Below are positions 1-64,000 of a DNA stretch of 64,000 nucleotides, in pieces. The first letter of the stretch is position 1. Each line of letters begins with the position of its first letter. Under the pieces are notes generated by a model. The model saw only the letters and a program-made list of their open reading frames with translations. It was not told the origin of the DNA and searched no databases. Source of the stretch: Flavobacteriaceae bacterium (GTDB taxonomy: Bacteria > Bacteroidota > Bacteroidia > Flavobacteriales > Flavobacteriaceae); assembly GCA_024638165.1 (NCBI GenBank), contig JAHEKV010000001.1:62001-126000 (forward strand), given 5' to 3'. Made by a program: the position numbers and the translations under genes.

Positions 1-1436
1 CTATTGTATTTGCTATGGCGAATCCAAATCCAGAGATTAATTATGATTTGGCCATTCGCACTCGTGAGGATATTATTATGGCTACCGGTCGTTCAGATCA
101 TCCTAATCAAGTAAATAATGTCTTAGGATTCCCTTTCATTTTCAGGGGAGCCTTAGATGTTCGCGCTACTAAGATTAATGAAGAAATGAAGATGGCGGCG
201 GTTCGCGCTCTAGCTGATTTGGCAAAAGAACCGGTACCAGAGCAGGTTAATATTACTTATGATATTACTCGTTTGGCTTTCGGTAGAGAGTATATCATTC
301 CAAAACCTTTTGACCCCAGACTTATTTCTAAAATCCCGGTGGAGGTGGCTAAGGCAGCAATCGCTTCGGGGGTTGCTCAAATTGAAATTATCGATTGGGA
401 GAAATATGAGGAGGAACTTATGGCGCGCTCGGGTAATGACAATAAATTTATTCGATCACTTCATGATAAGGCTAAATTGAACCCTAAGCGTGTGGTTTTT
501 GCCGAAGCAGATCAGATTGATGTGCTAAAAGCTGCTCAGTTTGTTTCTGATGAAGGTATGGCTTATCCTATTCTTCTTGGAGATAAAGAGGTAATTGAGA
601 GCCTTAAAGAGGAATTAGAGTTTGATACTGAGGTTCCAATTATTGATCCATCTGATGATGATCAACAAGCTCGCCGGGACGAATTCGCCAAGCTCTTATG
701 GAGTCGAGGGGAACGCGATGGGGTGCAGAGATACAGTGCAGGTGTTCGAATGATGCATAGAAACTATTTCGGTCCTATGATGGTTCTTTCGGGAGAAGCA
801 GATGCAATGATATCGGGGTATTCTCGCTCATTCCCTAAAGTGTTGCTTCCAGTATTAGAAACGGTGGGTAGAGGCCCTGGAATCAAGAGAGCGGCCACGA
901 TGAATATCATGATGACTCCGCGAGGACCACTATTCTTAGCGGATACCGCAATAAATGTTAATCCTACAGCCGAAGAGTTAGCTGAGATCGCAGTGATGAC
1001 GGCAAGAGAGGTTCGTTCTTTCGGATACGAACCTGTAATGGCAATGCTATCTTATTCGAACTATGGTTCTTCAAGTAAACCAGAAGCCAGAAAGGTAAAG
1101 AACGCGGTCAAAATCTTACATAGAGATCATCCAGATTTGATTGTTGATGGAGAGATTCAAGCAGATTTTGCACTAAATCCTGAGATGGGTTCCCAAACCT
1201 TCCCATTTTCAAAGCTGTCTAATCGAAAAGTCAATACCTTAATATTTCCTAACCTTGATTCTGCCAATATCACCTACAAGCTGATGAAAGAGCTGCACAG
1301 TGTAAAATCAATTGGCCCTGTCATGTTAGGTTTAGACAAACCAATTCATATACTACAGTTAGGGGCTAGTGTTGAGGAAATCATCAACATGACCTCTATT
1401 GCAGTAACCGACGTACAGCGCGCAACAAAAAAATAA
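1..1436 (+). CDS. maeB: NADP-dependent malic enzyme, C-terminal part (5' truncated by window)
   Basis: The reading frame is already open at base 3 and reads IVFAMANPNPEI before and across the first ATG (base 15), a motif found inside malic enzymes, so the gene starts upstream of the window. About the first 140 visible residues finish the malic enzyme domain (oxidative decarboxylation of malate to pyruvate). The remainder, from about NPKRVVFAEADQIDVLKAA, is the phosphotransacetylase-like domain that MaeB-type enzymes carry and that is usually regulatory rather than catalytic. ruvA follows 6 bases later on the same strand. With ppc in the same window it would form part of the C4/C3 anaplerotic node. 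Confidence 0.93.
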   Translation, partial: IVFAMANPNPEINYDLAIRTREDIIMATGRSDHPNQVNNVLGFPFIFRGALDVRATKINEEMKMAAVRALADLAKEPVPEQVNITYDITRLAFGREYIIPKPFDPRLISKIPVEVAKAAIASGVAQIEIIDWEKYEEELMARSGNDNKFIRSLHDKAKLNPKRVVFAEADQIDVLKAAQFVSDEGMAYPILLGDKEVIESLKEELEFDTEVPIIDPSDDDQQARRDEFAKLLWSRGERDGVQRYSAGVRMMHRNYFGPMMVLSGEADAMISGYSRSFPKVLLPVLETVGRGPGIKRAATMNIMMTPRGPLFLADTAINVNPTAEELAEIAVMTAREVRSFGYEPVMAMLSYSNYGSSSKPEARKVKNAVKILHRDHPDLIVDGEIQADFALNPEMGSQTFPFSKLSNRKVNTLIFPNLDSANITYKLMKELHSVKSIGPVMLGLDKPIHILQLGASVEEIINMTSIAVTDVQRATKK

Positions 1437-1442
1437 ACGATT

Positions 1443-2030
1443 ATGATTAGCCACCTCAGAGGTCGAATGATAGAAAAAACTCCCACTCATGTGATTCTTG
1501 AGTGTAATGGGGTAGGTTATCATCTCGAGGTGTCCCTTCATACCTTTTCTGGGTTGAGTTCAGAAGAGGAGCAGCTTTTGTATACTCATCTCCAAATCAA
1601 GGAGGATAGCCATACGCTTTTCGGATTTCTATCTGAATTTGAACGTGCAGTATTTCGATTACTTATTTCGGTGAGTGGAGTGGGGGCGGCGACGGCTAGA
1701 ACGATGCTTTCATCGTTAAGTCCTTCTGATGTAGTTGGTGCAATTGCATCTGAGCAAGTAGCCATTGTGCAGTCAGTTAAAGGAATCGGGGCAAAGACAG
1801 CTCAACGCATGATTTTAGAATTAAAAGATAAGGTCTTAGCACTAGAGGGCGCCGAAGATGTGGTCGCGAGTGCATCGGTGAAAGGACAAAATGGAGAAGA
1901 AGCAATAGCCGCTTTAGAAGTACTTGGCTTTACTCGAAAATCGGTTCAGAAAATTGTCGATAAGCTATTGACAGCAGACTCACAGATGAGCGTCGAAGAT
2001 CTTATCAAGAATACGCTAAACGCAATTTAA
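1443..2030 (+). CDS. ruvA: Holliday junction branch migration protein RuvA
   Basis: At 195 aa this is normal RuvA length. The N-terminal OB-fold (MISHLRGRMIEKTPTHVILE) is followed by two helix-hairpin-helix motifs, SVSGVGAATARTML and VKGIGAKTAQRMILELKDK. A C-terminal three-helix domain (residues about 150-195, AIAALEVLGFTRKSVQKIV) contacts RuvB. RuvA tetramers bind four-way DNA junctions and recruit the RuvB motor. The gene sits between maeB and sprA, with only one base between its stop and the sprA start, an arrangement that favours translational coupling. Confidence 0.97.
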   Translation: MISHLRGRMIEKTPTHVILECNGVGYHLEVSLHTFSGLSSEEEQLLYTHLQIKEDSHTLFGFLSEFERAVFRLLISVSGVGAATARTMLSSLSPSDVVGAIASEQVAIVQSVKGIGAKTAQRMILELKDKVLALEGAEDVVASASVKGQNGEEAIAALEVLGFTRKSVQKIVDKLLTADSQMSVEDLIKNTLNAI

Positions 2031-2031
2031 G

Positions 2032-5000
2032 TTGAAGATTAGACTGGATGCAATACGGTCTCTTTGTGTTTTGCTTGCGTTTTTCGCCTTTACACTTACT
2101 CAGGCACAAAAATTACCAGCATTATCTCCCTTTGGTATCGATGAGGTCTATCAATACGATCCGGTAAATAACAGATATGAGTTACTTCCTTCTGTATCGG
2201 GAAAAGTTGTAGGGTATCCCAGGTATTTAAGTTTTACTCAGTACTACGAAGCACTTCGAGCGCAGATGATTAAGTCTAACTACCAGACAAAAACCGATGC
2301 CCTCTCGAAAGTGAATGATACGGTAGCTGACGCACGGGAAGATTTACTCCCCACTTATTACGTTAATTCGGCCTTTTTTGAATCTATATTCGGTGGTAAT
2401 ACCATCACCGTTGACGCTTCAGGAGGTTTTTCCCTTGATCTAGGTGCTCTTAGTCAGAAATCAGAAAATCCATCGGTATCGGTTCGTAATCAAAGAAGTA
2501 CGGTTCTTGATATCGATCAGCAATTCGATTTAAATGTAGATGCTCAGGTCGGAGAGCGTTTAAGAGTTCAAGCAAATATGGACTCCCGTTCAAGCTTTGA
2601 TTTTCAAAATCTTTTCAAAATTGAATATACCCCGAATGAGGATGACCTGATTCGCAATATCGAGTTTGGTAATGTAAGTATGCCACTCAAAAGTAGTCTA
2701 ATGACTGGCGCTCAGAATTTATTTGGACTCAAAACAGACTTACAGTTTGGGCGTACCTCTGTGACTGCCGTTTATGCAGAACAGCGATCTCAACGAAATA
2801 CGGTCAGTACCCAAAATGGATCTGTCATTAATGAGTTTGAGCTTACCGCTCTCGATTATGAGGAAAACACTCATTTTTTCTTAAGTCAACATTTTAGAGA
2901 TGCCTATGACCTGGCGCTTAAGAACTATCCCTTTATTGCTTCAAATGTACAGATTACCCGTATAGAAGTTTGGGTAACCAATCGATCTCAACAGACCGAA
3001 AACGTTCGGCAAATTGTAGGTTTTCAAGATCTTGGAGAATACAATCCGGAAAAAGTTCGGTTTGAGGGGTCACAGAATTTTTTTAGAGCTACCGAGTCTT
3101 TACCTGACAATGAGGCTAACCTTCTTAATCCCGCATGGATAGGTGGTGAAGGTCTATCCACTTCAATAAGAACTGCGGCTGGTGCCGCTTCTGGATTAAG
3201 TTTGTTAGGCGAACCATTAGTAAACGGTTTAGACTATGCCTCTTTAGAAAACGCACGAAAATTAGAAGCCGGTTTAGATTATTCATATCACCGTCAGCTC
3301 GGATACTTATCGCTGAATCAACCATTGGCTACTGACGAGGTGCTTGCTGTTGCTTATGAGTACACTTACAACGGGTCTGTTTATACCGTCGGAGAGTTCT
3401 CTAATGACAATCAGAGAGATGCCTCTAGTGCGCTTATTGTAAAACTTCTAAAGAGTAATATTACTCGAGTTGAGGATCCTATTTGGGATTTGATGATGAA
3501 GAATATCTATTCGACCGGAGCTTTCGGAATTAGTGCAAATGATTTTGAGTTTCAATTACTATACACCGATCCTAGTCCTCGAAACTTTTTAACACCGGCC
3601 GACCCTTCGGTTCCTTGGCCAGAGGAGTTTTCGAACAGTACGTTATTGAAGATTTTCAATTTAGATCGACTCGATGCCTATCAGAATCGCTCAGAGCAAG
3701 GGGATGGTTTTTTTGATTTTGTAGACGGTATTACCGTTGATGCTTCGAATGGTAGAATCATTTTTACCCAGGTAGAGCCGTTTGGTGAATACTTGTTTGA
3801 GCAATTCTCTGGTGATGTTACCGAAGATTACGAAATTGAGGAATCCTATAATGGTAATCAAAGGCAATATGTTTATCGCTCTCTTTATGAATTGACGAAA
3901 ACAGCCGCCTTGCAGCAGGCAGATGCGAATCGATTCTTACTAAGGGGTTCCTATGGTGGAAGCACTGCGTCTTCGGGTCAGAAGTTATCGCTTGGAGTGG
4001 CGTTTGCTTTGCCCGGGTCTGTCCAGGTTAGTATTGGAGGTAGAGTTCTTACAGAAGGAGTTGATTACATCGTTGACTACGCAGCTGGTCAGGTTGAGAT
4101 TCTTGATCCTAGCTTACAGAATTCTGGTCTTCCGATCGATATTTCAGTTGAAGATGCTGGTCAAATTGGCCAGTTAACTCGACGATTCACAGGAGTCGCT
4201 ATTCAGCATCGAGCCTCTAGTGAACTATCCTTTGGGGGTGCCTTTTTAAATCTTAGAGAGCGTCCACTTACTCAGAAGTCTGCTTATGGAATCGAGCCTA
4301 TTAATAACTCGATGATTGGTGCGAATGTTTCGTTTCGTAAAGAAGTTCCTTGGCTTACACGACTCATTAATCAGTGGCCCACTATTGAGACTGAAGCGCT
4401 GTCTTCGATTGACTTTTCTGCAGAAATCGCTGCACTCATCCCATCTGCTCCAAACAATGCCCAATTCGGTGGCGAAGTAACTACTTATATCGATGATTTT
4501 GAAGAGGCGCAACAATTCTTAGATCTTAGAAACCCTTCTGATTGGGTGCTGTCGAGTAATCCTTTTGGTCAAACCGGTATTGAGGCTTCTAGGTCTAGGG
4601 CTCGACTGGCATGGTATACTATTGATCCTGTGCTTTATAGCAGGTTAAGACCCTCAGATATTACGGATGCGATGTTGCAAGAAGATGAAGCACGTCGAAT
4701 TTTTATAAGAGAGGTTTATCCCGAAACCGATGTAGTCCAAGGACAATCTGCCGTTCAGTCTACCTTAGATATTGCGTACTATCCCGATGAGGCAGGACCG
4801 TATAATACGGCGTCTGATTTTGGTGCAGTTGGGAACAAATGGGCAGGGACTATGAGAGCGCTTACCGTTACTGACTTTGAGCAGGCAAATATTGAATACT
4901 TGCAGTTTTGGATGTTACATCCGCTCGAATCTTCAGAAGTTGGAGAGGGAGGTAAATTGGTGATTGATCTTGGGAATCTCTCTGAGGATATTCTTCCTGA

Positions 5001-8000
5001 TGGAAGAAAGCAATACGAAAATGGACTTGGAGTTCAAGTGGATCCAACCATCTATGGATCTGTCCCCTCTAGAAGTGCCCTGATTTACACTTTTGATAGC
5101 GATGCAGGTGCTCGGGAAATACAAGATGTCGGATTAGATGGTCTGACAGATTCTCAGGAAGGTTTGATTTATACAGGACCTAGTGATGACCCGGCTCGGG
5201 ATAATTACGTGAATTATTTAGAAGCTCAGGGTAGTATCCCGAATCGTTACAAGTACTTCAACAATCCTGAAGGTAATACACCGATTAATCCGACCGATGA
5301 GTTAAGAGGTTCTACGTTATTGCCCGATGTGGAGGATGTCGATCGAGACTTTGCCATGAATGTAGTCGAGAGTTATTATCAATATGAACTTCCCATCAAT
5401 TCGGTGGTAAGTGAATCGATGCCCTACATTTCAACGGTTCGAGAAGTTACTCTGGATACAGGACGTAAAGCTCGTTGGGTGCAGTATAAGATCCCCCTTC
5501 GTGAATACACCCGTGCGGTAGGTGGGATTACCGATTTCAGGTCGATACCTTTTATTCGTATGTCCTTACAAGGATTTCAGAGATCAACCGTTTTACGATT
5601 TGCTGCACTTGACCTTATTCAAGGTAGTTGGAGAATCTATGATAAAGAATTAGACCCCGAAGCTAACTTAGCGGTCAGCCCTTCAACGACCTTTGAATTG
5701 GGTGCGGTAAATATTGAAGAAAACAGTAATAGAAGCCCTATCCCATATGTACTTCCACCCGGGGTTCGACGCGAAGCCTTGAATAATACGAATACGATTG
5801 TACGACAAAATGAACAGTCGTTAAGTATGCAGTTTACCGATTTACCATTAGGGGACGGAAGAGGAGCTTTTAGACGTGTGAAATTCGATATGCGCCGTTT
5901 TGAAAGGCTTAAACTTTTTGTTCATGCCGAGCGAATAGGGTCTTCAACGGTTCAGGATAATGATCTAGTGGCTTTTCTGAGAATAGGAACTGACTACAGT
6001 TCTAATTACTATCAAATTGAGTGGCCTTTAACCTTTACCAATAATGCAACCCAAGATGCAGGTCTTATTTGGCCAGATGAGAATGCCCTTGATTTGGATT
6101 TAGCACTATTGAGTAGTGTTAAGGCAGAGCAAATTGCCTCCGCAGAGCCCGAGTTTTCAAAAGTTCTTGAGAATGGAATGACCATTCGCGTAAAAGGGAA
6201 TCCGTCGATCGGGAATATCACCTCTGCCATGCTTGGGGCTATCAATCGCTCATCAAGCCTGCCCGTTTCGGCAGAGCTTTGGTTTAATGAATTGCGTCTA
6301 GCAGGAATCAATCACAAAGGAGGCTGGGCGGCAACAGCCAATGCCTCTGTCCAGTTATCTGATGTAGTTTCTTTAGGTGCTGGTTTCTCTAAGACAACGG
6401 TAGGTTTTGGAGCTATCGATGGGGCGGTTAATACACGTTCATTAGATGACACCGAAAATTTTGATTTCTCGGTACGTACAGATCTAGGACAGTTTTTACC
6501 CAAAGCCAGTCGATTGAAACTACCATTGAATTATTCGATGGCTTCTACGCGAATTACTCCTGAGTATGATCCTGTCTATGAAGATATTCGTCTCGAGGAC
6601 CGTCTGAGTGCCGCGTCTAATAACCAGGATAAACAAGCAATTAGAGAGCAGGCCGAGTCGTATACGGAAGTTTCTAGCCTAGCACTGAATGGTGTTCGAA
6701 TAGAACGCAAAGAAGGTAGTAATATCGATTTCTTTGATCCTGAGAATGTCACGGTTAATTATGGCCATTCAACCAAATCGCATCGCGATTTTGAAATCTC
6801 AGAATCGCTTCAGTCGCAAGCAAGGGCTTCACTCGATTATACCTATACGCCTTCTATTTTCTCATTAACTATGGGGGCTTCTATTGATCGATCCCTAAGT
6901 GAACAGCGCTTCAGACAAATCTTTATACCTGGGGTTACTCTTCTTGATTTACCCCTTTTAAGTCAACAAAATTTTAGGTCGGGATGGAACGGTTCGATTA
7001 AAGCGAATCCATTTAAATTCTTTAGTACCTCATTTACTGCTACTCAAAATAATATCGTTAATCTCGATCTTAATCAAAACCTAGGGTTCAATTCGGTTTG
7101 GGAGTCTTTTTTCTCTTGGGGTAAGCCAAATACTTATGCGCAACAACTACAGCTAGGATTAGAAATTCCATTTAGTGCGTTCAAACCTCTTGATTTTATA
7201 ACTACCCGCTTAGATTATGGAGGTACGCTAAATTGGCAACGCGGTTCTGATGCACTCGCTGAGGTTGCAGGTCGACCTTTACATACCGTTCAAACGGCAA
7301 GTACTTTTTCACTAAGTAGTGGCCTTGATTTAAAGTCAGGATTGAAGAAATTGGTGAAAATTCCGGATGCGATTGGTGCTCAAGTAGCTTTGAATTATTC
7401 AGAAACTTCTGGGGTGGTCTTACCAGGTTATTTACCGACGATCAATGACAGGAGTTTACTTCAATTAGATCCGAAATTGCTCCTTGGAGTGGCTTCTTCT
7501 GATTTTCGATTTGAAGCTGCACGACAAGGATATTTGACTGAATTTGAAGGATTCAACACTCCCTTTGTTATTGACGAAAACGAGAACCTTTCTGCAACTG
7601 CTAATCTTAGTATCGGTAGCGCTGTTTCTATTGGTCTTAGTTATGATCGAAGAAAGAGCGATCGTTTTCAAGAGCAGTTCAGAGTGACCCCTTCTGACTT
7701 TGGACCAACTTTTCAGTCCTTACTCGCCAACCAGACAGGTAGTTACAGTACTACAGCCTTTTTACTTTCAACCGCTTTCGATGGTTCAATGGGGGATACG
7801 GAGTCAGAAGCTTTTGAGCGATTCAAAACTTCTAGAATTGAAATGGCAAATCGATTAGCTAATGCATCGGGTATGGATGTATCGGCGGTTGACTCTGAGG
7901 GTTACCCGACGGCCTATGGAGCCTATCATCCTGAGGTGTTATTAGGTTCTTTTATTGCGGCCTATACCGGTAAGTCGATTAGCGAGGTTAGTTTAGGGCC

Positions 8001-8682
8001 TTTTGAGTCTTTCGGTATTCCCAATTGGGACGTTTCAATCAGTGGTTTGTTCCCCGAAGTGTTTAGTCGTTTCGCAATCAACCATGGTTATAGAGCTGCC
8101 TATAGTATCAATAATTTTCAAAATAACCTCAGTCGAAATGAGGGCTTATATAATCTTGAAAATGGAGATTTAAAACCAGAATTACTGATTGGAGCGGTGG
8201 TGATGAACGACCAGTTTAACCCACTTATTGGATTCGATTTTGAAACCGAGTCGTTCTGGCAAATTCGAACAGAATGGCGAAAAGATAGAGCGTTGAATTT
8301 AAGTTTTGCCAATAGTTTACTTACTGAGATTAAAGGTCAAGAATTTGTTCTTGGTTTAGGGAAGCGTATTACCGATTTACGTTGGAACCCTAAAATAGGA
8401 GGCAAAAGAAGACAGTACCGTGGCGATTTAGTGCTTAGAGGAGACGTGTCCTATCGATCGAATACGACCTTCATTAGAAATCTAGACGAGATTGTCGGGG
8501 ATCAGATCACTTCTGGTCAACAAAGTTTCTCGGCTCAATTCTCAGCGGATTACGCTCTAAGTAATACATTAAATCTGGCTGCCTATTACGATCATAGCTT
8601 TTCAAAGTTTAGAGTTTCTACCTCCTTTCCACAAACTACTATGCGTGCAGGACTCAGCTTAAAATATCGATTTGGCGAGTAG
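2032..8682 (+). CDS. sprA: SprA, outer-membrane translocon of the type IX secretion system
   Basis: This 2216-aa protein is the largest in the window. The TTG start at 2032, one base after the ruvA stop, gives a clear signal peptide (MKIRLDAIRSLCVLLAFFAF, then TLTQA before Q). No in-frame ATG lies close by. The long body has many amphipathic beta segments and ends in a barrel-type C-terminus (LSLKYRFGE). Length, location next to ruvA and overall pattern match SprA/Sov, the very large beta-barrel through which T9SS cargo crosses the outer membrane in Bacteroidota. No T9SS cargo with a recognisable sorting domain was found in this window. An AT-rich hairpin follows the stop. Confidence 0.9.
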   Translation: MKIRLDAIRSLCVLLAFFAFTLTQAQKLPALSPFGIDEVYQYDPVNNRYELLPSVSGKVVGYPRYLSFTQYYEALRAQMIKSNYQTKTDALSKVNDTVADAREDLLPTYYVNSAFFESIFGGNTITVDASGGFSLDLGALSQKSENPSVSVRNQRSTVLDIDQQFDLNVDAQVGERLRVQANMDSRSSFDFQNLFKIEYTPNEDDLIRNIEFGNVSMPLKSSLMTGAQNLFGLKTDLQFGRTSVTAVYAEQRSQRNTVSTQNGSVINEFELTALDYEENTHFFLSQHFRDAYDLALKNYPFIASNVQITRIEVWVTNRSQQTENVRQIVGFQDLGEYNPEKVRFEGSQNFFRATESLPDNEANLLNPAWIGGEGLSTSIRTAAGAASGLSLLGEPLVNGLDYASLENARKLEAGLDYSYHRQLGYLSLNQPLATDEVLAVAYEYTYNGSVYTVGEFSNDNQRDASSALIVKLLKSNITRVEDPIWDLMMKNIYSTGAFGISANDFEFQLLYTDPSPRNFLTPADPSVPWPEEFSNSTLLKIFNLDRLDAYQNRSEQGDGFFDFVDGITVDASNGRIIFTQVEPFGEYLFEQFSGDVTEDYEIEESYNGNQRQYVYRSLYELTKTAALQQADANRFLLRGSYGGSTASSGQKLSLGVAFALPGSVQVSIGGRVLTEGVDYIVDYAAGQVEILDPSLQNSGLPIDISVEDAGQIGQLTRRFTGVAIQHRASSELSFGGAFLNLRERPLTQKSAYGIEPINNSMIGANVSFRKEVPWLTRLINQWPTIETEALSSIDFSAEIAALIPSAPNNAQFGGEVTTYIDDFEEAQQFLDLRNPSDWVLSSNPFGQTGIEASRSRARLAWYTIDPVLYSRLRPSDITDAMLQEDEARRIFIREVYPETDVVQGQSAVQSTLDIAYYPDEAGPYNTASDFGAVGNKWAGTMRALTVTDFEQANIEYLQFWMLHPLESSEVGEGGKLVIDLGNLSEDILPDGRKQYENGLGVQVDPTIYGSVPSRSALIYTFDSDAGAREIQDVGLDGLTDSQEGLIYTGPSDDPARDNYVNYLEAQGSIPNRYKYFNNPEGNTPINPTDELRGSTLLPDVEDVDRDFAMNVVESYYQYELPINSVVSESMPYISTVREVTLDTGRKARWVQYKIPLREYTRAVGGITDFRSIPFIRMSLQGFQRSTVLRFAALDLIQGSWRIYDKELDPEANLAVSPSTTFELGAVNIEENSNRSPIPYVLPPGVRREALNNTNTIVRQNEQSLSMQFTDLPLGDGRGAFRRVKFDMRRFERLKLFVHAERIGSSTVQDNDLVAFLRIGTDYSSNYYQIEWPLTFTNNATQDAGLIWPDENALDLDLALLSSVKAEQIASAEPEFSKVLENGMTIRVKGNPSIGNITSAMLGAINRSSSLPVSAELWFNELRLAGINHKGGWAATANASVQLSDVVSLGAGFSKTTVGFGAIDGAVNTRSLDDTENFDFSVRTDLGQFLPKASRLKLPLNYSMASTRITPEYDPVYEDIRLEDRLSAASNNQDKQAIREQAESYTEVSSLALNGVRIERKEGSNIDFFDPENVTVNYGHSTKSHRDFEISESLQSQARASLDYTYTPSIFSLTMGASIDRSLSEQRFRQIFIPGVTLLDLPLLSQQNFRSGWNGSIKANPFKFFSTSFTATQNNIVNLDLNQNLGFNSVWESFFSWGKPNTYAQQLQLGLEIPFSAFKPLDFITTRLDYGGTLNWQRGSDALAEVAGRPLHTVQTASTFSLSSGLDLKSGLKKLVKIPDAIGAQVALNYSETSGVVLPGYLPTINDRSLLQLDPKLLLGVASSDFRFEAARQGYLTEFEGFNTPFVIDENENLSATANLSIGSAVSIGLSYDRRKSDRFQEQFRVTPSDFGPTFQSLLANQTGSYSTTAFLLSTAFDGSMGDTESEAFERFKTSRIEMANRLANASGMDVSAVDSEGYPTAYGAYHPEVLLGSFIAAYTGKSISEVSLGPFESFGIPNWDVSISGLFPEVFSRFAINHGYRAAYSINNFQNNLSRNEGLYNLENGDLKPELLIGAVVMNDQFNPLIGFDFETESFWQIRTEWRKDRALNLSFANSLLTEIKGQEFVLGLGKRITDLRWNPKIGGKRRQYRGDLVLRGDVSYRSNTTFIRNLDEIVGDQITSGQQSFSAQFSADYALSNTLNLAAYYDHSFSKFRVSTSFPQTTMRAGLSLKYRFGE

Positions 8683-8683
8683 T

Positions 8684-8700
8684 TTAAAAGACTCTTTTAA
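8684..8700 (+). terminator. Weak AT-rich hairpin after sprA
   Basis: TTAAAAG-ACT-CTTTTAA forms a 7-bp stem two bases after the sprA stop. It could terminate sprA, but it has few G-C pairs and is followed directly by the gcvH -7 box, so it might instead be an operator-like element. Confidence 0.35.
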
Positions 8701-8701
8701 T

Positions 8702-8709
8702 TACCTTTG
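8702..8709 (+). promoter_or_regulatory. Bacteroidota-type -7 box (TACCTTTG) for gcvH
   Basis: TACCTTTG matches the Bacteroidota consensus TAnnTTTG exactly and lies 26 bases before the gcvH ATG. The -33 TTG element is not obvious because the upstream hairpin occupies that region. Confidence 0.55.
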
Positions 8710-8735
8710 AATCTTATTAATAATCAGAAATTGTT

Positions 8736-9116
8736 ATGAATTTTCCAGAAAACTTAAAGTATACAAAAGACCACGAGTGGGTGCTTATCGAAGGGAATAC
8801 AGCAACCGTTGGTATTACTGATTTTGCACAATCTGAACTTGGGGATATTGTTTATGTGGAGGTTGAAACGGTCGATGAGACTCTCGATAAAGAAGAAGTT
8901 TTCGGTACTGTTGAAGCGGTTAAGACGGTTTCTGACTTATTTCTTCCATTGTCTGGAACGATTGAATCTTTCAATGAAGAATTAGATCAAAACCCAGAAT
9001 TAGTAAATAGCGATCCTTACGGTGCGGGTTGGATGATCAAAATGAGTATTGACAATCTAGACGAGATTGAAGAATTGTTAGATGTCGATGCTTACAAAGC
9101 CCTAGTGGGTGCCTAA
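8736..9116 (+). CDS. gcvH: Glycine cleavage system H protein
   Basis: This 126-aa lipoyl-carrier protein shuttles the aminomethyl intermediate between the P, T and L proteins. The lipoylation lysine is K63 in [15 protein letters not shown]. The rest is colinear with GcvH ([10 protein letters not shown] at the N-terminus, [13 protein letters not shown] near the C-terminus). None of gcvP, gcvT or lpd is nearby. It has its own promoter and overlaps the next gene by 8 bases. Confidence 0.97.
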
Positions 9117-9522
9117 AATTAGACACCGGCTATTTAATCCGTTCACTGCCGCCTTTTTGCTGTACGCGATCAGTATCACCGTACTTAGTTTGGCACGCAT
9201 CGATTCGAGTGGGCAATCATTTCTTCGTTTTGAAGGCGCTGATAAATTAGTGCACTGTATTTTTTACTTTGGCTTTACTTTTCTGCTGGCTTTAGCTTGT
9301 AAAGGTTCTTTTACCCGAGTTTTGGTTAAGAAGGAACAAATAATAGTCGCACTAATAGCAATGACCTACAGTGGCATTATTGAATTATTGCAAGGTTTTT
9401 TCACCGTATATCGTTCGGCAGAGCTTGGTGATTTTGTTGCCAATTCGGTAGGAGTCATTTTTGGATTAGTTGCCTTGAAGGTTTTAGATCCATTTTTTAA
9501 CAGAATGAAAAACCCGAAATAA
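9109..9522 (+). CDS. VanZ-like membrane protein
   Basis: The 137-aa protein starts at GTG 9109 inside the end of gcvH. It has about four hydrophobic segments (roughly residues 12-30, 45-63, 77-93 and 107-125). The [16 protein letters not shown] segment with Asp and His is typical of the VanZ-like family common in Bacteroidota, often encoded after gcvH. The family is named after a teicoplanin-resistance gene, but the function of these short homologues is unknown. Nothing here links it to antibiotic resistance. Confidence 0.75.
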
Positions 9523-9535
9523 TTCGGTGCTTTTT
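9513..9535 (+). terminator. Terminator after the VanZ-like gene
   Basis: CCGAA-ATAA-TTCGG is followed by TGCTTTTT. The stop codon of the VanZ-like gene lies in the hairpin loop. Confidence 0.6.
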
Positions 9536-9575
9536 CGAATTAATATTTAAATTAGCCATCATCAAAATTTAGAGT

Positions 9576-10280
9576 ATGGAACCGAAGAAAAGCCCAAAAG
9601 CAGATATAGGTCGTAATAGTGGATTGTATTTCGCACTAGGTCTAGCCCTTACAATGTTCGTTGTGTGGAGAGCCTTAGAGTGGAAGAAATACGATGAGGT
9701 AACGAATTACGATATATCTCTAAATGTAGAAGATCAGCTTGATGAGGAGGTACCAATGACCGAACAAATCAAGACTCCACCACCTCCACCACCTCCAGCA
9801 GCTCCTGAAGTTATTGAAGTGGTAGAAGATGAGGAAGAGGTTGAAGAAACCATTATCGAATCGACTGAAACATCTCAAGAAGAAGAGGTGATTGAAATCG
9901 AAGAGGTTGAGGTTGACGAGGTAGAAGAAGATATTTCAATTCCATTTGCAGTTATTGAAGACGTGCCTGTATTCCCGGGTTGTGAAGGTGCTAGCGACAA
10001 AAAAGCTTGTTTTCAACAGCAAATGCAAAAGCACATCCGTAAGCACTTCAGATATCCTGAAATCGCTCAAGAAATGGGGGTTCAGGGTCGTGTGAATGTG
10101 ATGTTTGTCATCCAGAGAGACGGTTCAATTGGAGGAATTCGTATGAGAGGTCCGGATAAAAATTTAGAGGCTGAAGCATTGCGTATTATCAATCTGCTTC
10201 CAAACATGACACCAGGTAGACAACGTGGACGTCCTGTAAAAGTGCCATTTAGTATTCCGATTACTTTCCGTTTACAGTAG
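9576..10280 (+). CDS. TonB-family energy transducer
   Basis: The 234-aa protein has a short cytoplasmic N-terminus and one membrane span (about residues 15-33). A proline run (KTPPPPPPPAAPE, about 67-79) and a long acidic Glu/Val-rich linker (80-130) would span the periplasm. The C-terminal TonB domain (about 140-234) contains PVFPGCEGASDKKACFQQQM, YPEIAQEMGVQGRVNV and PFSIPITFRLQ. TonB passes proton-motive energy from ExbBD to outer-membrane receptors. No exbB or exbD is nearby and several TonB paralogues are usual in this phylum, so the partner receptor cannot be told. Isolated transcription unit with a strong terminator. Confidence 0.88.
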   Translation: MEPKKSPKADIGRNSGLYFALGLALTMFVVWRALEWKKYDEVTNYDISLNVEDQLDEEVPMTEQIKTPPPPPPPAAPEVIEVVEDEEEVEETIIESTETSQEEEVIEIEEVEVDEVEEDISIPFAVIEDVPVFPGCEGASDKKACFQQQMQKHIRKHFRYPEIAQEMGVQGRVNVMFVIQRDGSIGGIRMRGPDKNLEAEALRIINLLPNMTPGRQRGRPVKVPFSIPITFRLQ

Positions 10281-10298
10281 TACTGAGAATAAATTATA

Positions 10299-10328
10299 GA
10301 AAACCGGGCTTATTGCCCGGTTTTTTTA
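10299..10328 (+). terminator. Strong rho-independent terminator after tonB
   Basis: AAACCGGGC-TTATT-GCCCGG with a run of seven T residues gives a GC-rich stem directly after the TonB-family gene. Confidence 0.9.
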
Positions 10329-10350
10329 TTTGAAAGCTATTTGTGCATCT

Positions 10351-10358
10351 TATCTTTG
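10351..10358 (+). promoter_or_regulatory. -7 box (TATCTTTG) of the cytochrome oxidase block
   Basis: Perfect TAnnTTTG match with TTG at 10341-10343 upstream. The box ends only 6 bases before the chosen cyoE ATG, so the transcript has almost no leader. This also excludes a TTG start at 10341, which would lie inside the promoter. Confidence 0.7.
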
Positions 10359-10364
10359 CACTCT

Positions 10365-11258
10365 ATGATTGAAGGGGCAACAACACATCCTACTTCCTTG
10401 TTTTGGACCGATCTTAAGGCTTTAACGAAAGTTCGTTTAGCGCTCAGTGTGGTGTTCTCTGCATTGGCGGGCTATCTGTTGGGTGCTGAATCATATAAAG
10501 CTCAAGAACTGGTATTTCTTCTAGTTGGAGGTTTTTCATTGGTTGCAGCTTCTAACGCCTATAACCAAGTCATAGAAAAGGATCTAGATTCAAAAATGAA
10601 TCGTACCAAAGAGCGACCATTACCCACTGGACGTTTTTCGAAAGGCTTAGCCTTGATCATTGCCTTCGCGCTCACGATTCTAGGAGGGGGATTACTCTAT
10701 TTTCTTAATCTTAAAACGGCTCTTTTTGGTTTACTCTCGGTAATTCTATACGCTTTAATCTACACTCCATTAAAAACTAAAACATCATTGTCTGTTTTTG
10801 TGGGTGCTTTTCCCGGAGCCATACCATTCATGTTAGGTTGGGTAGGTGCTACAGGGTCTTTCGGAATTGAAGCTGGAACCTTATTTATGATTCAATTCTT
10901 TTGGCAGTTTCCTCATTTCTGGGCACTGGCTTGGATGTTAGATGAGGATTATAAAAAAGGAGGATTTAAAATGCTCCCTACAGGTGAGAGAGACCAAAGC
11001 ACCGCATTTCAAATTATTGTTTACACCTTTTGGACGATTTTGGCATCTATCACTCCAGTGTTTGGGTTTACTGGTAAGCTTGTAATTTCAATTCCTGCTG
11101 CATTAGCCGTAGGTGTTTCGGGCCTTTACATGATGATTCCAGCTCTTCAACTGTTCAATTCATTAGAGGTGTCTTTTGCTAAAAAATTAATGCTAAGGAG
11201 CGTAATATATATTTCATTAATTCAGGTGATTTACGTAATTGATCACCTTATACGATAA
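10365..11258 (+). CDS. cyoE: Protoheme IX farnesyltransferase (heme O synthase)
   Basis: At 297 aa from ATG 10365, this is a UbiA-family membrane prenyltransferase with about eight or nine spans. The catalytic Asp-rich loop reads SNAYNQVIEKDLDSKMNRTK (N..D...D), and a second conserved loop is WMLDEDYKKGGFKMLP. It attaches a farnesyl group to heme B to give heme O for terminal oxidases. It heads the oxidase-assembly block and is followed 11 bases later by a subunit III gene. The later TTG at 10341 is rejected because it falls in the promoter. Confidence 0.95.
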   Translation: MIEGATTHPTSLFWTDLKALTKVRLALSVVFSALAGYLLGAESYKAQELVFLLVGGFSLVAASNAYNQVIEKDLDSKMNRTKERPLPTGRFSKGLALIIAFALTILGGGLLYFLNLKTALFGLLSVILYALIYTPLKTKTSLSVFVGAFPGAIPFMLGWVGATGSFGIEAGTLFMIQFFWQFPHFWALAWMLDEDYKKGGFKMLPTGERDQSTAFQIIVYTFWTILASITPVFGFTGKLVISIPAALAVGVSGLYMMIPALQLFNSLEVSFAKKLMLRSVIYISLIQVIYVIDHLIR

Positions 11259-11269
11259 AACAAAAAGTT

Positions 11270-11845
11270 ATGTTAGAACGCACAGAATTTGAGAAGCAAC
11301 AACGCGCAAAAAAAATGATGCTTTGGTTTGGAATCATCTCTCTAATTATGGGATTTGCGGGATGGACAAGCGCCTACATCGTAAGTAGTAAGCGAAAAGA
11401 TTGGGTGGCGAACATTGAATTGCCTCAGGCTTTTTGGTGGTCAACGGCAGTCATTGTTTTGAGTAGTCTGACCTATATTCTTGCCCGACTTGCCCTCAAG
11501 GGAGGTAACTTGAAAATGTCTTCTAGATGGGCTCTAATTACCCTAGGATTGGGTGTTTCTTTTGTTTTTATTCAGTTCAATGGGTTTGGGCAAATGGTTA
11601 CTGCCGGGTACTATTTTACGGGACCTACCAGTAGCATTAAGATGTCTTACATTTTTCTTATCGCTTTTGTCCACCTACTGCATCTTTTTGCTGGGCTAAT
11701 CAGCCTAGGACTAGTTAATTACAAACTAATACGTTCAAAATATTCAGCGGAGAATAGATTGGGCTTTGAACTAGGAGAGACGTTTTGGCATTTCCTCGGA
11801 GTGCTTTGGGTTTATCTTGTTTTATTTATGTTTTTCGTCAAGTAA
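11270..11845 (+). CDS. Heme-copper oxidase subunit III (short form)
   Basis: This 191-aa membrane protein has five predicted spans. Signature segments are FGFGQMV-type mid-protein sequence, SYIFLIAFVHLLHLFAGLIS and the C-terminal ETFWHFLGVLWVYLVLFMFF, which matches the W-H-F/V-D-x-W-V pattern ending subunit III proteins. Subunit III stabilises the catalytic core of cytochrome c oxidases. A second, longer subunit III gene follows, the usual Bacteroidota arrangement. Confidence 0.9.
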   Translation: MLERTEFEKQQRAKKMMLWFGIISLIMGFAGWTSAYIVSSKRKDWVANIELPQAFWWSTAVIVLSSLTYILARLALKGGNLKMSSRWALITLGLGVSFVFIQFNGFGQMVTAGYYFTGPTSSIKMSYIFLIAFVHLLHLFAGLISLGLVNYKLIRSKYSAENRLGFELGETFWHFLGVLWVYLVLFMFFVK

Positions 11846-11881
11846 ATCGATTCAATTATTTTTATAAGATACTCAAAGGTG

Positions 11882-11889
11882 TACCTTTG
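11882..11889 (+). promoter_or_regulatory. -7 box (TACCTTTG) before the second subunit III gene
   Basis: Exact TAnnTTTG match in the 64-base gap between the two subunit III genes, 20 bases before the ATG at 11910. It suggests an internal promoter in the oxidase block. Confidence 0.55.
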
Positions 11890-11909
11890 CGACAATTAAT
11901 GCCAAACTA

Positions 11910-12887
11910 ATGGATACTTCAATTTCAACAGCTAAAGACGAAAACGTTTGGGGTGGTGGTGAACAACAACCACTTAGAGCGAGTTATGGTAAATTGATGA
12001 TGTGGTTTTTCATCGTCTCTGATGCCTTGACGTTCTCTGGTTTCCTTGCCGCTTACGGTTTTTCTAGATTTAAATTTATCGAAACCTGGCCTATTGCAGA
12101 CGAGGTTTTTACCCACGTACCATTCTTTCATGGGAACTACCCAATGTATTATGTGGCCTTCATGACTTTCATTCTGATTATGTCTTCGGTTACTATGGTG
12201 CTTGCTGTTGATGCTGGTCATCACATGGATCGAAAGAAAGTAACCTTTTACATGCTTCTTACCATTATCGGCGGAGCTATATTCGTTGGTTCCCAAGCAT
12301 GGGAATGGGCTACGTTTATTAAGGGAGATTTCGGAGCCTTAGAGACTAAGGGAGGCCGTATCTTACAGTTTGTAGATGTAGAAACAGGGGAGCGCGCTGC
12401 TCTCAGAGATTTTGCTGTTGAAAATCCAAATGAAACCGCAACATATCACGAATCATCAAAGGGTATTTGGTTTTTAGAAGGAGATCAGCCTACAACGTAC
12501 AGTTTAGAAGAAGTTAAAGCAGGATTCCTTGCTGATGAATCAGTAACGATTAGAACTGAGCAAATCATCGAAGGGGAAAAGAATGTGCTTTCTCGCGAAG
12601 ATGCAGTTGCTAAACTAGCTGATGCTACTATTGTTGTCGAAGGAGCTAATCTAATTCGCAATGAATATGGAAGTCGATTATTTGCAGACTTCTTTTTCTT
12701 TATCACTGGGTTCCACGGTTTTCACGTATTGTCAGGGGTTGCTATTAATGTTATTATTTTCTTCAACGTTCTTATTGGAACTTATGACCGAAGAGGTCAC
12801 TATGAAATGGTGGAGAAAGTTGGGTTATATTGGCACTTTGTAGACCTTGTTTGGGTATTTGTATTCACATTCTTTTATCTGGTATAA
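11910..12887 (+). CDS. Heme-copper oxidase subunit III with large internal insertion
   Basis: The 325-aa protein belongs to the subunit III family. Its conserved C-terminal part has TGFHGFHVLSGVAIN and YWHFVDLVWVFVFTFFYLV. Between the membrane segments ending near residue 140 and starting near 252 lies a hydrophilic insert of about 110 residues, rich in Glu and Asp, that the first subunit III lacks. Such inserts occur in Bacteroidota homologues, but their role is unknown to me. The subunit IV gene follows two bases after its stop. Confidence 0.9.
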   Translation: MDTSISTAKDENVWGGGEQQPLRASYGKLMMWFFIVSDALTFSGFLAAYGFSRFKFIETWPIADEVFTHVPFFHGNYPMYYVAFMTFILIMSSVTMVLAVDAGHHMDRKKVTFYMLLTIIGGAIFVGSQAWEWATFIKGDFGALETKGGRILQFVDVETGERAALRDFAVENPNETATYHESSKGIWFLEGDQPTTYSLEEVKAGFLADESVTIRTEQIIEGEKNVLSREDAVAKLADATIVVEGANLIRNEYGSRLFADFFFFITGFHGFHVLSGVAINVIIFFNVLIGTYDRRGHYEMVEKVGLYWHFVDLVWVFVFTFFYLV

Positions 12888-12889
12888 TT

Positions 12890-13273
12890 ATGGCACACGA
12901 GCACAAACTATCAATTTTCAGAGGGTTAGTAACCTTCAAGAATAACCAGCAAAAGATTTGGGGAGTTCTTTTATTTCTCTCGATCGTAACTGCGATTGAG
13001 GTTGGATTGGGTATTACAAAGCCTGAATTTTTAATGAACACCTCATTCCCTGGAATGAAGCCTCTTAACTGGATTTTCATCATCCTTACCTTAGTTAAAG
13101 CCTACTATATTGCTTGGGACTTTATGCACCTTCGTGATGAAAAGGCTTCGTTACGAAGAGTAGTGGTATGGACGCCGGTTTTCCTTATTTCTTACTTGGT
13201 TACCTTACTTCTTTTTGAAGCAACTTATGTCTATGAAATTTTCAATACGACATTCATGACTTGGAACTTCTAA
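12890..13273 (+). CDS. Cytochrome c oxidase subunit IV-like protein
   Basis: The protein is 127 aa from ATG 12890 (MAHEHKLSIFRGLVTFKNNQ). It has about three membrane spans and the conserved AYYIAWDFMHLRDEKASLR stretch typical of prokaryotic subunit IV. An upstream alternative start would lie wholly inside the preceding gene and is rejected. It ends the first half of the oxidase operon, followed by a strong terminator. Confidence 0.88.
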   Translation: MAHEHKLSIFRGLVTFKNNQQKIWGVLLFLSIVTAIEVGLGITKPEFLMNTSFPGMKPLNWIFIILTLVKAYYIAWDFMHLRDEKASLRRVVVWTPVFLISYLVTLLLFEATYVYEIFNTTFMTWNF

Positions 13274-13297
13274 TAGTTCGATAAATAATATACTTGA

Positions 13298-13329
13298 GGC
13301 GATTACCAATTAGGTGATCGCCTTTTTTT
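13298..13329 (+). terminator. Rho-independent terminator after subunit IV
   Basis: GGCGATTACC-AATTA-GGTGATCGCC (one mismatch) is followed by a T run that merges with the next -7 box. Confidence 0.9.
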
Positions 13330-13336
13330 ATTTTTG
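13329..13336 (+). promoter_or_regulatory. -7 box (TATTTTTG) for the SCO operon
   Basis: TATTTTTG fits TAnnTTTG. It overlaps the end of the terminator T-tract and lies 18 bases before the ATG at 13355, so termination and re-initiation are packed together. Confidence 0.5.
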
Positions 13337-13354
13337 TACTTCAGTTCATCTGCT

Positions 13355-13996
13355 ATGAAAAAACCACTGGTATTAGGTATCTTATTTATTCTACCCTTGG
13401 TGATCTATCTTTTCTTCGCCTCAGGAGTGAACCGTTTCGGACGTTTACCTGTGTTGACAGATAGCTTTGCATCAGAAACGGTTTTGTTGTCCTCTGAAAA
13501 GGAGGCAATAGATCTATTTCAGAATAAGATCACTGTACTTTCTTTTCTAGGGGAAGAAGTTGAACTAATGAAAGGTTATCTATTTAACTTCAATCAGAAA
13601 ATTTACAAACGATTTTACGAGTTTAACGACTTTCAAACACTCCTAGTCGCTTATCCCAATCAGAAAGCTGCTGTCGATCAATTGTTGTTAGAATTAGGCC
13701 AAATTACAGACACTAGTCGCTATCAGGTTCTTTATCTGGATGAATCTGATTCGACACGACTGTTTGATGCCTTAAATAGCAATGGAGAATTAAGATCTGG
13801 GAGCTCTCCACTGGTCTATATTATTGATAAGAATGGTTCGCTAAGAGGAAGAGCCGATGATGAAGACGAAGGAATTCTATACGGATATGATATCAGATCA
13901 GTAGCTGTATTGAACAACAAGATGGAGGATGATGTAAAGGTCTTACTCGCAGAATACCGACTCGCTTTAAAAAAGAATTATGCCGACCGCAAGTAA
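13355..13996 (+). CDS. Membrane-anchored protein of the SCO operon, thioredoxin-like without cysteines
   Basis: This 213-aa protein has an N-terminal membrane anchor (MKKPLVLGILFILPLVIYLF). The soluble domain ends with SPLVYIIDKNGSLRGRADDE, the pattern of the last strands of SCO/thioredoxin-fold proteins, but the CxxxC metal site is absent and I see no Cys in it. It overlaps the true SCO gene by 17 bases. It is probably a conserved assembly accessory for cytochrome oxidase in this phylum; the biochemical function is unknown. The start at 13355 is preferred over TTG 13334, which lies in the promoter. Confidence 0.7.
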   Translation: MKKPLVLGILFILPLVIYLFFASGVNRFGRLPVLTDSFASETVLLSSEKEAIDLFQNKITVLSFLGEEVELMKGYLFNFNQKIYKRFYEFNDFQTLLVAYPNQKAAVDQLLLELGQITDTSRYQVLYLDESDSTRLFDALNSNGELRSGSSPLVYIIDKNGSLRGRADDEDEGILYGYDIRSVAVLNNKMEDDVKVLLAEYRLALKKNYADRK

Positions 13997-14744
13997 ATCG
14001 AATAAAAAAACCACCTATTTATGGGTGTCAATCATCGTATTCATTTTTGGGATAGTTACCATTCCTAGCTTAGTGTCTCGAATAAAAAATGGGAAGGTCA
14101 CTGATAACAATCGATTGACGTTAACCCCTGAAGTATTGTATGGTTCCTCTGATCAATCTCTTGCTTATTTAATGGGGCCAGAGGGTGCCCGTCAAATTCC
14201 GGATTTTAGTTTTACAGATCAAAACGGGAATACCTTATCTCCTGATGATTTAAAAGGAAAAGTCGTTGTTCTTGACTTTTTTTTCACGACCTGTCCAACT
14301 ATTTGCCCAATCATGTCTCAGAACATGGCAGAGTTAGCTGATGAGTTTAAGGATGAAGAGGTTGCTTTTGTATCGATTAGTATTAATCCTTTCTACGATA
14401 CTCCTGAACGCTTATTGAGTTATCAGAACAAGTATTTGACGGATACTCATTCATGGTTCTTGTTAACAGGGGAGCGCGAAGAAATCTATGCACTTGCTGA
14501 AAAGGGGTTCTTCATGATTGCAAAAGAAGATGAGGCTGCTCCAGGCGGATTTGAGCACTCCGGATTATTTGCTCTAATTGATTCAGAGGGATACTTTAGA
14601 TCTTCTAAAGATGATTTCGGGAACCCACTGATTTATTATCGAGGAACAATCACTCGTGATATGGGAGTTGACTCGGATGGTGAAACTGAACAAATCTCTC
14701 AGCTAGTGGCTGATATCCATAGTTTATTAAACGAAAAGAAGTAA
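13980..14744 (+). CDS. SCO1/SenC-family copper chaperone
   Basis: The 254-aa protein has an N-terminal membrane anchor (about residues 13-33) and a periplasmic thioredoxin-fold domain. The copper ligands are C105 and C109 in FFFTTCPTICPIMSQN, with the conserved distal His in GGFEHSGLFALID. SCO proteins deliver copper to the CuA site of cytochrome c oxidase subunit II and act in disulfide reduction there. It overlaps the preceding gene and is followed one base later by a DUF420 gene. Confidence 0.95.
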   Translation: MPTASKSNKKTTYLWVSIIVFIFGIVTIPSLVSRIKNGKVTDNNRLTLTPEVLYGSSDQSLAYLMGPEGARQIPDFSFTDQNGNTLSPDDLKGKVVVLDFFFTTCPTICPIMSQNMAELADEFKDEEVAFVSISINPFYDTPERLLSYQNKYLTDTHSWFLLTGEREEIYALAEKGFFMIAKEDEAAPGGFEHSGLFALIDSEGYFRSSKDDFGNPLIYYRGTITRDMGVDSDGETEQISQLVADIHSLLNEKK

Positions 14745-14745
14745 T

Positions 14746-15264
14746 ATGAAAGAGTCTTTAGCAAAGAAGTTAATTACAATTGTCTCTATCGCTGTTCCTG
14801 TGGTTGTAGCGATCTTATTCGGAGTTCGATTACCTAATGTAGAACCCTTAAGTTTTTTACCACCCATTTATGCTTCAATTAACGGCCTAACTGCCGTTCT
14901 ACTTATTGCAGCACTTTGGGCAATAAAAGCGAAAAAAATTACACTCCACCAAAATATCATGAAGACTTGCATTGCCCTCTCGCTTTCATTTCTTTTAATG
15001 TATGTGGCGTATCATATGACTTCAGATTCTACTCCGTTTGGTGGCGAAGGAATTGTTAGAACGTTTTACTTTATCCTACTAGTTTCTCATATCCTGTTAT
15101 CAATAATTATCATCCCCCTTGTGTTGCACACTTACTTAAGAGCTTATCTGAAAGATTTTCAAAGTCATAAAAAGCTCGCTAGGATTACCTTTCCAATCTG
15201 GCTCTATGTTGCCGTTACCGGTGTGGTAGTCTACTTAATGATTTCGCCTTATTATGCCTACTAG
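14746..15264 (+). CDS. DUF420 family membrane protein
   Basis: This 172-aa integral membrane protein has about five spans. Conserved His residues lie in the helices (KITLHQNIMKTCIALS, YVAYHMTSD, SHILLSIIIIPLVLHTYLRA), as in DUF420/CtaM-like proteins encoded with SCO and oxidase genes. It is probably an oxidase biogenesis factor. It overlaps the next small gene by 11 bases. Confidence 0.85.
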   Translation: MKESLAKKLITIVSIAVPVVVAILFGVRLPNVEPLSFLPPIYASINGLTAVLLIAALWAIKAKKITLHQNIMKTCIALSLSFLLMYVAYHMTSDSTPFGGEGIVRTFYFILLVSHILLSIIIIPLVLHTYLRAYLKDFQSHKKLARITFPIWLYVAVTGVVVYLMISPYYAY

Positions 15265-15484
15265 AATAAAGTCGCTATTCTTTTTTGGATTTTTTCTGAT
15301 CTTCTTTTCGGATGTCAGTGCTCAATGTGCCATGTGTCGAGCAGTACTTGAATCGGGCTCTGACACTTCTGCTGCCGAAGGAATCAATAATGGTATTGTC
15401 TATCTTATGGCCATCCCTTATATACTTGTTGGAGTAGTCTTTTATGCGGTTTACAAAAAATTAAGACCCATAAAACGCTCTTAA
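15254..15484 (+). CDS. Small secreted or membrane protein with CAMCRA motif
   Basis: The 76-aa protein has an N-terminal signal or anchor (about residues 6-22, ending DVSAQ), then CAMCRAVLESGS and a second hydrophobic span (about 47-65). The CxxC right after the predicted cleavage site would face the periplasm. Its place at the end of the SCO-DUF420 operon suggests a role in oxidase assembly. It is the last gene of the respiratory block before the accessory insert. Confidence 0.7.
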   Translation: MPTRIKSLFFFGFFLIFFSDVSAQCAMCRAVLESGSDTSAAEGINNGIVYLMAIPYILVGVVFYAVYKKLRPIKRS

Positions 15485-15507
15485 ACATGGCCTTTTTTTA
15501 ATGAACG

Positions 15508-15527
15508 CTGTGATTTATAAATCGCAG
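15508..15527. promoter_or_regulatory. Near-perfect 20-bp palindrome upstream of the HTH gene
   Basis: CTGTGATTTATAAATCGCAG is palindromic except for one mismatched pair. It has no spacer loop and no T-tract, so it looks more like a dimer-binding operator than a terminator. It lies 66 bases before the HTH gene and could be its autoregulatory site. No second copy was noticed. Confidence 0.3.
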
Positions 15528-15592
15528 TGAATATAATTTCGTAAACACCTGTATACGAGATAGTTTGCTATTCGTTTTTAAAATCATTTACG

Positions 15593-15862
15593 ATGAATAG
15601 TATTAAAAATCTACACCGATTAAAAAGATTACACCAGCTCATTCGATCTGAATGTACGGGTACTCCTTATGAACTTTCTAGACGTCTTCATGTCAGCGAG
15701 CGTTTGGTTTACCTTTTGGTTGAACAGCTAAGAGACTTTGACGCACTCATTGACTATGATCGTTCCCGACAGACTTATTACTACCGCGAATTGTTCGATT
15801 TAGAAGTGGACATTTCGGTTCGGGTTTACAATAAAGATCAAATGATTGAATTGTATCGTTGA
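15593..15862 (+). CDS. Small HTH DNA-binding protein
   Basis: The 89-aa protein is mostly a winged-helix/HTH domain: LKRLHQLIRSE, then GTPYELSRRLHVSERLVYLL (helix-turn-helix), then a wing with DYDRSRQTYYYR. This resembles the HTH_11/DeoR-type domain without an effector domain. Such small HTH proteins are common in Bacteroidota. It lies between the oxidase block and the peptide cluster, the same way round, so it is a candidate regulator of that cluster. No function is established. Confidence 0.7.
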   Translation: MNSIKNLHRLKRLHQLIRSECTGTPYELSRRLHVSERLVYLLVEQLRDFDALIDYDRSRQTYYYRELFDLEVDISVRVYNKDQMIELYR

Positions 15863-15898
15863 TCGATTATACTGAAAGGTTGTTGCATCGTCGGCTTC

Positions 15899-15906
15899 TA
15901 GTTTTG
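15899..15906 (+). promoter_or_regulatory. -7 box (TAGTTTTG) of the peptide cluster
   Basis: TAGTTTTG is an exact TAnnTTTG match, with TTG at 15880-15882 upstream as a possible -33 element. It ends 11 bases before the ATG of the 49-codon ORF, the first gene of the cluster. GCTTC...GAAGC repeats flank the box and could form a small hairpin or operator. Confidence 0.55.
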
Positions 15907-15917
15907 AAGCAAATTCA

Positions 15918-16067
15918 ATGATTATGTACAACACTACGTTTAAAAAAAGCAAGCACATTAAGCCGTTAGAACCTCGATTTGAAATGGGGTGGTTCAAAAG
16001 CGGTGAAATTAGTACCAGTATTCAATCAGATGGAGATTTCACTGTCACCGGTAAGATTCGTTTCTAA
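15918..16067 (+). CDS. 49-aa ORF of unknown function heading the peptide cluster
   Basis: The ORF starts MIMYNTTFKKSKHIKPLEPR and ends GDFTVTGKIRF. There is no signal peptide, membrane span, cysteine or Gly-Gly leader. The second half has alternating beta-strand character. It is supported by the -7 box 11 bases upstream and by its stop lying one base before the next start (16069), an arrangement typical of translational coupling. An alternative start is ATG 15924. I do not recognise it; it could be a carrier, chaperone or immunity-type protein. Confidence 0.6.
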   Translation: MIMYNTTFKKSKHIKPLEPRFEMGWFKSGEISTSIQSDGDFTVTGKIRF

Positions 16068-16068
16068 T

Positions 16069-16890
16069 ATGTACCGCGCTTACCAAGCCCTCTTTCGAAG
16101 GGGGCTTATTTATATGTTATACCTAGCTAGTTTCTTTATGCTCCATGGTCAATATTCAAACTCTATTGAGTTAGAGGAGGTCGAATTATCGCCCGATAAT
16201 CTTGTGTTAATGTTGAAATCAATACAAGAATTACCGCAATCTGAAAGTGCTTCAAAATTTAGTCAAGTAGTCTATCGCGAAATATTATCCGCTGGTAGTC
16301 ATTCGGTTTTAACTACTGATAGAAATCTTATTTATCAATTAGATTTAGAACAGCCCCTAAACTATTCGGATGCCTTTGAATCGAACTGGTGGTTAACCGA
16401 TGAGAAATGTTCTTTCTCTGGAAGATACGAGGGGCCTTTTCCTGATTTATCTTTTGCCGCACGTACTTTTCAATTGAGCTATTTCATCAAATTATTAGAG
16501 GATTACTTCGATCGTTTAATTGTTTCAAGAGAACCGGATAAACTGGGCCTGAATTATCATTTTAAAGCTGCTTCTAACATCTCGCCTATGAAAATTTCTG
16601 GCTCATTACTGTTTAATCATGAGAATCAACTATTAGAAATTCAGTTGTTCCTGCGATTTAAGCCTGTAAACTCAAGCCTATCGATTGAGAGTTTACATCT
16701 AGTGAATACGTATCCTTTTAATGAGAAGTTGAGCCGTCAACAAGCGATGACTACCTATATTGATCGAAGTAGTAAGAGAATTACTCAGTTCCAAGATTTC
16801 AGATTCACTGAGGTCTTGGCTGGAGCCGATCAATTTCAATTACCCATAGATACTAAAAAGCCTTTAAAACCCTCTTGTTATGAGCCCTGA
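16069..16890 (+). CDS. Secreted protein of unknown function in the peptide cluster
   Basis: The 273-aa protein runs from ATG 16069; upstream in-frame codons overlap the 49-aa ORF and are rejected. The N-terminus is basic then hydrophobic (MYRAYQALFRRGLIYMLYLA), ending near SFFMLHGQ, which fits a signal peptide. The segment MLKSIQELPQSESASKFSQV followed by VYREI resembles the pattern after the regulatory domain in Bacteroidota carboxypeptidase-regulatory-like proteins, but that domain itself is absent. No catalytic motif is evident. It overlaps the next gene by 11 bases. A periplasmic or outer-membrane partner role is inferred from the context only. Confidence 0.65.
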   Translation: MYRAYQALFRRGLIYMLYLASFFMLHGQYSNSIELEEVELSPDNLVLMLKSIQELPQSESASKFSQVVYREILSAGSHSVLTTDRNLIYQLDLEQPLNYSDAFESNWWLTDEKCSFSGRYEGPFPDLSFAARTFQLSYFIKLLEDYFDRLIVSREPDKLGLNYHFKAASNISPMKISGSLLFNHENQLLEIQLFLRFKPVNSSLSIESLHLVNTYPFNEKLSRQQAMTTYIDRSSKRITQFQDFRFTEVLAGADQFQLPIDTKKPLKPSCYEP

Positions 16891-17623
16891 ATTGGTATAT
16901 GTGCTCTCTCAAGATGGTTCGAGTCCTTTCTATAAATCTTATGCTAGTTTATTCAAGGCTTATCTGCCAACCAGTATCGAGATTCAAGTGGTTGAAGACC
17001 TCGATGTTATTGGTCATTTATTGTTTCAAATGATGATGTATATTGATCGTATCGAAGATGATCAAGCAAAAGGTATGGATACGGTTATTGCACTTCAAAC
17101 AGAAGCTGCTAAGAGACTTTCGTATTATTTTCCCATTGACCATTCCTTTTGGATACAATATGATCGAATTGTTAAAGAGTTTTCTAAACGTAAAAGGCTT
17201 GATAGGTTATGTCATCAAAGAAGTAGTTGGGCCAATTATGAGTCTCTAGCATTATCTCGATCGATTTATGCTGAACTAGGCCTAATAGCGTTCTTAGAGT
17301 TAGGTCTAATTGAGAATCAGAAATGTGATACGCTACTTAAGAGTCATAAACAATTTGTTATTGCCTTTCAGCTATATGATGATTGTGCTGATTTCTATGA
17401 AGATCAGAGTAAAGAACAATTCAATTGGGCTATTCACATGGCGTCTAACAAGGGGATTCCCCTTGATCAATTTTATCAATCTACTCTTTTTACTGCACTA
17501 ATTGATACCGTCGTTAATTATTTAGATCGTGCTACTGATTTGGTGAAGGGATTACCAATCAGTGGATATAGTATGCTTTTAAAGAAGATAAGAGACTCAG
17601 TTGATTCCCTTTATCAAGCATAA
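16880..17623 (+). CDS. Class I isoprenoid-synthase-like protein
   Basis: This 247-aa, mostly helical protein has a second Asp-rich motif VIAFQLYDDCADFYEDQ (DDxxD at 167-171), matching the FQxxDDxxD pattern of prenyl and terpene synthases. An earlier acidic helix, YIDRIEDDQAKG (56-61), could be the first metal-binding site, although it is not a canonical DDxxD. The protein is shorter than typical chain-elongating prenyl synthases (about 300 aa). Lying inside a cluster with a Gly-Gly peptide and an M50 protease, it may make or transfer an isoprenoid group, or bind a prenyl lipid. That role is inference. The M50 gene starts on the next base after its stop. Confidence 0.65.
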   Translation: MSPELVYVLSQDGSSPFYKSYASLFKAYLPTSIEIQVVEDLDVIGHLLFQMMMYIDRIEDDQAKGMDTVIALQTEAAKRLSYYFPIDHSFWIQYDRIVKEFSKRKRLDRLCHQRSSWANYESLALSRSIYAELGLIAFLELGLIENQKCDTLLKSHKQFVIAFQLYDDCADFYEDQSKEQFNWAIHMASNKGIPLDQFYQSTLFTALIDTVVNYLDRATDLVKGLPISGYSMLLKKIRDSVDSLYQA

Positions 17624-18718
17624 ATGAACTCAAAATTATTTCATTGTCCTTCCCACTTTGAACTCATATCAGGTCAATCACATTTGCTTAATGATAAAGT
17701 TCAATTAGTCAGTTACGAGTTAAGTAAAGAGTTATTCGACTTGTTAACGTACTGTCGCCTTCCTAGAAGTAAAGCTGAACTGATCGAAGAGTTGTCGAAG
17801 AAACCGATCTCATCTGAGGAATGTCATGAATTAATCTTAGAGTTAGACGCCCTTATGGGCAAAGAACAAAAGATTCGTTCTAAGGTACTTCGTCGAATAA
17901 ATTATGCTGGGTTAAAGGGAATCGATTTAAGGATTGACGAAGGTCAATTTTCCTGGATCAACACCTTCAAGTTATTTTCAGTCAAGATGATGGTAAGCCT
18001 TAGTCTACTTGCTATCCTGTCTCTATTGGTGATTGGGGTACTATTAGGAAAAAGCTCCTTTGACATTCCATTACCTTTTTGGGGACTATTTTTAGTGCTA
18101 CTTAGTACTCCTATCCATGAATTAGGGCACGTTGTAGCTTATAAAAGCTTAGGAGGAAGCGCTTGTAGCATAGGAGCGGGTTTCTATTTTTTTATTCCGG
18201 TTTTATTCGTTGATGTTTCATTAAGTAATTCACTTTCTAGAGCTAATCGATTAAAGATTAGTCTGGCTGGTGTTTACTTCGAATTGATTTGGGTTTTGCT
18301 TTTACTAGGTTTTGGGTTGGCTTTACAAATTGATTGGATGTATACGGTCATCCTTTTGATTGGTATTCAAGCCTTATGGAATTTGAATCCATTTTTTCGA
18401 TCAGATGGTTATTGGATTCTATCTGATGTAACAAATACTCGATGGCTTTCGAAAAGCAGTACTGAAGAATTAAAAATATTCATTAAAGCTAAAGAGCCTT
18501 TCAATGGGTTAGTCTTCTATGCAATAACAAGGAGTTTGTTTATTACTTATTGTATGATTCATCTGATTTATCAATTCTTTTTTGCCGAAAAACGCTTGAT
18601 TGAGGTCTTGATTGATTTTGTTCGATCTCCTTCGATTGATCATTATTCAGTAACACTTATACTTCCTTTTCTGCTTTTAATATCCCTTTTTCGTTATGCT
18701 GCAAAGAGATTGCAATGA
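17624..18718 (+). CDS. M50-family membrane metalloprotease with PqqD-like N-terminal domain
   Basis: In this 364-aa protein, residues about 1-85 (HLLNDKVQLVSYELSKELFD through LILELDALMG) look like a PqqD-type winged-helix peptide-binding domain. Membrane spans then begin near residue 118. The zinc site is HELGH at 165-169. The third ligand is D261 in NLNPFFRSDGYWILSD, the N-P-x(4)-DG motif of intramembrane or peptide-processing M50 enzymes. Similar proteins accompany peptide and bacteriocin export genes, where they process or protect against membrane peptides. It lies 37 bases before the Gly-Gly peptide gene. The protease call is firm; the recognition-domain call is from pattern only. Confidence 0.85.
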   Translation: MNSKLFHCPSHFELISGQSHLLNDKVQLVSYELSKELFDLLTYCRLPRSKAELIEELSKKPISSEECHELILELDALMGKEQKIRSKVLRRINYAGLKGIDLRIDEGQFSWINTFKLFSVKMMVSLSLLAILSLLVIGVLLGKSSFDIPLPFWGLFLVLLSTPIHELGHVVAYKSLGGSACSIGAGFYFFIPVLFVDVSLSNSLSRANRLKISLAGVYFELIWVLLLLGFGLALQIDWMYTVILLIGIQALWNLNPFFRSDGYWILSDVTNTRWLSKSSTEELKIFIKAKEPFNGLVFYAITRSLFITYCMIHLIYQFFFAEKRLIEVLIDFVRSPSIDHYSVTLILPFLLLISLFRYAAKRLQ

Positions 18719-18755
18719 GCCCGGATATCTTACCTATCAATTCTAAAACAGAACA

Positions 18756-18899
18756 ATGAAAAGAACTTTATCAATACCTGAAATGAAAAAGGTGAGGGGT
18801 GGTTTCTTGCCCTTTGTAGTAATCCTAGTTATCGATGCTACACTACTCGGTTTTATGAGTGGATATATTTATGAATCTTTTACGAATGATCACCGATGA
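18756..18899 (+). CDS. 47-aa precursor peptide with double-glycine leader
   Basis: The leader MKRTLSIPEMKKVRGG (16 aa) has all marks of a bacteriocin-type leader: L(-12), S(-11), E(-8), M(-7), V(-4), G(-2), G(-1). Cleavage after GG would release a 31-residue core starting FLPFVVILVIDATLLGF. It is strongly hydrophobic, with a G-x-x-x-G (GFMSG) and a polar tail (YESFTNDHR). The core has no Cys. A stand-alone C39 peptidase, which cuts such leaders, is encoded 171 bases downstream. The core would span a membrane and could be a bacteriocin-like or signalling peptide. It is too short for routine gene calling and easily missed. Confidence 0.85.
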   Translation: MKRTLSIPEMKKVRGGFLPFVVILVIDATLLGFMSGYIYESFTNDHR

Positions 18900-18966
18900 T
18901 TTTCTCTGCATTAACCAAAAAATCTCTGGAGGTAGGTCTTTTCGAGATTTTTGTTCAAAGCTTTAG
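18871..18966 (+). CDS. Possible second Gly-Gly leader peptide (weak)
   Basis: An ORF of 31 codons in the +1 frame relative to the 47-aa peptide gene overlaps its last 29 bases. From the internal ATG at 18886 it would encode a 16-aa leader MITDDFLCINQKISGG and a 10-aa core RSFRDFCSKL. The KISGG ending is typical of Bacteroidota Gly-Gly leaders, but the -7, -8 and -12 positions do not match. It may be a chance ORF. Confidence 0.25.
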   Translation: MNLLRMITDDFLCINQKISGGRSFRDFCSKL

Positions 18967-19001
18967 ACGAGGACAAGATTTTTATCATAGAGACTGCAAT
19001 C

Positions 19002-19088
19002 ATGAATAAAGAATGGCAATATGGGTTAGGTTTTGTAGCATTACTGGCCCTATTTATAATTATTGGGAGATGGGTGGCTACTCAGTAA
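19002..19088 (+). CDS. 28-aa single-span membrane peptide
   Basis: The ORF reads MNKEWQYGLGFVALLALFII and ends GRWVATQ: a short polar N-terminus, one hydrophobic span of about 16 residues and a short basic tail. There is no Gly-Gly leader. Its stop (19086-19088) overlaps the C39 peptidase start (19070) by 19 bases in another frame, an arrangement used for translational coupling. It could anchor the soluble C39 peptidase to the membrane, act as an immunity peptide or be a second effector. Too short to prove from composition alone. Confidence 0.5.
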   Translation: MNKEWQYGLGFVALLALFIIIGRWVATQ

Positions 19089-19474
19089 TATCCGTTAAAC
19101 AACGATCTTTTTTTGATTGTGGAATAGCCTGCTTAAAAAGTCTATTTCTATACCATGGCCTATTCTTCAATCTTCCAAGACGCAAAAAACGTTTACGGGG
19201 ATATAGTCTTTATGAGCTTTTTAAGTTAGCTGAGCAGCAGGGGATACAGGCGCTTGTTTATCGATCGTCATCATTTGATATGAATTATATTCCCTGTCTG
19301 GTTCAGCTAAGCTATATGGGGCTTGGTCACTATGTTGTTGTGTATGGCTACACTGCGAATAAACTACAAATTATGGATCCTTCGGCGGGTCGTATGTATT
19401 GGATGTGTGAAACGAAATTTCAGCGATTGTGGTCAGGGTTTTTCCTAGTTTTATCAGAGAAAAACCCCCTGTAA
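19070..19474 (+). CDS. Stand-alone C39 (bacteriocin-processing) peptidase
   Basis: At 134 aa from ATG 19070, this is a complete C39 domain: oxyanion Gln and nucleophile in KQRSFFDCGIACLKSL (Q11, C17), catalytic His in GLGHYVVVYGY (H87) and Asp in IMDPSAGRMYW (D103). C39 domains cut after double-glycine leaders and are normally fused to an ABC exporter. Here the protein ends right after the domain, with no membrane segment or ATPase. An earlier start at 19013 would add 19 residues from the overlapping membrane-peptide gene; 19070 fits the family N-terminus better. The natural substrate is the 47-aa peptide encoded just upstream. Confidence 0.9.
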   Translation: MGGYSVISVKQRSFFDCGIACLKSLFLYHGLFFNLPRRKKRLRGYSLYELFKLAEQQGIQALVYRSSSFDMNYIPCLVQLSYMGLGHYVVVYGYTANKLQIMDPSAGRMYWMCETKFQRLWSGFFLVLSEKNPL

Positions 19475-19575
19475 AGCCTGCTTTGTTGAAATTTTAACGT
19501 TGCAATGAGAATATATGCTGTAACAAAACAGTTTCTTTGTCGTCTTAAAGGTTATAAACGTAGCTAGGCGTATTG

Positions 19576-20277
19576 ATGATAGAAATTAAAGACTTGCATA
19601 AGTCATATCAAATGGGCAGTAATTCACTGCATGTTTTAAAAGGAATCAACTTTTCTGTAGAACAAGGTGAATTGGTGGCAATTATGGGCTCTTCGGGTTC
19701 TGGTAAATCGACTTTGCTGAACATATTAGGAATGTTAGATGAAGCTAATTCAGGTTCTTATACCTTAGATTCAGTGCCTATTGTAGATCTCAATGAGACC
19801 AAGGCTGCGGAATATCGAAATAAGTTCCTAGGATTCATTTTTCAGTCTTTTAATTTGATTAATTACAAATCGGCTGTTGAAAATGTTGCGCTTCCATTGT
19901 ATTATCAAGGTAAAGCTAGAAAGGAACGCAATGCAACAGCACTAGAATATCTCAATCGAGTGGGGTTAAAACCTTGGGCCGACCATTTGCCTAGTGAATT
20001 ATCAGGAGGTCAAAAGCAGCGTGTTGCTATTGCTCGTGCAATGGCTGCAGACCCTAAAGTTCTTTTAGCGGATGAGCCTACCGGAGCTTTAGATAGTAAA
20101 ACCTCTTATGAGGTGATGGATCTCATTCAGAAAATTAATGATGAGGGTAATACCATACTAGTGGTAACTCATGAGGAGGATATCGCCCATATGTGTAAGC
20201 GAATTGTCTATCTGAAAGATGGCGTAATTGTTGAAGATAAAAAAGTAGACCAAGTACGCGCCTCTCAATATGTTTAG
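19576..20277 (+). CDS. MacB/LolD-type ABC transporter ATPase
   Basis: The 233-aa protein carries Walker A (GSSGSGKSTLL), Q-loop (FIFQSFNLI), signature (LSGGQKQRVAIARA), Walker B (VLLADEPTGALD) and a switch His (VVTHEE). This is the MacB/LolD/FtsE class. Gene order (ATPase, two FtsX-like permeases, adaptor, TolC) defines a tripartite exporter of macrolide/peptide-exporter type. It lies 101 bases after the C39 gene on the same strand and overlaps the first permease by 8 bases. It could export the cleaved peptide or be an unrelated conserved system. Confidence 0.95.
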   Translation: MIEIKDLHKSYQMGSNSLHVLKGINFSVEQGELVAIMGSSGSGKSTLLNILGMLDEANSGSYTLDSVPIVDLNETKAAEYRNKFLGFIFQSFNLINYKSAVENVALPLYYQGKARKERNATALEYLNRVGLKPWADHLPSELSGGQKQRVAIARAMAADPKVLLADEPTGALDSKTSYEVMDLIQKINDEGNTILVVTHEEDIAHMCKRIVYLKDGVIVEDKKVDQVRASQYV

Positions 20278-21499
20278 TAGAGATACCTGGAAAGAGATTT
20301 TCGATACCATTCGAAAAAATAAGCTTAGGACCTTTTTGACGGGGTTTACTATGGCCTTAGGAATTTTTATTGTAGTTATTCTAGTGGGGTTCACTAATGG
20401 TTTGCAGAATACGTTTGAAAAATTCTTTGGTGATGATGCTACCAATACCCTGTTTGTATTTCCAGGTAGAACATCGATGCCCTACAAGGGGTACACTTCG
20501 AATCGAAGAATTCAATTCGATAATTCAGACTTAAAAGATGTCGAGGAAAATTTTGCACTGTTTCTTGACTACATTACTCCCCGCATTACTCGTTCTAGTT
20601 TAGTAAGATACAAGGGAGAATCGAATAACTATACTAATAGAGCAGTTGCTCCAGCCCATCAATTCAGCGAGAAAACGATTATCATGAAAGGTCGTTTCTT
20701 AAATGAAAATGATATAAATATCAGGGCGAAGTATGCCGTGATTGGGCGTTTAGTCGCCAAGGACTTATTCAAAGAAGAAGACCCGATTGGGAAATACATC
20801 ACTTTGGGAGATAGTGCATTTAAAGTTATTGGTGTGTTCCAAGATGATGGAGGTGATAATGAAGAACGCTTCATCTATATTCCTTATACTACAAGACAGC
20901 TGATTGAAAAAGGGAATGATAAGATTGAACAGATCATCCTTGGATTTAACCCTAGTATAGGCTATGCAGGTGCTATGGCTCTCGAGAAAAATGTGACTAA
21001 ACTTCTCAAAGAGAAGAAGTTCATTGCGAGAGAAGATCGCAGCGGAATATTCATTCGAAATATTGCAGATGAACTGAAACAAAATCAACAGTTCGCTCAA
21101 GTTTTAGGTTTTATTGCACTGTTTTTTGCTATAGGTACGATTATAGCAGGAATCATTGGTGTAAGTAATATCATGATTTTTGTAGTTAAGGAGCGTACCA
21201 AAGAAATTGGAATTCGAAAAGCTTTAGGAGCAACACCTAGAGTCGTGATTAGTACAATCTTATTGGAGGCTACCACCATAACTATTTTATCTGGTTTCTC
21301 TGGCATGCTTGCTGGGGTTATTATTCTACAGAATCTAGGGGGTAGGCTTGAAGACTATTTTATTACCAATCCTTATATCGATTTGGGTTTCGCCATTGGA
21401 GCCACTGTAATCTTAATTATTTTCGGAAGCATCGCTGGGTATATTCCCGCGAAGCGTGCTGCTCGAATCAAACCCATTGTAGCACTTAGAGACGAATAA
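20270..21499 (+). CDS. MacB-type ABC permease 1
   Basis: The 409-aa protein has the MacB/FtsX topology: one N-terminal span (KLRTFLTGFTMALGIFIVVI), a periplasmic domain of about 230 residues, then three C-terminal spans (GFIALFFAIGTIIAGIIGVS onward). The conserved coupling stretch VKERTKEIGIRKALGATPRV precedes the last helices. It is paired with a paralogous permease one base downstream, suggesting a heterodimeric transporter rather than the fused MacB of Proteobacteria. Confidence 0.93.
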   Translation: MFSRDTWKEIFDTIRKNKLRTFLTGFTMALGIFIVVILVGFTNGLQNTFEKFFGDDATNTLFVFPGRTSMPYKGYTSNRRIQFDNSDLKDVEENFALFLDYITPRITRSSLVRYKGESNNYTNRAVAPAHQFSEKTIIMKGRFLNENDINIRAKYAVIGRLVAKDLFKEEDPIGKYITLGDSAFKVIGVFQDDGGDNEERFIYIPYTTRQLIEKGNDKIEQIILGFNPSIGYAGAMALEKNVTKLLKEKKFIAREDRSGIFIRNIADELKQNQQFAQVLGFIALFFAIGTIIAGIIGVSNIMIFVVKERTKEIGIRKALGATPRVVISTILLEATTITILSGFSGMLAGVIILQNLGGRLEDYFITNPYIDLGFAIGATVILIIFGSIAGYIPAKRAARIKPIVALRDE

Positions 21500-21500
21500 T

Positions 21501-22763
21501 ATGCGATTTTTATTTAAAAGCGATACATGGCAAGAAATATTCAGCTCGATTAGTAAGAATCGAGTAAGAACACTCTTAACTGTTATTGGCGTGCTATGGG
21601 GAATCTTTGTCTACATCGCAATGTCGGGTGCTGCCAAAGGTTTAGATAATGGTTTTGAAAGACAATTCGAGACGGTTGCAATGAATTCGCTGTTTGCTTG
21701 GTCACAGTCTACGAGTAAACCTTATAAAGGTTTTCGCACAGGTCGAAGAATTCAGCTTCGATTAGGAGATATCGATGTTTTAAAGAAAAGAATTCCAGAA
21801 ATTCAGTACATCGCTCCAAGAAATGCTACCGGTGTTTTTGGTGGCAGTCCTGCCTTGACGGTTAGAGGTCAGAAATCGGGTAGTTATAACGTGTACGGCG
21901 ACTTCCCGGTTTACACCAAGATCGCAACAAAGAAAATCTACGATGGTGGCAGGTTCATCAATGAAATGGATATTGAAGAATCTCGAAGAGTTTGTGTTAT
22001 TGGAGAAAGAACTAAAACCGAACTTTTTGAAGATGAAGAGGAGGCAATAGGATCTTTTATTCGAATCAATGACATCTATTTTAGGATAGTCGGTGTCCAT
22101 AAGTTTGTTCCTGGTGGAGGTTTCGAATCAGATAGTGATATTTTTATTCCCTTTACCACTTTCAATAAACTTTACAATAAGGGGGATGACGTTGACTTTA
22201 TGAGCATCGCAGCCTTTGATGATGCAGATATCGTGAAAGTCGAAGAGGACGTCAAGACCGTATTAAAGTCGATTCACAATGTTGACCCAACCGATGATCG
22301 CGCTTTTGGTTCATTTAATCTGGGTGAGATTTTTGGTCAAGTTCGCGGGTTTGCTAACGGACTAACCTTTTTATCTCTAATTATTGGAGCTGCAACTATT
22401 CTTGCCGGTGTTATCGGAATTGGTAATATCTTACTGATTTCGGTTAAAGAGCGAACGAAAGAACTTGGAGTCAGAAGAGCACTTGGAGCTACTCCAGCCG
22501 AGGTGAGAAATTTGATTTTATTGGAGTCCGTTTTCTTGACCCTCGTATCTGGTTTACTAGGTATCATTTTAGGCGCTGCAACCCTGAACTTAGTCAATAA
22601 TCTGACCGAAGGCAGTGATTTTCCTTATACCAATCCGACAGTACCCATACCCTATGTAGTTGGAGCATTAGCTTTAATGGTCATTCTTGGTACACTTATT
22701 GGATTGATCCCCGCGCAAAGAGCGGTTAGTATCAAACCAATTGATGCTCTTAGAGAAGAATAA
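21501..22763 (+). CDS. MacB-type ABC permease 2
   Basis: This 420-aa paralogue of the preceding gene opens similarly (SDTWQEIFSSISKNRVRTLL compared with SRDTWKEIFDTIRKNKLRTF) and has the same coupling motif (SVKERTKELGVRRALGATPA). Topology is one N-terminal span, a large periplasmic domain and three C-terminal spans. The two permeases probably arose by tandem duplication and form a heterodimer with two copies of the ATPase. Confidence 0.93.
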   Translation: MRFLFKSDTWQEIFSSISKNRVRTLLTVIGVLWGIFVYIAMSGAAKGLDNGFERQFETVAMNSLFAWSQSTSKPYKGFRTGRRIQLRLGDIDVLKKRIPEIQYIAPRNATGVFGGSPALTVRGQKSGSYNVYGDFPVYTKIATKKIYDGGRFINEMDIEESRRVCVIGERTKTELFEDEEEAIGSFIRINDIYFRIVGVHKFVPGGGFESDSDIFIPFTTFNKLYNKGDDVDFMSIAAFDDADIVKVEEDVKTVLKSIHNVDPTDDRAFGSFNLGEIFGQVRGFANGLTFLSLIIGAATILAGVIGIGNILLISVKERTKELGVRRALGATPAEVRNLILLESVFLTLVSGLLGIILGAATLNLVNNLTEGSDFPYTNPTVPIPYVVGALALMVILGTLIGLIPAQRAVSIKPIDALREE

Positions 22764-22801
22764 TTTAATAAATACTATTACTATATAATTAAATACCTAT
22801 C

Positions 22802-23935
22802 ATGAAAAACGTAGTTAAATGGAGTGTAATCGCTGTACTTACCTTAGGAGGTCTTTGGGCAGCCGCATTCTTTGTAAAATCGAATAGCAAGGGTGCAATT
22901 ACCTATGAGTCTTTCCAGCCTTTTTACAGTGATATAGAACAAAAGACCGTAGCGACAGGCACCGTAGTTCCTGAGGATGAAGTTGAAATCAAGCCTCAGA
23001 TTCAAGGAATTATCGATGAGCTAGTTAAAAAGGAGGGAGATTTTGTTCAGGTGGGCGATTTAATTGCTGTCATTAAGGTAGTTCCTAATGAGCAATCACT
23101 TTTTGCTGCTCAAGGACGAGTAAAAAATGCTGAATTACGATTGAATAATACTAAGCTTGAGTTTGAAAGAAATGAGGCTCTTTTTGAGCGCGGTGTTATT
23201 TCAAATCAAGATTATAACAACCTGAAGTTAGCTTTCGATCAAGCAACTCAAGACTTAAAAAATGCAGAGGCCGATTATCAAATCATCAAGGAAGGTTCTG
23301 TCGGAGGTTCTTCTTCTGCTAACACCAATATCAGAGCTACTACTACGGGTACTATTCTTGAAATTCCAGTTGAAAAGGGGGATCAGGTTATTCAATCAAA
23401 CTCTTTTAACGCGGGTACTACGATTGCCACTGTAGCTGACTTAACCAAAATGGTTTTCGAAGGTAAAGTTGATGAAGGCGAAGTAGGAAAACTTAAAGTT
23501 GGAATGCCTTTAAAGGTTAGTCTTGGAGCCATCGTTGATAAAGAATTCGATGCTAAACTTCGTTTTATTGCTCCTAAAGGACAAGAGGAGTCTGGTGCAG
23601 TTAAATTTAAGATTGAGGGGGATGTAGTGATTGAGGATGATTTTACTGTTAGAGCGGGATACAGTGCAAACGCATCTTTGATTTTAGAGAGAAAAGAGAA
23701 TATTTTGGTTTTACCTGAAGCACTTTTACAATTTGACAAGTCTACTGATCTGCCTTATGTTGAGGTAGAAGTTGGGGAGCAAAAATTTGAAAGAAGAGAT
23801 ATAACTATCGGAATTTCTGATGGAATTAACGTAGAGATCCTCGATGGGCTAACTACAGAGGATAAGGTAAAACAGTGGAACAAGACTGAGCCAATAAAGA
23901 TTGAGAACGAGGATGCTCCAGAACGCGGAGTGTAA
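22802..23935 (+). CDS. Periplasmic adaptor protein (MacA/HlyD family)
   Basis: The 377-aa protein has an N-terminal anchor (about residues 6-26), a lipoyl/barrel-sandwich half (VEIKPQIQGIIDELVKKEGD), an alpha-hairpin (about 95-160) and the returning half (IRATTTGTILEIPVEKGDQV), then beta-barrel and membrane-proximal domains. Such adaptors join an inner-membrane ABC pump to a TolC-like channel. It follows the two permeases and precedes the TolC-like gene by a few bases. Confidence 0.93.
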   Translation: MKNVVKWSVIAVLTLGGLWAAAFFVKSNSKGAITYESFQPFYSDIEQKTVATGTVVPEDEVEIKPQIQGIIDELVKKEGDFVQVGDLIAVIKVVPNEQSLFAAQGRVKNAELRLNNTKLEFERNEALFERGVISNQDYNNLKLAFDQATQDLKNAEADYQIIKEGSVGGSSSANTNIRATTTGTILEIPVEKGDQVIQSNSFNAGTTIATVADLTKMVFEGKVDEGEVGKLKVGMPLKVSLGAIVDKEFDAKLRFIAPKGQEESGAVKFKIEGDVVIEDDFTVRAGYSANASLILERKENILVLPEALLQFDKSTDLPYVEVEVGEQKFERRDITIGISDGINVEILDGLTTEDKVKQWNKTEPIKIENEDAPERGV

Positions 23936-23965
23936 CAAGTGCTTCTTAATTTTAAACGACAACCT

Positions 23966-25345
23966 ATGAGATCATATATATTACTTTTTTTAACGGTCTT
24001 CAGTATTGGAGCTTCTGCTCAGGAGAAGAAAATGTCTTTAGCTGAATGCGTAGAATATGCTTTAGAAAATAATATTACCGTTGCCCAGTTTGAGTTAGAC
24101 TTAGAGTCGGCTGAACTTGGAAATTTAGATGCCTTGGGTCAATTTCTACCAAGATTGAATGGTTCGCTATCGGTGAATGAGAGTAAAGGTTTAATTCTTG
24201 ACCCGCAAACTCAAACCAATGTAGCGGGTAATATCTTATCAGGAAGTATCAGCCTTTCGGCAGGATATACCATTTTTGATGGCCTTCGCAACATTAAAAG
24301 AGCGCAGAGAGCTCAAATCAATACGATTGCCAATCAATATCGCTTAGCTAATCTTCAAGATGACATTCGTTTAAGAGTAGCTAATGCCTATCTAAGTGTT
24401 ATATCATCAAAGGAGTCACTACGTGTTGCTGAAGCTCAATATGCGGTTACTGAACAAGATTTAAAACGTACTAAAGAATTAGTAGGTTTAGGGGTGGTGC
24501 CACAGGGTGATCTTTTAGAAATTGAGGCTACTGCGGCAAATCAAGAGCAAGCCATTGTAAATGCGGAGGCACGCGTTATTCTTTCGAGAATTACACTAGC
24601 GCAATTACTACAAATTACCGATTATGAAAACTTTGATATCGCAGATGAATCCTTTGAGGTTCCTAGTTCAGATATTTTAGATAAGACTCCTCGTCAAATT
24701 TTCAATAAGGCTTTGAGTTTCAGAAATGATATTAAATTATCAGAGGCGAATGTTTCATTATCTGAACAAGACCTAGCAATTGCAAAAGGTGCTGCACTAC
24801 CTACACTTAACGCCTTCTTAAACTATAATACTTTTGCTAGTGATCGTTTCACGATTCAAGCTAATCCGAATCAAGACCCTAACGACCCTACGGATGATTA
24901 TAACTTGGTAAGACCTGATTTTGTCGCTCAGTTAGAGGCGAATGATGGAATCTCTTTTGGAATGTCAATGAATATTCCGATTTTCAACGGATTCTCAACA
25001 AATAACAGTATTAAGCGCGCTGAAATAGGAGTGAGACGAACAAAGCTCCAATTTGAACAGGCGAAACTAGATCTGGAAAATGCGGTCAACCAAGCCTATA
25101 ATGACGTGAAGACTTTCGCTAAGGCTTATGAGGCAGCACAAAAGACGTTGGAAGCTAGAAAATTAGCCTATCAATATGCAAAAGAGCGTTTTGATGTTGG
25201 TCTTATGAACTCTTTCAACTTTAGTCAAGCTCAGGCCCGTTTAGATAACGCTGAGGCAAGTGTGATTCGTACTAAGTATGACTATATCTTTCGATTAAAG
25301 ATTTTAGAATTCTACTTCGGCATTCCGATTACGGTACTTCAATAA
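23966..25345 (+). CDS. TolC-family outer-membrane efflux protein
   Basis: The protein is 459 aa from ATG 23966, which gives a clean signal peptide (MRSYILLFLTVFSIGASAQ). A GTG start at 23939 would add nine residues and spoil it. The body holds two OEP-type repeats of coiled-coil helices (SLAECVEYALENNITVAQFE, then FNKALSFRNDIKLSEANVSL and beyond) that build the trimeric outer-membrane channel and periplasmic tunnel. It completes the tripartite exporter. tsaB follows with its own promoter. Confidence 0.93.
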   Translation: MRSYILLFLTVFSIGASAQEKKMSLAECVEYALENNITVAQFELDLESAELGNLDALGQFLPRLNGSLSVNESKGLILDPQTQTNVAGNILSGSISLSAGYTIFDGLRNIKRAQRAQINTIANQYRLANLQDDIRLRVANAYLSVISSKESLRVAEAQYAVTEQDLKRTKELVGLGVVPQGDLLEIEATAANQEQAIVNAEARVILSRITLAQLLQITDYENFDIADESFEVPSSDILDKTPRQIFNKALSFRNDIKLSEANVSLSEQDLAIAKGAALPTLNAFLNYNTFASDRFTIQANPNQDPNDPTDDYNLVRPDFVAQLEANDGISFGMSMNIPIFNGFSTNNSIKRAEIGVRRTKLQFEQAKLDLENAVNQAYNDVKTFAKAYEAAQKTLEARKLAYQYAKERFDVGLMNSFNFSQAQARLDNAEASVIRTKYDYIFRLKILEFYFGIPITVLQ

Positions 25346-25357
25346 GAGCAAGCCTAC

Positions 25358-25365
25358 TATCTTTG
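25358..25365 (+). promoter_or_regulatory. -7 box (TATCTTTG) for tsaB
   Basis: Exact TAnnTTTG match ending four bases before the tsaB ATG. A start of transcription a few bases downstream would fall at the ATG, so the message is probably leaderless. Confidence 0.65.
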
Positions 25366-25369
25366 CCTT

Positions 25370-26074
25370 ATGGCTTGCATTATTGTATTTGATACGTCAA
25401 CTAAAGCATGCTCGGTTTCTCTTTACAGAGACTCCGAGCTTTTAGCTTCATGGCATAGGGTGGCAGAAGGCTATACGCATGCTGAAGAACTTCATCTCAG
25501 AATTTCAGAGGTGATGCAAAAGGCTCAAGTGAAATTCAGTCAACTAGATGCCGTTGCGGTAGGTAAAGGGCCTGGTTCTTATACAGGTTTAAGAATTGGG
25601 GTTTCTTCTGCTAAAGGCTTAGCTTATGGTCTTGATATCCCTCTGATTTCAATAGAGAGTCTGGATTTAATTACTTGGGGTATAGAGACACCGGGCGAAT
25701 CGGTTCTCATCCCTATGATTGATGCTAGACGTCTAGAAGCTTATGCTAAAGTTCTTGTTCGAAAACAAAATAAATTTATCGAGTTAGAATCAACGACCAA
25801 TATCATCCTTGATAGTGAAGCTTTTACAGCGCTGTTAGAAAAATATACGGATCATTCGATTCATTTTGTGGGCGATGCAGCGGTTAAAACGAGAGATTTT
25901 TTGATCTCGCACGAGCGGTTCAATCAATTCACTTTTTCTCCAGAGGGTTATCCCGATACCCGATCGATTGGGTCTCTACTTGAAGATTTATTCAAACAAA
26001 AAAGGTTCGAAAATGTGATCACCTTCGAACCTTTCTATCTGAAAGATTTTATGCTTACTCCGAAGCGCGGGTAA
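25370..26074 (+). CDS. tsaB: tRNA threonylcarbamoyladenosine biosynthesis protein TsaB
   Basis: This 234-aa ASKHA-fold protein has IIVFDTSTKACSVSLY at the N-terminus and AVGKGPGSYTGLRIGVSSAKGLAYGL, the TsaB signature. It dimerises with TsaD in the complex that makes t6A37 on ANN-decoding tRNAs. TsaB itself is a non-catalytic scaffold. Its stop codon is immediately followed by the stop codon of mscS on the other strand. Confidence 0.96.
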   Translation: MACIIVFDTSTKACSVSLYRDSELLASWHRVAEGYTHAEELHLRISEVMQKAQVKFSQLDAVAVGKGPGSYTGLRIGVSSAKGLAYGLDIPLISIESLDLITWGIETPGESVLIPMIDARRLEAYAKVLVRKQNKFIELESTTNIILDSEAFTALLEKYTDHSIHFVGDAAVKTRDFLISHERFNQFTFSPEGYPDTRSIGSLLEDLFKQKRFENVITFEPFYLKDFMLTPKRG

Positions 26075-26908
26075 TTATTTCTGTGTGACCATCACGCGAT
26101 GTGGGAATGGTATTTCGATTCCTTCGCGATCGAAAGCAGCTTTAATATGTTCAATCATTTTGAATTTGGTTGGCCAAAACGTCTCTGTAGTTGTCCAATA
26201 ACGAATCGAAAGATTAACTGAACTATCTGCAAGCTCAGTAACAACAACCATTGCTTCTTTACCCTCTTCTGTCAGGATATTTTCATCAGCCTCACATAGC
26301 TCGATAATAAGATCTTTCGCTTTTTGGATACTGCTATCATAGCTGATCCCGATCACTAAATTTTCTCTTCGAACTCCTTCAGAACTGTAGTTGGTGATTT
26401 TATCATTAGATAGGTTTCCGTTAGGAATGATTACTTCTTGGTTACCAAAGGTTACGAGCTTAGTGTTAAAAACCGTGATCTGTTTAACGGTACCCTCACT
26501 ACCTTGGGCTGAAATAAAATCTCCCACTTTAAATGGTTTGAATATTAGAATAAGAATTCCGCCAGCAAAATTGGAAAGTGATCCTTGAAGAGCTAATCCC
26601 AAAGCAAGACCGGCTGCACCGAGCATCGCTATGAGTGAGGAGGTTTCTACACCAACTTGGGTAATAACCATCACAAAAAGAAGGACTTTTAAACCGTTAT
26701 TGATGAAGTCCTCTAAAAAGGTCTCAAGAGTGCGATCGTAATCTTTTCTTTCAAAGAATTTAGCTACACCGATGTTGATGAGTTTGATCACCCACCATCC
26801 GACAAAACCTAGGATTAGGGCAGAGACTAAATTTGGGAAAATCTCCCACAGTAAATTAATTAGCTCTTTTATGTGCTCTTCGTAATTTTTAATGGTTTGT
26901 TCAATCAT
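26075..26908 (-). CDS. MscS-family mechanosensitive channel
   Basis: At 277 aa from ATG 26908 (MIEQTIKNYEEHIKELINLL), this is a small-conductance mechanosensitive channel. Spans lie at about 17-45 and 60-80, and the pore helix TM3 is SLIAMLGAAGLALGLALQGS followed by LSNFAGGILILIF. The beta domain follows (KPFKVGDFISAQGSEGTVKQ). It releases solutes on hypo-osmotic shock. The start overlaps the DUF255 gene stop by four bases (ATGA); a longer upstream start lies in that gene and is rejected. Confidence 0.94.
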   Translation of the reverse strand: MIEQTIKNYEEHIKELINLLWEIFPNLVSALILGFVGWWVIKLINIGVAKFFERKDYDRTLETFLEDFINNGLKVLLFVMVITQVGVETSSLIAMLGAAGLALGLALQGSLSNFAGGILILIFKPFKVGDFISAQGSEGTVKQITVFNTKLVTFGNQEVIIPNGNLSNDKITNYSSEGVRRENLVIGISYDSSIQKAKDLIIELCEADENILTEEGKEAMVVVTELADSSVNLSIRYWTTTETFWPTKFKMIEHIKAAFDREGIEIPFPHRVMVTQK

Positions 26909-28947
26909 AGTGACACATTTATCGGTTTGTAGTTCTTTGGATCTGTTATCGGTACTGAACAGTTTCCTTCTATACATGTAAAGATAGAGGTTTGTTCTTT
27001 TGAAAAACGATGGTTGAACAGATCGAGGTTCGAGTATTTTTCGCTAGCAGCAATGATCCGGTTAGAAGCCCATGTGGAATCTAACTGCTCTGACCATTCA
27101 AAAGCTTTTTTACCGCTTATTACAGTCACTTCAAATGGGTTTTCTAGTAACAGGGATAGTCGAAGCCAATTCGAATGGTTTTTAGGAAATTGACTGACAC
27201 GATCTCTCATCTGTGAAAGCATCGCCTGCGCCCTGATCTTTAGATCCTCGCCAAATCCTAGTTGATAGAGTTTAAAGAAATTAATCGCCATCACCGAATT
27301 GGATGCGCTAATAACATTGTCCTCAGTTTCTATACTTCGCCGTATGAGTTCTCGGTTATTGACTGAAGTAAAGTAAAACAGTGCGCTTTCAGAACTGAAA
27401 TTTTCAATCACATACGATTTTAATTTTACGGCTACCGCTAAGTAATCTTCATTGAAGCATAATTCATACCCTTCGATGAGTGCCGCGATGGCAAACGCGT
27501 AATCTTCAAGTACTCCATCAAGCGTAGCTCGTTTGTCTGTATGGTTTCTTAAAAGACTACCGTCCTCACCAATGCGGTTAAATACAAAATCGAAAGCGTT
27601 GATTGCAGTTTCTTTTATCGAGGTATGCTCTCTGAGTGCAAACCGGTAGGCTCTACTGAGCCCTATAGCCATCATAGCCGTATTACTCATCAGTATTTTG
27701 TGATCTCGAAGGGGGAGCGCTTTATTTTTTCTAACCTCTTTCAATCGCTGAATGGCTCGTGCTAGTTGCGTTGAAACTTCTAGTTCGTCTACTCCTAACT
27801 TAGAGGCAATGTCTGAATTGCTTAGTGTTCGGATAAGGACATAGTTCCCTTCTTCCCAATAACCAAAGTCATTTATGTTGTAAGCTAAAGAGAACAATTC
27901 GTAATCACTTCCAAGTTGTTGTTGTAGTTCATTCTTGGTGAAAACGTAATAAGCACCTTCTTCAAGGATTCCTTCTGCATTTAAGGAGTCAGCATCGTAT
28001 GCGGTAAAACATCCGCCAGTATCTGGATCAATGAAATGGGATTGGATGAATGTGGCTGTTTTTGCTGCGATCTCTTTAAAGAAAGGCTCCTTAAAATATG
28101 GGTATGATTCAGCGTAAAGTCCCAATAATTGTGCGTTGTCGTAGGCCATTTTTTCAAAGTGTGGAATGTGCCATCGATCATCTACACTATATCTTGAGAA
28201 TCCACCGTCGATAGGATCAAAAATACCTCCGTACCCCATTTTGAGAAGACTCGTTTTAATGAGTTCGTGTGCCTCTGTATTAGGCTTTAAACTCACGTAA
28301 TGCAGGAGATACTCGAGCGTATTGGGCATCATAAATTTTGGAGCGCCTTTGAACCCGCCATATATCGGATCTAGTGCCTCTAGATAGGCTTTAATAGTGA
28401 AGGAATGATCAATAGTCTCCGGGCTACTAGACTCAGAAACAATTTCAGTCATTCCTTTTAATCCTCGAGATAGTGAAGCTGCATATTCTAGAACTCGTTC
28501 GACATCTTCGATGTAAATAGAAACGAGTTGATTCAGTGAGGCGAGAAATCGTTCTTTGGGAAGATAGGTGGCTCCCCAAAAGGGCCTCCCGTCGGGTAGA
28601 CAGATAACGTTGAGTGGCCATCCTCCTGACCCAGTCATGAGTTGAAGTGCATCCATGTATATTTGATCGACGTCAGGCCTTTCTTCGCGATCCACTTTGA
28701 TGGAGATAAAATGTTGTTTTAGAAAATCGGCTACTTCTTGGTCTTCAAAGCATTCTGATTCCATTACATGACACCAGTGGCAGGCAGAATAACCAATGCT
28801 TATGAACAACAGCTTTCGTTCTTTTCTGGCTCTGTCAAGAATTTCTTGGTTGAAGGGCTTCCAGTCTACTGGGTTGTACGCGTGTTGCAAGAGGTAAGGT
28901 GAACTCTCATGCTGTAAATCATTGGCTTTATTTGAATCACTAGCCAT
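26905..28947 (-). CDS. DUF255 thioredoxin-domain protein (YyaL/SSP411 family)
   Basis: The 680-aa protein has an N-terminal thioredoxin-like domain whose opening SSPYLLQHAYNPVDW and redox-like YSACHWCHVM (C56, C59) are hallmarks of DUF255. It is followed by an (alpha/alpha)6-barrel resembling N-acylglucosamine 2-epimerases (for example GGIFDPIDGGFSRYSVDDRW). The family is widespread but its biochemical role is not settled. It overlaps both neighbours: the Nfu gene by 8 bases and mscS by 4. Confidence 0.93.
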   Translation of the reverse strand: MASDSNKANDLQHESSPYLLQHAYNPVDWKPFNQEILDRARKERKLLFISIGYSACHWCHVMESECFEDQEVADFLKQHFISIKVDREERPDVDQIYMDALQLMTGSGGWPLNVICLPDGRPFWGATYLPKERFLASLNQLVSIYIEDVERVLEYAASLSRGLKGMTEIVSESSSPETIDHSFTIKAYLEALDPIYGGFKGAPKFMMPNTLEYLLHYVSLKPNTEAHELIKTSLLKMGYGGIFDPIDGGFSRYSVDDRWHIPHFEKMAYDNAQLLGLYAESYPYFKEPFFKEIAAKTATFIQSHFIDPDTGGCFTAYDADSLNAEGILEEGAYYVFTKNELQQQLGSDYELFSLAYNINDFGYWEEGNYVLIRTLSNSDIASKLGVDELEVSTQLARAIQRLKEVRKNKALPLRDHKILMSNTAMMAIGLSRAYRFALREHTSIKETAINAFDFVFNRIGEDGSLLRNHTDKRATLDGVLEDYAFAIAALIEGYELCFNEDYLAVAVKLKSYVIENFSSESALFYFTSVNNRELIRRSIETEDNVISASNSVMAINFFKLYQLGFGEDLKIRAQAMLSQMRDRVSQFPKNHSNWLRLSLLLENPFEVTVISGKKAFEWSEQLDSTWASNRIIAASEKYSNLDLFNHRFSKEQTSIFTCIEGNCSVPITDPKNYKPINVSL

Positions 28948-29860
28948 TTACTGCGATTACTTGTCCGACCTGATCGCCAAGCATGTTTTGTAGCATGGTT
29001 TCAATACCATTTTTTAAGGTAAAAGTAGAAGAAGGACATCCGCTACAAGCTCCCTGCAGAACAACGTGCACAGCTTTGGTATCTGCATCAAATTTCTCGA
29101 AGGCAATATTACCCCCATCGGCAGCTACAGCAGGTTTTACATACTCCTCAAGGATAGATACGATTTTATCTTCGATACTTCCTTCTTCGAAGTTTGCCGA
29201 AGGGGCAGGAGTAGGCGCTTCTTTCGTTGGGGTACTCTCGTTTGGTTTCGTGCTGGCAACCTTTTGAGTAATGACCGCTTCTTGGTCACTTGCCATGAAG
29301 TCTCTAATCAGTTCTCTTAGTTCTACGGTGATTTCATCCCAATTACCAACATCGTATTTGGTTACCGAAACATAATTCTCATCCATAAACACTTGTTTCA
29401 CATAAGGCTTTTGAAAAAGGGCAGTAGCAAGCGGAGCATCTTTAGCTTCGTCGATATTTTTAAATTCATACAAGGCTGGTACAATAGGCTTATTTGCGAC
29501 AAACTTCATTACTCCAGGGTTAGGAGTGGCTTCAGCATATACCGTAATGGCCTGAGGACCTCCTGTGGTGGTTTCGTGGACCACAGGTTCACCTTCGTTG
29601 AGGTAATCTACTAGTCGCTGAGCAACTTCATCCTTAACATCATCCCACTCCACTATATCATAGCGCTGAATGGCAATAAAATTACTCGCGATGTAAACCG
29701 TCTTTACAAAGGGTAATTGGAATAGCTCATAAGCCAAAGGTGCATCTTTTGTATCGTCAATAGAGGCGAATTCATAAGTGCCTTTTACTAAGAAGTGATT
29801 GGCTTGAAACTTGAGAATTGAAGGGTGTTTCGTTGCTATTGTGGTGATGTTGTATTCCAT
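28940..29860 (-). CDS. Nfu/NifU-type iron-sulfur scaffold protein with duplicated N-terminal domain
   Basis: The protein is 306 aa from ATG 29860. Two tandem Nfu N-terminal domains are visible: HPSILKFQANHFLVKGTYEF followed by ASIDDTKDAPLAYELFQLPF, and PGVMKFVANKPIVPALYEF followed by NIDEAKDAPLATALFQKPY. After a Thr/Pro linker (about 200-220) comes the C-terminal NifU domain with cluster-binding CxxC in LQGACSGCPSSTFTLKNGI. It would carry or deliver [4Fe-4S] clusters. A TTG two codons upstream was rejected in favour of this ATG. Confidence 0.94.
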   Translation of the reverse strand: MEYNITTIATKHPSILKFQANHFLVKGTYEFASIDDTKDAPLAYELFQLPFVKTVYIASNFIAIQRYDIVEWDDVKDEVAQRLVDYLNEGEPVVHETTTGGPQAITVYAEATPNPGVMKFVANKPIVPALYEFKNIDEAKDAPLATALFQKPYVKQVFMDENYVSVTKYDVGNWDEITVELRELIRDFMASDQEAVITQKVASTKPNESTPTKEAPTPAPSANFEEGSIEDKIVSILEEYVKPAVAADGGNIAFEKFDADTKAVHVVLQGACSGCPSSTFTLKNGIETMLQNMLGDQVGQVIAVNG

Positions 29861-29932
29861 TTTCAAAACTTTTTACAAAAGTACGAAGTGCTGAATTGTT
29901 AACCTTGCCGTATTTTCGCTAAAATTTTTGAT

Positions 29933-30814
29933 ATGAAAGCAGCAGTTTTTCCGGGTCAAGGGGCTCAATTTGTAGGAATGGGTAAAGAGTTATACGAGCA
30001 ATCGGCTCTGGCTAAATCTTATTTTGAAAAGGCAAATGATATTCTTGGTTTCCGAATTACTGATGTAATGTTTGAAGGTGATGCTGAAGCATTAAAGCGA
30101 ACTGAGGTAACTCAACCTGCTATTTTTATTCATTCGGTGGTCGAAGCGTTGCTTGAAGGGGATTCTTTTAACCCTAGCATGGTTGCAGGGCACTCTTTAG
30201 GAGAGTTTTCGGCTCTTGTAGCTGCCGGTGTTTTAACCTTTGAGGACGGATTGAAATTGGTTGCTCAAAGAGCTCAGGCCATGCAAGAAGCTTGTGGTTT
30301 GCAAAAAGGGACTATGGCCGCTGTTTTGGGTCTTGAAGATGGGGTGGTTGAAGAAGTTTGTGACTCGATTGAAGGTGTGGTGGTTGCTGCCAATTACAAT
30401 TGTCCTGGTCAATTGGTAATTTCGGGTGCTTATGAGGCCGTAGAGCTAGCATGCGAAAAGATGAAAGAAGCGGGAGCGAAGCGAGCGCTTATTTTACCAG
30501 TAGGGGGTGCTTTTCATTCACCACTAATGGCTCCGGCAAAAGAGGCATTAGCATCAGCCATTGAAGCTACTACTTTTTCAAGTCCGAAGTGTCCTATCTA
30601 TCAAAATGTAAGCGCTACAGCAGTTACTGATAGCGAACTATTAAAAGCTCAGTTAATCGCTCAATTGACGGCTCCGGTAAAATGGACGCAGAGTGTTCAG
30701 CAAATGATTGAAGATGGTGCTACTTCATTTACAGAATACGGCCCAGGGAAGGTACTTCAAGGACTCATCAAGAAAATCGATCGTTCTGCTGAAGTTGCTA
30801 GTGCATCAGAATAA
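29933..30814 (+). CDS. fabD: Malonyl-CoA:ACP transacylase
   Basis: The 293-aa protein has the acyltransferase fold with VFPGQGAQFVGMGKELYEQS at the N-terminus, nucleophile Ser in VAGHSLGEFSALVAAG, and catalytic His in GGAFHSPLMAPA. It loads malonyl groups onto acyl carrier protein for fatty acid synthesis. It is divergent from the Nfu gene across a 72-base gap, and its 3' end overlaps the convergent Nramp-like gene by nine bases. No other fab gene is nearby. Confidence 0.96.
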   Translation: MKAAVFPGQGAQFVGMGKELYEQSALAKSYFEKANDILGFRITDVMFEGDAEALKRTEVTQPAIFIHSVVEALLEGDSFNPSMVAGHSLGEFSALVAAGVLTFEDGLKLVAQRAQAMQEACGLQKGTMAAVLGLEDGVVEEVCDSIEGVVVAANYNCPGQLVISGAYEAVELACEKMKEAGAKRALILPVGGAFHSPLMAPAKEALASAIEATTFSSPKCPIYQNVSATAVTDSELLKAQLIAQLTAPVKWTQSVQQMIEDGATSFTEYGPGKVLQGLIKKIDRSAEVASASE

Positions 30815-32035
30815 ACTGATCAGATAGTACATCGAAAATCCTCCAAGAAAAATAATACCGCAATAACTAAGTACTCTCATCACTTTGGGAGGCTTAGCTT
30901 CGAAGTCATCTGCAAAAACTAGACAGTGGTTCATGTAGCCGAGTATGGGAGCAAAGACAAACGATGCAAAGGTGGCTATACTCACCAATTTTCCCATAGA
31001 GCTAGTAAACCCAATGATCACTGAAAGATTGGATAGCGATAATCCGATTACCGCTAGGTTAAAGTAGTTTTTCTTTGTCCAATTTAAACGTTGGCTCATA
31101 TCCACTAAAACCCGAGCTAGCGCATCGTGCGCACTGAGACAGGTGCTGAACATCGCCGCCAATGCGGATATGGAAATTAGAACGCGGGCCCAGCTCCCTA
31201 ATTGTGACGTAAATATCTCGGTAAGTTCTTTTGCAAATATTACTCCACTTGCGCTTAGTGCGGTTCCTGTTCCGTAGAGCGTCATAAAACCTAGAAAGAA
31301 GAAAAATACAGCGAGTAATGCCGTGATGAAATAACCCAAATTAAACTCTCGAAGGGTTTCTTTTAAACTCGGTACTTCAGTATGCTTCTTCAACTTTTCA
31401 AGATTCCAAAGACTCACCCAGCCCGAGGCTTCGACTGCTGTAGGCATCCATCCGATCAAACTAATAAGAAATAATAGTCCTGTTTGGTCAAAGATATCGG
31501 GAGCAATGAAATTTTCTGCTGTGGCTACTTTTCCTTTTCCTAATGCTAAGAATACAGTAGCTAATAGGGCGATAAAGAGAATGATTACCAGATACTTCAA
31601 AGACTTCTCGAGATAGGCATATTTTCCGATGATAATTAAAAGACTAATTGTAAGGAATAGAATCACAGACATCGATTGCATACTTAGCCCACTTCCTTGT
31701 CCGATGATATTTAATGTCATCCCAGCAGTTACCGAATAAAGGGCTGCCAAGATGGTAAAAGCACTCACTAGGTTTACCCCAGCATAGACCCATAAATAAA
31801 ATTTAGAGGTCTTTGCATATCCTTCAGTTAGGGAATGCTCTTTAACCCTTGTGTAGCGTACTCCAAATTCGAAAAAAGGATATTTCAAAAAGTTGGCGAG
31901 TAAAATAGGAACAATCATTAACATTCCGTAAACGGCCCCAGCCTTTGTGGATAGCACTAGATGCGAGGTGCCAATTGCCATACTGGCAAAAAGTAGCCCG
32001 GGTCCAAGGCGGTTGAAAAATCGTTTAATATCCAT
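30806..32035 (-). CDS. Nramp-related membrane transporter lacking the DPGN metal site
   Basis: The 409-aa protein has about 11 spans and aligns with Nramp transporters (GPGLLFASMAIGTSHLVLST, KAGAVYG). Where canonical Nramp proteins have the metal-binding DPGN in helix 1, this one has GTSH. In helix 6 there is GWMPTAVEAS where classic transporters have MPHN. It therefore resembles the divergent Nramp-related groups rather than a classic Mn/Fe transporter. The real substrate cannot be told from sequence. Confidence 0.85.
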   Translation of the reverse strand: MDIKRFFNRLGPGLLFASMAIGTSHLVLSTKAGAVYGMLMIVPILLANFLKYPFFEFGVRYTRVKEHSLTEGYAKTSKFYLWVYAGVNLVSAFTILAALYSVTAGMTLNIIGQGSGLSMQSMSVILFLTISLLIIIGKYAYLEKSLKYLVIILFIALLATVFLALGKGKVATAENFIAPDIFDQTGLLFLISLIGWMPTAVEASGWVSLWNLEKLKKHTEVPSLKETLREFNLGYFITALLAVFFFFLGFMTLYGTGTALSASGVIFAKELTEIFTSQLGSWARVLISISALAAMFSTCLSAHDALARVLVDMSQRLNWTKKNYFNLAVIGLSLSNLSVIIGFTSSMGKLVSIATFASFVFAPILGYMNHCLVFADDFEAKPPKVMRVLSYCGIIFLGGFSMYYLISLF

Positions 32036-32108
32036 ATCGAAAAGTGGTTAAATCTATTGAAAAATAGGGTTACTTCGTAGAGAAGTTTCATCGCATAGAT
32101 CAACAGAT

Positions 32109-33116
32109 ATGAAAAAACTCTGGTTAGTACTCTTTTTCGTGGCAGTTTTAGACTTGCTCTTTTTAGGGTATGTCTTAGGTCCTAAGGTAGAAAGACCTTC
32201 TTTCGACAAGATCTTACCAGAAATCGATATACCCCTTGAAGAACTTGATTCTTTTATCGCAGAGAAAGAAGCTAGTTTACCGGTAAAAGAAGGGAATGAA
32301 TCTAGAATTGTTTGGGCTGATTCTTCAAAAACAAAGACGCCAATTAGTGTCGTTTACTTACATGGTTGGTCAGCATCTGCAGTAGAAGGCGACCCGGTTC
32401 ATCGTCAAATTGCTCAGGATTTAGGAGCGAATCTATATTTACCAAGACTCGCCGAACACGGGCTTTCTAAACAAGAGGCGCTTCTAGACATCACTGCGGA
32501 TGATTTGGTTGGTTCGGCGAAAGAGGCCCTCAGTATTGCTCAGCTGATTGGAGATCGTGTAGTTATTGTGGCTACCTCTAATGGGGGTGCTCTAGCGCTT
32601 TACTTAGCAGAATCAATTCCTCATTTAGCCGCTCTTATCCTTTATTCTCCAAACATTGAGATTTATGATCCGACGGCGAAGCTTTTAGATGATCCATGGG
32701 GCCTTGAGATTGCTAAAAAGGTGAAAGGGAGTAATTATCACATAGCGAACATGCCTGATAGCCGAAAGCCTTATTGGTATCACAAATATCGATTAGAAAG
32801 TTTGCCTCAATTGCAAGCTTTTATCTCACGAGCTATGACGCCCATGAACTTTAAGGCTGTAAATGAGCCTGTGTTTTTAGGGTACTACTATAAAAATGAA
32901 GAGGAGCAAGACAATGTCGTTTCTGTACCCGCAATGCTTCAAATGTATGAGCAATTGGGGACCCCGTCGAGTCAAAAGCGAAAGCAAGCTTTTCCAAAAG
33001 CAGGAGATCATATTTTGGCCAGTCCATTGGCTTCAAATGATGTTGAGGGAGTGTATAGAGCGACCTATGATTTTTTAAAAGATGTTGCTCATCTCGAGGT
33101 TAAAGCTCATCATTAA
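32109..33116 (+). CDS. Membrane-anchored alpha/beta hydrolase
   Basis: The 335-aa protein has an N-terminal anchor or signal (MKKLWLVLFFVAVLDLLFLG). The hydrolase core shows VVYLHGWSASAVEGDPVHRQ (oxyanion region), nucleophile Ser in VVIVATSNGGALALYLA, and a probable catalytic His in KAGDHILASPL. The elbow ATSNGG departs slightly from GxSxG (a Thr at the first Gly-position context). Likely an esterase or lipase acting in the periplasm; substrate unknown. It lies between the Nramp-like gene and ppc, with a hairpin downstream. Confidence 0.82.
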   Translation: MKKLWLVLFFVAVLDLLFLGYVLGPKVERPSFDKILPEIDIPLEELDSFIAEKEASLPVKEGNESRIVWADSSKTKTPISVVYLHGWSASAVEGDPVHRQIAQDLGANLYLPRLAEHGLSKQEALLDITADDLVGSAKEALSIAQLIGDRVVIVATSNGGALALYLAESIPHLAALILYSPNIEIYDPTAKLLDDPWGLEIAKKVKGSNYHIANMPDSRKPYWYHKYRLESLPQLQAFISRAMTPMNFKAVNEPVFLGYYYKNEEEQDNVVSVPAMLQMYEQLGTPSSQKRKQAFPKAGDHILASPLASNDVEGVYRATYDFLKDVAHLEVKAHH

Positions 33117-33134
33117 ATCCTCGACTTACTTTAT

Positions 33135-33167
33135 AATTGAAATAAGAAGCTTCATTTTATTTCAATT
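33135..33167 (+). terminator. Hairpin with 11-bp AT-rich stem after the hydrolase gene
   Basis: AATTGAAATAA pairs perfectly with TTATTTCAATT across an 11-base loop that itself contains the palindrome GAAGCTTC. It is followed by TTGTT. This is probably a terminator, though its T-tract is weak. Confidence 0.55.
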
Positions 33168-33241
33168 TTGTTAGCCATATCTAGGTTTTTTGTCAAAGTT
33201 GACTATATTTTAGTACCCTTGCATCAATCAAAAATCACGAA

Positions 33242-35818
33242 ATGGCCAGAAGACCTCAAATTGAGCGCTTTAACGAAGTAGTTAAGTCTAAGTTTCAGAT
33301 TTATAATAGTCTGTTTTTAACGCTTCCTTTTCCCAGTATAAAAAACACCGCTCTATTACTTCCACTTTTTGCAGAAACTTGTAAAGAAGGTTTTAAAGCT
33401 GGACTTAGTCCTAACCAAATTGTAACGAACTTTTTTGATACTTATTTGAAAGACCTAGGAGAAAAGGACCGCAACGATTTACTATTCTCCTTTATTAAAT
33501 ATATCGAAAGACAAGTGGTGCTTTTTGATGCTATTGAGGATGCTGGCTTCTCATACGTGAATAATATGCACGGTAGAGGTACTCTACGCTATATTAAAGA
33601 AGAGGCCCAAAATAATAACAAATACGAAGATCTTCTCGAGTATTTAGAGCGATTTGCCGTACGTGTGGTGCTCACCGCTCACCCTACACAGTTCTACCCG
33701 AATAGTGTGTTAGGTATTATTCGTTCACTTTCTAAAGCTGTTAAGCGCAATGATATCGACGATATTAAGCAATTACTCGATCAGTTAGGTCTCACACCAT
33801 TTTATAATAAGGCAAAACCTTCACCTCTTGATGAAGCGAATGGACTCATTTGGTATTTGGAGAATGTTTTTTATCACTCCGCAGGATCGATTGTTAATTA
33901 CCTCAGAAAGAACTTCTTTGACAACATGGTAATCGAGCATCGTTTATTTGATTTCGGATTCTGGCCAGGGGGAGATCGCGATGGTAACCCGTTTGTGACC
34001 TCAGAGATTACCATGAAGACGGCTCAAACGCTTAGACATCATATTCAGCGTAATTATTACAGAGAGATTCGCGATTTAAAAACTCGATTGACCTTCAAGG
34101 GCATTCTAGAACGAGTAGAGGAGCTCGAGACAAGGATGTATCATACCCTATTTTTCCCTGAGCTCCCATCGTTGTCTCTACAAGAATTAGAGGCTGAATT
34201 ACAATCGATACATCTAGAAATTAAAGAAAAACACAGTGGTTTGTATGAGGATCTTGTTCTAGATCTCATTCAAAAAGTGAAGCTATTCGGATATCATTTC
34301 GCTAGCCTTGATCTGCGTCAAGATTCTAGAATTCATGAGGCGGTGTTTGCGGAGATTATCAATCATCCAATGGCAACCGCTCACATTGAAAATCTGCCTT
34401 CTAAACCCTATACTGAACTGAGTTTAGAAGAGAAATACCAAGTACTCATCGGTTTAAAAGGATCGGTGTCGTCAAGCTGGTTTGACCCAGATTCGATCAC
34501 TGCTCAGACGATTGATTCGATCTATGTAATGAAGCAAATTCAGGCCGAAAACGGAGAGCTTGGAGCCAATCGATATATTATCAGTAATTGTCAATCGCTA
34601 GAGCATTTACTGCAACTTTATGCGCTTGTTCGTATGTGTGATTGGGAGCATCCGACCGTAGATTTCATTCCTCTTTTCGAAACGATCGACGATTTAAATG
34701 CGGCTCCTCAAATTATGAGTGAATTCTATTCAATTCCGGAGTATGCAGCCCATTTAGAAACTAGAAGAAATAAGCAGACGATCATGTTAGGTTTCTCTGA
34801 CGGAACCAAAGATGGCGGATACCTTATGGCTAACTGGGGAATCTACAAGGCTAAGGAGGCACTGAGTAAGGTTTCTACCGAGAATGGCATATCGGTTGCC
34901 TTCTTTGATGGTAGAGGAGGCCCTCCTGCTCGTGGAGGGGGTCGTACCCATGAATTCTATGCATCGATGAGTGAGGATATTCAGGCTGATGATATTCAAC
35001 TAACCGTTCAAGGACAAACGATTAGTTCTAATTTTGGAACTTTGGAGTCTTCCCAATACAATCTTGAACAATTACTTAGTTCAGGAATTAAAAATCAATT
35101 GACTAATAAAGGCCAGAACAACTTAAGTGATTCAGATCGCGCCACTATTGAAGAATTGGCTGAGTTAAGTTACCAAGCTTACCAAGCCTTCAAAGCACAC
35201 GATAAGTTCTTGCCCTATCTACAAGAAATGACCACGCTACCTTATTATGCGAAAACGAATATTGGTAGTCGCCCCGCTAAGCGAGGAGGTAAAAAGGAGT
35301 TAGCTTTTGAGGATCTTCGCGCAATTCCTTTTGTAGGTAGCTGGAGCCAATTAAAACAAAATGTTCCTGGATTTTTTGGAGTAGGAACGGCACTTCAAGC
35401 TTTCAAGGATAGCGGTAGATTCGATCATGTTCAATCTCTATACAAGAGCAATGCTTACTTCAGAACACTGATTGCAAATTCTATGATGAGTCTTACGAAG
35501 TCATTCTTTGATCTCACTTCATATATGTCTGAAGACCCTGTTTATGGAGATTTCTGGAAACTGATTCATCAGGAGTATCTTAAGTCTAAGGAATTGCTTC
35601 TTGAGCTTACAGGTTTTGAACAGCTCATGCAGAATGAAAAGGCGGGTAAGGCTTCGATTGAAATCAGAGAAGGTATTGTTCAACCCCTACTTACGATACA
35701 GCAATATGCGCTAAGTAAAGTTAGTAAAACCACTAATAGCGCAGATAAGCAGCTTTTTGAAAAGATGGTTACTCGCTCGATGTTTGGTAATATTAACGCT
35801 AGTCGTAACTCGGCATAA
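33242..35818 (+). CDS. ppc: Phosphoenolpyruvate carboxylase
   Basis: At 858 aa the protein is in the usual range. Active-site motifs are VVLTAHPTQFYPNS (catalytic His), FWPGGDRDGNPFVTSE, LGFSDGTKDGGYLMANWGIY and FFDGRGGPPARGGGRTHEFY (mobile loop with the essential Arg/Gly residues). It carboxylates PEP to oxaloacetate, the anaplerotic counterpart to the malic enzyme at the start of the window. A TACCCTTG box (close to TAnnTTTG) lies in the upstream gap. Confidence 0.97.
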   Translation: MARRPQIERFNEVVKSKFQIYNSLFLTLPFPSIKNTALLLPLFAETCKEGFKAGLSPNQIVTNFFDTYLKDLGEKDRNDLLFSFIKYIERQVVLFDAIEDAGFSYVNNMHGRGTLRYIKEEAQNNNKYEDLLEYLERFAVRVVLTAHPTQFYPNSVLGIIRSLSKAVKRNDIDDIKQLLDQLGLTPFYNKAKPSPLDEANGLIWYLENVFYHSAGSIVNYLRKNFFDNMVIEHRLFDFGFWPGGDRDGNPFVTSEITMKTAQTLRHHIQRNYYREIRDLKTRLTFKGILERVEELETRMYHTLFFPELPSLSLQELEAELQSIHLEIKEKHSGLYEDLVLDLIQKVKLFGYHFASLDLRQDSRIHEAVFAEIINHPMATAHIENLPSKPYTELSLEEKYQVLIGLKGSVSSSWFDPDSITAQTIDSIYVMKQIQAENGELGANRYIISNCQSLEHLLQLYALVRMCDWEHPTVDFIPLFETIDDLNAAPQIMSEFYSIPEYAAHLETRRNKQTIMLGFSDGTKDGGYLMANWGIYKAKEALSKVSTENGISVAFFDGRGGPPARGGGRTHEFYASMSEDIQADDIQLTVQGQTISSNFGTLESSQYNLEQLLSSGIKNQLTNKGQNNLSDSDRATIEELAELSYQAYQAFKAHDKFLPYLQEMTTLPYYAKTNIGSRPAKRGGKKELAFEDLRAIPFVGSWSQLKQNVPGFFGVGTALQAFKDSGRFDHVQSLYKSNAYFRTLIANSMMSLTKSFFDLTSYMSEDPVYGDFWKLIHQEYLKSKELLLELTGFEQLMQNEKAGKASIEIREGIVQPLLTIQQYALSKVSKTTNSADKQLFEKMVTRSMFGNINASRNSA

Positions 35819-35873
35819 AGGCCTTACACTCGCCCGGTATTTTGTGATATTTTCAATTTCTTTTTAGAAAGAG

Positions 35874-35904
35874 TTGTTTATTTCAGATGTCCATCTCATA
35901 TTTG
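35874..35904 (+). promoter_or_regulatory. Promoter of the metY-metX leader
   Basis: TTG at 35874 and CATATTTG at 35897-35904 (one mismatch from TAnnTTTG) are suitably spaced and lie about 26 bases before the riboswitch. Confidence 0.45.
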
Positions 35905-35929
35905 CAGCGTTCATTCACATGATGTAATT

Positions 35930-36026
35930 GTTATCAAGAAAGGTGAAGGGAATAGACCCTATGAAGCCTTAGCAACCCTCGATCTTCGAGAAGGTGCTAA
36001 ATTCTACCCCAATTGGGAGAGATAAC
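35930..36026 (+). promoter_or_regulatory. SAM-I (S-box) riboswitch controlling metY-metX
   Basis: The leader has the S-box core in order: GTTATC (P1 5' strand), AAGAAAGGTGAAGGGAAT, GACCCTATGAAGCCTTAGCA followed by ACC, then GAAGGTGCTAAATTCTACC and GATAAC closing P1 at 36021-36026. These match the conserved internal-loop and J-region bases of the SAM-I family. A short AGCC/GGCT stem follows at about 36032. High SAM should lower expression of the downstream methionine genes. The start codon is 80 bases further on, so control could be transcriptional or translational. Confidence 0.93.
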
Positions 36027-36106
36027 GATGCTAAGCCACTTTGGCTACCATCTTTTCTTTTTAGCAGTTGCCTCATTATTATTTAACCTAAAAAAATTAC
36101 ATCGTA

Positions 36107-37381
36107 ATGAGTGCACAACACCAATTCGCCACTAGCGCTTTAACCGCAGGGCACAATCTCAATCAGCATGGTAAAACAGTAGCCGTGCCCATTTACCAAA
36201 CCACGGCTTATCGATTTGATTCTTCAGATCATGCTGCCGCATTGTTCAACCTCAGTGAAGCAGGGAATATCTATACCCGCCTCACCAATCCTACCAATGC
36301 GATTTTAGAGGAACGTCTTGCGACTCTTGAAGGGGGAATTGGAGCCGTAGTAACTGCTTCGGGAACTTCTGCCGTTGCAACAACCCTTCAGGTTTTATTG
36401 AAGCAGGGAGACCACATCGTAGCGTCAAACAGTGTCTATGGGGGTACGTATAATTTACTAGCGGTAACCTTGCCGAGGTTAGGAATTACTACCACTTTTG
36501 TTGACCCATCAGAGATTCAAAACTTTGAAGACGCTGTAACAGAGAACACTCGTGCGGTTTTTCTTGAATCTATTGGAAATCCAAAGTTAGATATCCTTGA
36601 CATTGAGGCCATCTCTTCGGTAGCCAAAAGACACCAAATTCCTCTAATAGTCGATAACACGGTTCCTACCCCTGCATTATTAAACCCAATCAAATATGGA
36701 GCGAATATTGTAATTCATTCTCTCACTAAGTATATAAATGGTAATGGTACTGCATTAGGCGGGGTGATCATTGACGCTGGAACTTTTGACTGGTCTAGTG
36801 GAAAATTTGATGAGTTTACCACTCCTTCACCCGGATACCACGGTCTAGTTTATCACGATGCTTTAGGAGCCGCAGCATTTATTGCTAAGGTTCGAATCGA
36901 AGGGCTAAGAGATTTCGGAGCAGCGCTCAGCCCGCTAAACGCATTTCAAATTATTCAAGGGTTAGAAACGCTAGATATAAGAATCAAAAAACACAGTGAG
37001 AATGCTTTAGCGCTTGCTGAGTGGTTGGCTGGACGACCCGAGGTGGAATGGGTAAATTATCCAGGTCACAAAAACTCTAGAGAGCAAATCTTAGCTGAGA
37101 AATACCTTCAAAAAGGAGCTAGTGGTATAGTTACTTTCGGATTGAAGGGAGGTTTCGAGGCAGCGAAAAAGGTAGCAGATGCAACGTTAATCTTTAAGAT
37201 TGCAGCAAATTTCGGAGATTCGAAATCGATCATTGTGCATCCGGCTTCTACCACACACCAGCAGTTAACTGACAAGCAGCAAGAAACCACTGGGGTCACA
37301 CCAGAACTTATTCGCTTATCCGTTGGTCTAGAAGACCTTCAAGATTTAAAAACAGATTTAGAACAAGCCTTCCTAGCTTAA
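36107..37381 (+). CDS. metY: O-acetylhomoserine sulfhydrylase (PLP-dependent)
   Basis: The 424-aa Cys/Met-metabolism PLP enzyme opens with SALTAGHNLNQHGKTVAVPI and YQTTAYRFDS. Its Schiff-base Lys is in VIHSLTKYINGNGTALGGV. Length (about 425-430 aa) and pairing with metX favour MetY (direct sulfhydrylation of O-acetylhomoserine to homocysteine) over MetB/MetC (about 385 aa). It lies behind a SAM riboswitch and 16 bases before metX. Confidence 0.93.
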   Translation: MSAQHQFATSALTAGHNLNQHGKTVAVPIYQTTAYRFDSSDHAAALFNLSEAGNIYTRLTNPTNAILEERLATLEGGIGAVVTASGTSAVATTLQVLLKQGDHIVASNSVYGGTYNLLAVTLPRLGITTTFVDPSEIQNFEDAVTENTRAVFLESIGNPKLDILDIEAISSVAKRHQIPLIVDNTVPTPALLNPIKYGANIVIHSLTKYINGNGTALGGVIIDAGTFDWSSGKFDEFTTPSPGYHGLVYHDALGAAAFIAKVRIEGLRDFGAALSPLNAFQIIQGLETLDIRIKKHSENALALAEWLAGRPEVEWVNYPGHKNSREQILAEKYLQKGASGIVTFGLKGGFEAAKKVADATLIFKIAANFGDSKSIIVHPASTTHQQLTDKQQETTGVTPELIRLSVGLEDLQDLKTDLEQAFLA

Positions 37382-37397
37382 GAAAGTATATTAGTGT

Positions 37398-38375
37398 ATG
37401 TTACGCTCGATTGAGATTAGTGATTTCGAAACTGTGAATAAAAGGGTTCTTGATCCTTTTCCACTGAGCTACGAAGTTTTCGGTAGGCCCCTAGGGTCAG
37501 CACCGCTAATTTTGGTCGGCCACGCGCTTACTGCCAACTCTAGTCTGACCGGTGACAAGGGTTGGTGGGAGCCCATCGTGGGTTCAGCTAAGGCTATTGA
37601 TACAGACCGAGCTACTGTATTGTGTTTTAATATACCCGGTAATGGATATGACGGATTTTTCTTTGACGGGGATATCCAATTAACCGCAACAGACATCGCA
37701 CGTATCTTTATTACCGGTTTAGAAAGCTTATCTATTTCAGAAGTAGCCCTTTTTGTAGCTGGATCTGTCGGCGGCGGAATTGCCTGGAGTATGGTAGCGC
37801 AAAATCGCATCCACTTTAAGCGTTTTGTTCCTATCGCAACGGATTGGAAATCGACCGATTGGATCATTGCCCATTGTCATATTCAGGAGCGTCTCTTAGA
37901 AGAAGAAACCGAGTGGGGTCTCAAACTTGCTCGTCAACATGCCATGCTTACCTACCGTACGCCGCAATCTTTCGATTCGCGATTTCAACGCGAAAGAAAA
38001 AGCTCCAATTACGCGGTAGAGTCTTGGCTTGATTATCACGGAGATGCTCTTACCTCTCGCTTTCATGCTAGAGCCTATCGACATCTGAATCAAATTCTAA
38101 GACAGATTGACGCCGTACCTGAAGATCAAACCTTTGAATCTGTTTTTGCTCCAGTGAAAACCGAATTTTATGTGGTTAGCATTACTTCTGACTTACTTTT
38201 CATTCCTACAGAAGACGATAAAACGGTTAATTCACTTCGATCTCTGGGAAAACCTACCGATCACTTTAAAATTTATTCGCTTCATGGTCATGATGCTTTC
38301 CTTATCGAGCACGATCAAGTAGCCGCAGTGATTAAGGGTATTTGGAGTCAAGCTAAAGAGTTGAGAGAGGCTTAA
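37398..38375 (+). CDS. metX: Homoserine O-acetyltransferase (MetX-type alpha/beta hydrolase)
   Basis: The 325-aa protein has the MetX pattern: VGHALTANSSLTGDKGWWEP, LCFNIPGNGYDGFFFDGD, nucleophile S123 in VAGSVGGGIAWSMV, and the C-terminal catalytic His in YSLHGHDAFLIEHDQV. It is shorter than proteobacterial MetX (about 370 aa), and the nucleophile elbow is SVGG rather than SMGG. The pairing with metY under one riboswitch supports the assignment. The stop codon begins a direct repeat related to the tRNA-Leu 3' end. Confidence 0.9.
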   Translation: MLRSIEISDFETVNKRVLDPFPLSYEVFGRPLGSAPLILVGHALTANSSLTGDKGWWEPIVGSAKAIDTDRATVLCFNIPGNGYDGFFFDGDIQLTATDIARIFITGLESLSISEVALFVAGSVGGGIAWSMVAQNRIHFKRFVPIATDWKSTDWIIAHCHIQERLLEEETEWGLKLARQHAMLTYRTPQSFDSRFQRERKSSNYAVESWLDYHGDALTSRFHARAYRHLNQILRQIDAVPEDQTFESVFAPVKTEFYVVSITSDLLFIPTEDDKTVNSLRSLGKPTDHFKIYSLHGHDAFLIEHDQVAAVIKGIWSQAKELREA

Positions 38376-38394
38376 AAAGGGATTTTGTACTCGG
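38373..38394. repeat. Direct repeat resembling the tRNA-Leu 3' end and flank
   Basis: TAAAAAGGGATTTTGTACTC plus GG at 38373-38394 matches TAAAAAGGGGCTTTGTACTC plus GA at 38488-38509 at about 19 of 22 positions. The second copy covers the terminator and the last bases of the tRNA-Leu gene. It looks like a remnant duplicated tRNA 3' end. Confidence 0.6.
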
Positions 38395-38398
38395 GATT

Positions 38399-38450
38399 CT
38401 TTTCTCGCATTGCTCGAAAAGGGCCCTTTCGCGTCATTTTGCGAGAAAAG
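38399..38450. repeat. Nested inverted repeat between metX and tRNA-Leu
   Basis: CTTTTCTCGCA (38399-38409) pairs perfectly with TGCGAGAAAAG (38440-38450). The loop contains a second palindrome, AAAGGGCCCTTT (38418-38429). This could fold on either strand as a two-tier hairpin, or as a cruciform in DNA. It may serve as a bidirectional terminator between metX (plus) and the tRNA genes (minus), or be a mobile palindromic element. Confidence 0.65.
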
Positions 38451-38461
38451 CCTTTGAAAAC

Positions 38462-38500
38462 AAAAAACCCCTTGATAATCAGAGGATTAAAAAGGGGCTT
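38462..38500 (-). terminator. Terminator after tRNA-Leu (minus strand)
   Basis: Read on the minus strand, GCCCCTTTTTAATCC...AAGGGG is followed by TTTTTTG. The CCCC/GGGG pairs plus a T run lie a few bases past the tRNA 3' end. Confidence 0.6.
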
Positions 38501-38502
38501 TG

Positions 38503-38587
38503 TACTCGAGGCGGGACTTGAACCCGCACGACCGTAATGGTCATTGGATTTTAAGTCCAACGTGTCTACCAATTCCACCACTCGAGC
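38503..38587 (-). tRNA. tRNA-Leu (anticodon TAA)
   Basis: The 85-nt minus-strand gene starts GCTCGAGTGGTGGAATTGG. The anticodon loop is in GGACTTAAAATCC (anticodon TAA), a long variable arm follows as expected for class II tRNAs, the T-arm reads GCGGGTTCAAGTCCCGC, and the 3' acceptor strand is CTCGAGT. The 3' CCA is not encoded. A box TAGACTTG within GTTAGACTTGTCTAAC lies just upstream. Confidence 0.96.
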
Positions 38588-38591
38588 CTTC

Positions 38592-38607
38592 GTTAGACAA
38601 GTCTAAC
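38592..38607 (-). promoter_or_regulatory. 16-bp palindrome with possible -7 box before tRNA-Leu
   Basis: GTTAGAC-AA-GTCTAAC is a perfect 7-bp inverted repeat, four bases from the tRNA-Leu 5' end. On the minus strand it contains TAGACTTG, one base from TAnnTTTG. It could be a promoter or a processing signal. Confidence 0.35.
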
Positions 38608-38613
38608 TGTTTC

Positions 38614-38639
38614 AAAAAAAAAGCTGCGATGTTCGCAGC
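38614..38639 (-). terminator. Terminator after tRNA-Gly (minus strand)
   Basis: On the minus strand GCTGCGA-ACA-TCGCAGC is followed by nine T residues. It separates tRNA-Gly from tRNA-Leu. Confidence 0.85.
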
Positions 38640-38645
38640 ATTTTG

Positions 38646-38718
38646 AGCGAAAAACGGGGTTCGAACCCGCGACCTCAACCTTGGCAAGGTTGCGCTCTAC
38701 CAGCTGAGCTATTTTCGC
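38646..38718 (-). tRNA. tRNA-Gly (anticodon GCC)
   Basis: The 73-nt minus-strand gene starts GCGAAAATAGCTCAGCTGG. The anticodon arm is CAACCTTGCCAAGGTTG (anticodon GCC), the T-arm contains GGGTTCGAACCCC, and the acceptor strand TTTTCGC pairs with GCGAAAA. CCA is not encoded. Confidence 0.97.
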
Positions 38719-38756
38719 ATGATGTTAAGAACATATCCTAGAATATCTAGGGGATG

Positions 38757-38764
38757 CAAATTTA
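38757..38764 (-). promoter_or_regulatory. -7 box (TAAATTTG, minus strand) for tRNA-Gly
   Basis: On the minus strand TAAATTTG is an exact TAnnTTTG match about 38 bases before the tRNA-Gly 5' end, in the gap after mutS. Confidence 0.55.
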
Positions 38765-38811
38765 GAATATTTCTTCAAATTCAAAACATTCTCTTGTCAA
38801 AAAAAGAGGTC

Positions 38812-41394
38812 TTATAGCTTTCCTAATCGTTTTTTGATCGATTCTAGGGTTATTAGGGCTTCTACAGGGGTTAAGGAATTTACATCCATATCCATCAATT
38901 CTTCTTTGATTTCTAGTAGAACAGGATCATCTAATTGAATAAAACTCAATTGCATTTCTCCAGAATGGTTCGATAAGGATGCTTGCTTTTCTTGGCGATC
39001 TCCGCTTTTTTCTAAGTTCTTAAGAACTTTTTTAGCTTGTTGTAAAAGTGTTGCAGGCATTCCAGCCATTTTAGCTACATGAATTCCGAAGCTGTGCTCT
39101 GATCCGCCCGGTAATAACTTTCTTAAGAAAAGCACATGGTCTTTACTCTCCTTCACTGCCACGTGATAATTTTTGACTCTTGCGTAAGAGTCTGTCATTT
39201 GATTCAGTTCATGGTAGTGCGTAGCAAAAAGAGTTTTAGGTCGATCCTTGCTCTCGTGTAAGTAAGTGGCAATAGCCCATGCAATAGATATTCCGTCATA
39301 GGTGCTGGTGCCACGCCCGATTTCGTCCATTAGAACGAGGCTTCTTGAGCTTAAATTATTTATGATTGCGGCTGTTTCATTCATTTCGACCATGAAAGTA
39401 GATTCGCCCTTACTGAGGTTGTCACTAGCACCGACACGAGTGAAAAGTTTATCGGTGATTCCCATTTCTGCATTGCTTGCGGGAATAAATGACCCTGATT
39501 GGGCCAAAATCACACAAAGAGCAGTTTGGCGCAGGATTGCTGACTTACCGCTCATGTTAGGGCCAGTAATCATCATGATCTGTTGCTTTTGATCATCTAA
39601 TAATAGATCATTCGCGATGTAGCTTTGATCATGGGGTAGACGCTGCTCAATGACAGGGTGTCTAGCTTCCTTTATCGAAAGGGTGAAGGAGTCATTTAAC
39701 TTTGGTCGATGGTAGTTATAGGTCTTTGCGATATAGGCAAAGTTTGACAGACAGTCAATACTCGCAATTTCATTAGATAATTGCTGCATTGAACTAATTC
39801 TAGGTTGTAGGTCTTCAATTAGCTGTGAATAAAGCTCTTGTTCTAAGATTTGAATTCGTGCCTCTGCCGAAGAGATTTTACTTTCGTACTCTTTAAGTTC
39901 TTCGGTGATGTAACGTTCTGCATTGACAAGAGTTTGTTTACGAATCCACTCTTCAGGCACTTTATCTTTATGGGTGTTTCGCACCTCGATATAATACCCG
40001 AAAACGTTATTTGATGCAATTTTTAAAGAGGTAATTCCTGTTCTCTCGATTTCTCTTTCGAGTAATGCATTAAGGTGATCATGACCTTTTTCTGACAGTG
40101 ATCGTAGCTCATCGAGTTCTTCGCTTACTCCGGTTCTAATCACACCTCCCTTTGAGACAAGCGCTGGAGGGTTTTCTTCTAAACGTGAATCGAGTAATTC
40201 GGTGATAGCGGTAACTGTATGATCATCAATAGGGGAATGATAAGAATTAAAATGTAAGAGTTTGGATAATTCTAAGACCTTGTGTAGAGATGAGGACAGG
40301 GCTTTAAGCTCTTTAGGATGTACACGTGCTGCTGCAATTCGTGCTACTACTCGTTCGATATCAATGCATTTAGATAACGTAGTACGAACCGATTCAAAAA
40401 GATTTTCTTGCTGCAGCTCTGAAACCTTTTCGTGTCGTTTTTCTATTTGCTCCCTATGAGTTAGGGGTAGACCAATCCATCGTTTTAAAAGTCGACCGCC
40501 CATTGCTGTCTGGGTATGATCGATGATATCAATCAGTGCCGTACCTCCCGATTGCAAAGGATAGAAGAGTTCTAAGTTTCTTATACTGAAATGGTCTAGC
40601 CAAAGTGTACCTTCTGGGCTGATTCGCCGAATAGTCTGGATGTGTCCTAGTTTGTCATTTCGAGTTTCTCCTAAATAGTGAAGAATAGCTCCGGCACTAA
40701 TGATACTATCGACCTTATTTTCTAGTCCAAACCCAGTGAGGTTATGAGTTTTAAAGTGAGACAACAGTTTCTCATTAGCGAAGCTCTCACTAAAAATCCA
40801 AGACTCTAAGGTAAATAAGGGCTTGCCTTGAAGCGATTCCTGAAGTTGATTTCGCTGCGGTTTTGAAATAAGAATTTCAGAAGGATTAAATTGAGCTAAT
40901 AATTTTAGAATATAAGATTCAGAACCTTCAGCTACCGAGAATTCCCCGGTAGATACATCGGCTAAAGCCAACGCGTAATTTTTTTCTCCTTTGTAGATAG
41001 CGGCTAAAAAATTATTTGTCTTCGAATCGAGTAGCTCGCTTTCATAAGTGACTCCTGGTGTGATGATTTCTGTAATCCCTCTTTTTACGATTCCTTTGGT
41101 TTGACTTGCGTCTTCTAATTGATCACAGATAGCCACTCGTTCTCCGGCCTTAACTAGCTTGTATAAATAGGTGTTTAAGGCGTGATGCGGAAATCCAGCG
41201 AGTGGAGTTTGATCACCTCCATTATTTCGAGCCGTGAGAACAATCCCCAGTATTTTGGCTGTTTTTTCAGCATCAGAACCAAAGGTTTCATAGAAGTCTC
41301 CAACTCTGAATAGAAGTAATGTCGTAGGATGCTTTGCTTTTATTGCATCGTACTGTTGCATCAGTGGGGTAGTGCTCTTTTTGTTTTTTGCCAT
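38812..41394 (-). CDS. mutS: DNA mismatch repair protein MutS
   Basis: The 860-aa protein starts with the mismatch-binding domain (TTPLMQQYDAIKAKHPTTLL then LFRVGDFYETFG, the Phe-x-Glu reading motif). The core/clamp follows, and the C-terminal ATPase has Walker A in MMITGPNMSGKSAILRQTAL, Walker B in SLVLMDEIGRGTSTYDG and the conserved LFATHYHEL. It recognises mismatches and recruits MutL (not in this window). The start codon overlaps the promoter of the divergent RNA methyltransferase gene. Confidence 0.98.
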   Translation of the reverse strand: MAKNKKSTTPLMQQYDAIKAKHPTTLLLFRVGDFYETFGSDAEKTAKILGIVLTARNNGGDQTPLAGFPHHALNTYLYKLVKAGERVAICDQLEDASQTKGIVKRGITEIITPGVTYESELLDSKTNNFLAAIYKGEKNYALALADVSTGEFSVAEGSESYILKLLAQFNPSEILISKPQRNQLQESLQGKPLFTLESWIFSESFANEKLLSHFKTHNLTGFGLENKVDSIISAGAILHYLGETRNDKLGHIQTIRRISPEGTLWLDHFSIRNLELFYPLQSGGTALIDIIDHTQTAMGGRLLKRWIGLPLTHREQIEKRHEKVSELQQENLFESVRTTLSKCIDIERVVARIAAARVHPKELKALSSSLHKVLELSKLLHFNSYHSPIDDHTVTAITELLDSRLEENPPALVSKGGVIRTGVSEELDELRSLSEKGHDHLNALLEREIERTGITSLKIASNNVFGYYIEVRNTHKDKVPEEWIRKQTLVNAERYITEELKEYESKISSAEARIQILEQELYSQLIEDLQPRISSMQQLSNEIASIDCLSNFAYIAKTYNYHRPKLNDSFTLSIKEARHPVIEQRLPHDQSYIANDLLLDDQKQQIMMITGPNMSGKSAILRQTALCVILAQSGSFIPASNAEMGITDKLFTRVGASDNLSKGESTFMVEMNETAAIINNLSSRSLVLMDEIGRGTSTYDGISIAWAIATYLHESKDRPKTLFATHYHELNQMTDSYARVKNYHVAVKESKDHVLFLRKLLPGGSEHSFGIHVAKMAGMPATLLQQAKKVLKNLEKSGDRQEKQASLSNHSGEMQLSFIQLDDPVLLEIKEELMDMDVNSLTPVEALITLESIKKRLGKL

Positions 41395-41401
41395 AGCTTT
41401 G
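41394..41401 (+). promoter_or_regulatory. -7 box (TAGCTTTG) of the RNA methyltransferase gene
   Basis: Exact TAnnTTTG match. Its first base is the first base of the mutS start codon on the other strand. It ends eight bases before the ATG at 41410. Confidence 0.6.
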
Positions 41402-41409
41402 TCGAAAAT

Positions 41410-41955
41410 ATGAAAACTCCCTTTATTAAAACCGAAAATCAGGCATTAGGTCGACCCGATATCGATACTTTTAAGTCGATCGATAAACGTTTTGTGGTGG
41501 TGCTTGATGAGGTTAGAAGTGCCCATAACGTGGGATCTATCTTTAGAAGTTCTGACGCTTTTCTAGTTGAAGAACTAATGCTATGTGGAATTACGCCAAC
41601 TCCTCCGAGTAAGGAAATACGCAAAACAGCCCTTGGAGCTGAGCAAAGTGTAGCTTGGAGTAAATGGCCTTCAACCCTAGAAGCTATCGACGATCTAAAG
41701 AAGCAAGGTTATCAGATATGGGCGATTGAACAGGCTTCCTCAGCCACAGACTTAGGAGACTTTACGCCCTTATCTGACCAAAAATACGCGCTTATCTTCG
41801 GGAATGAAGTTTTTGGAGTTGATCAAGAGGTGATTGATCAGTGTGATGGGGTTATTGAAATTGCACAAGGGGGAACGAAACATTCGCTTAATGTATCGGT
41901 TTCTGCAGGAGTAGTCTTGTGGCATTGCTTTACCCAAAATCAAAAAACCCCTTGA
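41410..41955 (+). CDS. TrmH/SpoU-family RNA 2'-O-methyltransferase
   Basis: The protein is 181 aa from ATG 41410. SPOUT-fold motifs are VVLDEVRSAHNVGSIFRSSD (motif 1), ALIFGNEVFGVDQEVID (motif 2) and GGTKHSLNVSVSAGVVLWHC (motif 3, SAM-binding knot). The target, tRNA Gm18 or an rRNA ribose, cannot be decided. A longer start at 41329 would run back through the mutS start and promoter and is rejected. The stop codon lies in the terminator stem. Confidence 0.93.
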   Translation: MKTPFIKTENQALGRPDIDTFKSIDKRFVVVLDEVRSAHNVGSIFRSSDAFLVEELMLCGITPTPPSKEIRKTALGAEQSVAWSKWPSTLEAIDDLKKQGYQIWAIEQASSATDLGDFTPLSDQKYALIFGNEVFGVDQEVIDQCDGVIEIAQGGTKHSLNVSVSAGVVLWHCFTQNQKTP

Positions 41956-41976
41956 AATCATTCAAAGGGGTTTTTC
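41943..41976 (+). terminator. Strong terminator overlapping the methyltransferase stop
   Basis: AAAACCCCTTGAA-ATCA-TTCAAAGGGG is followed by TTTTT. The symmetric A and T tracts could also stop minus-strand transcription from folK-dNK. Confidence 0.9.
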
Positions 41977-42012
41977 TGGTTTGAGTTAGTTAGCAAAAAA
42001 TGCCGAGCCTAA

Positions 42013-42033
42013 TTAACTAAGTGTTTTAGTTAA
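42013..42033. terminator. AT-rich hairpin past the folK-dNK stop
   Basis: TTAACTAA-GTGTT-TTAGTTAA is a perfect 8-bp stem, 15 bases past the folK-dNK stop (minus strand), with no T-tract. Probably a weak terminator or RNA-stability hairpin. Confidence 0.3.
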
Positions 42034-42047
42034 ATGCAACTATTTTC

Positions 42048-43220
42048 TTAAAAAAGTGTTAATCCTTTTTTAGTTCGAGTCGTTTTTTTGGTTTGTTTCT
42101 TCCAGTGAACCTCGAGTAGCGCATCCTCGATTCTTTCAATAACGGCTGTAAAGAAATTGGGATCTTCGTAACTTGGGAGTTGACTGAGGTCGATTACCAA
42201 AATATTCCATCGTTTTTGTCTTTTGATGAAGTCTTGATACCCTTTGGTTATGGATTTTAAATATTCTGGATCGATATTCTGCTCGTAACTACGCCCTCTT
42301 TTTTTAATATTTTCGAGGATTCGATCGAGGTTGTTTTCTAGAAGAACGTAAAGTCCTGGAGCTTTCAGTAGTCGCTCTCCCCACCGATAGTAGCGACTAA
42401 AAAGTTCGAAATCAATTTCGTTCAAATTGTTTTTGGCAAAAAGCAACGACTTTGATAAGTGATAGTCACTAACTAAACCTTCAGCGGCTTGATTCGTTTT
42501 TAAGGCGTCAAATCGATCGAGTAAAAAGTGTAATTCGACGGGTAGTGCATAGGCCTTAGGGTCTTTGTAAAAAGACTCCAAATAAGGGTTTTCGTCGAAT
42601 CGCTCATATCTTGAACTTAGTTCATAGCGATCTGCAATCGCTTTACATAGTGTGCTTTTTCCTACTCCGATACAACCCTCTAGCACTACGTTTTTACTCG
42701 TATGCCAAAGCTCCTTTTTACTTCGTAATAGACTAGTCTTAGCTTTAGTGATGGGTTGAGTTCGGTCTTTCTCTAGCATTTTTTTTACCACCTTAATCGA
42801 TTGACTGGCAATTTCTAGGTGCGGTGCAATTTCACAGAGAGGTTCGATGACGAAACGGCGATGATTCATCCTCGGGTGAGGCAGCTCAAGTGTGGGTGTA
42901 TTAAGTTCGGTAGGACCTATCAGTAAATCAATATCTAAGGGTCGATTCGAGTATCCCTTTTCTAATCGTATTCTTCCAAAGGATTGCTCCAGTTCTAAAC
43001 AGGCTTGTAACAATCGCTCTGGAGTACATTCACTTTCTAATTCCAAGCATGCATTTAGAAAGTTTTCACCTTCAAAACCGAGCGCAGGACTCTCGTAAAC
43101 GGAGGATACAGATCGAATGATTCCTAGCTGATCAGATATGCTAAATAGGGCCTTTTGAAGGTAGAGTAGTCGATCTCCTTCATTACTCCCTATTCCAATA
43201 TAGTAGGTGCTAGTTCTCAT
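42048..43220 (-). CDS. folK: Fusion: HPPK (FolK) plus deoxynucleoside kinase
   Basis: The 390-aa protein has two enzymes in one chain. Residues about 1-155 are 6-hydroxymethyl-7,8-dihydropterin pyrophosphokinase (YIGIGSNEGDRLLYLQKAL; the signature RPLDIDLLIG; catalytic HPRMNHRRFVIEPL), a folate-pathway step. Residues about 178-375 are a deoxynucleoside kinase with P-loop VLEGCIGVGKSTLCKAIA, ERFDENPYLESFYKD and the arginine-rich lid RGRSYEQNIDPEYL. The linker is short. This fusion is known in Bacteroidota and links folate and dNTP synthesis. The C-terminus is basic (KKQTKKTTRTKKGL). Confidence 0.93.
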   Translation of the reverse strand: MRTSTYYIGIGSNEGDRLLYLQKALFSISDQLGIIRSVSSVYESPALGFEGENFLNACLELESECTPERLLQACLELEQSFGRIRLEKGYSNRPLDIDLLIGPTELNTPTLELPHPRMNHRRFVIEPLCEIAPHLEIASQSIKVVKKMLEKDRTQPITKAKTSLLRSKKELWHTSKNVVLEGCIGVGKSTLCKAIADRYELSSRYERFDENPYLESFYKDPKAYALPVELHFLLDRFDALKTNQAAEGLVSDYHLSKSLLFAKNNLNEIDFELFSRYYRWGERLLKAPGLYVLLENNLDRILENIKKRGRSYEQNIDPEYLKSITKGYQDFIKRQKRWNILVIDLSQLPSYEDPNFFTAVIERIEDALLEVHWKKQTKKTTRTKKGLTLF

Positions 43221-43283
43221 GGCCTTCGAAAGTACAAAAAGGCTTCAACTTTCAGTATCTTTAGGGCTTTAAACGTTAGTGCT

Positions 43284-45056
43284 ATGAATTTTTTTAAACG
43301 TTTTATTGCTTCCTTCTTCGCAGTTATTGCCGCCTTCTGGTTTATGGGGATTGTTTTAGTCCTAATTATTGCAGGTTTAGGTAATGCCGATGTTGCTCCG
43401 TCTGTTGCTAATGCTTCTGTCTTAAAAATAGCCTTAAATAGACCTATTGTAGATTACAAGGGAGGCTCGGGAGATGACCCGTTTTCTGTGCTTTTCGAAG
43501 AAACGATCGCATTAGATGAGGTGGTTGCATCTGTTCAAGCTGCTGCTGAAGATGATCGTATTTCGGGTATTAGTTTTGAAACACCCTTTTTTCTTGGGGG
43601 ATGGAGTCAAGCCGAAACCCTGCGAAACGCACTTCTGGAATTCAAAAATTCAGGCAAGTTCATCTACGCTTATGGAGATTCCTACTCTCAGAAATCGTTT
43701 TACTTGTCCTCTGTTGCGGATAGTTTATTTGTAACCCCAACAGGCTTTGTTGATTTGCGTGGTCTGTCATCAGAACTCACTTATTATAAATCATTCCAGG
43801 AAAAGTCAGGACTGCGTATGGAAGTGATTCGACATGGTAAATACAAGGCAGCGGTAGAACCTTACCTTAATGATGCCCCATCAAAGGAAAATATTGAGCA
43901 AATTCAGGAGTTAATCGATAGTTTGTGGGACGAGGTTGGAGCCCAAATGGCCGATCAAATAGAGGTCTCAAGAGCTGATTTCGAAGGTTGGGTAAATGAT
44001 TTGGTAACTCGTGATTTAGAAAAGGCAAAGGAACTGGACTTGATCGGAGGTCTGATCTATGAAGATCAGTACGAGGATACTTTAAAACGTGCCGTTGGTG
44101 CTTCTAAAAATGACCTGAGTGCTTCTTCGAAATTGAATGAGATCTCATCTAGTTCTTACTTTAAGACCATTAAATCAACTCCAATCGATTCTTCGGATAG
44201 AATTGCGCTCGTCTATGCCCAAGGAAGTATTTTATATGGAGAGGGATCGCCTACGATCATGGGACAAGAAACCATGAATAAGGCCTTGCAAAGTGCTCGC
44301 GAGGATCGTAATATCAAGGCGGTGGTGCTTCGTATTAATTCTCCTGGAGGTAGTGCACTTACTTCTGATCTCATTTGGCGTGAAGTTGAAAAAACAGCCA
44401 AGGAAAAACCTGTAGTGGTTTCTATTTCTGACGTGGCCGCTTCAGGGGGATATTATATTGCGACCCCGGCAACCTATATCATTGCACAATCGACCTCTAT
44501 CACAGGTTCTATTGGTGTGTTTGGGACTTTGCCAAACGCTTCAGAACTAGCTGAGCAGTGGGGTGTTTCCTCGTATACCTTAAGCACTCACGAGCGTTCG
44601 GCGACCTATTCGCCCTTACGACCTCTTAGTGATTCTTTTCGAGCAGAGCTAACTGAAGGAATTGAACAGACCTACCAGACTTTCTTAGAACGCGTAGCTT
44701 CGGGTCGATCAATGTCTATTGAATCTGTAGATGCAATCGCACAAGGACGCGTTTATCTCGCTCCGAAAGCACTAGAGCTCGGTCTCATTGATGAAATTGG
44801 AACGCTAGAGGATGCCATCAATAAGGCTGCTGAACTTGCAGCAATTGATGAATTCAGGTTAAGAGAATATCCTAGATATAAATCTGATCTTGAACGCTTG
44901 TTGGGAGATTTGCCTTCTGCAAGTCTTTCTATGATTTCATCGAAACTGCCTAGCATTGTTTCTAATTACCTCAATTTCTGGGAAACTGTGGGCGGTGAAA
45001 ATCATGTTTATAATCGTATTCAGGCGCGCTTGCCTTTTGATTTAGAAATTGAGTAA
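43284..45056 (+). CDS. sppA: Signal peptide peptidase SppA (67K type)
   Basis: The 590-aa, two-domain S49 serine protease has an N-terminal anchor (KRFIASFFAVIAAFWFMGIV). The catalytic Lys is in MEVIRHGKYKAAVEPYL in the first half. The nucleophile Ser is in ISDVAASGGYYIATPA in the second half, followed by STSITGSIGVFGTLP. It degrades cleaved signal peptides in the inner membrane. Its stop overlaps the next start by one base. Confidence 0.96.
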   Translation: MNFFKRFIASFFAVIAAFWFMGIVLVLIIAGLGNADVAPSVANASVLKIALNRPIVDYKGGSGDDPFSVLFEETIALDEVVASVQAAAEDDRISGISFETPFFLGGWSQAETLRNALLEFKNSGKFIYAYGDSYSQKSFYLSSVADSLFVTPTGFVDLRGLSSELTYYKSFQEKSGLRMEVIRHGKYKAAVEPYLNDAPSKENIEQIQELIDSLWDEVGAQMADQIEVSRADFEGWVNDLVTRDLEKAKELDLIGGLIYEDQYEDTLKRAVGASKNDLSASSKLNEISSSSYFKTIKSTPIDSSDRIALVYAQGSILYGEGSPTIMGQETMNKALQSAREDRNIKAVVLRINSPGGSALTSDLIWREVEKTAKEKPVVVSISDVAASGGYYIATPATYIIAQSTSITGSIGVFGTLPNASELAEQWGVSSYTLSTHERSATYSPLRPLSDSFRAELTEGIEQTYQTFLERVASGRSMSIESVDAIAQGRVYLAPKALELGLIDEIGTLEDAINKAAELAAIDEFRLREYPRYKSDLERLLGDLPSASLSMISSKLPSIVSNYLNFWETVGGENHVYNRIQARLPFDLEIE

Positions 45057-45772
45057 TGGATTACTCAAAACGACCTCAGGCATTTTATTTCTTTTTGATT
45101 CTAGCAGGATTGTTTATCACTTCCTTGGTGGTTTCAAATCTTATTTTTCAGAAGTTCTTTTATTGGTCTCCTTTTGGCGAGGTAAGCTTGTTTTCTGCTC
45201 CTTTATTCGAACTCTCAGTAGGTATTTTGCCTTATCCGATAACCTTTTTAATCACCGATTTGATCTCAGAAATCTATGGTAAAAAGATGGCGAATAAAGT
45301 GGTGGTTGTAGGAATTATTGCTTCGGTATTTTCGCTACTTATTGTGTATACGGCTTCTTCAGTGAGTGCAACCGACTGGTCACCCGTAAGTGATGAATTA
45401 TTTTCAACCGTTTTTGGAAATACGATTGTTGCTGTCTTCTCTTCGATGATGGCTTATTTACTGGCTCAGTTTGTAGACATTCAGATCTATCACTTTTGGA
45501 AACGACTTACTAAAGGTCGACACCTTTGGCTGAGAAATAACTTTTCTACCTTCTCCTCTCAACTCATCGACACTACCTCGGTTGTTTTGTTACTCTGTTT
45601 CTTCGGTGAGATCGAGTGGGAACGATTTACCGGGCTAGTTCTCTCAGGGTTTCTCTTTAAGGCACTAATAGCCTTTCTAGACACACCCATTCTCTATTTG
45701 ATGGTTTACGGATGTCGTAGATACTTTCGATTAGAAGTCAATGAAGAGATTGAATTATTCGAGACTAGTTAA
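45056..45772 (+). CDS. yhhQ: Queuosine precursor transporter (YhhQ family)
   Basis: This 238-aa membrane protein has about six spans. Family features are PYPITFLITDLISEIYGKKM and ATDWSPVSDELFSTVFGN in the middle, then LLAQFVDIQIYHFWKRLTKG and RNNFSTFSSQLIDTTSVVLL. It belongs to the ECF-independent VUT/YhhQ family that imports preQ0/preQ1 for queuosine. Its 3' end overlaps the convergent DUF2797 gene by eight bases. Confidence 0.93.
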   Translation: MDYSKRPQAFYFFLILAGLFITSLVVSNLIFQKFFYWSPFGEVSLFSAPLFELSVGILPYPITFLITDLISEIYGKKMANKVVVVGIIASVFSLLIVYTASSVSATDWSPVSDELFSTVFGNTIVAVFSSMMAYLLAQFVDIQIYHFWKRLTKGRHLWLRNNFSTFSSQLIDTTSVVLLLCFFGEIEWERFTGLVLSGFLFKALIAFLDTPILYLMVYGCRRYFRLEVNEEIELFETS

Positions 45773-46556
45773 GTCGCAGTTCTATTTGATAGCCCTCATG
45801 TGATCGAACATTGAAGACTCTTCCGTCTTCAAAAAGTAGGTATTGTCCTTTAATCCCTGTAAGTACTCCGTTTAGTTCTGGCTCTTTGGTGAGGTTAGTA
45901 CTTTGGACCTCTTTACCTTTTGGATCAAAGGGAAAGTTGAGGTGAACTACTTCGCTTTCGACAATAAAATCACTTACTTCACTGGGGACGTAGGCTTTTA
46001 GAGAATTCCAGTGTTGTTTTAAATCTAAGGTAGATTCTGGCTTTGATAGCATGACTCTGAAATTTGTCTTGTCGCTGATGTGTTCCTTTAAAGCGACTTC
46101 GGCTACCCCTGCTAGATATCGATTAGGAACTTCTAAAATAGTTAGTGCCTGATGAGCTCCTTGGTCAATCCAACGGGTAGGCAATTGTTTTTTTCGAGTG
46201 ATTCCGACCTTGATCGCCCCTGTGTTAGATAAATACACGATGTGAGGTTGCAATTGCATTTGCTTCTCAAACTCTAGGTCGCGGTCGGCGATCCCTAAAT
46301 GCGCTTTACTCTCTTCAGGTTTCATAATCCAGGTGCCCGCCATTGGAGATTCGAAGAAGCATTTTTTACAAAATCCTTGTCTGAAAATTCCGTGATCGTC
46401 CCCACATCCTAAGCATTGGTATCCGACGTGCTTGATTTGAATAAATTTGCCGATAAGTTGGTTGACTTGTAGCAAATCGTTTTCGATAGGGAGAAAATAA
46501 TTGATCGGACTGAAATCTTCAGTTTCCATCTTCTTTAGTACCGTCTGAAAAAGCAT
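45765..46556 (-). CDS. DUF2797 family protein
   Basis: The 263-aa protein has an N-terminal zinc-ribbon-like region with paired Cys (CLGCGDD, then CKKC), followed by the family's core (MAGTWIMKPEESKAHLGIAD, IVYLSNTGAIKVGITRKKQL, PTRWIDQGAH). The GIKVGITR-type stretch with YLS resembles the start of a GIY-YIG nuclease fold (YxS then GxKxGxTR). That suggests a nucleic-acid role, but it is inference. Function is unknown. An alternative start is the Met nine residues in. Confidence 0.82.
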   Translation of the reverse strand: MLFQTVLKKMETEDFSPINYFLPIENDLLQVNQLIGKFIQIKHVGYQCLGCGDDHGIFRQGFCKKCFFESPMAGTWIMKPEESKAHLGIADRDLEFEKQMQLQPHIVYLSNTGAIKVGITRKKQLPTRWIDQGAHQALTILEVPNRYLAGVAEVALKEHISDKTNFRVMLSKPESTLDLKQHWNSLKAYVPSEVSDFIVESEVVHLNFPFDPKGKEVQSTNLTKEPELNGVLTGIKGQYLLFEDGRVFNVRSHEGYQIELRLN

Positions 46557-46569
46557 AGAAAGGGATGTG

Positions 46570-46577
46570 TATATTTG
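46570..46577 (+). promoter_or_regulatory. -7 box (TATATTTG) of the GH3 gene
   Basis: Exact TAnnTTTG match 27 bases before the ATG at 46605. A TTG start at 46575 would lie inside it and is rejected. Confidence 0.55.
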
Positions 46578-46604
46578 AACTTAGCAACCTCTAATGTACG
46601 AATA

Positions 46605-48119
46605 ATGATGCTGCCTCTTTTTAATTCTGTTGCCTCTTGGCTGCTTAAGAAAAGATTTCATCAGATACAGCTATTTATTAAGTATCCGGGAGAGGTTCAA
46701 TTTGAAGTATTACAGAAACTACTCGAAACCGCTTCAGGTACTGTAGTGGGAAAAAGCTATGACTTTAATAGTATTCGTACTTATGAAGAATTTGCATCTA
46801 GAGTACCTATTGTTAGTTACGAGGATATAGCAGATCAGATTCAGAGAACAAGAGAAGGAGAGCAAAATGTTTTTTGGCCTAGCCCAATTAAGTGGTTTGC
46901 GAAGAGTAGTGGGACCACGAATGCGAAAAGTAAATTTATTCCAGTAAGTCAAGAGGCTTTAGATGACTGTCACTACAAAAGCGGTAAAGATTTATTGTCG
47001 CTTTATCTGAACAATAATGAGAATTCTAAATTCTTTACAGGTAAAAGTTTAAGGCTAGGGGGGAGCAAAGAATTGTATAAGGATAAAGGCTCTTATTTCG
47101 GAGACTTATCGGCCATTCTTATTGATAACCTGCCGAAGTGGGCAGAGTATAGTAGTACACCAAGTAATCGAACATCCTTGTTGCCTGATTGGGAAACAAA
47201 GATCGCAGCAATTATTTCTGAGAGTACAAAGGAAAATGTTACCTCACTTGCTGGGGTGCCTTCATGGATGCTTGTTTTACTCAATGAAATCAATACTTAC
47301 TCAGGTACTGAACACTTATTTGAAATCTGGGAGAATCTAGAGGTCTATTTTCATGGAGGGGTGAGTTTTACCCCTTATCGTGCTCAATATGAGCGATTGC
47401 TTCCGAAAAGTAATTTTAAGTACTACGAGATTTACAATGCCTCTGAAGGGTTCTTCGCCATCCAAGATCGAAATTATCAGAATGACCTATTACTCATGCT
47501 TGATTATGGAATTTTTTACGAATTCATTCCATTAGATACTCTTGGTAGTTTTGGTGAAAAGGCTTTGCCAATTTGGGAAGTGAAGTTAGGAGTGAATTAT
47601 GCCATGGTCATTACCACAAACGCTGGATTATGGCGTTATATTATTGGTGACACCGTTCGATTTACTTCTGTCGATCCCTATCGAATTAAAATTACGGGTA
47701 GAACCAAGCACTTTATTAATGTGTTTGGCGAGGAGCTCATGGTTGAGAATGCAGAGCAAGGTCTAAGAACGGCTTGCGAACAAACCGGCGCGAGTATTAG
47801 TGATTACACGGTCGCACCTATCTTCATGTCAGAGAATAAAAAAGGGGCACATCAGTGGCTTATCGAATTTAATAGAGCGCCTTCTGACTATGCTCAGTTC
47901 ATGCAGATATTAGACGAGGCATTGCAGCATCTGAATTCGGATTATGAAGCAAAACGATTAAAGGACATTACACTCAGAGCACCCGAACTAGTTGTTGCCA
48001 AGTCGAAACTGTTTTATCAGTGGTTAGATGGACAGAACAAAGTGGGTGGTCAACACAAGATACCCCGATTGTCGAATAGCAGAACCTATATAGAGGAATT
48101 ATTGGTTCTCAATAAGTAA
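46605..48119 (+). CDS. GH3-family acyl-acid amido synthetase-like protein
   Basis: The protein is 504 aa from ATG 46605. It has the ANL-type nucleotide-binding signature (WFAKSSGTTNAKSKFIPVS), a second conserved region (YEIYNASEGFFAIQD) and the GH3 block TTNAGLWRYIIGDTVRFTS, followed by KITGRTKHFINVFGEELMVE. Plant GH3 enzymes conjugate amino acids to jasmonate or auxin; the bacterial substrate is not known. Convergent with clpX. Confidence 0.92.
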   Translation: MMLPLFNSVASWLLKKRFHQIQLFIKYPGEVQFEVLQKLLETASGTVVGKSYDFNSIRTYEEFASRVPIVSYEDIADQIQRTREGEQNVFWPSPIKWFAKSSGTTNAKSKFIPVSQEALDDCHYKSGKDLLSLYLNNNENSKFFTGKSLRLGGSKELYKDKGSYFGDLSAILIDNLPKWAEYSSTPSNRTSLLPDWETKIAAIISESTKENVTSLAGVPSWMLVLLNEINTYSGTEHLFEIWENLEVYFHGGVSFTPYRAQYERLLPKSNFKYYEIYNASEGFFAIQDRNYQNDLLLMLDYGIFYEFIPLDTLGSFGEKALPIWEVKLGVNYAMVITTNAGLWRYIIGDTVRFTSVDPYRIKITGRTKHFINVFGEELMVENAEQGLRTACEQTGASISDYTVAPIFMSENKKGAHQWLIEFNRAPSDYAQFMQILDEALQHLNSDYEAKRLKDITLRAPELVVAKSKLFYQWLDGQNKVGGQHKIPRLSNSRTYIEELLVLNK

Positions 48120-48136
48120 AAGGTAAATCGTTTGGG

Positions 48137-49381
48137 CTATGAAGCAGCTTTCAGGTTTCCTAAAGCGACTGCAGAGGCTCCTGAGAGTTTTTCCTGAACG
48201 TAGGCTTGGTCTACTTTAAGCTCCTGAACTGAATCTTCTGAAGGCAGTTCATACATCGCATCAGTAAGTACTGCTTCGCACAAACTTCTGAGACCTCTTG
48301 CTCCTAGATCGTGTTCTAAGGCTTTATCTACTAAAAGTTCTAAAGCGTCAGGAGTTACTTCTAGAGTGATGTCGTCGATCGCAAATAGCTTTTGATATTG
48401 CTTAATGATGGCATTCTTGGGCTCAGTGAGTATCGAGAGTAAACTGGTCTTGTCTAACGGATTCATATGAGATAGAACCGGGAGTCTACCAATGATTTCT
48501 GGAATTAATCCAAAGCTTTTGATGTCTTTGGGGCTTACGTATTGAAGCAGATTTTCTTTATCGATTTGGCCACTTTCCATGGAGCTGCTATAACCAACAG
48601 CTTGGCGGTTCAGGCGCTTAGAAATATGTCTTTCGATACCGTCGAATGCTCCTCCAGCAATGAATAAAATATTCGAAGTGTCTACTTCTATAAATTTCTG
48701 ATCGGGATGTTTTCGACCTCCTTTAGGCGGGACGTTAACGGTAGTACCTTCAAGTAGTTTTAACAATCCTTGCTGTACTCCTTCTCCAGAAACATCTCTA
48801 GTAATTGATGGGTTATCACTTTTTCTAGCAATCTTATCAATCTCATCAATAAAAACGATGCCTCTCTGAGCACGTTCAAGATCATAGTCTGCAGCTTGTA
48901 GCAGTCTTGTAAGAATACTCTCGACGTCTTCTCCTACATATCCGGCTTCGGTTAGAACGGTGGCATCAACAATGGCTAAAGGAACTTCAAGCATTTTAGC
49001 TATGGTTTTCGCAACCAACGTTTTACCGGTACCTGTTTGCCCTACAATAAGGATATTGCTTTTTTGAATTTCAACCTCGTTGTCATCGTTATTTTGCAAC
49101 AAACGTTTGTAGTGGTTGTATACTGCAACAGATAATACCTTTTTGGTTTTATCCTGCCCAATTACATAGGTGTCTAAAAAGGCCTTAATTTCTTTCGGCT
49201 TTTTTAACGCTAATGATTCAGATAATGCTGCGTTTTTATTTCCTTTTCGCTCCTCTGCGATGATGTGATAGGCCTGTTCAATACAAGCATCACAAATATG
49301 AGCGTCAATTCCTGCAATTAGAATTTCGGTTTCTTCTTTCTTTCTTCCGCAGAAAGAACACTGTAGAGATTTATCGCTCAT
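48137..49381 (-). CDS. clpX: ATP-dependent Clp protease ATPase subunit ClpX
   Basis: The 414-aa protein has an N-terminal zinc-binding domain with four Cys ([30 protein letters not shown]), the AAA+ module with Walker [20 protein letters not shown] and Walker [16 protein letters not shown], and the pore and ClpP-contact loops ([11 protein letters not shown]; the IGRLP segment). It unfolds substrates for ClpP, encoded 9 bases upstream in the same operon with tig. Confidence 0.98.
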
Positions 49382-49390
49382 GGTAAGAAG

Positions 49391-50065
49391 TTAAGAACGA
49401 ACTAGGATTTCATCGATCATTCCGTACTCTTTTGCTGCTTCAGCTCTCATCCAATAATCACGGTCTGAATCCTCGTAAACCTTCTCAAAAGGTTGCTTGC
49501 TATGCTTCGCAATGATTTCGTATAGTTCGTCTTTTAACTTTAGGATTTCTCTTGCGGTGATTTCAATATCTGAAGCTTGACCTTGAGCACCTCCGAGTGG
49601 CTGATGAATCATCACTCTTGAGTGTTGTAATCCACTTCTCTTTCCTTCAGCGCCAGCACATAGTAGGACTGCAGCCATTGAAGCAGCAATTCCTGTACAA
49701 ATCGTTGCGACATCAGGTCGTATAAATTGCATGGTGTCGTAAATACCTAAACCAGCGTATACACTACCTCCAGGTGAGTTGATATATATCTGTATGTCTT
49801 TACTAGCGTCTGTACTCTCTAAAAACAAAAGCTGTGCCTGAACAATATTTGCTACCTGATCATTGATTCCCGTTCCTAAAAAGATGATGCGATCCATCAT
49901 TAGTCTAGAAAACACATCAAAGATGGCAATATTCATTTGGCGCTCTTCAATGATGTTAGGAGTTAGACCAACAGGAGTCATACTAGACACGATCTGATCG
50001 TAATATAACGAACTGATACCTTGATCTTTTATCGCAAATTTTTTGAATTCTTTACCGTAGTCCAT
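49391..50065 (-). CDS. clpP: ATP-dependent Clp protease proteolytic subunit ClpP
   Basis: At 224 aa, this has the catalytic Ser in TICTGIAASMAAVLLCAGAE and the His in LQHSRVMIHQPLGGAQGQAS, with the Asp in the C-terminal YEDSDRDYWMRAEAAKEYGM region. The N-terminus is about 30 residues longer than mature ClpP, consistent with a short propeptide. It lies between tig and clpX, the common order for this operon. Confidence 0.98.
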   Translation of the reverse strand: MDYGKEFKKFAIKDQGISSLYYDQIVSSMTPVGLTPNIIEERQMNIAIFDVFSRLMMDRIIFLGTGINDQVANIVQAQLLFLESTDASKDIQIYINSPGGSVYAGLGIYDTMQFIRPDVATICTGIAASMAAVLLCAGAEGKRSGLQHSRVMIHQPLGGAQGQASDIEITAREILKLKDELYEIIAKHSKQPFEKVYEDSDRDYWMRAEAAKEYGMIDEILVRS

Positions 50066-50100
50066 AGCTGTTCACTGCTTTTACTTTAAAGATACTCTAA

Positions 50101-51423
50101 TTAGGCGTATGCTTCTTTGATGAAGTCTTCAAAGCTGATTGCTTTTTCTTTTACTTTTCCTTCCTTTTTGAAAAGGTCTAATAATTTCTCATTCATCACC
50201 TGGGTAGATAGTCGACGAACCTCTTCTTGATTTTGCATGATAGAGGCCGCGATTTGATCTACTTCTTGGTCGCTAGGATTCATTCGTCCGAATTGAGCCA
50301 TTTGACTGCGAATATAGCTGCTCGCATACGCTTTCAATTCATCAAATGAAACCTGAAGGTTGTGAGCTTTGATAAGCTCAGCCTCGATCAATTGGTAACG
50401 AATTCCTTTTTCAGAACGCTCGTATTCAGCTTTTGCTTCATCCTCTGTAAGTTCTTTCTCTCCTCCGAATTGAATCCAACGGGTTAAGAATTCAGCGGGT
50501 AGATCAAATTTGGTCTCGGCTATGATCGCTTCAGTAATGTCGTTCATAAACTTCTGGTCTGCTTGTTGTGCAAATTGCACTTCAGAGTCAGCCTTGATTT
50601 TTTCTTTCATTACTTCAACAGAGTCAACAGCACCTTCTCCGAAGAGTTTGTCAAACAACGCCTGATCCAGTGCAGCAGGCTCACGACGATTGATTTCACT
50701 GATTGAGAACTCAACTTCAATTGCCAGGCCTTCAGCCTCTTCATTAGAAATCCCTAGTACTCTTGCTAGCTCAAAATCTTTTTCAAAGAGAGCTTTCGTT
50801 TTAATTTTCACTACCTCACCTACTTTCGCGCCGATAAATTTCTTCGCCGAAGCTTTGCTCTTGATTGTTTTTAGAGCGATGGTAGCAGTATTTTCAATCT
50901 TCGGTTCTTCTGCAGTGATCAGGCCAGTAACTTCATCGCCTTCTTCGACAGCGTCTTTCGAGTGCAGCGAACCGTATTGTTCTTGTAGACGTACTACTTG
51001 CTCGTCAATGCTTTTATCCGAAGCGGTGATTTTATAATTGGTGATTGCTTTTTTAGTTTTTAAGGCTGGAGCTATCTCAGGAGCGAGTCCAATTTCAAAA
51101 TCGAATTGAAGCGTTTCTGCATTCCAATCAAAATCTTCACGCTCTTTAGGAAGCGGATTTCCTAATAGGGCTAGTTTTTCGTCTTCGATATACTTACCGA
51201 TTTCTGCTTGCAAGATTTTGTTGATTTCATCAACAAGTACTGCTTGGCCGTACTGCTTTTTAATCAGTCCTAGTGGTACCTGACCTTTTCTAAATCCTGG
51301 GATGTTAGCAGTTTTACGGTAATTGCCAAGTACGGTGTCAACCTTTTCTTGGTAATCAGAAGATTCTAGGCTAATAGTAATTAGCGCGTGTAGTGGAGCA
51401 AGCTCTTTTTTGCTGATCGTCAT
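50101..51423 (-). CDS. tig: Trigger factor
   Basis: The 440-aa ribosome-bound chaperone has the N-terminal ribosome-binding segment with NIPGFRKGQVPLGLIKKQYG. A middle domain in the FKBP position (EEGDEVTGLITAEEPKIENT onwards) is poorly conserved and may not be an active prolyl isomerase. The C-terminal helical arm domain is residues about 255-440. It heads the tig-clpP-clpX operon. Confidence 0.95.
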   Translation of the reverse strand: MTISKKELAPLHALITISLESSDYQEKVDTVLGNYRKTANIPGFRKGQVPLGLIKKQYGQAVLVDEINKILQAEIGKYIEDEKLALLGNPLPKEREDFDWNAETLQFDFEIGLAPEIAPALKTKKAITNYKITASDKSIDEQVVRLQEQYGSLHSKDAVEEGDEVTGLITAEEPKIENTATIALKTIKSKASAKKFIGAKVGEVVKIKTKALFEKDFELARVLGISNEEAEGLAIEVEFSISEINRREPAALDQALFDKLFGEGAVDSVEVMKEKIKADSEVQFAQQADQKFMNDITEAIIAETKFDLPAEFLTRWIQFGGEKELTEDEAKAEYERSEKGIRYQLIEAELIKAHNLQVSFDELKAYASSYIRSQMAQFGRMNPSDQEVDQIAASIMQNQEEVRRLSTQVMNEKLLDLFKKEGKVKEKAISFEDFIKEAYA

Positions 51424-51476
51424 GATAGATCCTTATTTTTAAAACGAGCCGCAAAATTAGTCTATTTTACTAGCGC

Positions 51477-52241
51477 TTACAAGTTTAAAAATTTCGCAAC
51501 GGCCTCACCAAAAACAATAGGTTGTTCTGCATGTAGCCAGTGTCCAGCATTAGGGATAGAAACGAGTTCGAAATTTGGGTATTGCCGTTGTAAGGTTATC
51601 ACGTCTGCGTCTTCTATGTAGCTGGATTCAAGCCCTCGAATAAACAGGGTGGGGGTTTGTATTTTTGGTTCTTCAGGAAGTGCTTTTCCAATTCGTTCTG
51701 GATAAGTTCTAAACAAACTGAGGTTGCATTTTACCGAAAGAACACCTTCATTGCTTCGTTCTAGATTTTTTAATAGAAATTGTCTTAAACCGATTTCTGG
51801 AAATAAAGGCATTAGAAATTCTTCAGCTTCTTTTCGACTTTGAAATTGTTGCTCATCTACCTCGTTCAGTGCCTCTAGGATCTCGGTGTGATGTGGCGGA
51901 TAGGCTTTAGAGGCAATATCTACTACAATAAGCCGATCAATTCGTTCTGGAAATTGTTGCGCGACGAATTGCGCTGTCTTTCCACCCATGGAGTGACCGA
52001 GAAGATCAAATTTCTCAATTCCGTGATTGTTGGCGTAATCGATAACATCCTGACTCATAATTTCATAACTAAACTCATCGCTATGAAAGCTCTTGCCGTG
52101 ATTTCGGGCATCCAATAAATGCACTGATCGCCCATTTTCAGCCCACTTTTTGGCAAAGGTTTTCCAGTTGTCTCCACTGCCCAGAAATCCGTGTAAGATC
52201 AAAAGCGGTTTGCCTTCACCAATAATATTCGAGTGTAGCAT
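51477..52241 (-). CDS. Alpha/beta-fold hydrolase (YbfF-like esterase)
   Basis: The 254-aa protein has ILHGFLGSGDNWKTFAKKWA (oxyanion region), DARNHGKSFHSDEFSYEIM, nucleophile Ser in FDLLGHSMGGKTAQFVAQQF, and the C-terminal catalytic His in SIPNAGHWLHAEQP. This matches the YbfF/EPHX-like esterase family. Substrate unknown. It starts four bases after the pdxJ stop, so it is cotranscribed with it. Confidence 0.9.
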   Translation of the reverse strand: MLHSNIIGEGKPLLILHGFLGSGDNWKTFAKKWAENGRSVHLLDARNHGKSFHSDEFSYEIMSQDVIDYANNHGIEKFDLLGHSMGGKTAQFVAQQFPERIDRLIVVDIASKAYPPHHTEILEALNEVDEQQFQSRKEAEEFLMPLFPEIGLRQFLLKNLERSNEGVLSVKCNLSLFRTYPERIGKALPEEPKIQTPTLFIRGLESSYIEDADVITLQRQYPNFELVSIPNAGHWLHAEQPIVFGEAVAKFLNL

Positions 52242-52245
52242 AAAA

Positions 52246-52968
52246 CTAAGGGTGTTGTAATCGGTGTAGATATTGGTTAACTACGTTGTCTAATCCAAAG
52301 TAAATGGCCTCGCAAATTAGTGCGTGCCCGATAGAAACCTCTAGGAGATTGGGAATCGATTTCGCAAAAAACGCAATGTTCTCTAGGGATAAATCATGTC
52401 CAGCATTCACTCCTAATCCTGATTCTTCGGCCCTTTTTGCAGTAGCAATGAAATCTTTAATGGCTTTGGTAGGGTTCGATGGATAAATAGATGCGTAGGG
52501 TTCTGTATACAATTCGATTCGATCTGTTCCAGTTTTTGCGGCTGCCTCAACTAGTTCAGGATTAGCATCTAGAAATATAGAGGTTCGAATACCTTCTTTC
52601 TTGAAGGTAGTGATTACTTCAGTAAGAAACTCTGAATGCTTTTTGCAGTCCCAGCCAGAGTCAGAGGTAATGGCATCAGGCGCATCGGGTACTAAAGTTA
52701 CCTGTTCAGGTTTAACTTCAAGAACTAAATCAATAAAGGATTGAATCGGGTTACCTTCGATATTAAATTCAGTGTGCACCACCGGGCGTAATCGTCGAGC
52801 GTCTTCATACAGAATATGTCTTTCGTCTGGTCTCGGATGAATAGTGATTCCTTGACCACCAAAGTTCTGAATATCCGTAGAAGTTTTTATTAGATCCGGA
52901 TTATTATGACCTCGAGCATTACGAATCGTAGCCCATTTATTGATGTTCACACTGAGTTTTGCAGGCAT
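52246..52968 (-). CDS. pdxJ: Pyridoxine 5'-phosphate synthase
   Basis: This 240-aa TIM-barrel enzyme starts LSVNINKWATIRNARGHNNP DL-like and has ITIHPRPDERHILYEDARRL, PEQVTLVPDAPDAITSDSGW, FLDANPELVEAAAKTGTDRI, and GLGVNAGHDLSLENI near the C-terminus. It condenses DXP with 3-amino-1-hydroxyacetone phosphate in the DXP-dependent vitamin B6 pathway. It is divergent from the CBS-nadK operon. Confidence 0.97.
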   Translation of the reverse strand: MPAKLSVNINKWATIRNARGHNNPDLIKTSTDIQNFGGQGITIHPRPDERHILYEDARRLRPVVHTEFNIEGNPIQSFIDLVLEVKPEQVTLVPDAPDAITSDSGWDCKKHSEFLTEVITTFKKEGIRTSIFLDANPELVEAAAKTGTDRIELYTEPYASIYPSNPTKAIKDFIATAKRAEESGLGVNAGHDLSLENIAFFAKSIPNLLEVSIGHALICEAIYFGLDNVVNQYLHRLQHP

Positions 52969-53032
52969 GAGTAATTCTGTTTAGGTGTACAAAAATAGAC
53001 AATTAAGACCCCTTTGAATGTCTCAAATATGC

Positions 53033-53040
53033 GTAATTTG
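53033..53040 (+). promoter_or_regulatory. -7 box (GTAATTTG) for the CBS-nadK operon
   Basis: One mismatch from TAnnTTTG, ending four bases before the ATG at 53045, with TTG at 53014-53016 as a possible -33 element. A start upstream at 53018 would lie inside the promoter. Confidence 0.45.
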
Positions 53041-53044
53041 CAAT

Positions 53045-53716
53045 ATGAATTTCTCTCAGGTAGCGTTCCAGGAACTATTGAATCAAAGTATTCCTGTCTT
53101 TCATATCGACGATCGAGTCGAGGAAGTCAAAGAATTCTTTGAGGATGGTCGGTTCTCTCATGTAGCTATTTATGATGACCAGCGCTTTTTGGGTAATTTG
53201 TCTTCATACGCCTTATACCCTCTTGAGAATGATGAATCGCTGTATTCTTTAATCGATGAACTTCAGTCTTTTTGGGTCGGTGAGACTAGCCATTGGGTGA
53301 GTGTTTTTGATCAATTACTAAAGTCAGGTGCTGATTTAATTCCCGTCTTAGATCATTCAGGACTGCATAAAGGGTATTATTTACTTGAAGATATCGAAGG
53401 AATGTTTGGTCAAAGTACGTTCGTTCAAGAGGAGGGACAGGTGCTGATCATCAGTAGTAATCCCTCAAACTTTTCGGTAAGTACGATAGTGCAACTCATT
53501 GAAATGAATCAAGGTGGAGTAGGAGGCCTTCTCATGACGACTTCTAATGAACTAGTCAAGGAGGTTGCGGTAAAAGTTAATTCTGAAAATTTCACCCAAA
53601 TCTTGAGCGAACTAAGACGTTACGATTATCACATCGATTACGCTCCGATAAGCGATTTGTATTTTGAGCAATTGAAAGAACGATCTGATTACCTAACTAA
53701 TTATTTAGATCTATGA
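53045..53716 (+). CDS. CBS-domain protein
   Basis: The protein is 223 aa from ATG 53045 (MNFSQVAFQELLNQSIPVFH). Two CBS motifs cover residues about 12-130 (VEEVKEFFEDGRFSHVAIYD; LKSGADLIPVLDHSGLHKGY). A C-terminal region (about 140-215, GQVLIISSNPSNFSVSTIVQ) resembles an ACT-like or DUF-type ferredoxin-fold domain. CBS pairs bind adenosyl ligands. It overlaps nadK by four bases (ATGA), a conserved pairing that suggests it senses nucleotides in NAD metabolism; that is inference. Confidence 0.82.
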   Translation: MNFSQVAFQELLNQSIPVFHIDDRVEEVKEFFEDGRFSHVAIYDDQRFLGNLSSYALYPLENDESLYSLIDELQSFWVGETSHWVSVFDQLLKSGADLIPVLDHSGLHKGYYLLEDIEGMFGQSTFVQEEGQVLIISSNPSNFSVSTIVQLIEMNQGGVGGLLMTTSNELVKEVAVKVNSENFTQILSELRRYDYHIDYAPISDLYFEQLKERSDYLTNYLDL

Positions 53717-54612
53717 GTAATGAAGGGGTGAAAATTGCCTTGTATAGTTTAGAGCTGAGCGAGACTGATTTGATTTTTTTAGCTGATTTAGTTCAAGAAT
53801 TGAAGCAAATCGGCTATGCCTTAAGTGTTGAGGCAGAATTTGCAAATTCACTTGCTCCCCATTTACCTAATACCACTTTCACTGTCTTCACATCAGCAGC
53901 TGAACTGAAAAAAATGAAAGCAGATTTGATGCTCAGTATTGGTGGAGATGGGACTATGCTTCGTGCAGCCACTTTCATTGGAGACTCTGAACTCCCCCTC
54001 ATTGGCGTGAATTTAGGAAGACTAGGATTCTTAGCAACACTTCAGCGCGAAAATGTGGTTGAAGCTTTGGAGCGATTTTCAATGGGAAATTACCGAGTAG
54101 AAGAACGTAGTTTATTGCAAGCTCAACTTAAAGGAGAAAGCGGTGCTTTTGGAAAAATTGATTATGCGCTAAACGAAGTTGCGGTAAGCCGAAAGGACAC
54201 AACAAGCATGATCACTATTGAAACCTGGCTTGATGGGGTCTATCTTACTACTTATTGGGCTGATGGTTTGTTAATTGCTACGCCAACAGGTTCTACGGGT
54301 TATTCGCTTAGTTGCGGTGGGCCGGTGGTTTCGCCACATTCGTCATCGTTAGTCGTCACTCCTGTAGCACCACATCATTTAAATGCAAGGCCCCTAATTA
54401 TTGAGGATCGAACTGAAATTAGATTGAAGGTAGATTCTCGGGAACCACAACACTTGGTTTCTCTAGACTCTAGAATTAGTACGGTGGATAATGGACAAGA
54501 ATTGTGTATTCGAAAAGCTCCATTCGTCTTAAAATTGGTCGTCTTTGAAGAGGATCATTTTTTTCAAACACTTAGAGAAAAGCTCCTTTGGGGAGAGGAT
54601 AAAAGAAATTGA
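53713..54612 (+). CDS. nadK: NAD kinase
   Basis: The 299-aa protein carries the diagnostic GGDG motif (LMLSIGGDGTMLRAA), NEVAVSRKDTTSMITIET and the glycine-rich TPTGSTGYSLSCGGPVV (NAD-binding). It phosphorylates NAD to NADP. Translationally coupled to the CBS protein upstream and to an outer-membrane protein downstream. Confidence 0.97.
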   Translation: MSNEGVKIALYSLELSETDLIFLADLVQELKQIGYALSVEAEFANSLAPHLPNTTFTVFTSAAELKKMKADLMLSIGGDGTMLRAATFIGDSELPLIGVNLGRLGFLATLQRENVVEALERFSMGNYRVEERSLLQAQLKGESGAFGKIDYALNEVAVSRKDTTSMITIETWLDGVYLTTYWADGLLIATPTGSTGYSLSCGGPVVSPHSSSLVVTPVAPHHLNARPLIIEDRTEIRLKVDSREPQHLVSLDSRISTVDNGQELCIRKAPFVLKLVVFEEDHFFQTLREKLLWGEDKRN

Positions 54613-54614
54613 TT

Positions 54615-55259
54615 ATGAATTGGAGATTAAAGATTGTCTTAACCACTGTTTTTAGCATAGTTGTTACTAGCCTGCAGGCTCAGGATTTAAGAGCCCTTGA
54701 AATTGGAACTTCTCTGCATGGAGTGATTGCTGTGGGTGATACACCTATAGACAGTTATAGCCCGAAAATGGCTGCAGCTTTAGTAGCTAGGTATAATTTG
54801 CCCTATCGATTGGCGATTCGGGCAAGCTTCGCACCCACTTATAATTATACCGATCAGGCTTCTGAAGCTCCAGTTTGGGAGGTTTACAAATCAACACGTG
54901 CCGCTCTTGGACTAGAATATCATTTTAGTGATTTCAATGTTTACGACGGAAGGAGACAATTCACTACCTATGCGATGTTAGGAGGAACTTATCAGTTTGG
55001 AGATTTTAAGCCCACACGAAACTGGGATCTTATTTCGAAGGCACGATTAGGTGCAATGGGAGGATTTGGAGCTAAATTTAGAGCCTTCCCTATGCTAGTT
55101 GTTTCGGCTGAAATTGCCGCCGGATATCTATTCTCGGATGACTACGATCGACTTCCAGAACCAGCAACTAGCTTAGCTACTTATTATGATCGCTCGGGGA
55201 ACGACTGGTACCTGTTTCCTAATTTAACAATAACCTATACCTTTGCCCCCAAATTTTAG
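54615..55259 (+). CDS. Outer-membrane beta-barrel protein (DUF6089-like)
   Basis: At 214 aa from ATG 54615, two bases after the nadK stop. It has a signal peptide (MNWRLKIVLTTVFSIVVTSL, cleavage near QAQ). Alternating strands with aromatic ends (TYAMLGGTYQFGDFKPTRNW; the final LFPNLTITYTFAPKF) indicate a small barrel. The consistent position between nadK and uppS in this phylum supports a conserved role, but none is known. A TTG at 54609 was rejected. Confidence 0.75.
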   Translation: MNWRLKIVLTTVFSIVVTSLQAQDLRALEIGTSLHGVIAVGDTPIDSYSPKMAAALVARYNLPYRLAIRASFAPTYNYTDQASEAPVWEVYKSTRAALGLEYHFSDFNVYDGRRQFTTYAMLGGTYQFGDFKPTRNWDLISKARLGAMGGFGAKFRAFPMLVVSAEIAAGYLFSDDYDRLPEPATSLATYYDRSGNDWYLFPNLTITYTFAPKF

Positions 55260-55273
55260 CCTACCCAATTAAA

Positions 55274-56020
55274 ATGATTGAGAATAAAACCGAGCACTTA
55301 GGCCCGAAACACCTTGCTATCATCATGGATGGTAATGGTCGTTGGGCAAAAGCGAAAGGAATGCCGCGAGCGTTTGGGCATGAATCTGGCTTTAAAGCGG
55401 TTCGAGTTATCGTTGAAGCCTGTGCTAAGCGAGGAATTGATTTTTTAACCTTATACGCCTTCTCAACAGAGAATTGGTTACGACCAAAACAAGAGGTGGA
55501 TATCCTCATGCGTATTCTTCTCAAAGCATTGAAGTCTGAACTGGCGACGATGCAGGAAAATAATATTCGTTTGCTAACCATTGGTAATCTAGATCGATTA
55601 CCGGCTCCAATTACTGAGGCACTTTTGAGTGTGGTTACGCAGACCGCTTCGAATACAGGGATGACTTTAACTTTAGCACTCAGTTATGGTGGCCGTGAAG
55701 AGATCACTACGGCTACACGTTTGATTGCTGAAAAAGTTAAAAATGGCTTAATTCGACCAGAAGATGTCGATGAGTCAATGTTAAATGAGCATCTTTACAC
55801 CACCAATTGTCCACCAGTCGACTTATTAATTAGAACTAGTGGAGAAAGACGCATAAGTAATTTCCTTTTATGGCAAATGGCTTATGCTGAATTGTATTTT
55901 ACCGAAACCCATTGGCCAGATTTCACCGAAGCCCATTTGGAGAAGGCCTTAGTTGATTATAAACAAAGAGAACGAAGATTTGGAAAGACTACTGAGCAGC
56001 TTGAAAAGGCTACAAAATAA
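55274..56020 (+). CDS. uppS: Isoprenyl transferase (undecaprenyl diphosphate synthase)
   Basis: The 248-aa cis-prenyltransferase has LAIIMDGNGRWAKAKGMPRA (catalytic Asp and pyrophosphate binding), LTLYAFSTENWLRPKQEVDI, LSYGGREEI and the C-terminal PVDLLIRTSGERRISNFLLW. It makes the C55 carrier lipid for peptidoglycan. Its 3' end overlaps the likely bamA start. Confidence 0.97.
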   Translation: MIENKTEHLGPKHLAIIMDGNGRWAKAKGMPRAFGHESGFKAVRVIVEACAKRGIDFLTLYAFSTENWLRPKQEVDILMRILLKALKSELATMQENNIRLLTIGNLDRLPAPITEALLSVVTQTASNTGMTLTLALSYGGREEITTATRLIAEKVKNGLIRPEDVDESMLNEHLYTTNCPPVDLLIRTSGERRISNFLLWQMAYAELYFTETHWPDFTEAHLEKALVDYKQRERRFGKTTEQLEKATK

Positions 56021-58625
56021 TCGGTTATCACTGATTATTGTCTTGTTATTGGCAATGGGAGGTGGGGTAAACGCCCAAGAAGCAAATTCTACCCCTATAA
56101 AGAAAACCTATATCATTGGGAAAGTTGAGGTCACTGGTCTTCAGAGTTACAACGAGCAAACCGTTAAAACCTTCGCTGGTTTTAGAGAAGGACAATTCAT
56201 AACTCTCCCTAGCGAAGAAGTATCTGCAAGTATTAAGAAACTTTGGAATCTAGAACTGTTTAGTGACGTAGCTCTGTATTATACCGATGTTAGAAACGAT
56301 TCCATTTTTTTAGAACTGAGTATCAAAGAACGTCCTACTCTTGATGAGGTTACGTTTTATGGAATTAAAAAGGGTAAGACAGAAAGTATTATCGAGGATA
56401 CCGATCTTAAAAAGGGAAAGAAAATTACTGAAAGCCTTATTGCGAATACGATCAACTTTCTTGAAAACAAGTACAAAGAAAAAGGGTATCTCAATGCCAA
56501 TGCCTTTATTGCTACTGCTGCCGACACTTCTGGTGTAAATACTCAAGATTTAATAGTTAACCTAAAGAAGGGTAAGAAGGTAAAGATCGGAGAAATCTCA
56601 TTTAAAGGTGCCGAAAAACTGAATAACTCAGTGCTCGAGAAGGCCCTCAAGAATACGAAGAAAAAGAAGATTTATCGTTTTTGGAAGAAATCGAAATACA
56701 TCGAGGATGACTTCGAAGAAGATTTAGTGAATCTACGTGATGCTTATGCTGAAAGAGGTTATCGAGATGCTAGGATAGTTAGCGACTCTACCTTCACCAT
56801 AGATGATGAAACTATTGGGCTACAAATAGAGCTTGTTGAGGGAAATAAATACTATTTCGGAGATATTGATTTTGTAGGGAATACCGTTTATGATGATAAA
56901 AGCCTAGCTTCTGTTCTAGGGATAAAAAAGGGGGATACCTACAATGGTGTTCAGCTCAAAAAACGCATTGCCGATAATTCAAAACCGGATGCAGAAGATT
57001 TAACCAATCTCTATCAAAACAACGGATATTTATTTTCAAGTATCAATCCAGTCGAAGTGTCTGCTCAACGGGATACGATTGATTTTGAAATTCGAATTAT
57101 TGAAGGAAAAGAAACCTTTATCAATCACGTCGATGTTTTTGGAAACGACAAGACCAACGACCATGTGATCTATCGTGAAATTCGAACAAAACCAGGTCAA
57201 CAGTACAGCAAAGACAATATTATAAGAACCATTCGAGAATTAGGTCAGTTAGGGTTCTTTGATCCTGAACAAATCTCCCCAGATGTGGTCAACCCTGATC
57301 CCAATTCTGGTACGGTCGATTTAAAGTATGATCTTGTTGAGGCAGGTTCTTCTCAAATTGAACTACAAGGTGGTGTTGGTGGAGGTGGTTTCATCGGAAC
57401 ACTTGGGCTTTCGTTCAACAACTTCTCGATGCGTAATCTCTTTAATAAAGAGGCCTATACGCCTGTTCCAATGGGAGATGGTCAGACATTTGCACTTAGA
57501 TTACAGGCGAGTCGAACCTTTAGAGTGTACAGCTTAAACTTTGCTGAGCCATGGTTAGGTGGTAAAAAGCCGGTTCGCTTTAATATGTCGCTTCAAAAGA
57601 CGCAACAGTTTGCGGCGCAGTTTAACAACGGGCGATTTGATGTAGATAAGTCAAGAGGTTTTGGTATTGCTGGTATTTCTGCGGGGTTGTCAAAACGGGT
57701 TCAATGGCCCGACGATTTCTTCGTGCTTTCTCATGCGCTGAGCTTTCAGAACTACAATTTTGAGAATTATAATAACGGACTGTTCAACTTTGGTAACGGG
57801 TCATCTAACTCCTTCTCTTACAGCTTTGGCTTGTCTAGAAGCTCTCAAGGACCTAGTAGAATTTTCCCGCTTACGGGTTCCAATTTTGAAATGTCTATTC
57901 GCGTAACCCCGCCATTTTCTGCTTTGTCTAAAAAGGATTATGCCGGCCTTCGTGAAGAAATTAATTCGGTAACTGAAGAGTTGTTGGCTGAAGGTGTCAA
58001 TGGGGTGAACTCGGCTGAATTAAGTAGAGACCTTGAAGCTTTAGAGGAAGAGCGATTTAAATTGTTAGAATTTTACAAGGTTAAATTTAAAGGAGATTGG
58101 TATACTAGGATCGTTGATAAGTTAGTACTTCGAACTAATGCGGAGTTTGGATTTTTAGGAGCCTACAACAACGATATAGGCATCGTTCCTTTTGAGCGCT
58201 TTTATGTGGGTGGTGATGGTTTAGGAAACTTTACCCTTGACGGTCGTGAAAATATCCAGTTAAGAGGGTATGAAAACAGCTCGATAACGCCTTACACGCT
58301 AAATCCTATTACCGGTCGACAAGAACAAGACGGTGGAGCGATTTACAATAAATTTTCGTTGGAGCTTCGCTACCCGCTTACCCTTAAGCCAACAGCTTCG
58401 GTATTTACGCTTGCCTTTTTAGAGGCGGGTAATGCTTTTAACGGTTTCAATACCTATGATCCTTTCAATATGAAGCGTTCTGCAGGATTTGGGGTGAGAA
58501 TCTTCATGCCTGCATTTGGATTGTTGGGTATCGACTTTGGATACGGATTCGACAGCGACAACACGCCAGGAGCTTTTGGTCCTAGCGGATGGCAAACCCA
58601 CTTTATTATCGGTCAGCAATTCTAA
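56001..58625 (+). CDS. bamA: Outer-membrane protein assembly factor BamA
   Basis: The chosen start is TTG 56001 (874 aa), which gives the signal peptide MKRLQNNRLSLIIVLLLAMG before GGVNAQ. The frame is open from TTG 55953, which would add 16 charged residues before it. Five POTRA repeats fill residues about 35-400. The beta-barrel has the lid-loop motif (ENIQLRGYENSSITPYTLNP) and the C-terminal Phe (FIIGQQF). An extra charged helical stretch of about 35 residues lies in one barrel loop (DYAGLREEINSVTEELLAEG onward). BamA inserts barrel proteins in the outer membrane. Confidence 0.93.
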   Translation: MKRLQNNRLSLIIVLLLAMGGGVNAQEANSTPIKKTYIIGKVEVTGLQSYNEQTVKTFAGFREGQFITLPSEEVSASIKKLWNLELFSDVALYYTDVRNDSIFLELSIKERPTLDEVTFYGIKKGKTESIIEDTDLKKGKKITESLIANTINFLENKYKEKGYLNANAFIATAADTSGVNTQDLIVNLKKGKKVKIGEISFKGAEKLNNSVLEKALKNTKKKKIYRFWKKSKYIEDDFEEDLVNLRDAYAERGYRDARIVSDSTFTIDDETIGLQIELVEGNKYYFGDIDFVGNTVYDDKSLASVLGIKKGDTYNGVQLKKRIADNSKPDAEDLTNLYQNNGYLFSSINPVEVSAQRDTIDFEIRIIEGKETFINHVDVFGNDKTNDHVIYREIRTKPGQQYSKDNIIRTIRELGQLGFFDPEQISPDVVNPDPNSGTVDLKYDLVEAGSSQIELQGGVGGGGFIGTLGLSFNNFSMRNLFNKEAYTPVPMGDGQTFALRLQASRTFRVYSLNFAEPWLGGKKPVRFNMSLQKTQQFAAQFNNGRFDVDKSRGFGIAGISAGLSKRVQWPDDFFVLSHALSFQNYNFENYNNGLFNFGNGSSNSFSYSFGLSRSSQGPSRIFPLTGSNFEMSIRVTPPFSALSKKDYAGLREEINSVTEELLAEGVNGVNSAELSRDLEALEEERFKLLEFYKVKFKGDWYTRIVDKLVLRTNAEFGFLGAYNNDIGIVPFERFYVGGDGLGNFTLDGRENIQLRGYENSSITPYTLNPITGRQEQDGGAIYNKFSLELRYPLTLKPTASVFTLAFLEAGNAFNGFNTYDPFNMKRSAGFGVRIFMPAFGLLGIDFGYGFDSDNTPGAFGPSGWQTHFIIGQQF

Positions 58626-59413
58626 TGAAAATACGAGAAATTCTAACGGTGGTATTGATCGGCCTTCTTACTCAGGTAAGTTGGGGCCAACGTGCTACCC
58701 GTGTTGGATTTATCGATACGGATTATATTCTGTCCAAAGTAGCTTCGTATGCAGAAATGCGAGCAGAGTTGTCGGGTAAAATAGAAGCCTGGAATACAGA
58801 GATAGAACGCCGAAGAACAGCGCTTAAAGCTAAACAAGAAGAGCTGAGTGCTCAGAGGGATTTTTTACCCTTATCTATCATCGAACAGCGAGAAATAGAA
58901 ATAAGTCAATTGAGTAAAGCACTTCTTCAATATGAGTTAGATCGATTCGGCCCTGAGGGAGACCTGATAGCCACAGAGGTAACCATAGTGAGGCCTATTC
59001 AGGATTTGATTTATGCTGCGGTTCAAGAGATTGCTGAAGCGAGAAACTTCGATATGATCTTTGATAAGTCTACAGATCTTGTAATGCTCTACTTTAATAA
59101 TCAATTTGATATAAGTGATTTAGTTATTCGAAAATTAGAAGCTGATTCTAAGGTTCGAGTGATTGGTATGCCTGAAGAATCTGAAGCTCAAGAAGTAGTT
59201 AGTGAGATCGAAGAAAAGCGTCAAACGGTTACCGATGACCTGAATAAGGCACAACAAACTAAAGAAGAAGAGAAAAAAGCTGCACTATCGCGGTTAGAAA
59301 AACAACGCGAGGAGCGAAGAAAGGCCTATATTAGCAAACGCGAAGCGGTGCTTAAAGCGCGTGCAGAGCGTCAAAAACAAATAGAAGAAAAACGTAAAGA
59401 CACAATTAATTGA
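58625..59413 (+). CDS. OmpH/Skp-family periplasmic chaperone 1
   Basis: The protein is 262 aa from ATG 58625, overlapping the bamA stop by one base. It has a signal peptide (MKIREILTVVLIGLLTQVSW, cleavage near GQ). The OmpH core (VGFIDTDYILSKVASYAEMR; EIAEARNFDMIFDKSTDLVM) is followed by an unusually long charged coiled-coil tail (EEKKAALSRLEKQREERRKA and beyond, residues about 205-262) rich in Lys, Arg and Glu. It should bind unfolded outer-membrane proteins on the way to BamA. Confidence 0.9.
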   Translation: MKIREILTVVLIGLLTQVSWGQRATRVGFIDTDYILSKVASYAEMRAELSGKIEAWNTEIERRRTALKAKQEELSAQRDFLPLSIIEQREIEISQLSKALLQYELDRFGPEGDLIATEVTIVRPIQDLIYAAVQEIAEARNFDMIFDKSTDLVMLYFNNQFDISDLVIRKLEADSKVRVIGMPEESEAQEVVSEIEEKRQTVTDDLNKAQQTKEEEKKAALSRLEKQREERRKAYISKREAVLKARAERQKQIEEKRKDTIN

Positions 59414-59427
59414 AAATCAACTATTCC

Positions 59428-59928
59428 ATGAAACAATTTGTTCTTATTGTAATGGCATTCTTTGCTGTTACAACCTCTACTTTTGCTCAATCTAAAGTTG
59501 CTCATATCAATGTTCAGCAACTACTTAGTGATATGCCAGATATGAAGGCAGCTCAAGATGAGCTTAAAAAATTAGAAAATACTTACCGTGCTGATATCGA
59601 GTCTTCAGTAGCTGAACTTCAAAAGAAACTAGTTGCTTATCAAAATGAGGCAGCGAGTAAGACTGCTGAAGAAAACAAGGCTAGAGCTGATGAGTTACAG
59701 AATGCTGAGCGTAACATCGCAGCAGCAGAGCAAGCAGCGATGCAAGAATTACAGCGTAAGCAACAAGAATTATTCGCTCCTATTTCTGAGAAAGCAAAGG
59801 AGGCTATCGAAAAAGTAGCTAAAGATCAAGGGTTCGATTATGTAATCGATTCAAGCCCAGGGCTTAGCCTTCTAGTTGCTAATGGTACAGACTTATTACC
59901 TTCTGTTAAGAAGGAATTAGGATTCTAA
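59428..59928 (+). CDS. OmpH/Skp-family periplasmic chaperone 2
   Basis: The protein is 166 aa from ATG 59428 (MKQFVLIVMAFFAVTTSTFA, cleavage near AQS); a TTG six codons upstream spoils the signal peptide. The OmpH core is KVAHINVQQLLSDMPDMKAA, a helical tentacle region (about 45-125) and AKDQGFDYVIDSSPGLSLLV. It is the usual short Skp-like form, tandem with the longer one; both follow bamA as in many Bacteroidota. Confidence 0.94.
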   Translation: MKQFVLIVMAFFAVTTSTFAQSKVAHINVQQLLSDMPDMKAAQDELKKLENTYRADIESSVAELQKKLVAYQNEAASKTAEENKARADELQNAERNIAAAEQAAMQELQRKQQELFAPISEKAKEAIEKVAKDQGFDYVIDSSPGLSLLVANGTDLLPSVKKELGF

Positions 59929-59958
59929 TTTGATTACCAATTAGAAGTAGTAACTTTT

Positions 59959-59983
59959 AACCGCCCAATTGGGCGGTTTTTTT
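59959..59983 (+). terminator. Strong terminator abutting the murI start
   Basis: AACCGCCC-AATT-GGGCGGTT is followed by TTTTTT. The T-tract ends directly at the murI ATG at 59984. Confidence 0.92.
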
Positions 59984-60772
59984 ATGGCAAAAACGATCGG
60001 GATATTTGACTCTGGTGTTGGCGGATTGACGATTCTCTCTTCTATAGTAAATGAGATGTCAGATTCTGCTGAATACCACTATGTAGCCGATAGCCTTCAT
60101 GCTCCCTATGGCTCAAAATCAATCGAAGCCCTTTTAGAACGGAGTAGAAGAATTACTGAATTTTTGATTAGTAAGGGGTCAGAGCTTATAGTCGTTGCAT
60201 GTAATACGGCCACTACTCAAGTTATTTCAGCGCTTAGAGCAGAGTTTAAAATTCCATTTGTCGGTATCGAGCCCGCTGTTAAACCTGCAGCCCAGTTAAG
60301 TGTATCTAAACGAATCGGGGTAATTGCTACGGCTAACACCCTTAAAAGTAATCTCTTTAAGCAAACCTTAAAGACCTATGCATCGGAATGCAAAACGTTC
60401 ACTCGAATGGGCGAAGGTCTTGTTGAGGCGATCGAAACGGGAGAATTGGCATCGATAGAATTAAACGACTTAGTTCGGGATCATGTCGCTTATTTTAATT
60501 CAAATAAAATCGATGTATTGGTATTAGGTTGTACCCACTATTCGTTTCTTTCTTTGCTGTTTGAGAAGTATCTAGATCAGAGTACTTCTTTGGTTACTCC
60601 AAATGAGGCGGTAGCTAGACGTGTTCAGTCAGTGATTGGAACTTTAGATAGTCAAGCAGGGTCTGTCAGTTCTATTTATGTTTATAGTACTTCTGAAAAG
60701 CTAGGGTCTTTAAAAAAGCTAATCGCTGCAGAAAACCTTGAAGTGGATCAAGTATTACATACACAAATTTAA
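59984..60772 (+). CDS. murI: Glutamate racemase
   Basis: The protein is 262 aa from ATG 59984 (MAKTIGIFDSGVGGLTILSS). The two catalytic Cys are in IVVACNTATTQVISALR and VLVLGCTHYSFLSLLF. It supplies D-glutamate for peptidoglycan. Upstream TTG codons at 59969 lie in the terminator and are rejected. The 3' end overlaps the convergent folA by four bases. Confidence 0.97.
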   Translation: MAKTIGIFDSGVGGLTILSSIVNEMSDSAEYHYVADSLHAPYGSKSIEALLERSRRITEFLISKGSELIVVACNTATTQVISALRAEFKIPFVGIEPAVKPAAQLSVSKRIGVIATANTLKSNLFKQTLKTYASECKTFTRMGEGLVEAIETGELASIELNDLVRDHVAYFNSNKIDVLVLGCTHYSFLSLLFEKYLDQSTSLVTPNEAVARRVQSVIGTLDSQAGSVSSIYVYSTSEKLGSLKKLIAAENLEVDQVLHTQI

Positions 60773-61260
60773 GCCCTTACGAAGGTTTCTATCGTAAATG
60801 AGTAGGCGTGTCTATCGTCTGCCGGATGATGCTGTTCTTCAACCTTTTTCCATTCCTCTAAGTTGATTTCAGGAAAGTAAGTGTCTGCTTTAGGGGTGGC
60901 ATGAACTCTAGTGATGATCATCTTTGTCGCTAAGGGAATAGCTTGTTTGTAAATTTCTCCTCCGCCAACGATGAATTGAGTGTTTGATGGATGCAGTTCT
61001 AAGGCAGACTCAATAGAATGAGTAATACCAAAGATTTCAAATGGAGGAACGTAGTCGGTGTTTCGGGTAACCACGATATGATCTCTATTCGGTAGTGCTT
61101 TTGGAAAGCTCTCTAATGTTTTTCTACCCATGATGATTGGGTAACCCGATGTGGTTTGTTTGAAATGCTTGAAATCATCAGGCAGATGCCATGGTAAATC
61201 CCCTGCCAAGCCCATTGCACCATCTTCGGCGGCAGCAACAACAATGATTACTTCTTTCAT
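60769..61260 (-). CDS. folA: Dihydrofolate reductase
   Basis: The 163-aa protein has VAAAEDGAMGLAGDLPWHLP (NADPH and folate binding with catalytic acidic residue), the substrate-binding YPIIMGRKTLESFPKALPNR, and FIVGGGEIYKQAIPLATKMI with TRVHATPKADTYFPEI. It reduces dihydrofolate formed by ThyA, encoded next to it with a one-base overlap. The acidic DDF segment in the first helix is normal for bacterial DHFR. Confidence 0.97.
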   Translation of the reverse strand: MKEVIIVVAAAEDGAMGLAGDLPWHLPDDFKHFKQTTSGYPIIMGRKTLESFPKALPNRDHIVVTRNTDYVPPFEIFGITHSIESALELHPSNTQFIVGGGEIYKQAIPLATKMIITRVHATPKADTYFPEINLEEWKKVEEQHHPADDRHAYSFTIETFVRA

Positions 61261-62084
61261 TATACAGCAACTGGAGCTTTGATGGTTGGGTGTGGGTCGT
61301 ATCCGATCAATTCGAAATCCTCAAAGGTGAAATCGTCTATGTTTTTGATTGCCGGATTTAATTTCATCGTCGGTAATGGGCGACAATCTCTCGAGAGTTG
61401 AAGGTCAACCTGCTCTCTATGGTTACTGTAGATGTGAACATCGCCGAAGGTGTGTACAAAATCTCCAGCCTCTAAACCGCAAACTTGAGCGACCATTAGC
61501 GTAAGAAGGGCGTAAGAAGCAATATTAAATGGCACCCCAAGAAAGACGTCTGCGCTGCGTTGATACAGTTGACAGGACAACTTATTGTCGGCCACATAAA
61601 ATTGAAAGAAGGCATGGCAGGGAGGTAAAGCTGCCTTGCCGTTAGCTACATTTTCTGCAAAAGGCTTCGAGGTGTCTGGCATTACGCTAGGATTCCATGC
61701 GCTTACCAACATCCTTCTACTATCTGGATTGGTTTTCAGGGTGTGGATCACCTCCTTTATTTGATCGATACCTTCTGAATTCCAATTACGCCATTGATGA
61801 CCATAAACAGGACCTAGATCTCCATTGTCATCGGCCCATTCGTTCCAAATACGAACTCCATTTTCAGTGAGATAATTGATGTTTGTATCTCCCTTTAAGA
61901 ACCAAAGTAGTTCGTAGATGATCGATTTTAAATGTACCTTTTTGGTAGTTACCATCGGAAATCCTTTACTAAGATCGAATCGCATCTGATATCCGAAAAC
62001 ACTTTTTGTTCCAGTGCCTGTTCGGTCTGTTTTCTCCGTTCCGTTTTCTAAGATATGTTTGAGTAGATCGTGATAAGTTTTCAT
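61260..62084 (-). CDS. thyA: Thymidylate synthase
   Basis: The 274-aa protein starts with [20 protein letters not shown] (FdUMP-phosphate-binding Arg). The catalytic Cys is in [13 protein letters not shown], and the substrate-binding stretch [20 protein letters not shown] follows. It makes dTMP from dUMP with methylene-THF. The folA-thyA pair sits close to folK elsewhere in the window, so folate and dTMP genes are well represented here. Confidence 0.98.
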
Positions 62085-62119
62085 ACTTTGAATTTACCGA
62101 TTTTTTGAATGTTAATCCT

Positions 62120-63412
62120 TTACCCTAGAATCATTCCTGCAATCGTTGCAGATAGCAGGGATGCAAGTGAGCCTGCGATGAGTGCTCTAAAACCGAGCTC
62201 TGACAAAGTCTTCTTTTGACTTGGAGCAATGGTTCCTATTCCGCCTATTTGAATACCGATAGAAGCAAAGTTGGCAAAGCCACAAAGCATATAGGTTGCC
62301 ATAAGTACTGATTTATCATAAGTTAGATGAACTGCAGCAGCCATATTCTTTAATTCGGCTAGTTGGGTATAGGCTACAAATTCTGAGGCTACCAGCTTGA
62401 TTCCTAAAAGTTGCCCCATTAGGTTAAGATCTTCACTGGCAACACCGATGATATACATCAGCGGAGCGAAAATGGTTCCCAAGATTGATTCTAGGGATAA
62501 CTCGGTATATGAGGAGTTGGCCGCGATCCAATCATTAATTCCAGTCAGGTCTCCAACTCCTGTTAAAATTCCATTGATCATGGCAATAAATGCAATGAAT
62601 ACAAGTAGCATCGCACCCACATTTAAAGCAAGCTTCAAACCTTCAGTGGTTCCGTTTGAAAGCGCATCAAGGGCGTTTGAACCTACTTCTGTATCACTTA
62701 CTTCGATTTTTTCATCAATCGGTTCTGTTTGAGGAACCATCAATTTAGCGATGATAATTGCTCCTGGGGCTGCCATTACTGAAGCTGCTATAAGGTGGCG
62801 TGCAAATGACAGTCGAAGTTCGGGGTCGGTACCTCCTAAAAAACCTACATAAGAAGCTAAAACACCTCCGGCTACTGTTGCCATCCCTCCAGTCATAACT
62901 AGCATTACTTCGGAGCGGTTCATTTTAGCGAGATAGGCTTTTATTAATAGTGGTGCCTCTGTTTGTCCTAAGAAGATGTTACCCGCTACAGAAAGACTTT
63001 CAGCCCCAGATATTTTGAGTGTTTTAGTTAGTAACCAAGCGAGGCCACTTACTATCTTCTGAACAACCCCTAAATAATAGAGAATAGAGGTAAGGGCCGA
63101 AAAGAATACAATCGTGGGTAAGATTTGAAAGGCGAATACATAACCAATAGCCGGTTCGCTTACATTAATTAAGTTGCCAAAAAGAAAGGCGCTTCCGCTT
63201 TCCGTAAATTCTAGGACCGCGGTGAAAAAACCACCTAAAACATTGAAAAAAGATTTTACCCATTCTACACGTAAAACTCCAAAGGCTAGAATAAATTGAA
63301 GTGAAAGTCCGATGAATATGGTTTTCCATCGGATTGCCTTTTTATGAGTGCTTAGGAGATAAGCGATCCCTAAAAGGAATAGGATTCCGATAAATCCTTT
63401 TATAATAGCCAT
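62120..63412 (-). CDS. Concentrative nucleoside transporter (CNT/NupC family)
   Basis: The 430-aa membrane protein has about nine or ten spans. CNT motifs are GNIFLGQTEAPLLIKAYLAK, VAGGVLASYVGFLGG and LVASEFVAYTQLAELKNMAA, with GFANFASIGIQIGGIGTIAP near the C-terminus. It imports nucleosides driven by Na+ or H+. It lies upstream of thyA-folA on the same strand, a sensible grouping for nucleotide salvage. Confidence 0.95.
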   Translation of the reverse strand: MAIIKGFIGILFLLGIAYLLSTHKKAIRWKTIFIGLSLQFILAFGVLRVEWVKSFFNVLGGFFTAVLEFTESGSAFLFGNLINVSEPAIGYVFAFQILPTIVFFSALTSILYYLGVVQKIVSGLAWLLTKTLKISGAESLSVAGNIFLGQTEAPLLIKAYLAKMNRSEVMLVMTGGMATVAGGVLASYVGFLGGTDPELRLSFARHLIAASVMAAPGAIIIAKLMVPQTEPIDEKIEVSDTEVGSNALDALSNGTTEGLKLALNVGAMLLVFIAFIAMINGILTGVGDLTGINDWIAANSSYTELSLESILGTIFAPLMYIIGVASEDLNLMGQLLGIKLVASEFVAYTQLAELKNMAAAVHLTYDKSVLMATYMLCGFANFASIGIQIGGIGTIAPSQKKTLSELGFRALIAGSLASLLSATIAGMILG

Positions 63413-63415
63413 AAT

Positions 63416-64000
63416 TTATTGGTTTCGTTGTTCAAGTTCGTCTCTAAGAGCTGCTGCCTTTTCGTAATCTTCATCTTCTACCGCTTTTTTAAGCGCCGCT
63501 TTAAGTTGTTTTTCACTGTAGCTTTTGAAGCGTGTTGAGCTAGGATTTGACTCTTGAGTTTTTTCCTCTTTATCGCTCGTTGACTCTGTCTCTAGATGAG
63601 CAAGATCTCTCGTGTTAGATGTAAGGTCTTTTGACTCGGCATCGACGTTTAATTCAATGCCGGCCTTTTCTAGAATATCGGGATAGGTAAAAATCGGCGC
63701 CCCCGTTCGAACTGCAATTGCTACAGCGTCGCTAGTTCGGGCATCGATAAGTTCTTCTTGCTGGTCTTTTTTGCAAACAAGACTAGCATAAAATACCCCC
63801 TCTTCTAATTTATGTATAATGACTTCCTTGACCTTAACTTCAAATCGATCAAGACACGATTTGAGTAAATCATGGGTCAGGGGTCTCGGTGGTTTGAGAT
63901 CCTCTTCGATCGCAATAGCAATGGATTGTGCCTCTGCCGCACCAATAACAATAGGGAGTTTTCGACTGCCGTTCTCTTCACTTAAAATAAGTGCATAGGC
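63416..64000 (-). CDS. Bifunctional nuclease family protein (DUF151 plus UVR), 5' end beyond window
   Basis: The open minus-strand frame is 195 codons to the window end; the stop is TAA at 63416-63418. The DUF151 domain reads AYALILSEENGSRKLPIVIG and AAEAQSIAIAIE, then LTHDLLKSCLDRFEVKVKEV and RTSDAVAIAVRTGAPIFTYP. A polar linker leads to a C-terminal UVR motif (LKKAVEDEDYEKAAALRDEL), which in UvrB/UvrC mediates protein contacts. The N-terminus lies outside the window. The gene overlaps nothing and is followed by nupC three bases later. Confidence 0.93.
   Translation of the reverse strand, partial: AYALILSEENGSRKLPIVIGAAEAQSIAIAIEEDLKPPRPLTHDLLKSCLDRFEVKVKEVIIHKLEEGVFYASLVCKKDQQEELIDARTSDAVAIAVRTGAPIFTYPDILEKAGIELNVDAESKDLTSNTRDLAHLETESTSDKEEKTQESNPSSTRFKSYSEKQLKAALKKAVEDEDYEKAAALRDELEQRNQ

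Follow-up and report, generated by a model that had tools for sequence, protein, structure and literature searches.

A conserved double-glycine precursor peptide with a partner peptide and a free-standing C39 peptidase in a flavobacterial gene island

Introduction

Class IIb (two-peptide) bacteriocins are described as carrying a GxxxG or GxxxG-like motif in each peptide, and a one-helix immunity protein of 42 aa is known (PMC8538875). The bacteroidetocins are peptides of Bacteroidota with double-glycine (GG) leaders of 15-16 aa and C39-type cleavage; they are described as single peptides, positively charged and with several cysteines, accompanied by a full C39-ABC exporter and usually by a thiol oxidoreductase (PMC6671954). 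In Neisseria, the nap island is a small accessory island with a putative regulator, GG peptides, and an exporter-free C39 peptidase; the Naps are cationic, a FapF-like channel (NapF) is part of the system, and cleavage is placed in the periplasm in the authors' model, with autolysis proposed for the gonococcal Naps rather than the killing of rivals (PMC11798529).

Here, a stretch of 64,000 nucleotides from the genome of a Flavobacteriaceae bacterium (the window) was analyzed, in which a sequence-only reading had singled out an unannotated 47-aa ORF as a GG-type precursor, here termed P1. The ORF lies in a compact island, all on the + strand, whose features are as follows.

15593..15862, +, HTH protein, probable regulator (weak Pfam HTH_11 match; blastp)
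15918..16067, +, p49, a second and different precursor-like peptide (LEPRFEMGW...)
16069..16890, +, unclassified protein, start uncertain, no family match
16880..17623, +, class I isoprenoid-synthase-like protein with two Asp-rich motifs
17624..18718, +, M50-type membrane metalloprotease (HELGH; Pfam M50 E 4.4e-4, below cut-off)
18756..18899, +, P1, GG precursor
18756..18803, +, P1 leader, 16 codons, predicted cut after G16
18804..18896, +, P1 core, 31 codons, hydrophobic, with GxxxG (GFMSG), net charge -2
18896..19009, +, P2, 37-aa partner peptide, leaderless in the window, C-terminus YHRDCNHE
19002..19088, +, P3, 28-aa single-helix hydrophobic peptide, leaderless, putative immunity candidate
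19070..19474, +, free-standing C39 peptidase, 134 aa, start at 19070 inferred from relatives
19573..25345, +, MacB-type ATPase, two permeases, HlyD-type and TolC-type proteins; resident, not specific to the island

Two adjacent small peptides and a GG leader on P1 are points of likeness to class IIb systems, as may be the short GxxxG motif of P1 and small-xxx-G motif of P2; a further one is a homologue, the P1 of genome G288, that passes the cut-off of the class IIb family TIGR03949. In the window, P2 is leaderless, a C39-ABC exporter is absent, the P1 core is net negative, and the TIGR03949 score is below cut-off, all of which are differences; because the P2 leader and the C39-ABC exporter are absent, the window copy is not assigned to class IIb here. 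The phylum, the leader type and length, and the predicted C39-type cleavage are shared with the bacteroidetocins as characterized above, whereas the paired arrangement, the net negative core, the lack of cysteine in P1, and the gene complement set the island apart from them. With the nap island it shares the small accessory format, the putative regulator, GG peptides, and a C39 peptidase without an exporter, but the Naps are cationic, with a NapF channel and periplasmic cleavage in the published model (PMC11798529), and by eye they are not like P1 or P2. The C39 domains of PCAT1, ComA, and LahT150 are alike in their structure-profile match to the window C39 and in the leader positions concerned (PMC6363468); the window C39 differs in being a separate gene without a membrane or ATPase domain. 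Among the titles and abstract openings listed in literature searches, none reported these peptides or a free C39 beside MacB, which is weak evidence of absence.

P1 is a conserved gene under purifying selection

The proposed 47-aa ORF is present exactly at 18756-18899 on the + strand, running from ATG to TGA. Counted back from the cut predicted between RGG and F, its leader holds all of the residues that had been claimed for it (L-12, S-11, E-8, M-7, V-4, G-2, and G-1), at positions as in LahT150 (PMC6363468), and the GFMSG motif sits, as had been noted, in a hydrophobic core. P1 has no cysteine. Among homologues, the core is net negative in 9 of the 10 computed, and GxxxG, a short motif, is retained in 9 of 11 aligned.

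The evidence that this small ORF is a gene comes from pattern uniqueness, conservation, and selection. A loose GG-leader pattern matches just one of 484 window ORFs of 25-100 aa, namely P1, compared with a mean of 0.28 matches in 60 dinucleotide shuffles of the window (~748 such ORFs each); a strict pattern, drawn up after P1 had been seen, has zero matches in the 60 shuffles. Within the genus, 7 of 11 genomes have strong P1 profile matches (E <= 1.6e-14), six of which supplied the profile and the seventh of which, G002, is new, and the conservation of the frame in relatives that the earlier reading had called for is thus found. Only weak matches occur in G008 and G003 (E 0.24 and 0.56), and profile search found none in G006 and G007; matches at E 0.016-0.56 were left out of the count, namely those of G008 and G003 and the secondary ones of G000, G004, and G010. 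Across the divide between the window's clade (window, G004, and G010) and a second clade (G001, G009, and G005), P1 copies share 57-61% identity with that of the window, while the same comparison gives 36-38% for the isoprenoid synthase, 28-29% for the M50 protein, and 35-36% for C39 (the latter excluding G001, whose frame is broken). Nei-Gojobori counts for P1 are 13.5/30.0 synonymous versus 1.5/111.0 non-synonymous changes for G009-G005, and 22.0/30.3 versus 13.0/110.7 for G001-G009; strong purifying selection acts on P1, P2, and C39 inside both clades.

The distribution of conservation within P1 runs contrary to one expectation of the sequence-only reading, a conserved leader with a variable core. 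It is the core that is conserved (FLPF...DA..LGFM.GYIYES.T.DH) and the leader that varies, to the extent that leaders of the second clade (G001, G009, and G005) end in AG with S or T at -4, an ending outside the GG, GA, and GS listed in PMC6363468.

Could P1 nevertheless be a chance ORF and no gene? It is a mere 47 aa long, and the window copy has no match over a cut-off in Pfam or NCBIfam profile searches, scoring 14.8 versus a cut-off of 21.5 for NCBIfam TIGR03949 (lactobin A/cerein 7B). Against this are its conservation with synonymous bias, its being the sole GG-leader match among the small ORFs of the window, and a profile that finds homologues in genomes of the genus and the family. The probability of a chance ORF is negligible and it was set aside on conservation, selection, and pattern uniqueness; P1 is settled as a gene because of its conservation and the synonymous and non-synonymous counts. 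That P1 is a real gene and a GG precursor, and probably a C39 substrate, is well supported by comparative sequence evidence. The sole Pfam match of P1, an adenovirus family at E 0.094, was taken as chance, and a search of plasmids with P1 returned just one match (E 0.9).

Partner peptides and a C39 peptidase without a transporter

The genes that follow P1 are tightly interlocked: the P1 stop codon lies over the P2 start codon in a four-base overlap, the end of P2 overlaps P3, and P3 overlaps the C39 gene. P1 and P2 are paired in all loci read that carry a P1 of the window type. P2 is leaderless in the window and in 7 of 8 window-type cassettes, and in G198, from another genus, it has its own GG leader. 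A [GSAC]xxxG motif, again short, is present in 10 of 10 aligned P2 sequences (S-xxx-G in the window), and selection on P2 is similar to that on P1. The sequence-only reading had hinted at a two-peptide bacteriocin, and the finding of a partner, with GxxxG kept in most aligned P1 sequences, strengthens that hint. P3 has one hydrophobic stretch and is positioned where an immunity gene would be expected; it is under weaker selective constraint, with a ratio of 0.56-0.84 in the second clade.

A C-terminus of YHR[ND]C[NDS]HE is found in P2 of six aligned members of the genus; the HR[ND]C[NDS]H portion is kept in the genus and in G198, and HRNCDH occurs in the C39-ABC locus of G354. The residues form a Cys/His cluster at the end of the peptide.

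The C39 peptidase that had been placed downstream of P1 is indeed encoded there (Pfam PF03412, E 1.7e-19, 70.4 bits versus a cut-off of 22), although as a free 134-aa domain and with two overlapping peptide genes in between. Its catalytic columns (Q11, C17, H87, and D103) are invariant in seven sequences, and a profile of seven window-type sequences matches the PCAT1, ComA, and LahT150 structures (E 2.7e-22 to 1.9e-11). It is 27-30% identical to exporter C39 domains by blastp, and by eye it has no obvious signal peptide. A search of the window genome gave one C39 match, this free-standing one, and five ABC_membrane proteins, none with a C39 domain, such that a C39-ABC exporter is absent from this genome. 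Since the C39 protein is without transporter domains, the ordinary export route is missing.

C39 follows the peptides in 8 of 8 window-type cassettes read (window, G004, G010, G001, G009, G005, G002, and G198). The proposal that P1 is the likely substrate of C39 is thereby supported comparatively, C39 being the only one in the genome and downstream in each cassette, and distant P1 homologues sit in loci with full C39 exporters. In G001 (L008), the C39 frame is broken by one extra base relative to two congeners, and an assembly error and a recent loss cannot be told apart.

Relatives with full C39-ABC exporters

Three genomes from other genera (G354, G288, and G425) carry P1 and P2 homologues between HlyD-like and C39-ABC-exporter genes, in the order HlyD-like, HTH, P1 (GG), P2 (GG), P3-like, a 71-75-aa ORF, and C39-ABC. 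In these three genomes, as in G198, both P1 and P2 have a GG leader. The C39-ABC transporters are 672-721 aa long and lie directly after the 71-75-aa ORF or after other genes. In G354 the interval is occupied by a decayed second copy, additional GG peptides, and a protein of the CAAX-protease type; in G425 it contains a 509-aa ORF beginning with a C39 domain. Pfam identifies C39, ABC_membrane, and ABC_tran domains in the transporter of G354 and HlyD in the HlyD-like protein of G288; the remaining genes of the exporter loci were assigned by visual inspection and by blastp searches with the C39 part. In the decayed second copy of G354 (L061), P1 is shortened and continues into a leader like that of P2. 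The stretches read of these three genomes showed neither an isoprenoid synthase gene nor an M50 gene.

P1 of G288 is over the TIGR03949 class IIb cut-off (22.6 versus 21.5) and P2 of G288 is over that of the bacteriocin-leader family TIGR01847 (18.9 versus 15.7); at E <= 1, 7 of 11 P1 members match TIGR03949. Among 397 genomes of the family, the best six for P1 are also the best six for P2 (G000, G010, G198, G354, G288, and G425). The P1 profile contained none of G354, G288, and G425; the P2 profile was made from these same loci, so its recovery of the same six is by construction. No strong P2 match without P1 was found among the 397 genomes. The family P1 count leaves out G422, G164, G272, and G252 (E 0.004-0.008), the last of which is a hit overlying an opposite-strand gene, and G436 (4.3e-4), where a related peptide and a C39-ABC gene were seen and no P2; the P2 hits G183 and G133 were left out of the locus reading. 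An order-wide search of 395 genomes gave 11 with a match at E <= 0.01. In five of these loci, read by eye, GG peptides are accompanied by HlyD-like and C39-ABC genes; the matches rest mostly on the leader except in G364, whose peptide resembles that of G436; G684, G717, G637, G660, and G465 were left out of the locus reading. A further flavobacterial locus with several GG-leader peptides and HlyD-like and C39-ABC genes was seen in G351 (L109).

The cassette of G198 looks intermediate, judging from its gene content. Its C39 gene is followed by a 279-aa ORF that is weakly collinear with the membrane domain of the exporters (E 0.005 by blastp and 0.003 by hmmsearch in a tiny database) and has no Pfam match, and may be a remnant of that domain; the next ATPase gene is of the MacB type. 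A series may be represented, starting from a full C39-ABC exporter, passing through a C39 that retains a trace of the membrane domain, and ending in C39 alone.

An accessory island beside a resident MacB operon

The HTH protein at the start of the island shares 34-53% identity with those of the G354, G288, G425, and G436 loci. At the other end lies the MacB-type operon, whose ATPase was assigned by NCBIfam family matches and whose other members were assigned by eye. The gene that precedes the island (QCAMCRAVLES...) lies at 15254-15484 in the window; in G008, the MacB-type ATPase gene comes straight after it, an empty site, and in G006 the same site holds only a 69-aa ORF that resembles the 3' end of the G002 C39 gene, both sites having been compared by eye. 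These sites indicate that the stretch from HTH to C39 comes and goes largely as a block and that MacB-HlyD-TolC is resident. MacB-type pumps are described as taking substrates from the periplasm (PMC8277102), and the MacB-HlyD-TolC proteins therefore cannot simply stand in for the exporter if cleavage takes place in the cytoplasm. A dedicated export role for MacB was rejected on this ground and on its occurrence without the island in G008. Rfam has no match in 15400-19700.

How the peptides may be used

Together, these observations slightly favor a reading in which P1 gives rise to one member of a class IIb-type pair with P2, is cut by C39, and is encoded in a cassette derived from a reduced C39-ABC locus. 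Under this scenario, the overlapping genes would couple production of P1, P2, and P3, and the free C39 would recognize the leader helix of P1 (L-12, M-7, and V-4) and cut after RGG to yield a 31-aa hydrophobic core. The core and P2 may then associate through small-residue faces in a membrane, possibly in an antagonistic role, with P3 as an immunity-type single-helix peptide that would protect the producer. The cassette would have descended from HlyD-HTH-P1-P2-P3-C39/ABC loci, with the exporter cut down to its peptidase domain and the P2 leader lost in the lineage of the genus, and the peptides would exit by a borrowed route or act on the envelope of the producer itself. The strongest objections to a class IIb-type reading are that an exporter is missing, that P2 is leaderless, that the core is net negative, and that the leader is relaxed in one clade; also counting against it are the sub-threshold TIGR03949 score of the window P1, the weakness of the G198 remnant, and the broken G001 C39.

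The first four of these points keep alive, at a low probability, a second reading by analogy with the Naps, namely that the peptides were repurposed after loss of the exporter and act at the producer's own envelope. The high conservation of the P1 core, the resemblance of the gene set to the nap island (PMC11798529), and the periplasmic loading ascribed to MacB-type pumps (PMC8277102) are also consistent with such a role. Retention of C39 and of a good leader in the window's clade argues against it, and the Naps, as described, are cationic and have NapF as an export channel (PMC11798529).

Loss of the exporter domains and of the P2 leader might instead mark the cassette as the leftover of a decaying bacteriocin locus, without present function. 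The relaxed leader of the second clade, the frame break in G001, the loss or absence of the island in G008 and G006, and the decayed P1-P2 copy in G354 would fit with decay; it is highly improbable, as P1, P2, and C39 are under strong purifying selection in each of the two clades. The finding points to a lineage of two-peptide GG-leader systems in flavobacteria, and it raises in testable form the question of the route by which peptides of this kind get out of a Gram-negative cell that lacks their exporter, or of the reason for their retention.

An isoprenoid-synthase and M50 module with its own peptide

The genes between the HTH gene and P1 bring to light an uncharacterized peptide module whose enzymes are of the isoprenoid-synthase and M50 types. 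The isoprenoid-synthase-like protein falls below the cut-off of Pfam polyprenyl_synt (E 0.034), and its profile matches a trans-prenyltransferase structure (E 5.8e-4); the Asp columns of its two motifs are the same in all 13 sequences aligned. Structure prediction was poor (mean pLDDT 39.4 alone and 41.7 with two relatives). The M50 protein is below the cut-offs of the daptide and epipeptide protease families NF041824 and NF058609 (68.7 versus 300 and 46.9 versus 225), and the G047 homologue scores 121.4 and 68.0. Some relatives have CarboxypepD_reg-type proteins where the window has the unclassified protein at 16069..16890, and one of these relatives has a CarbopepD_reg_2 match just under its cut-off. 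A p49-like peptide with L[EQP]xRxE[MFL] or a close variant is present in 13 of 14 loci with the synthase; in G033, where the synthase ORF is short, none was seen in the stretch read. The conserved segment is L-E-x-R-x-E-M-G-W with a nearly invariant Trp, and NCBIfam returned nothing meaningful for p49.

Six genomes read (G047, G262, G416, G150, G026, and G201) have the synthase, M50, and p49 module without P1-P3 or C39, with contigs ending early in G047 and G026. Because the modules occur apart, P1 and p49 look like substrates of different machines, and P1 as the main substrate of the synthase and M50 protein was set aside. A reading in which P1 (and P2) are further substrates of these enzymes, and the island makes one modified multi-peptide product, is very unlikely: the genes are closely packed in the window, G004, G010, G001, G009, G005, and G198, but, besides the six genomes with the module on its own, G354, G288, and G425 have P1-P2 without synthase or M50.

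It is possible that p49, the synthase, and the M50 protein form a new modified-peptide system; among the titles and abstract openings listed in literature searches, none reported an isoprenoid-synthase/M50 peptide cluster in Bacteroidota, again weak evidence of absence. The module may resemble ComQ/ComX-type peptide isoprenylation, in which a ComQ-like enzyme acts on a Trp of the peptide. A more specific proposal, that the synthase prenylates the p49 Trp (EMGW) and the M50 protein trims the peptide, giving a Gram-negative counterpart of ComQ/ComX that would sense or time the release of C39-matured P1 and P2, is distinctly unlikely.

A strong terminator-like stem-loop (16085-16107) lies right after the p49 stop codon and perhaps favors expression of p49 over that of the genes behind it. 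In four relatives tested, the synthase part is fused to a squalene-hopene-cyclase-like part, the match in G416 being below cut-off. The fusions, of ~630-665 aa, are found in other genera beside M50 and p49-like genes, at the following positions.

L038:1963-3855, synthase fusion protein
L039:5660-7558 (-), synthase fusion protein
L041:5985-7913 (-), synthase fusion protein
L042:6203-8197 (-), synthase fusion protein
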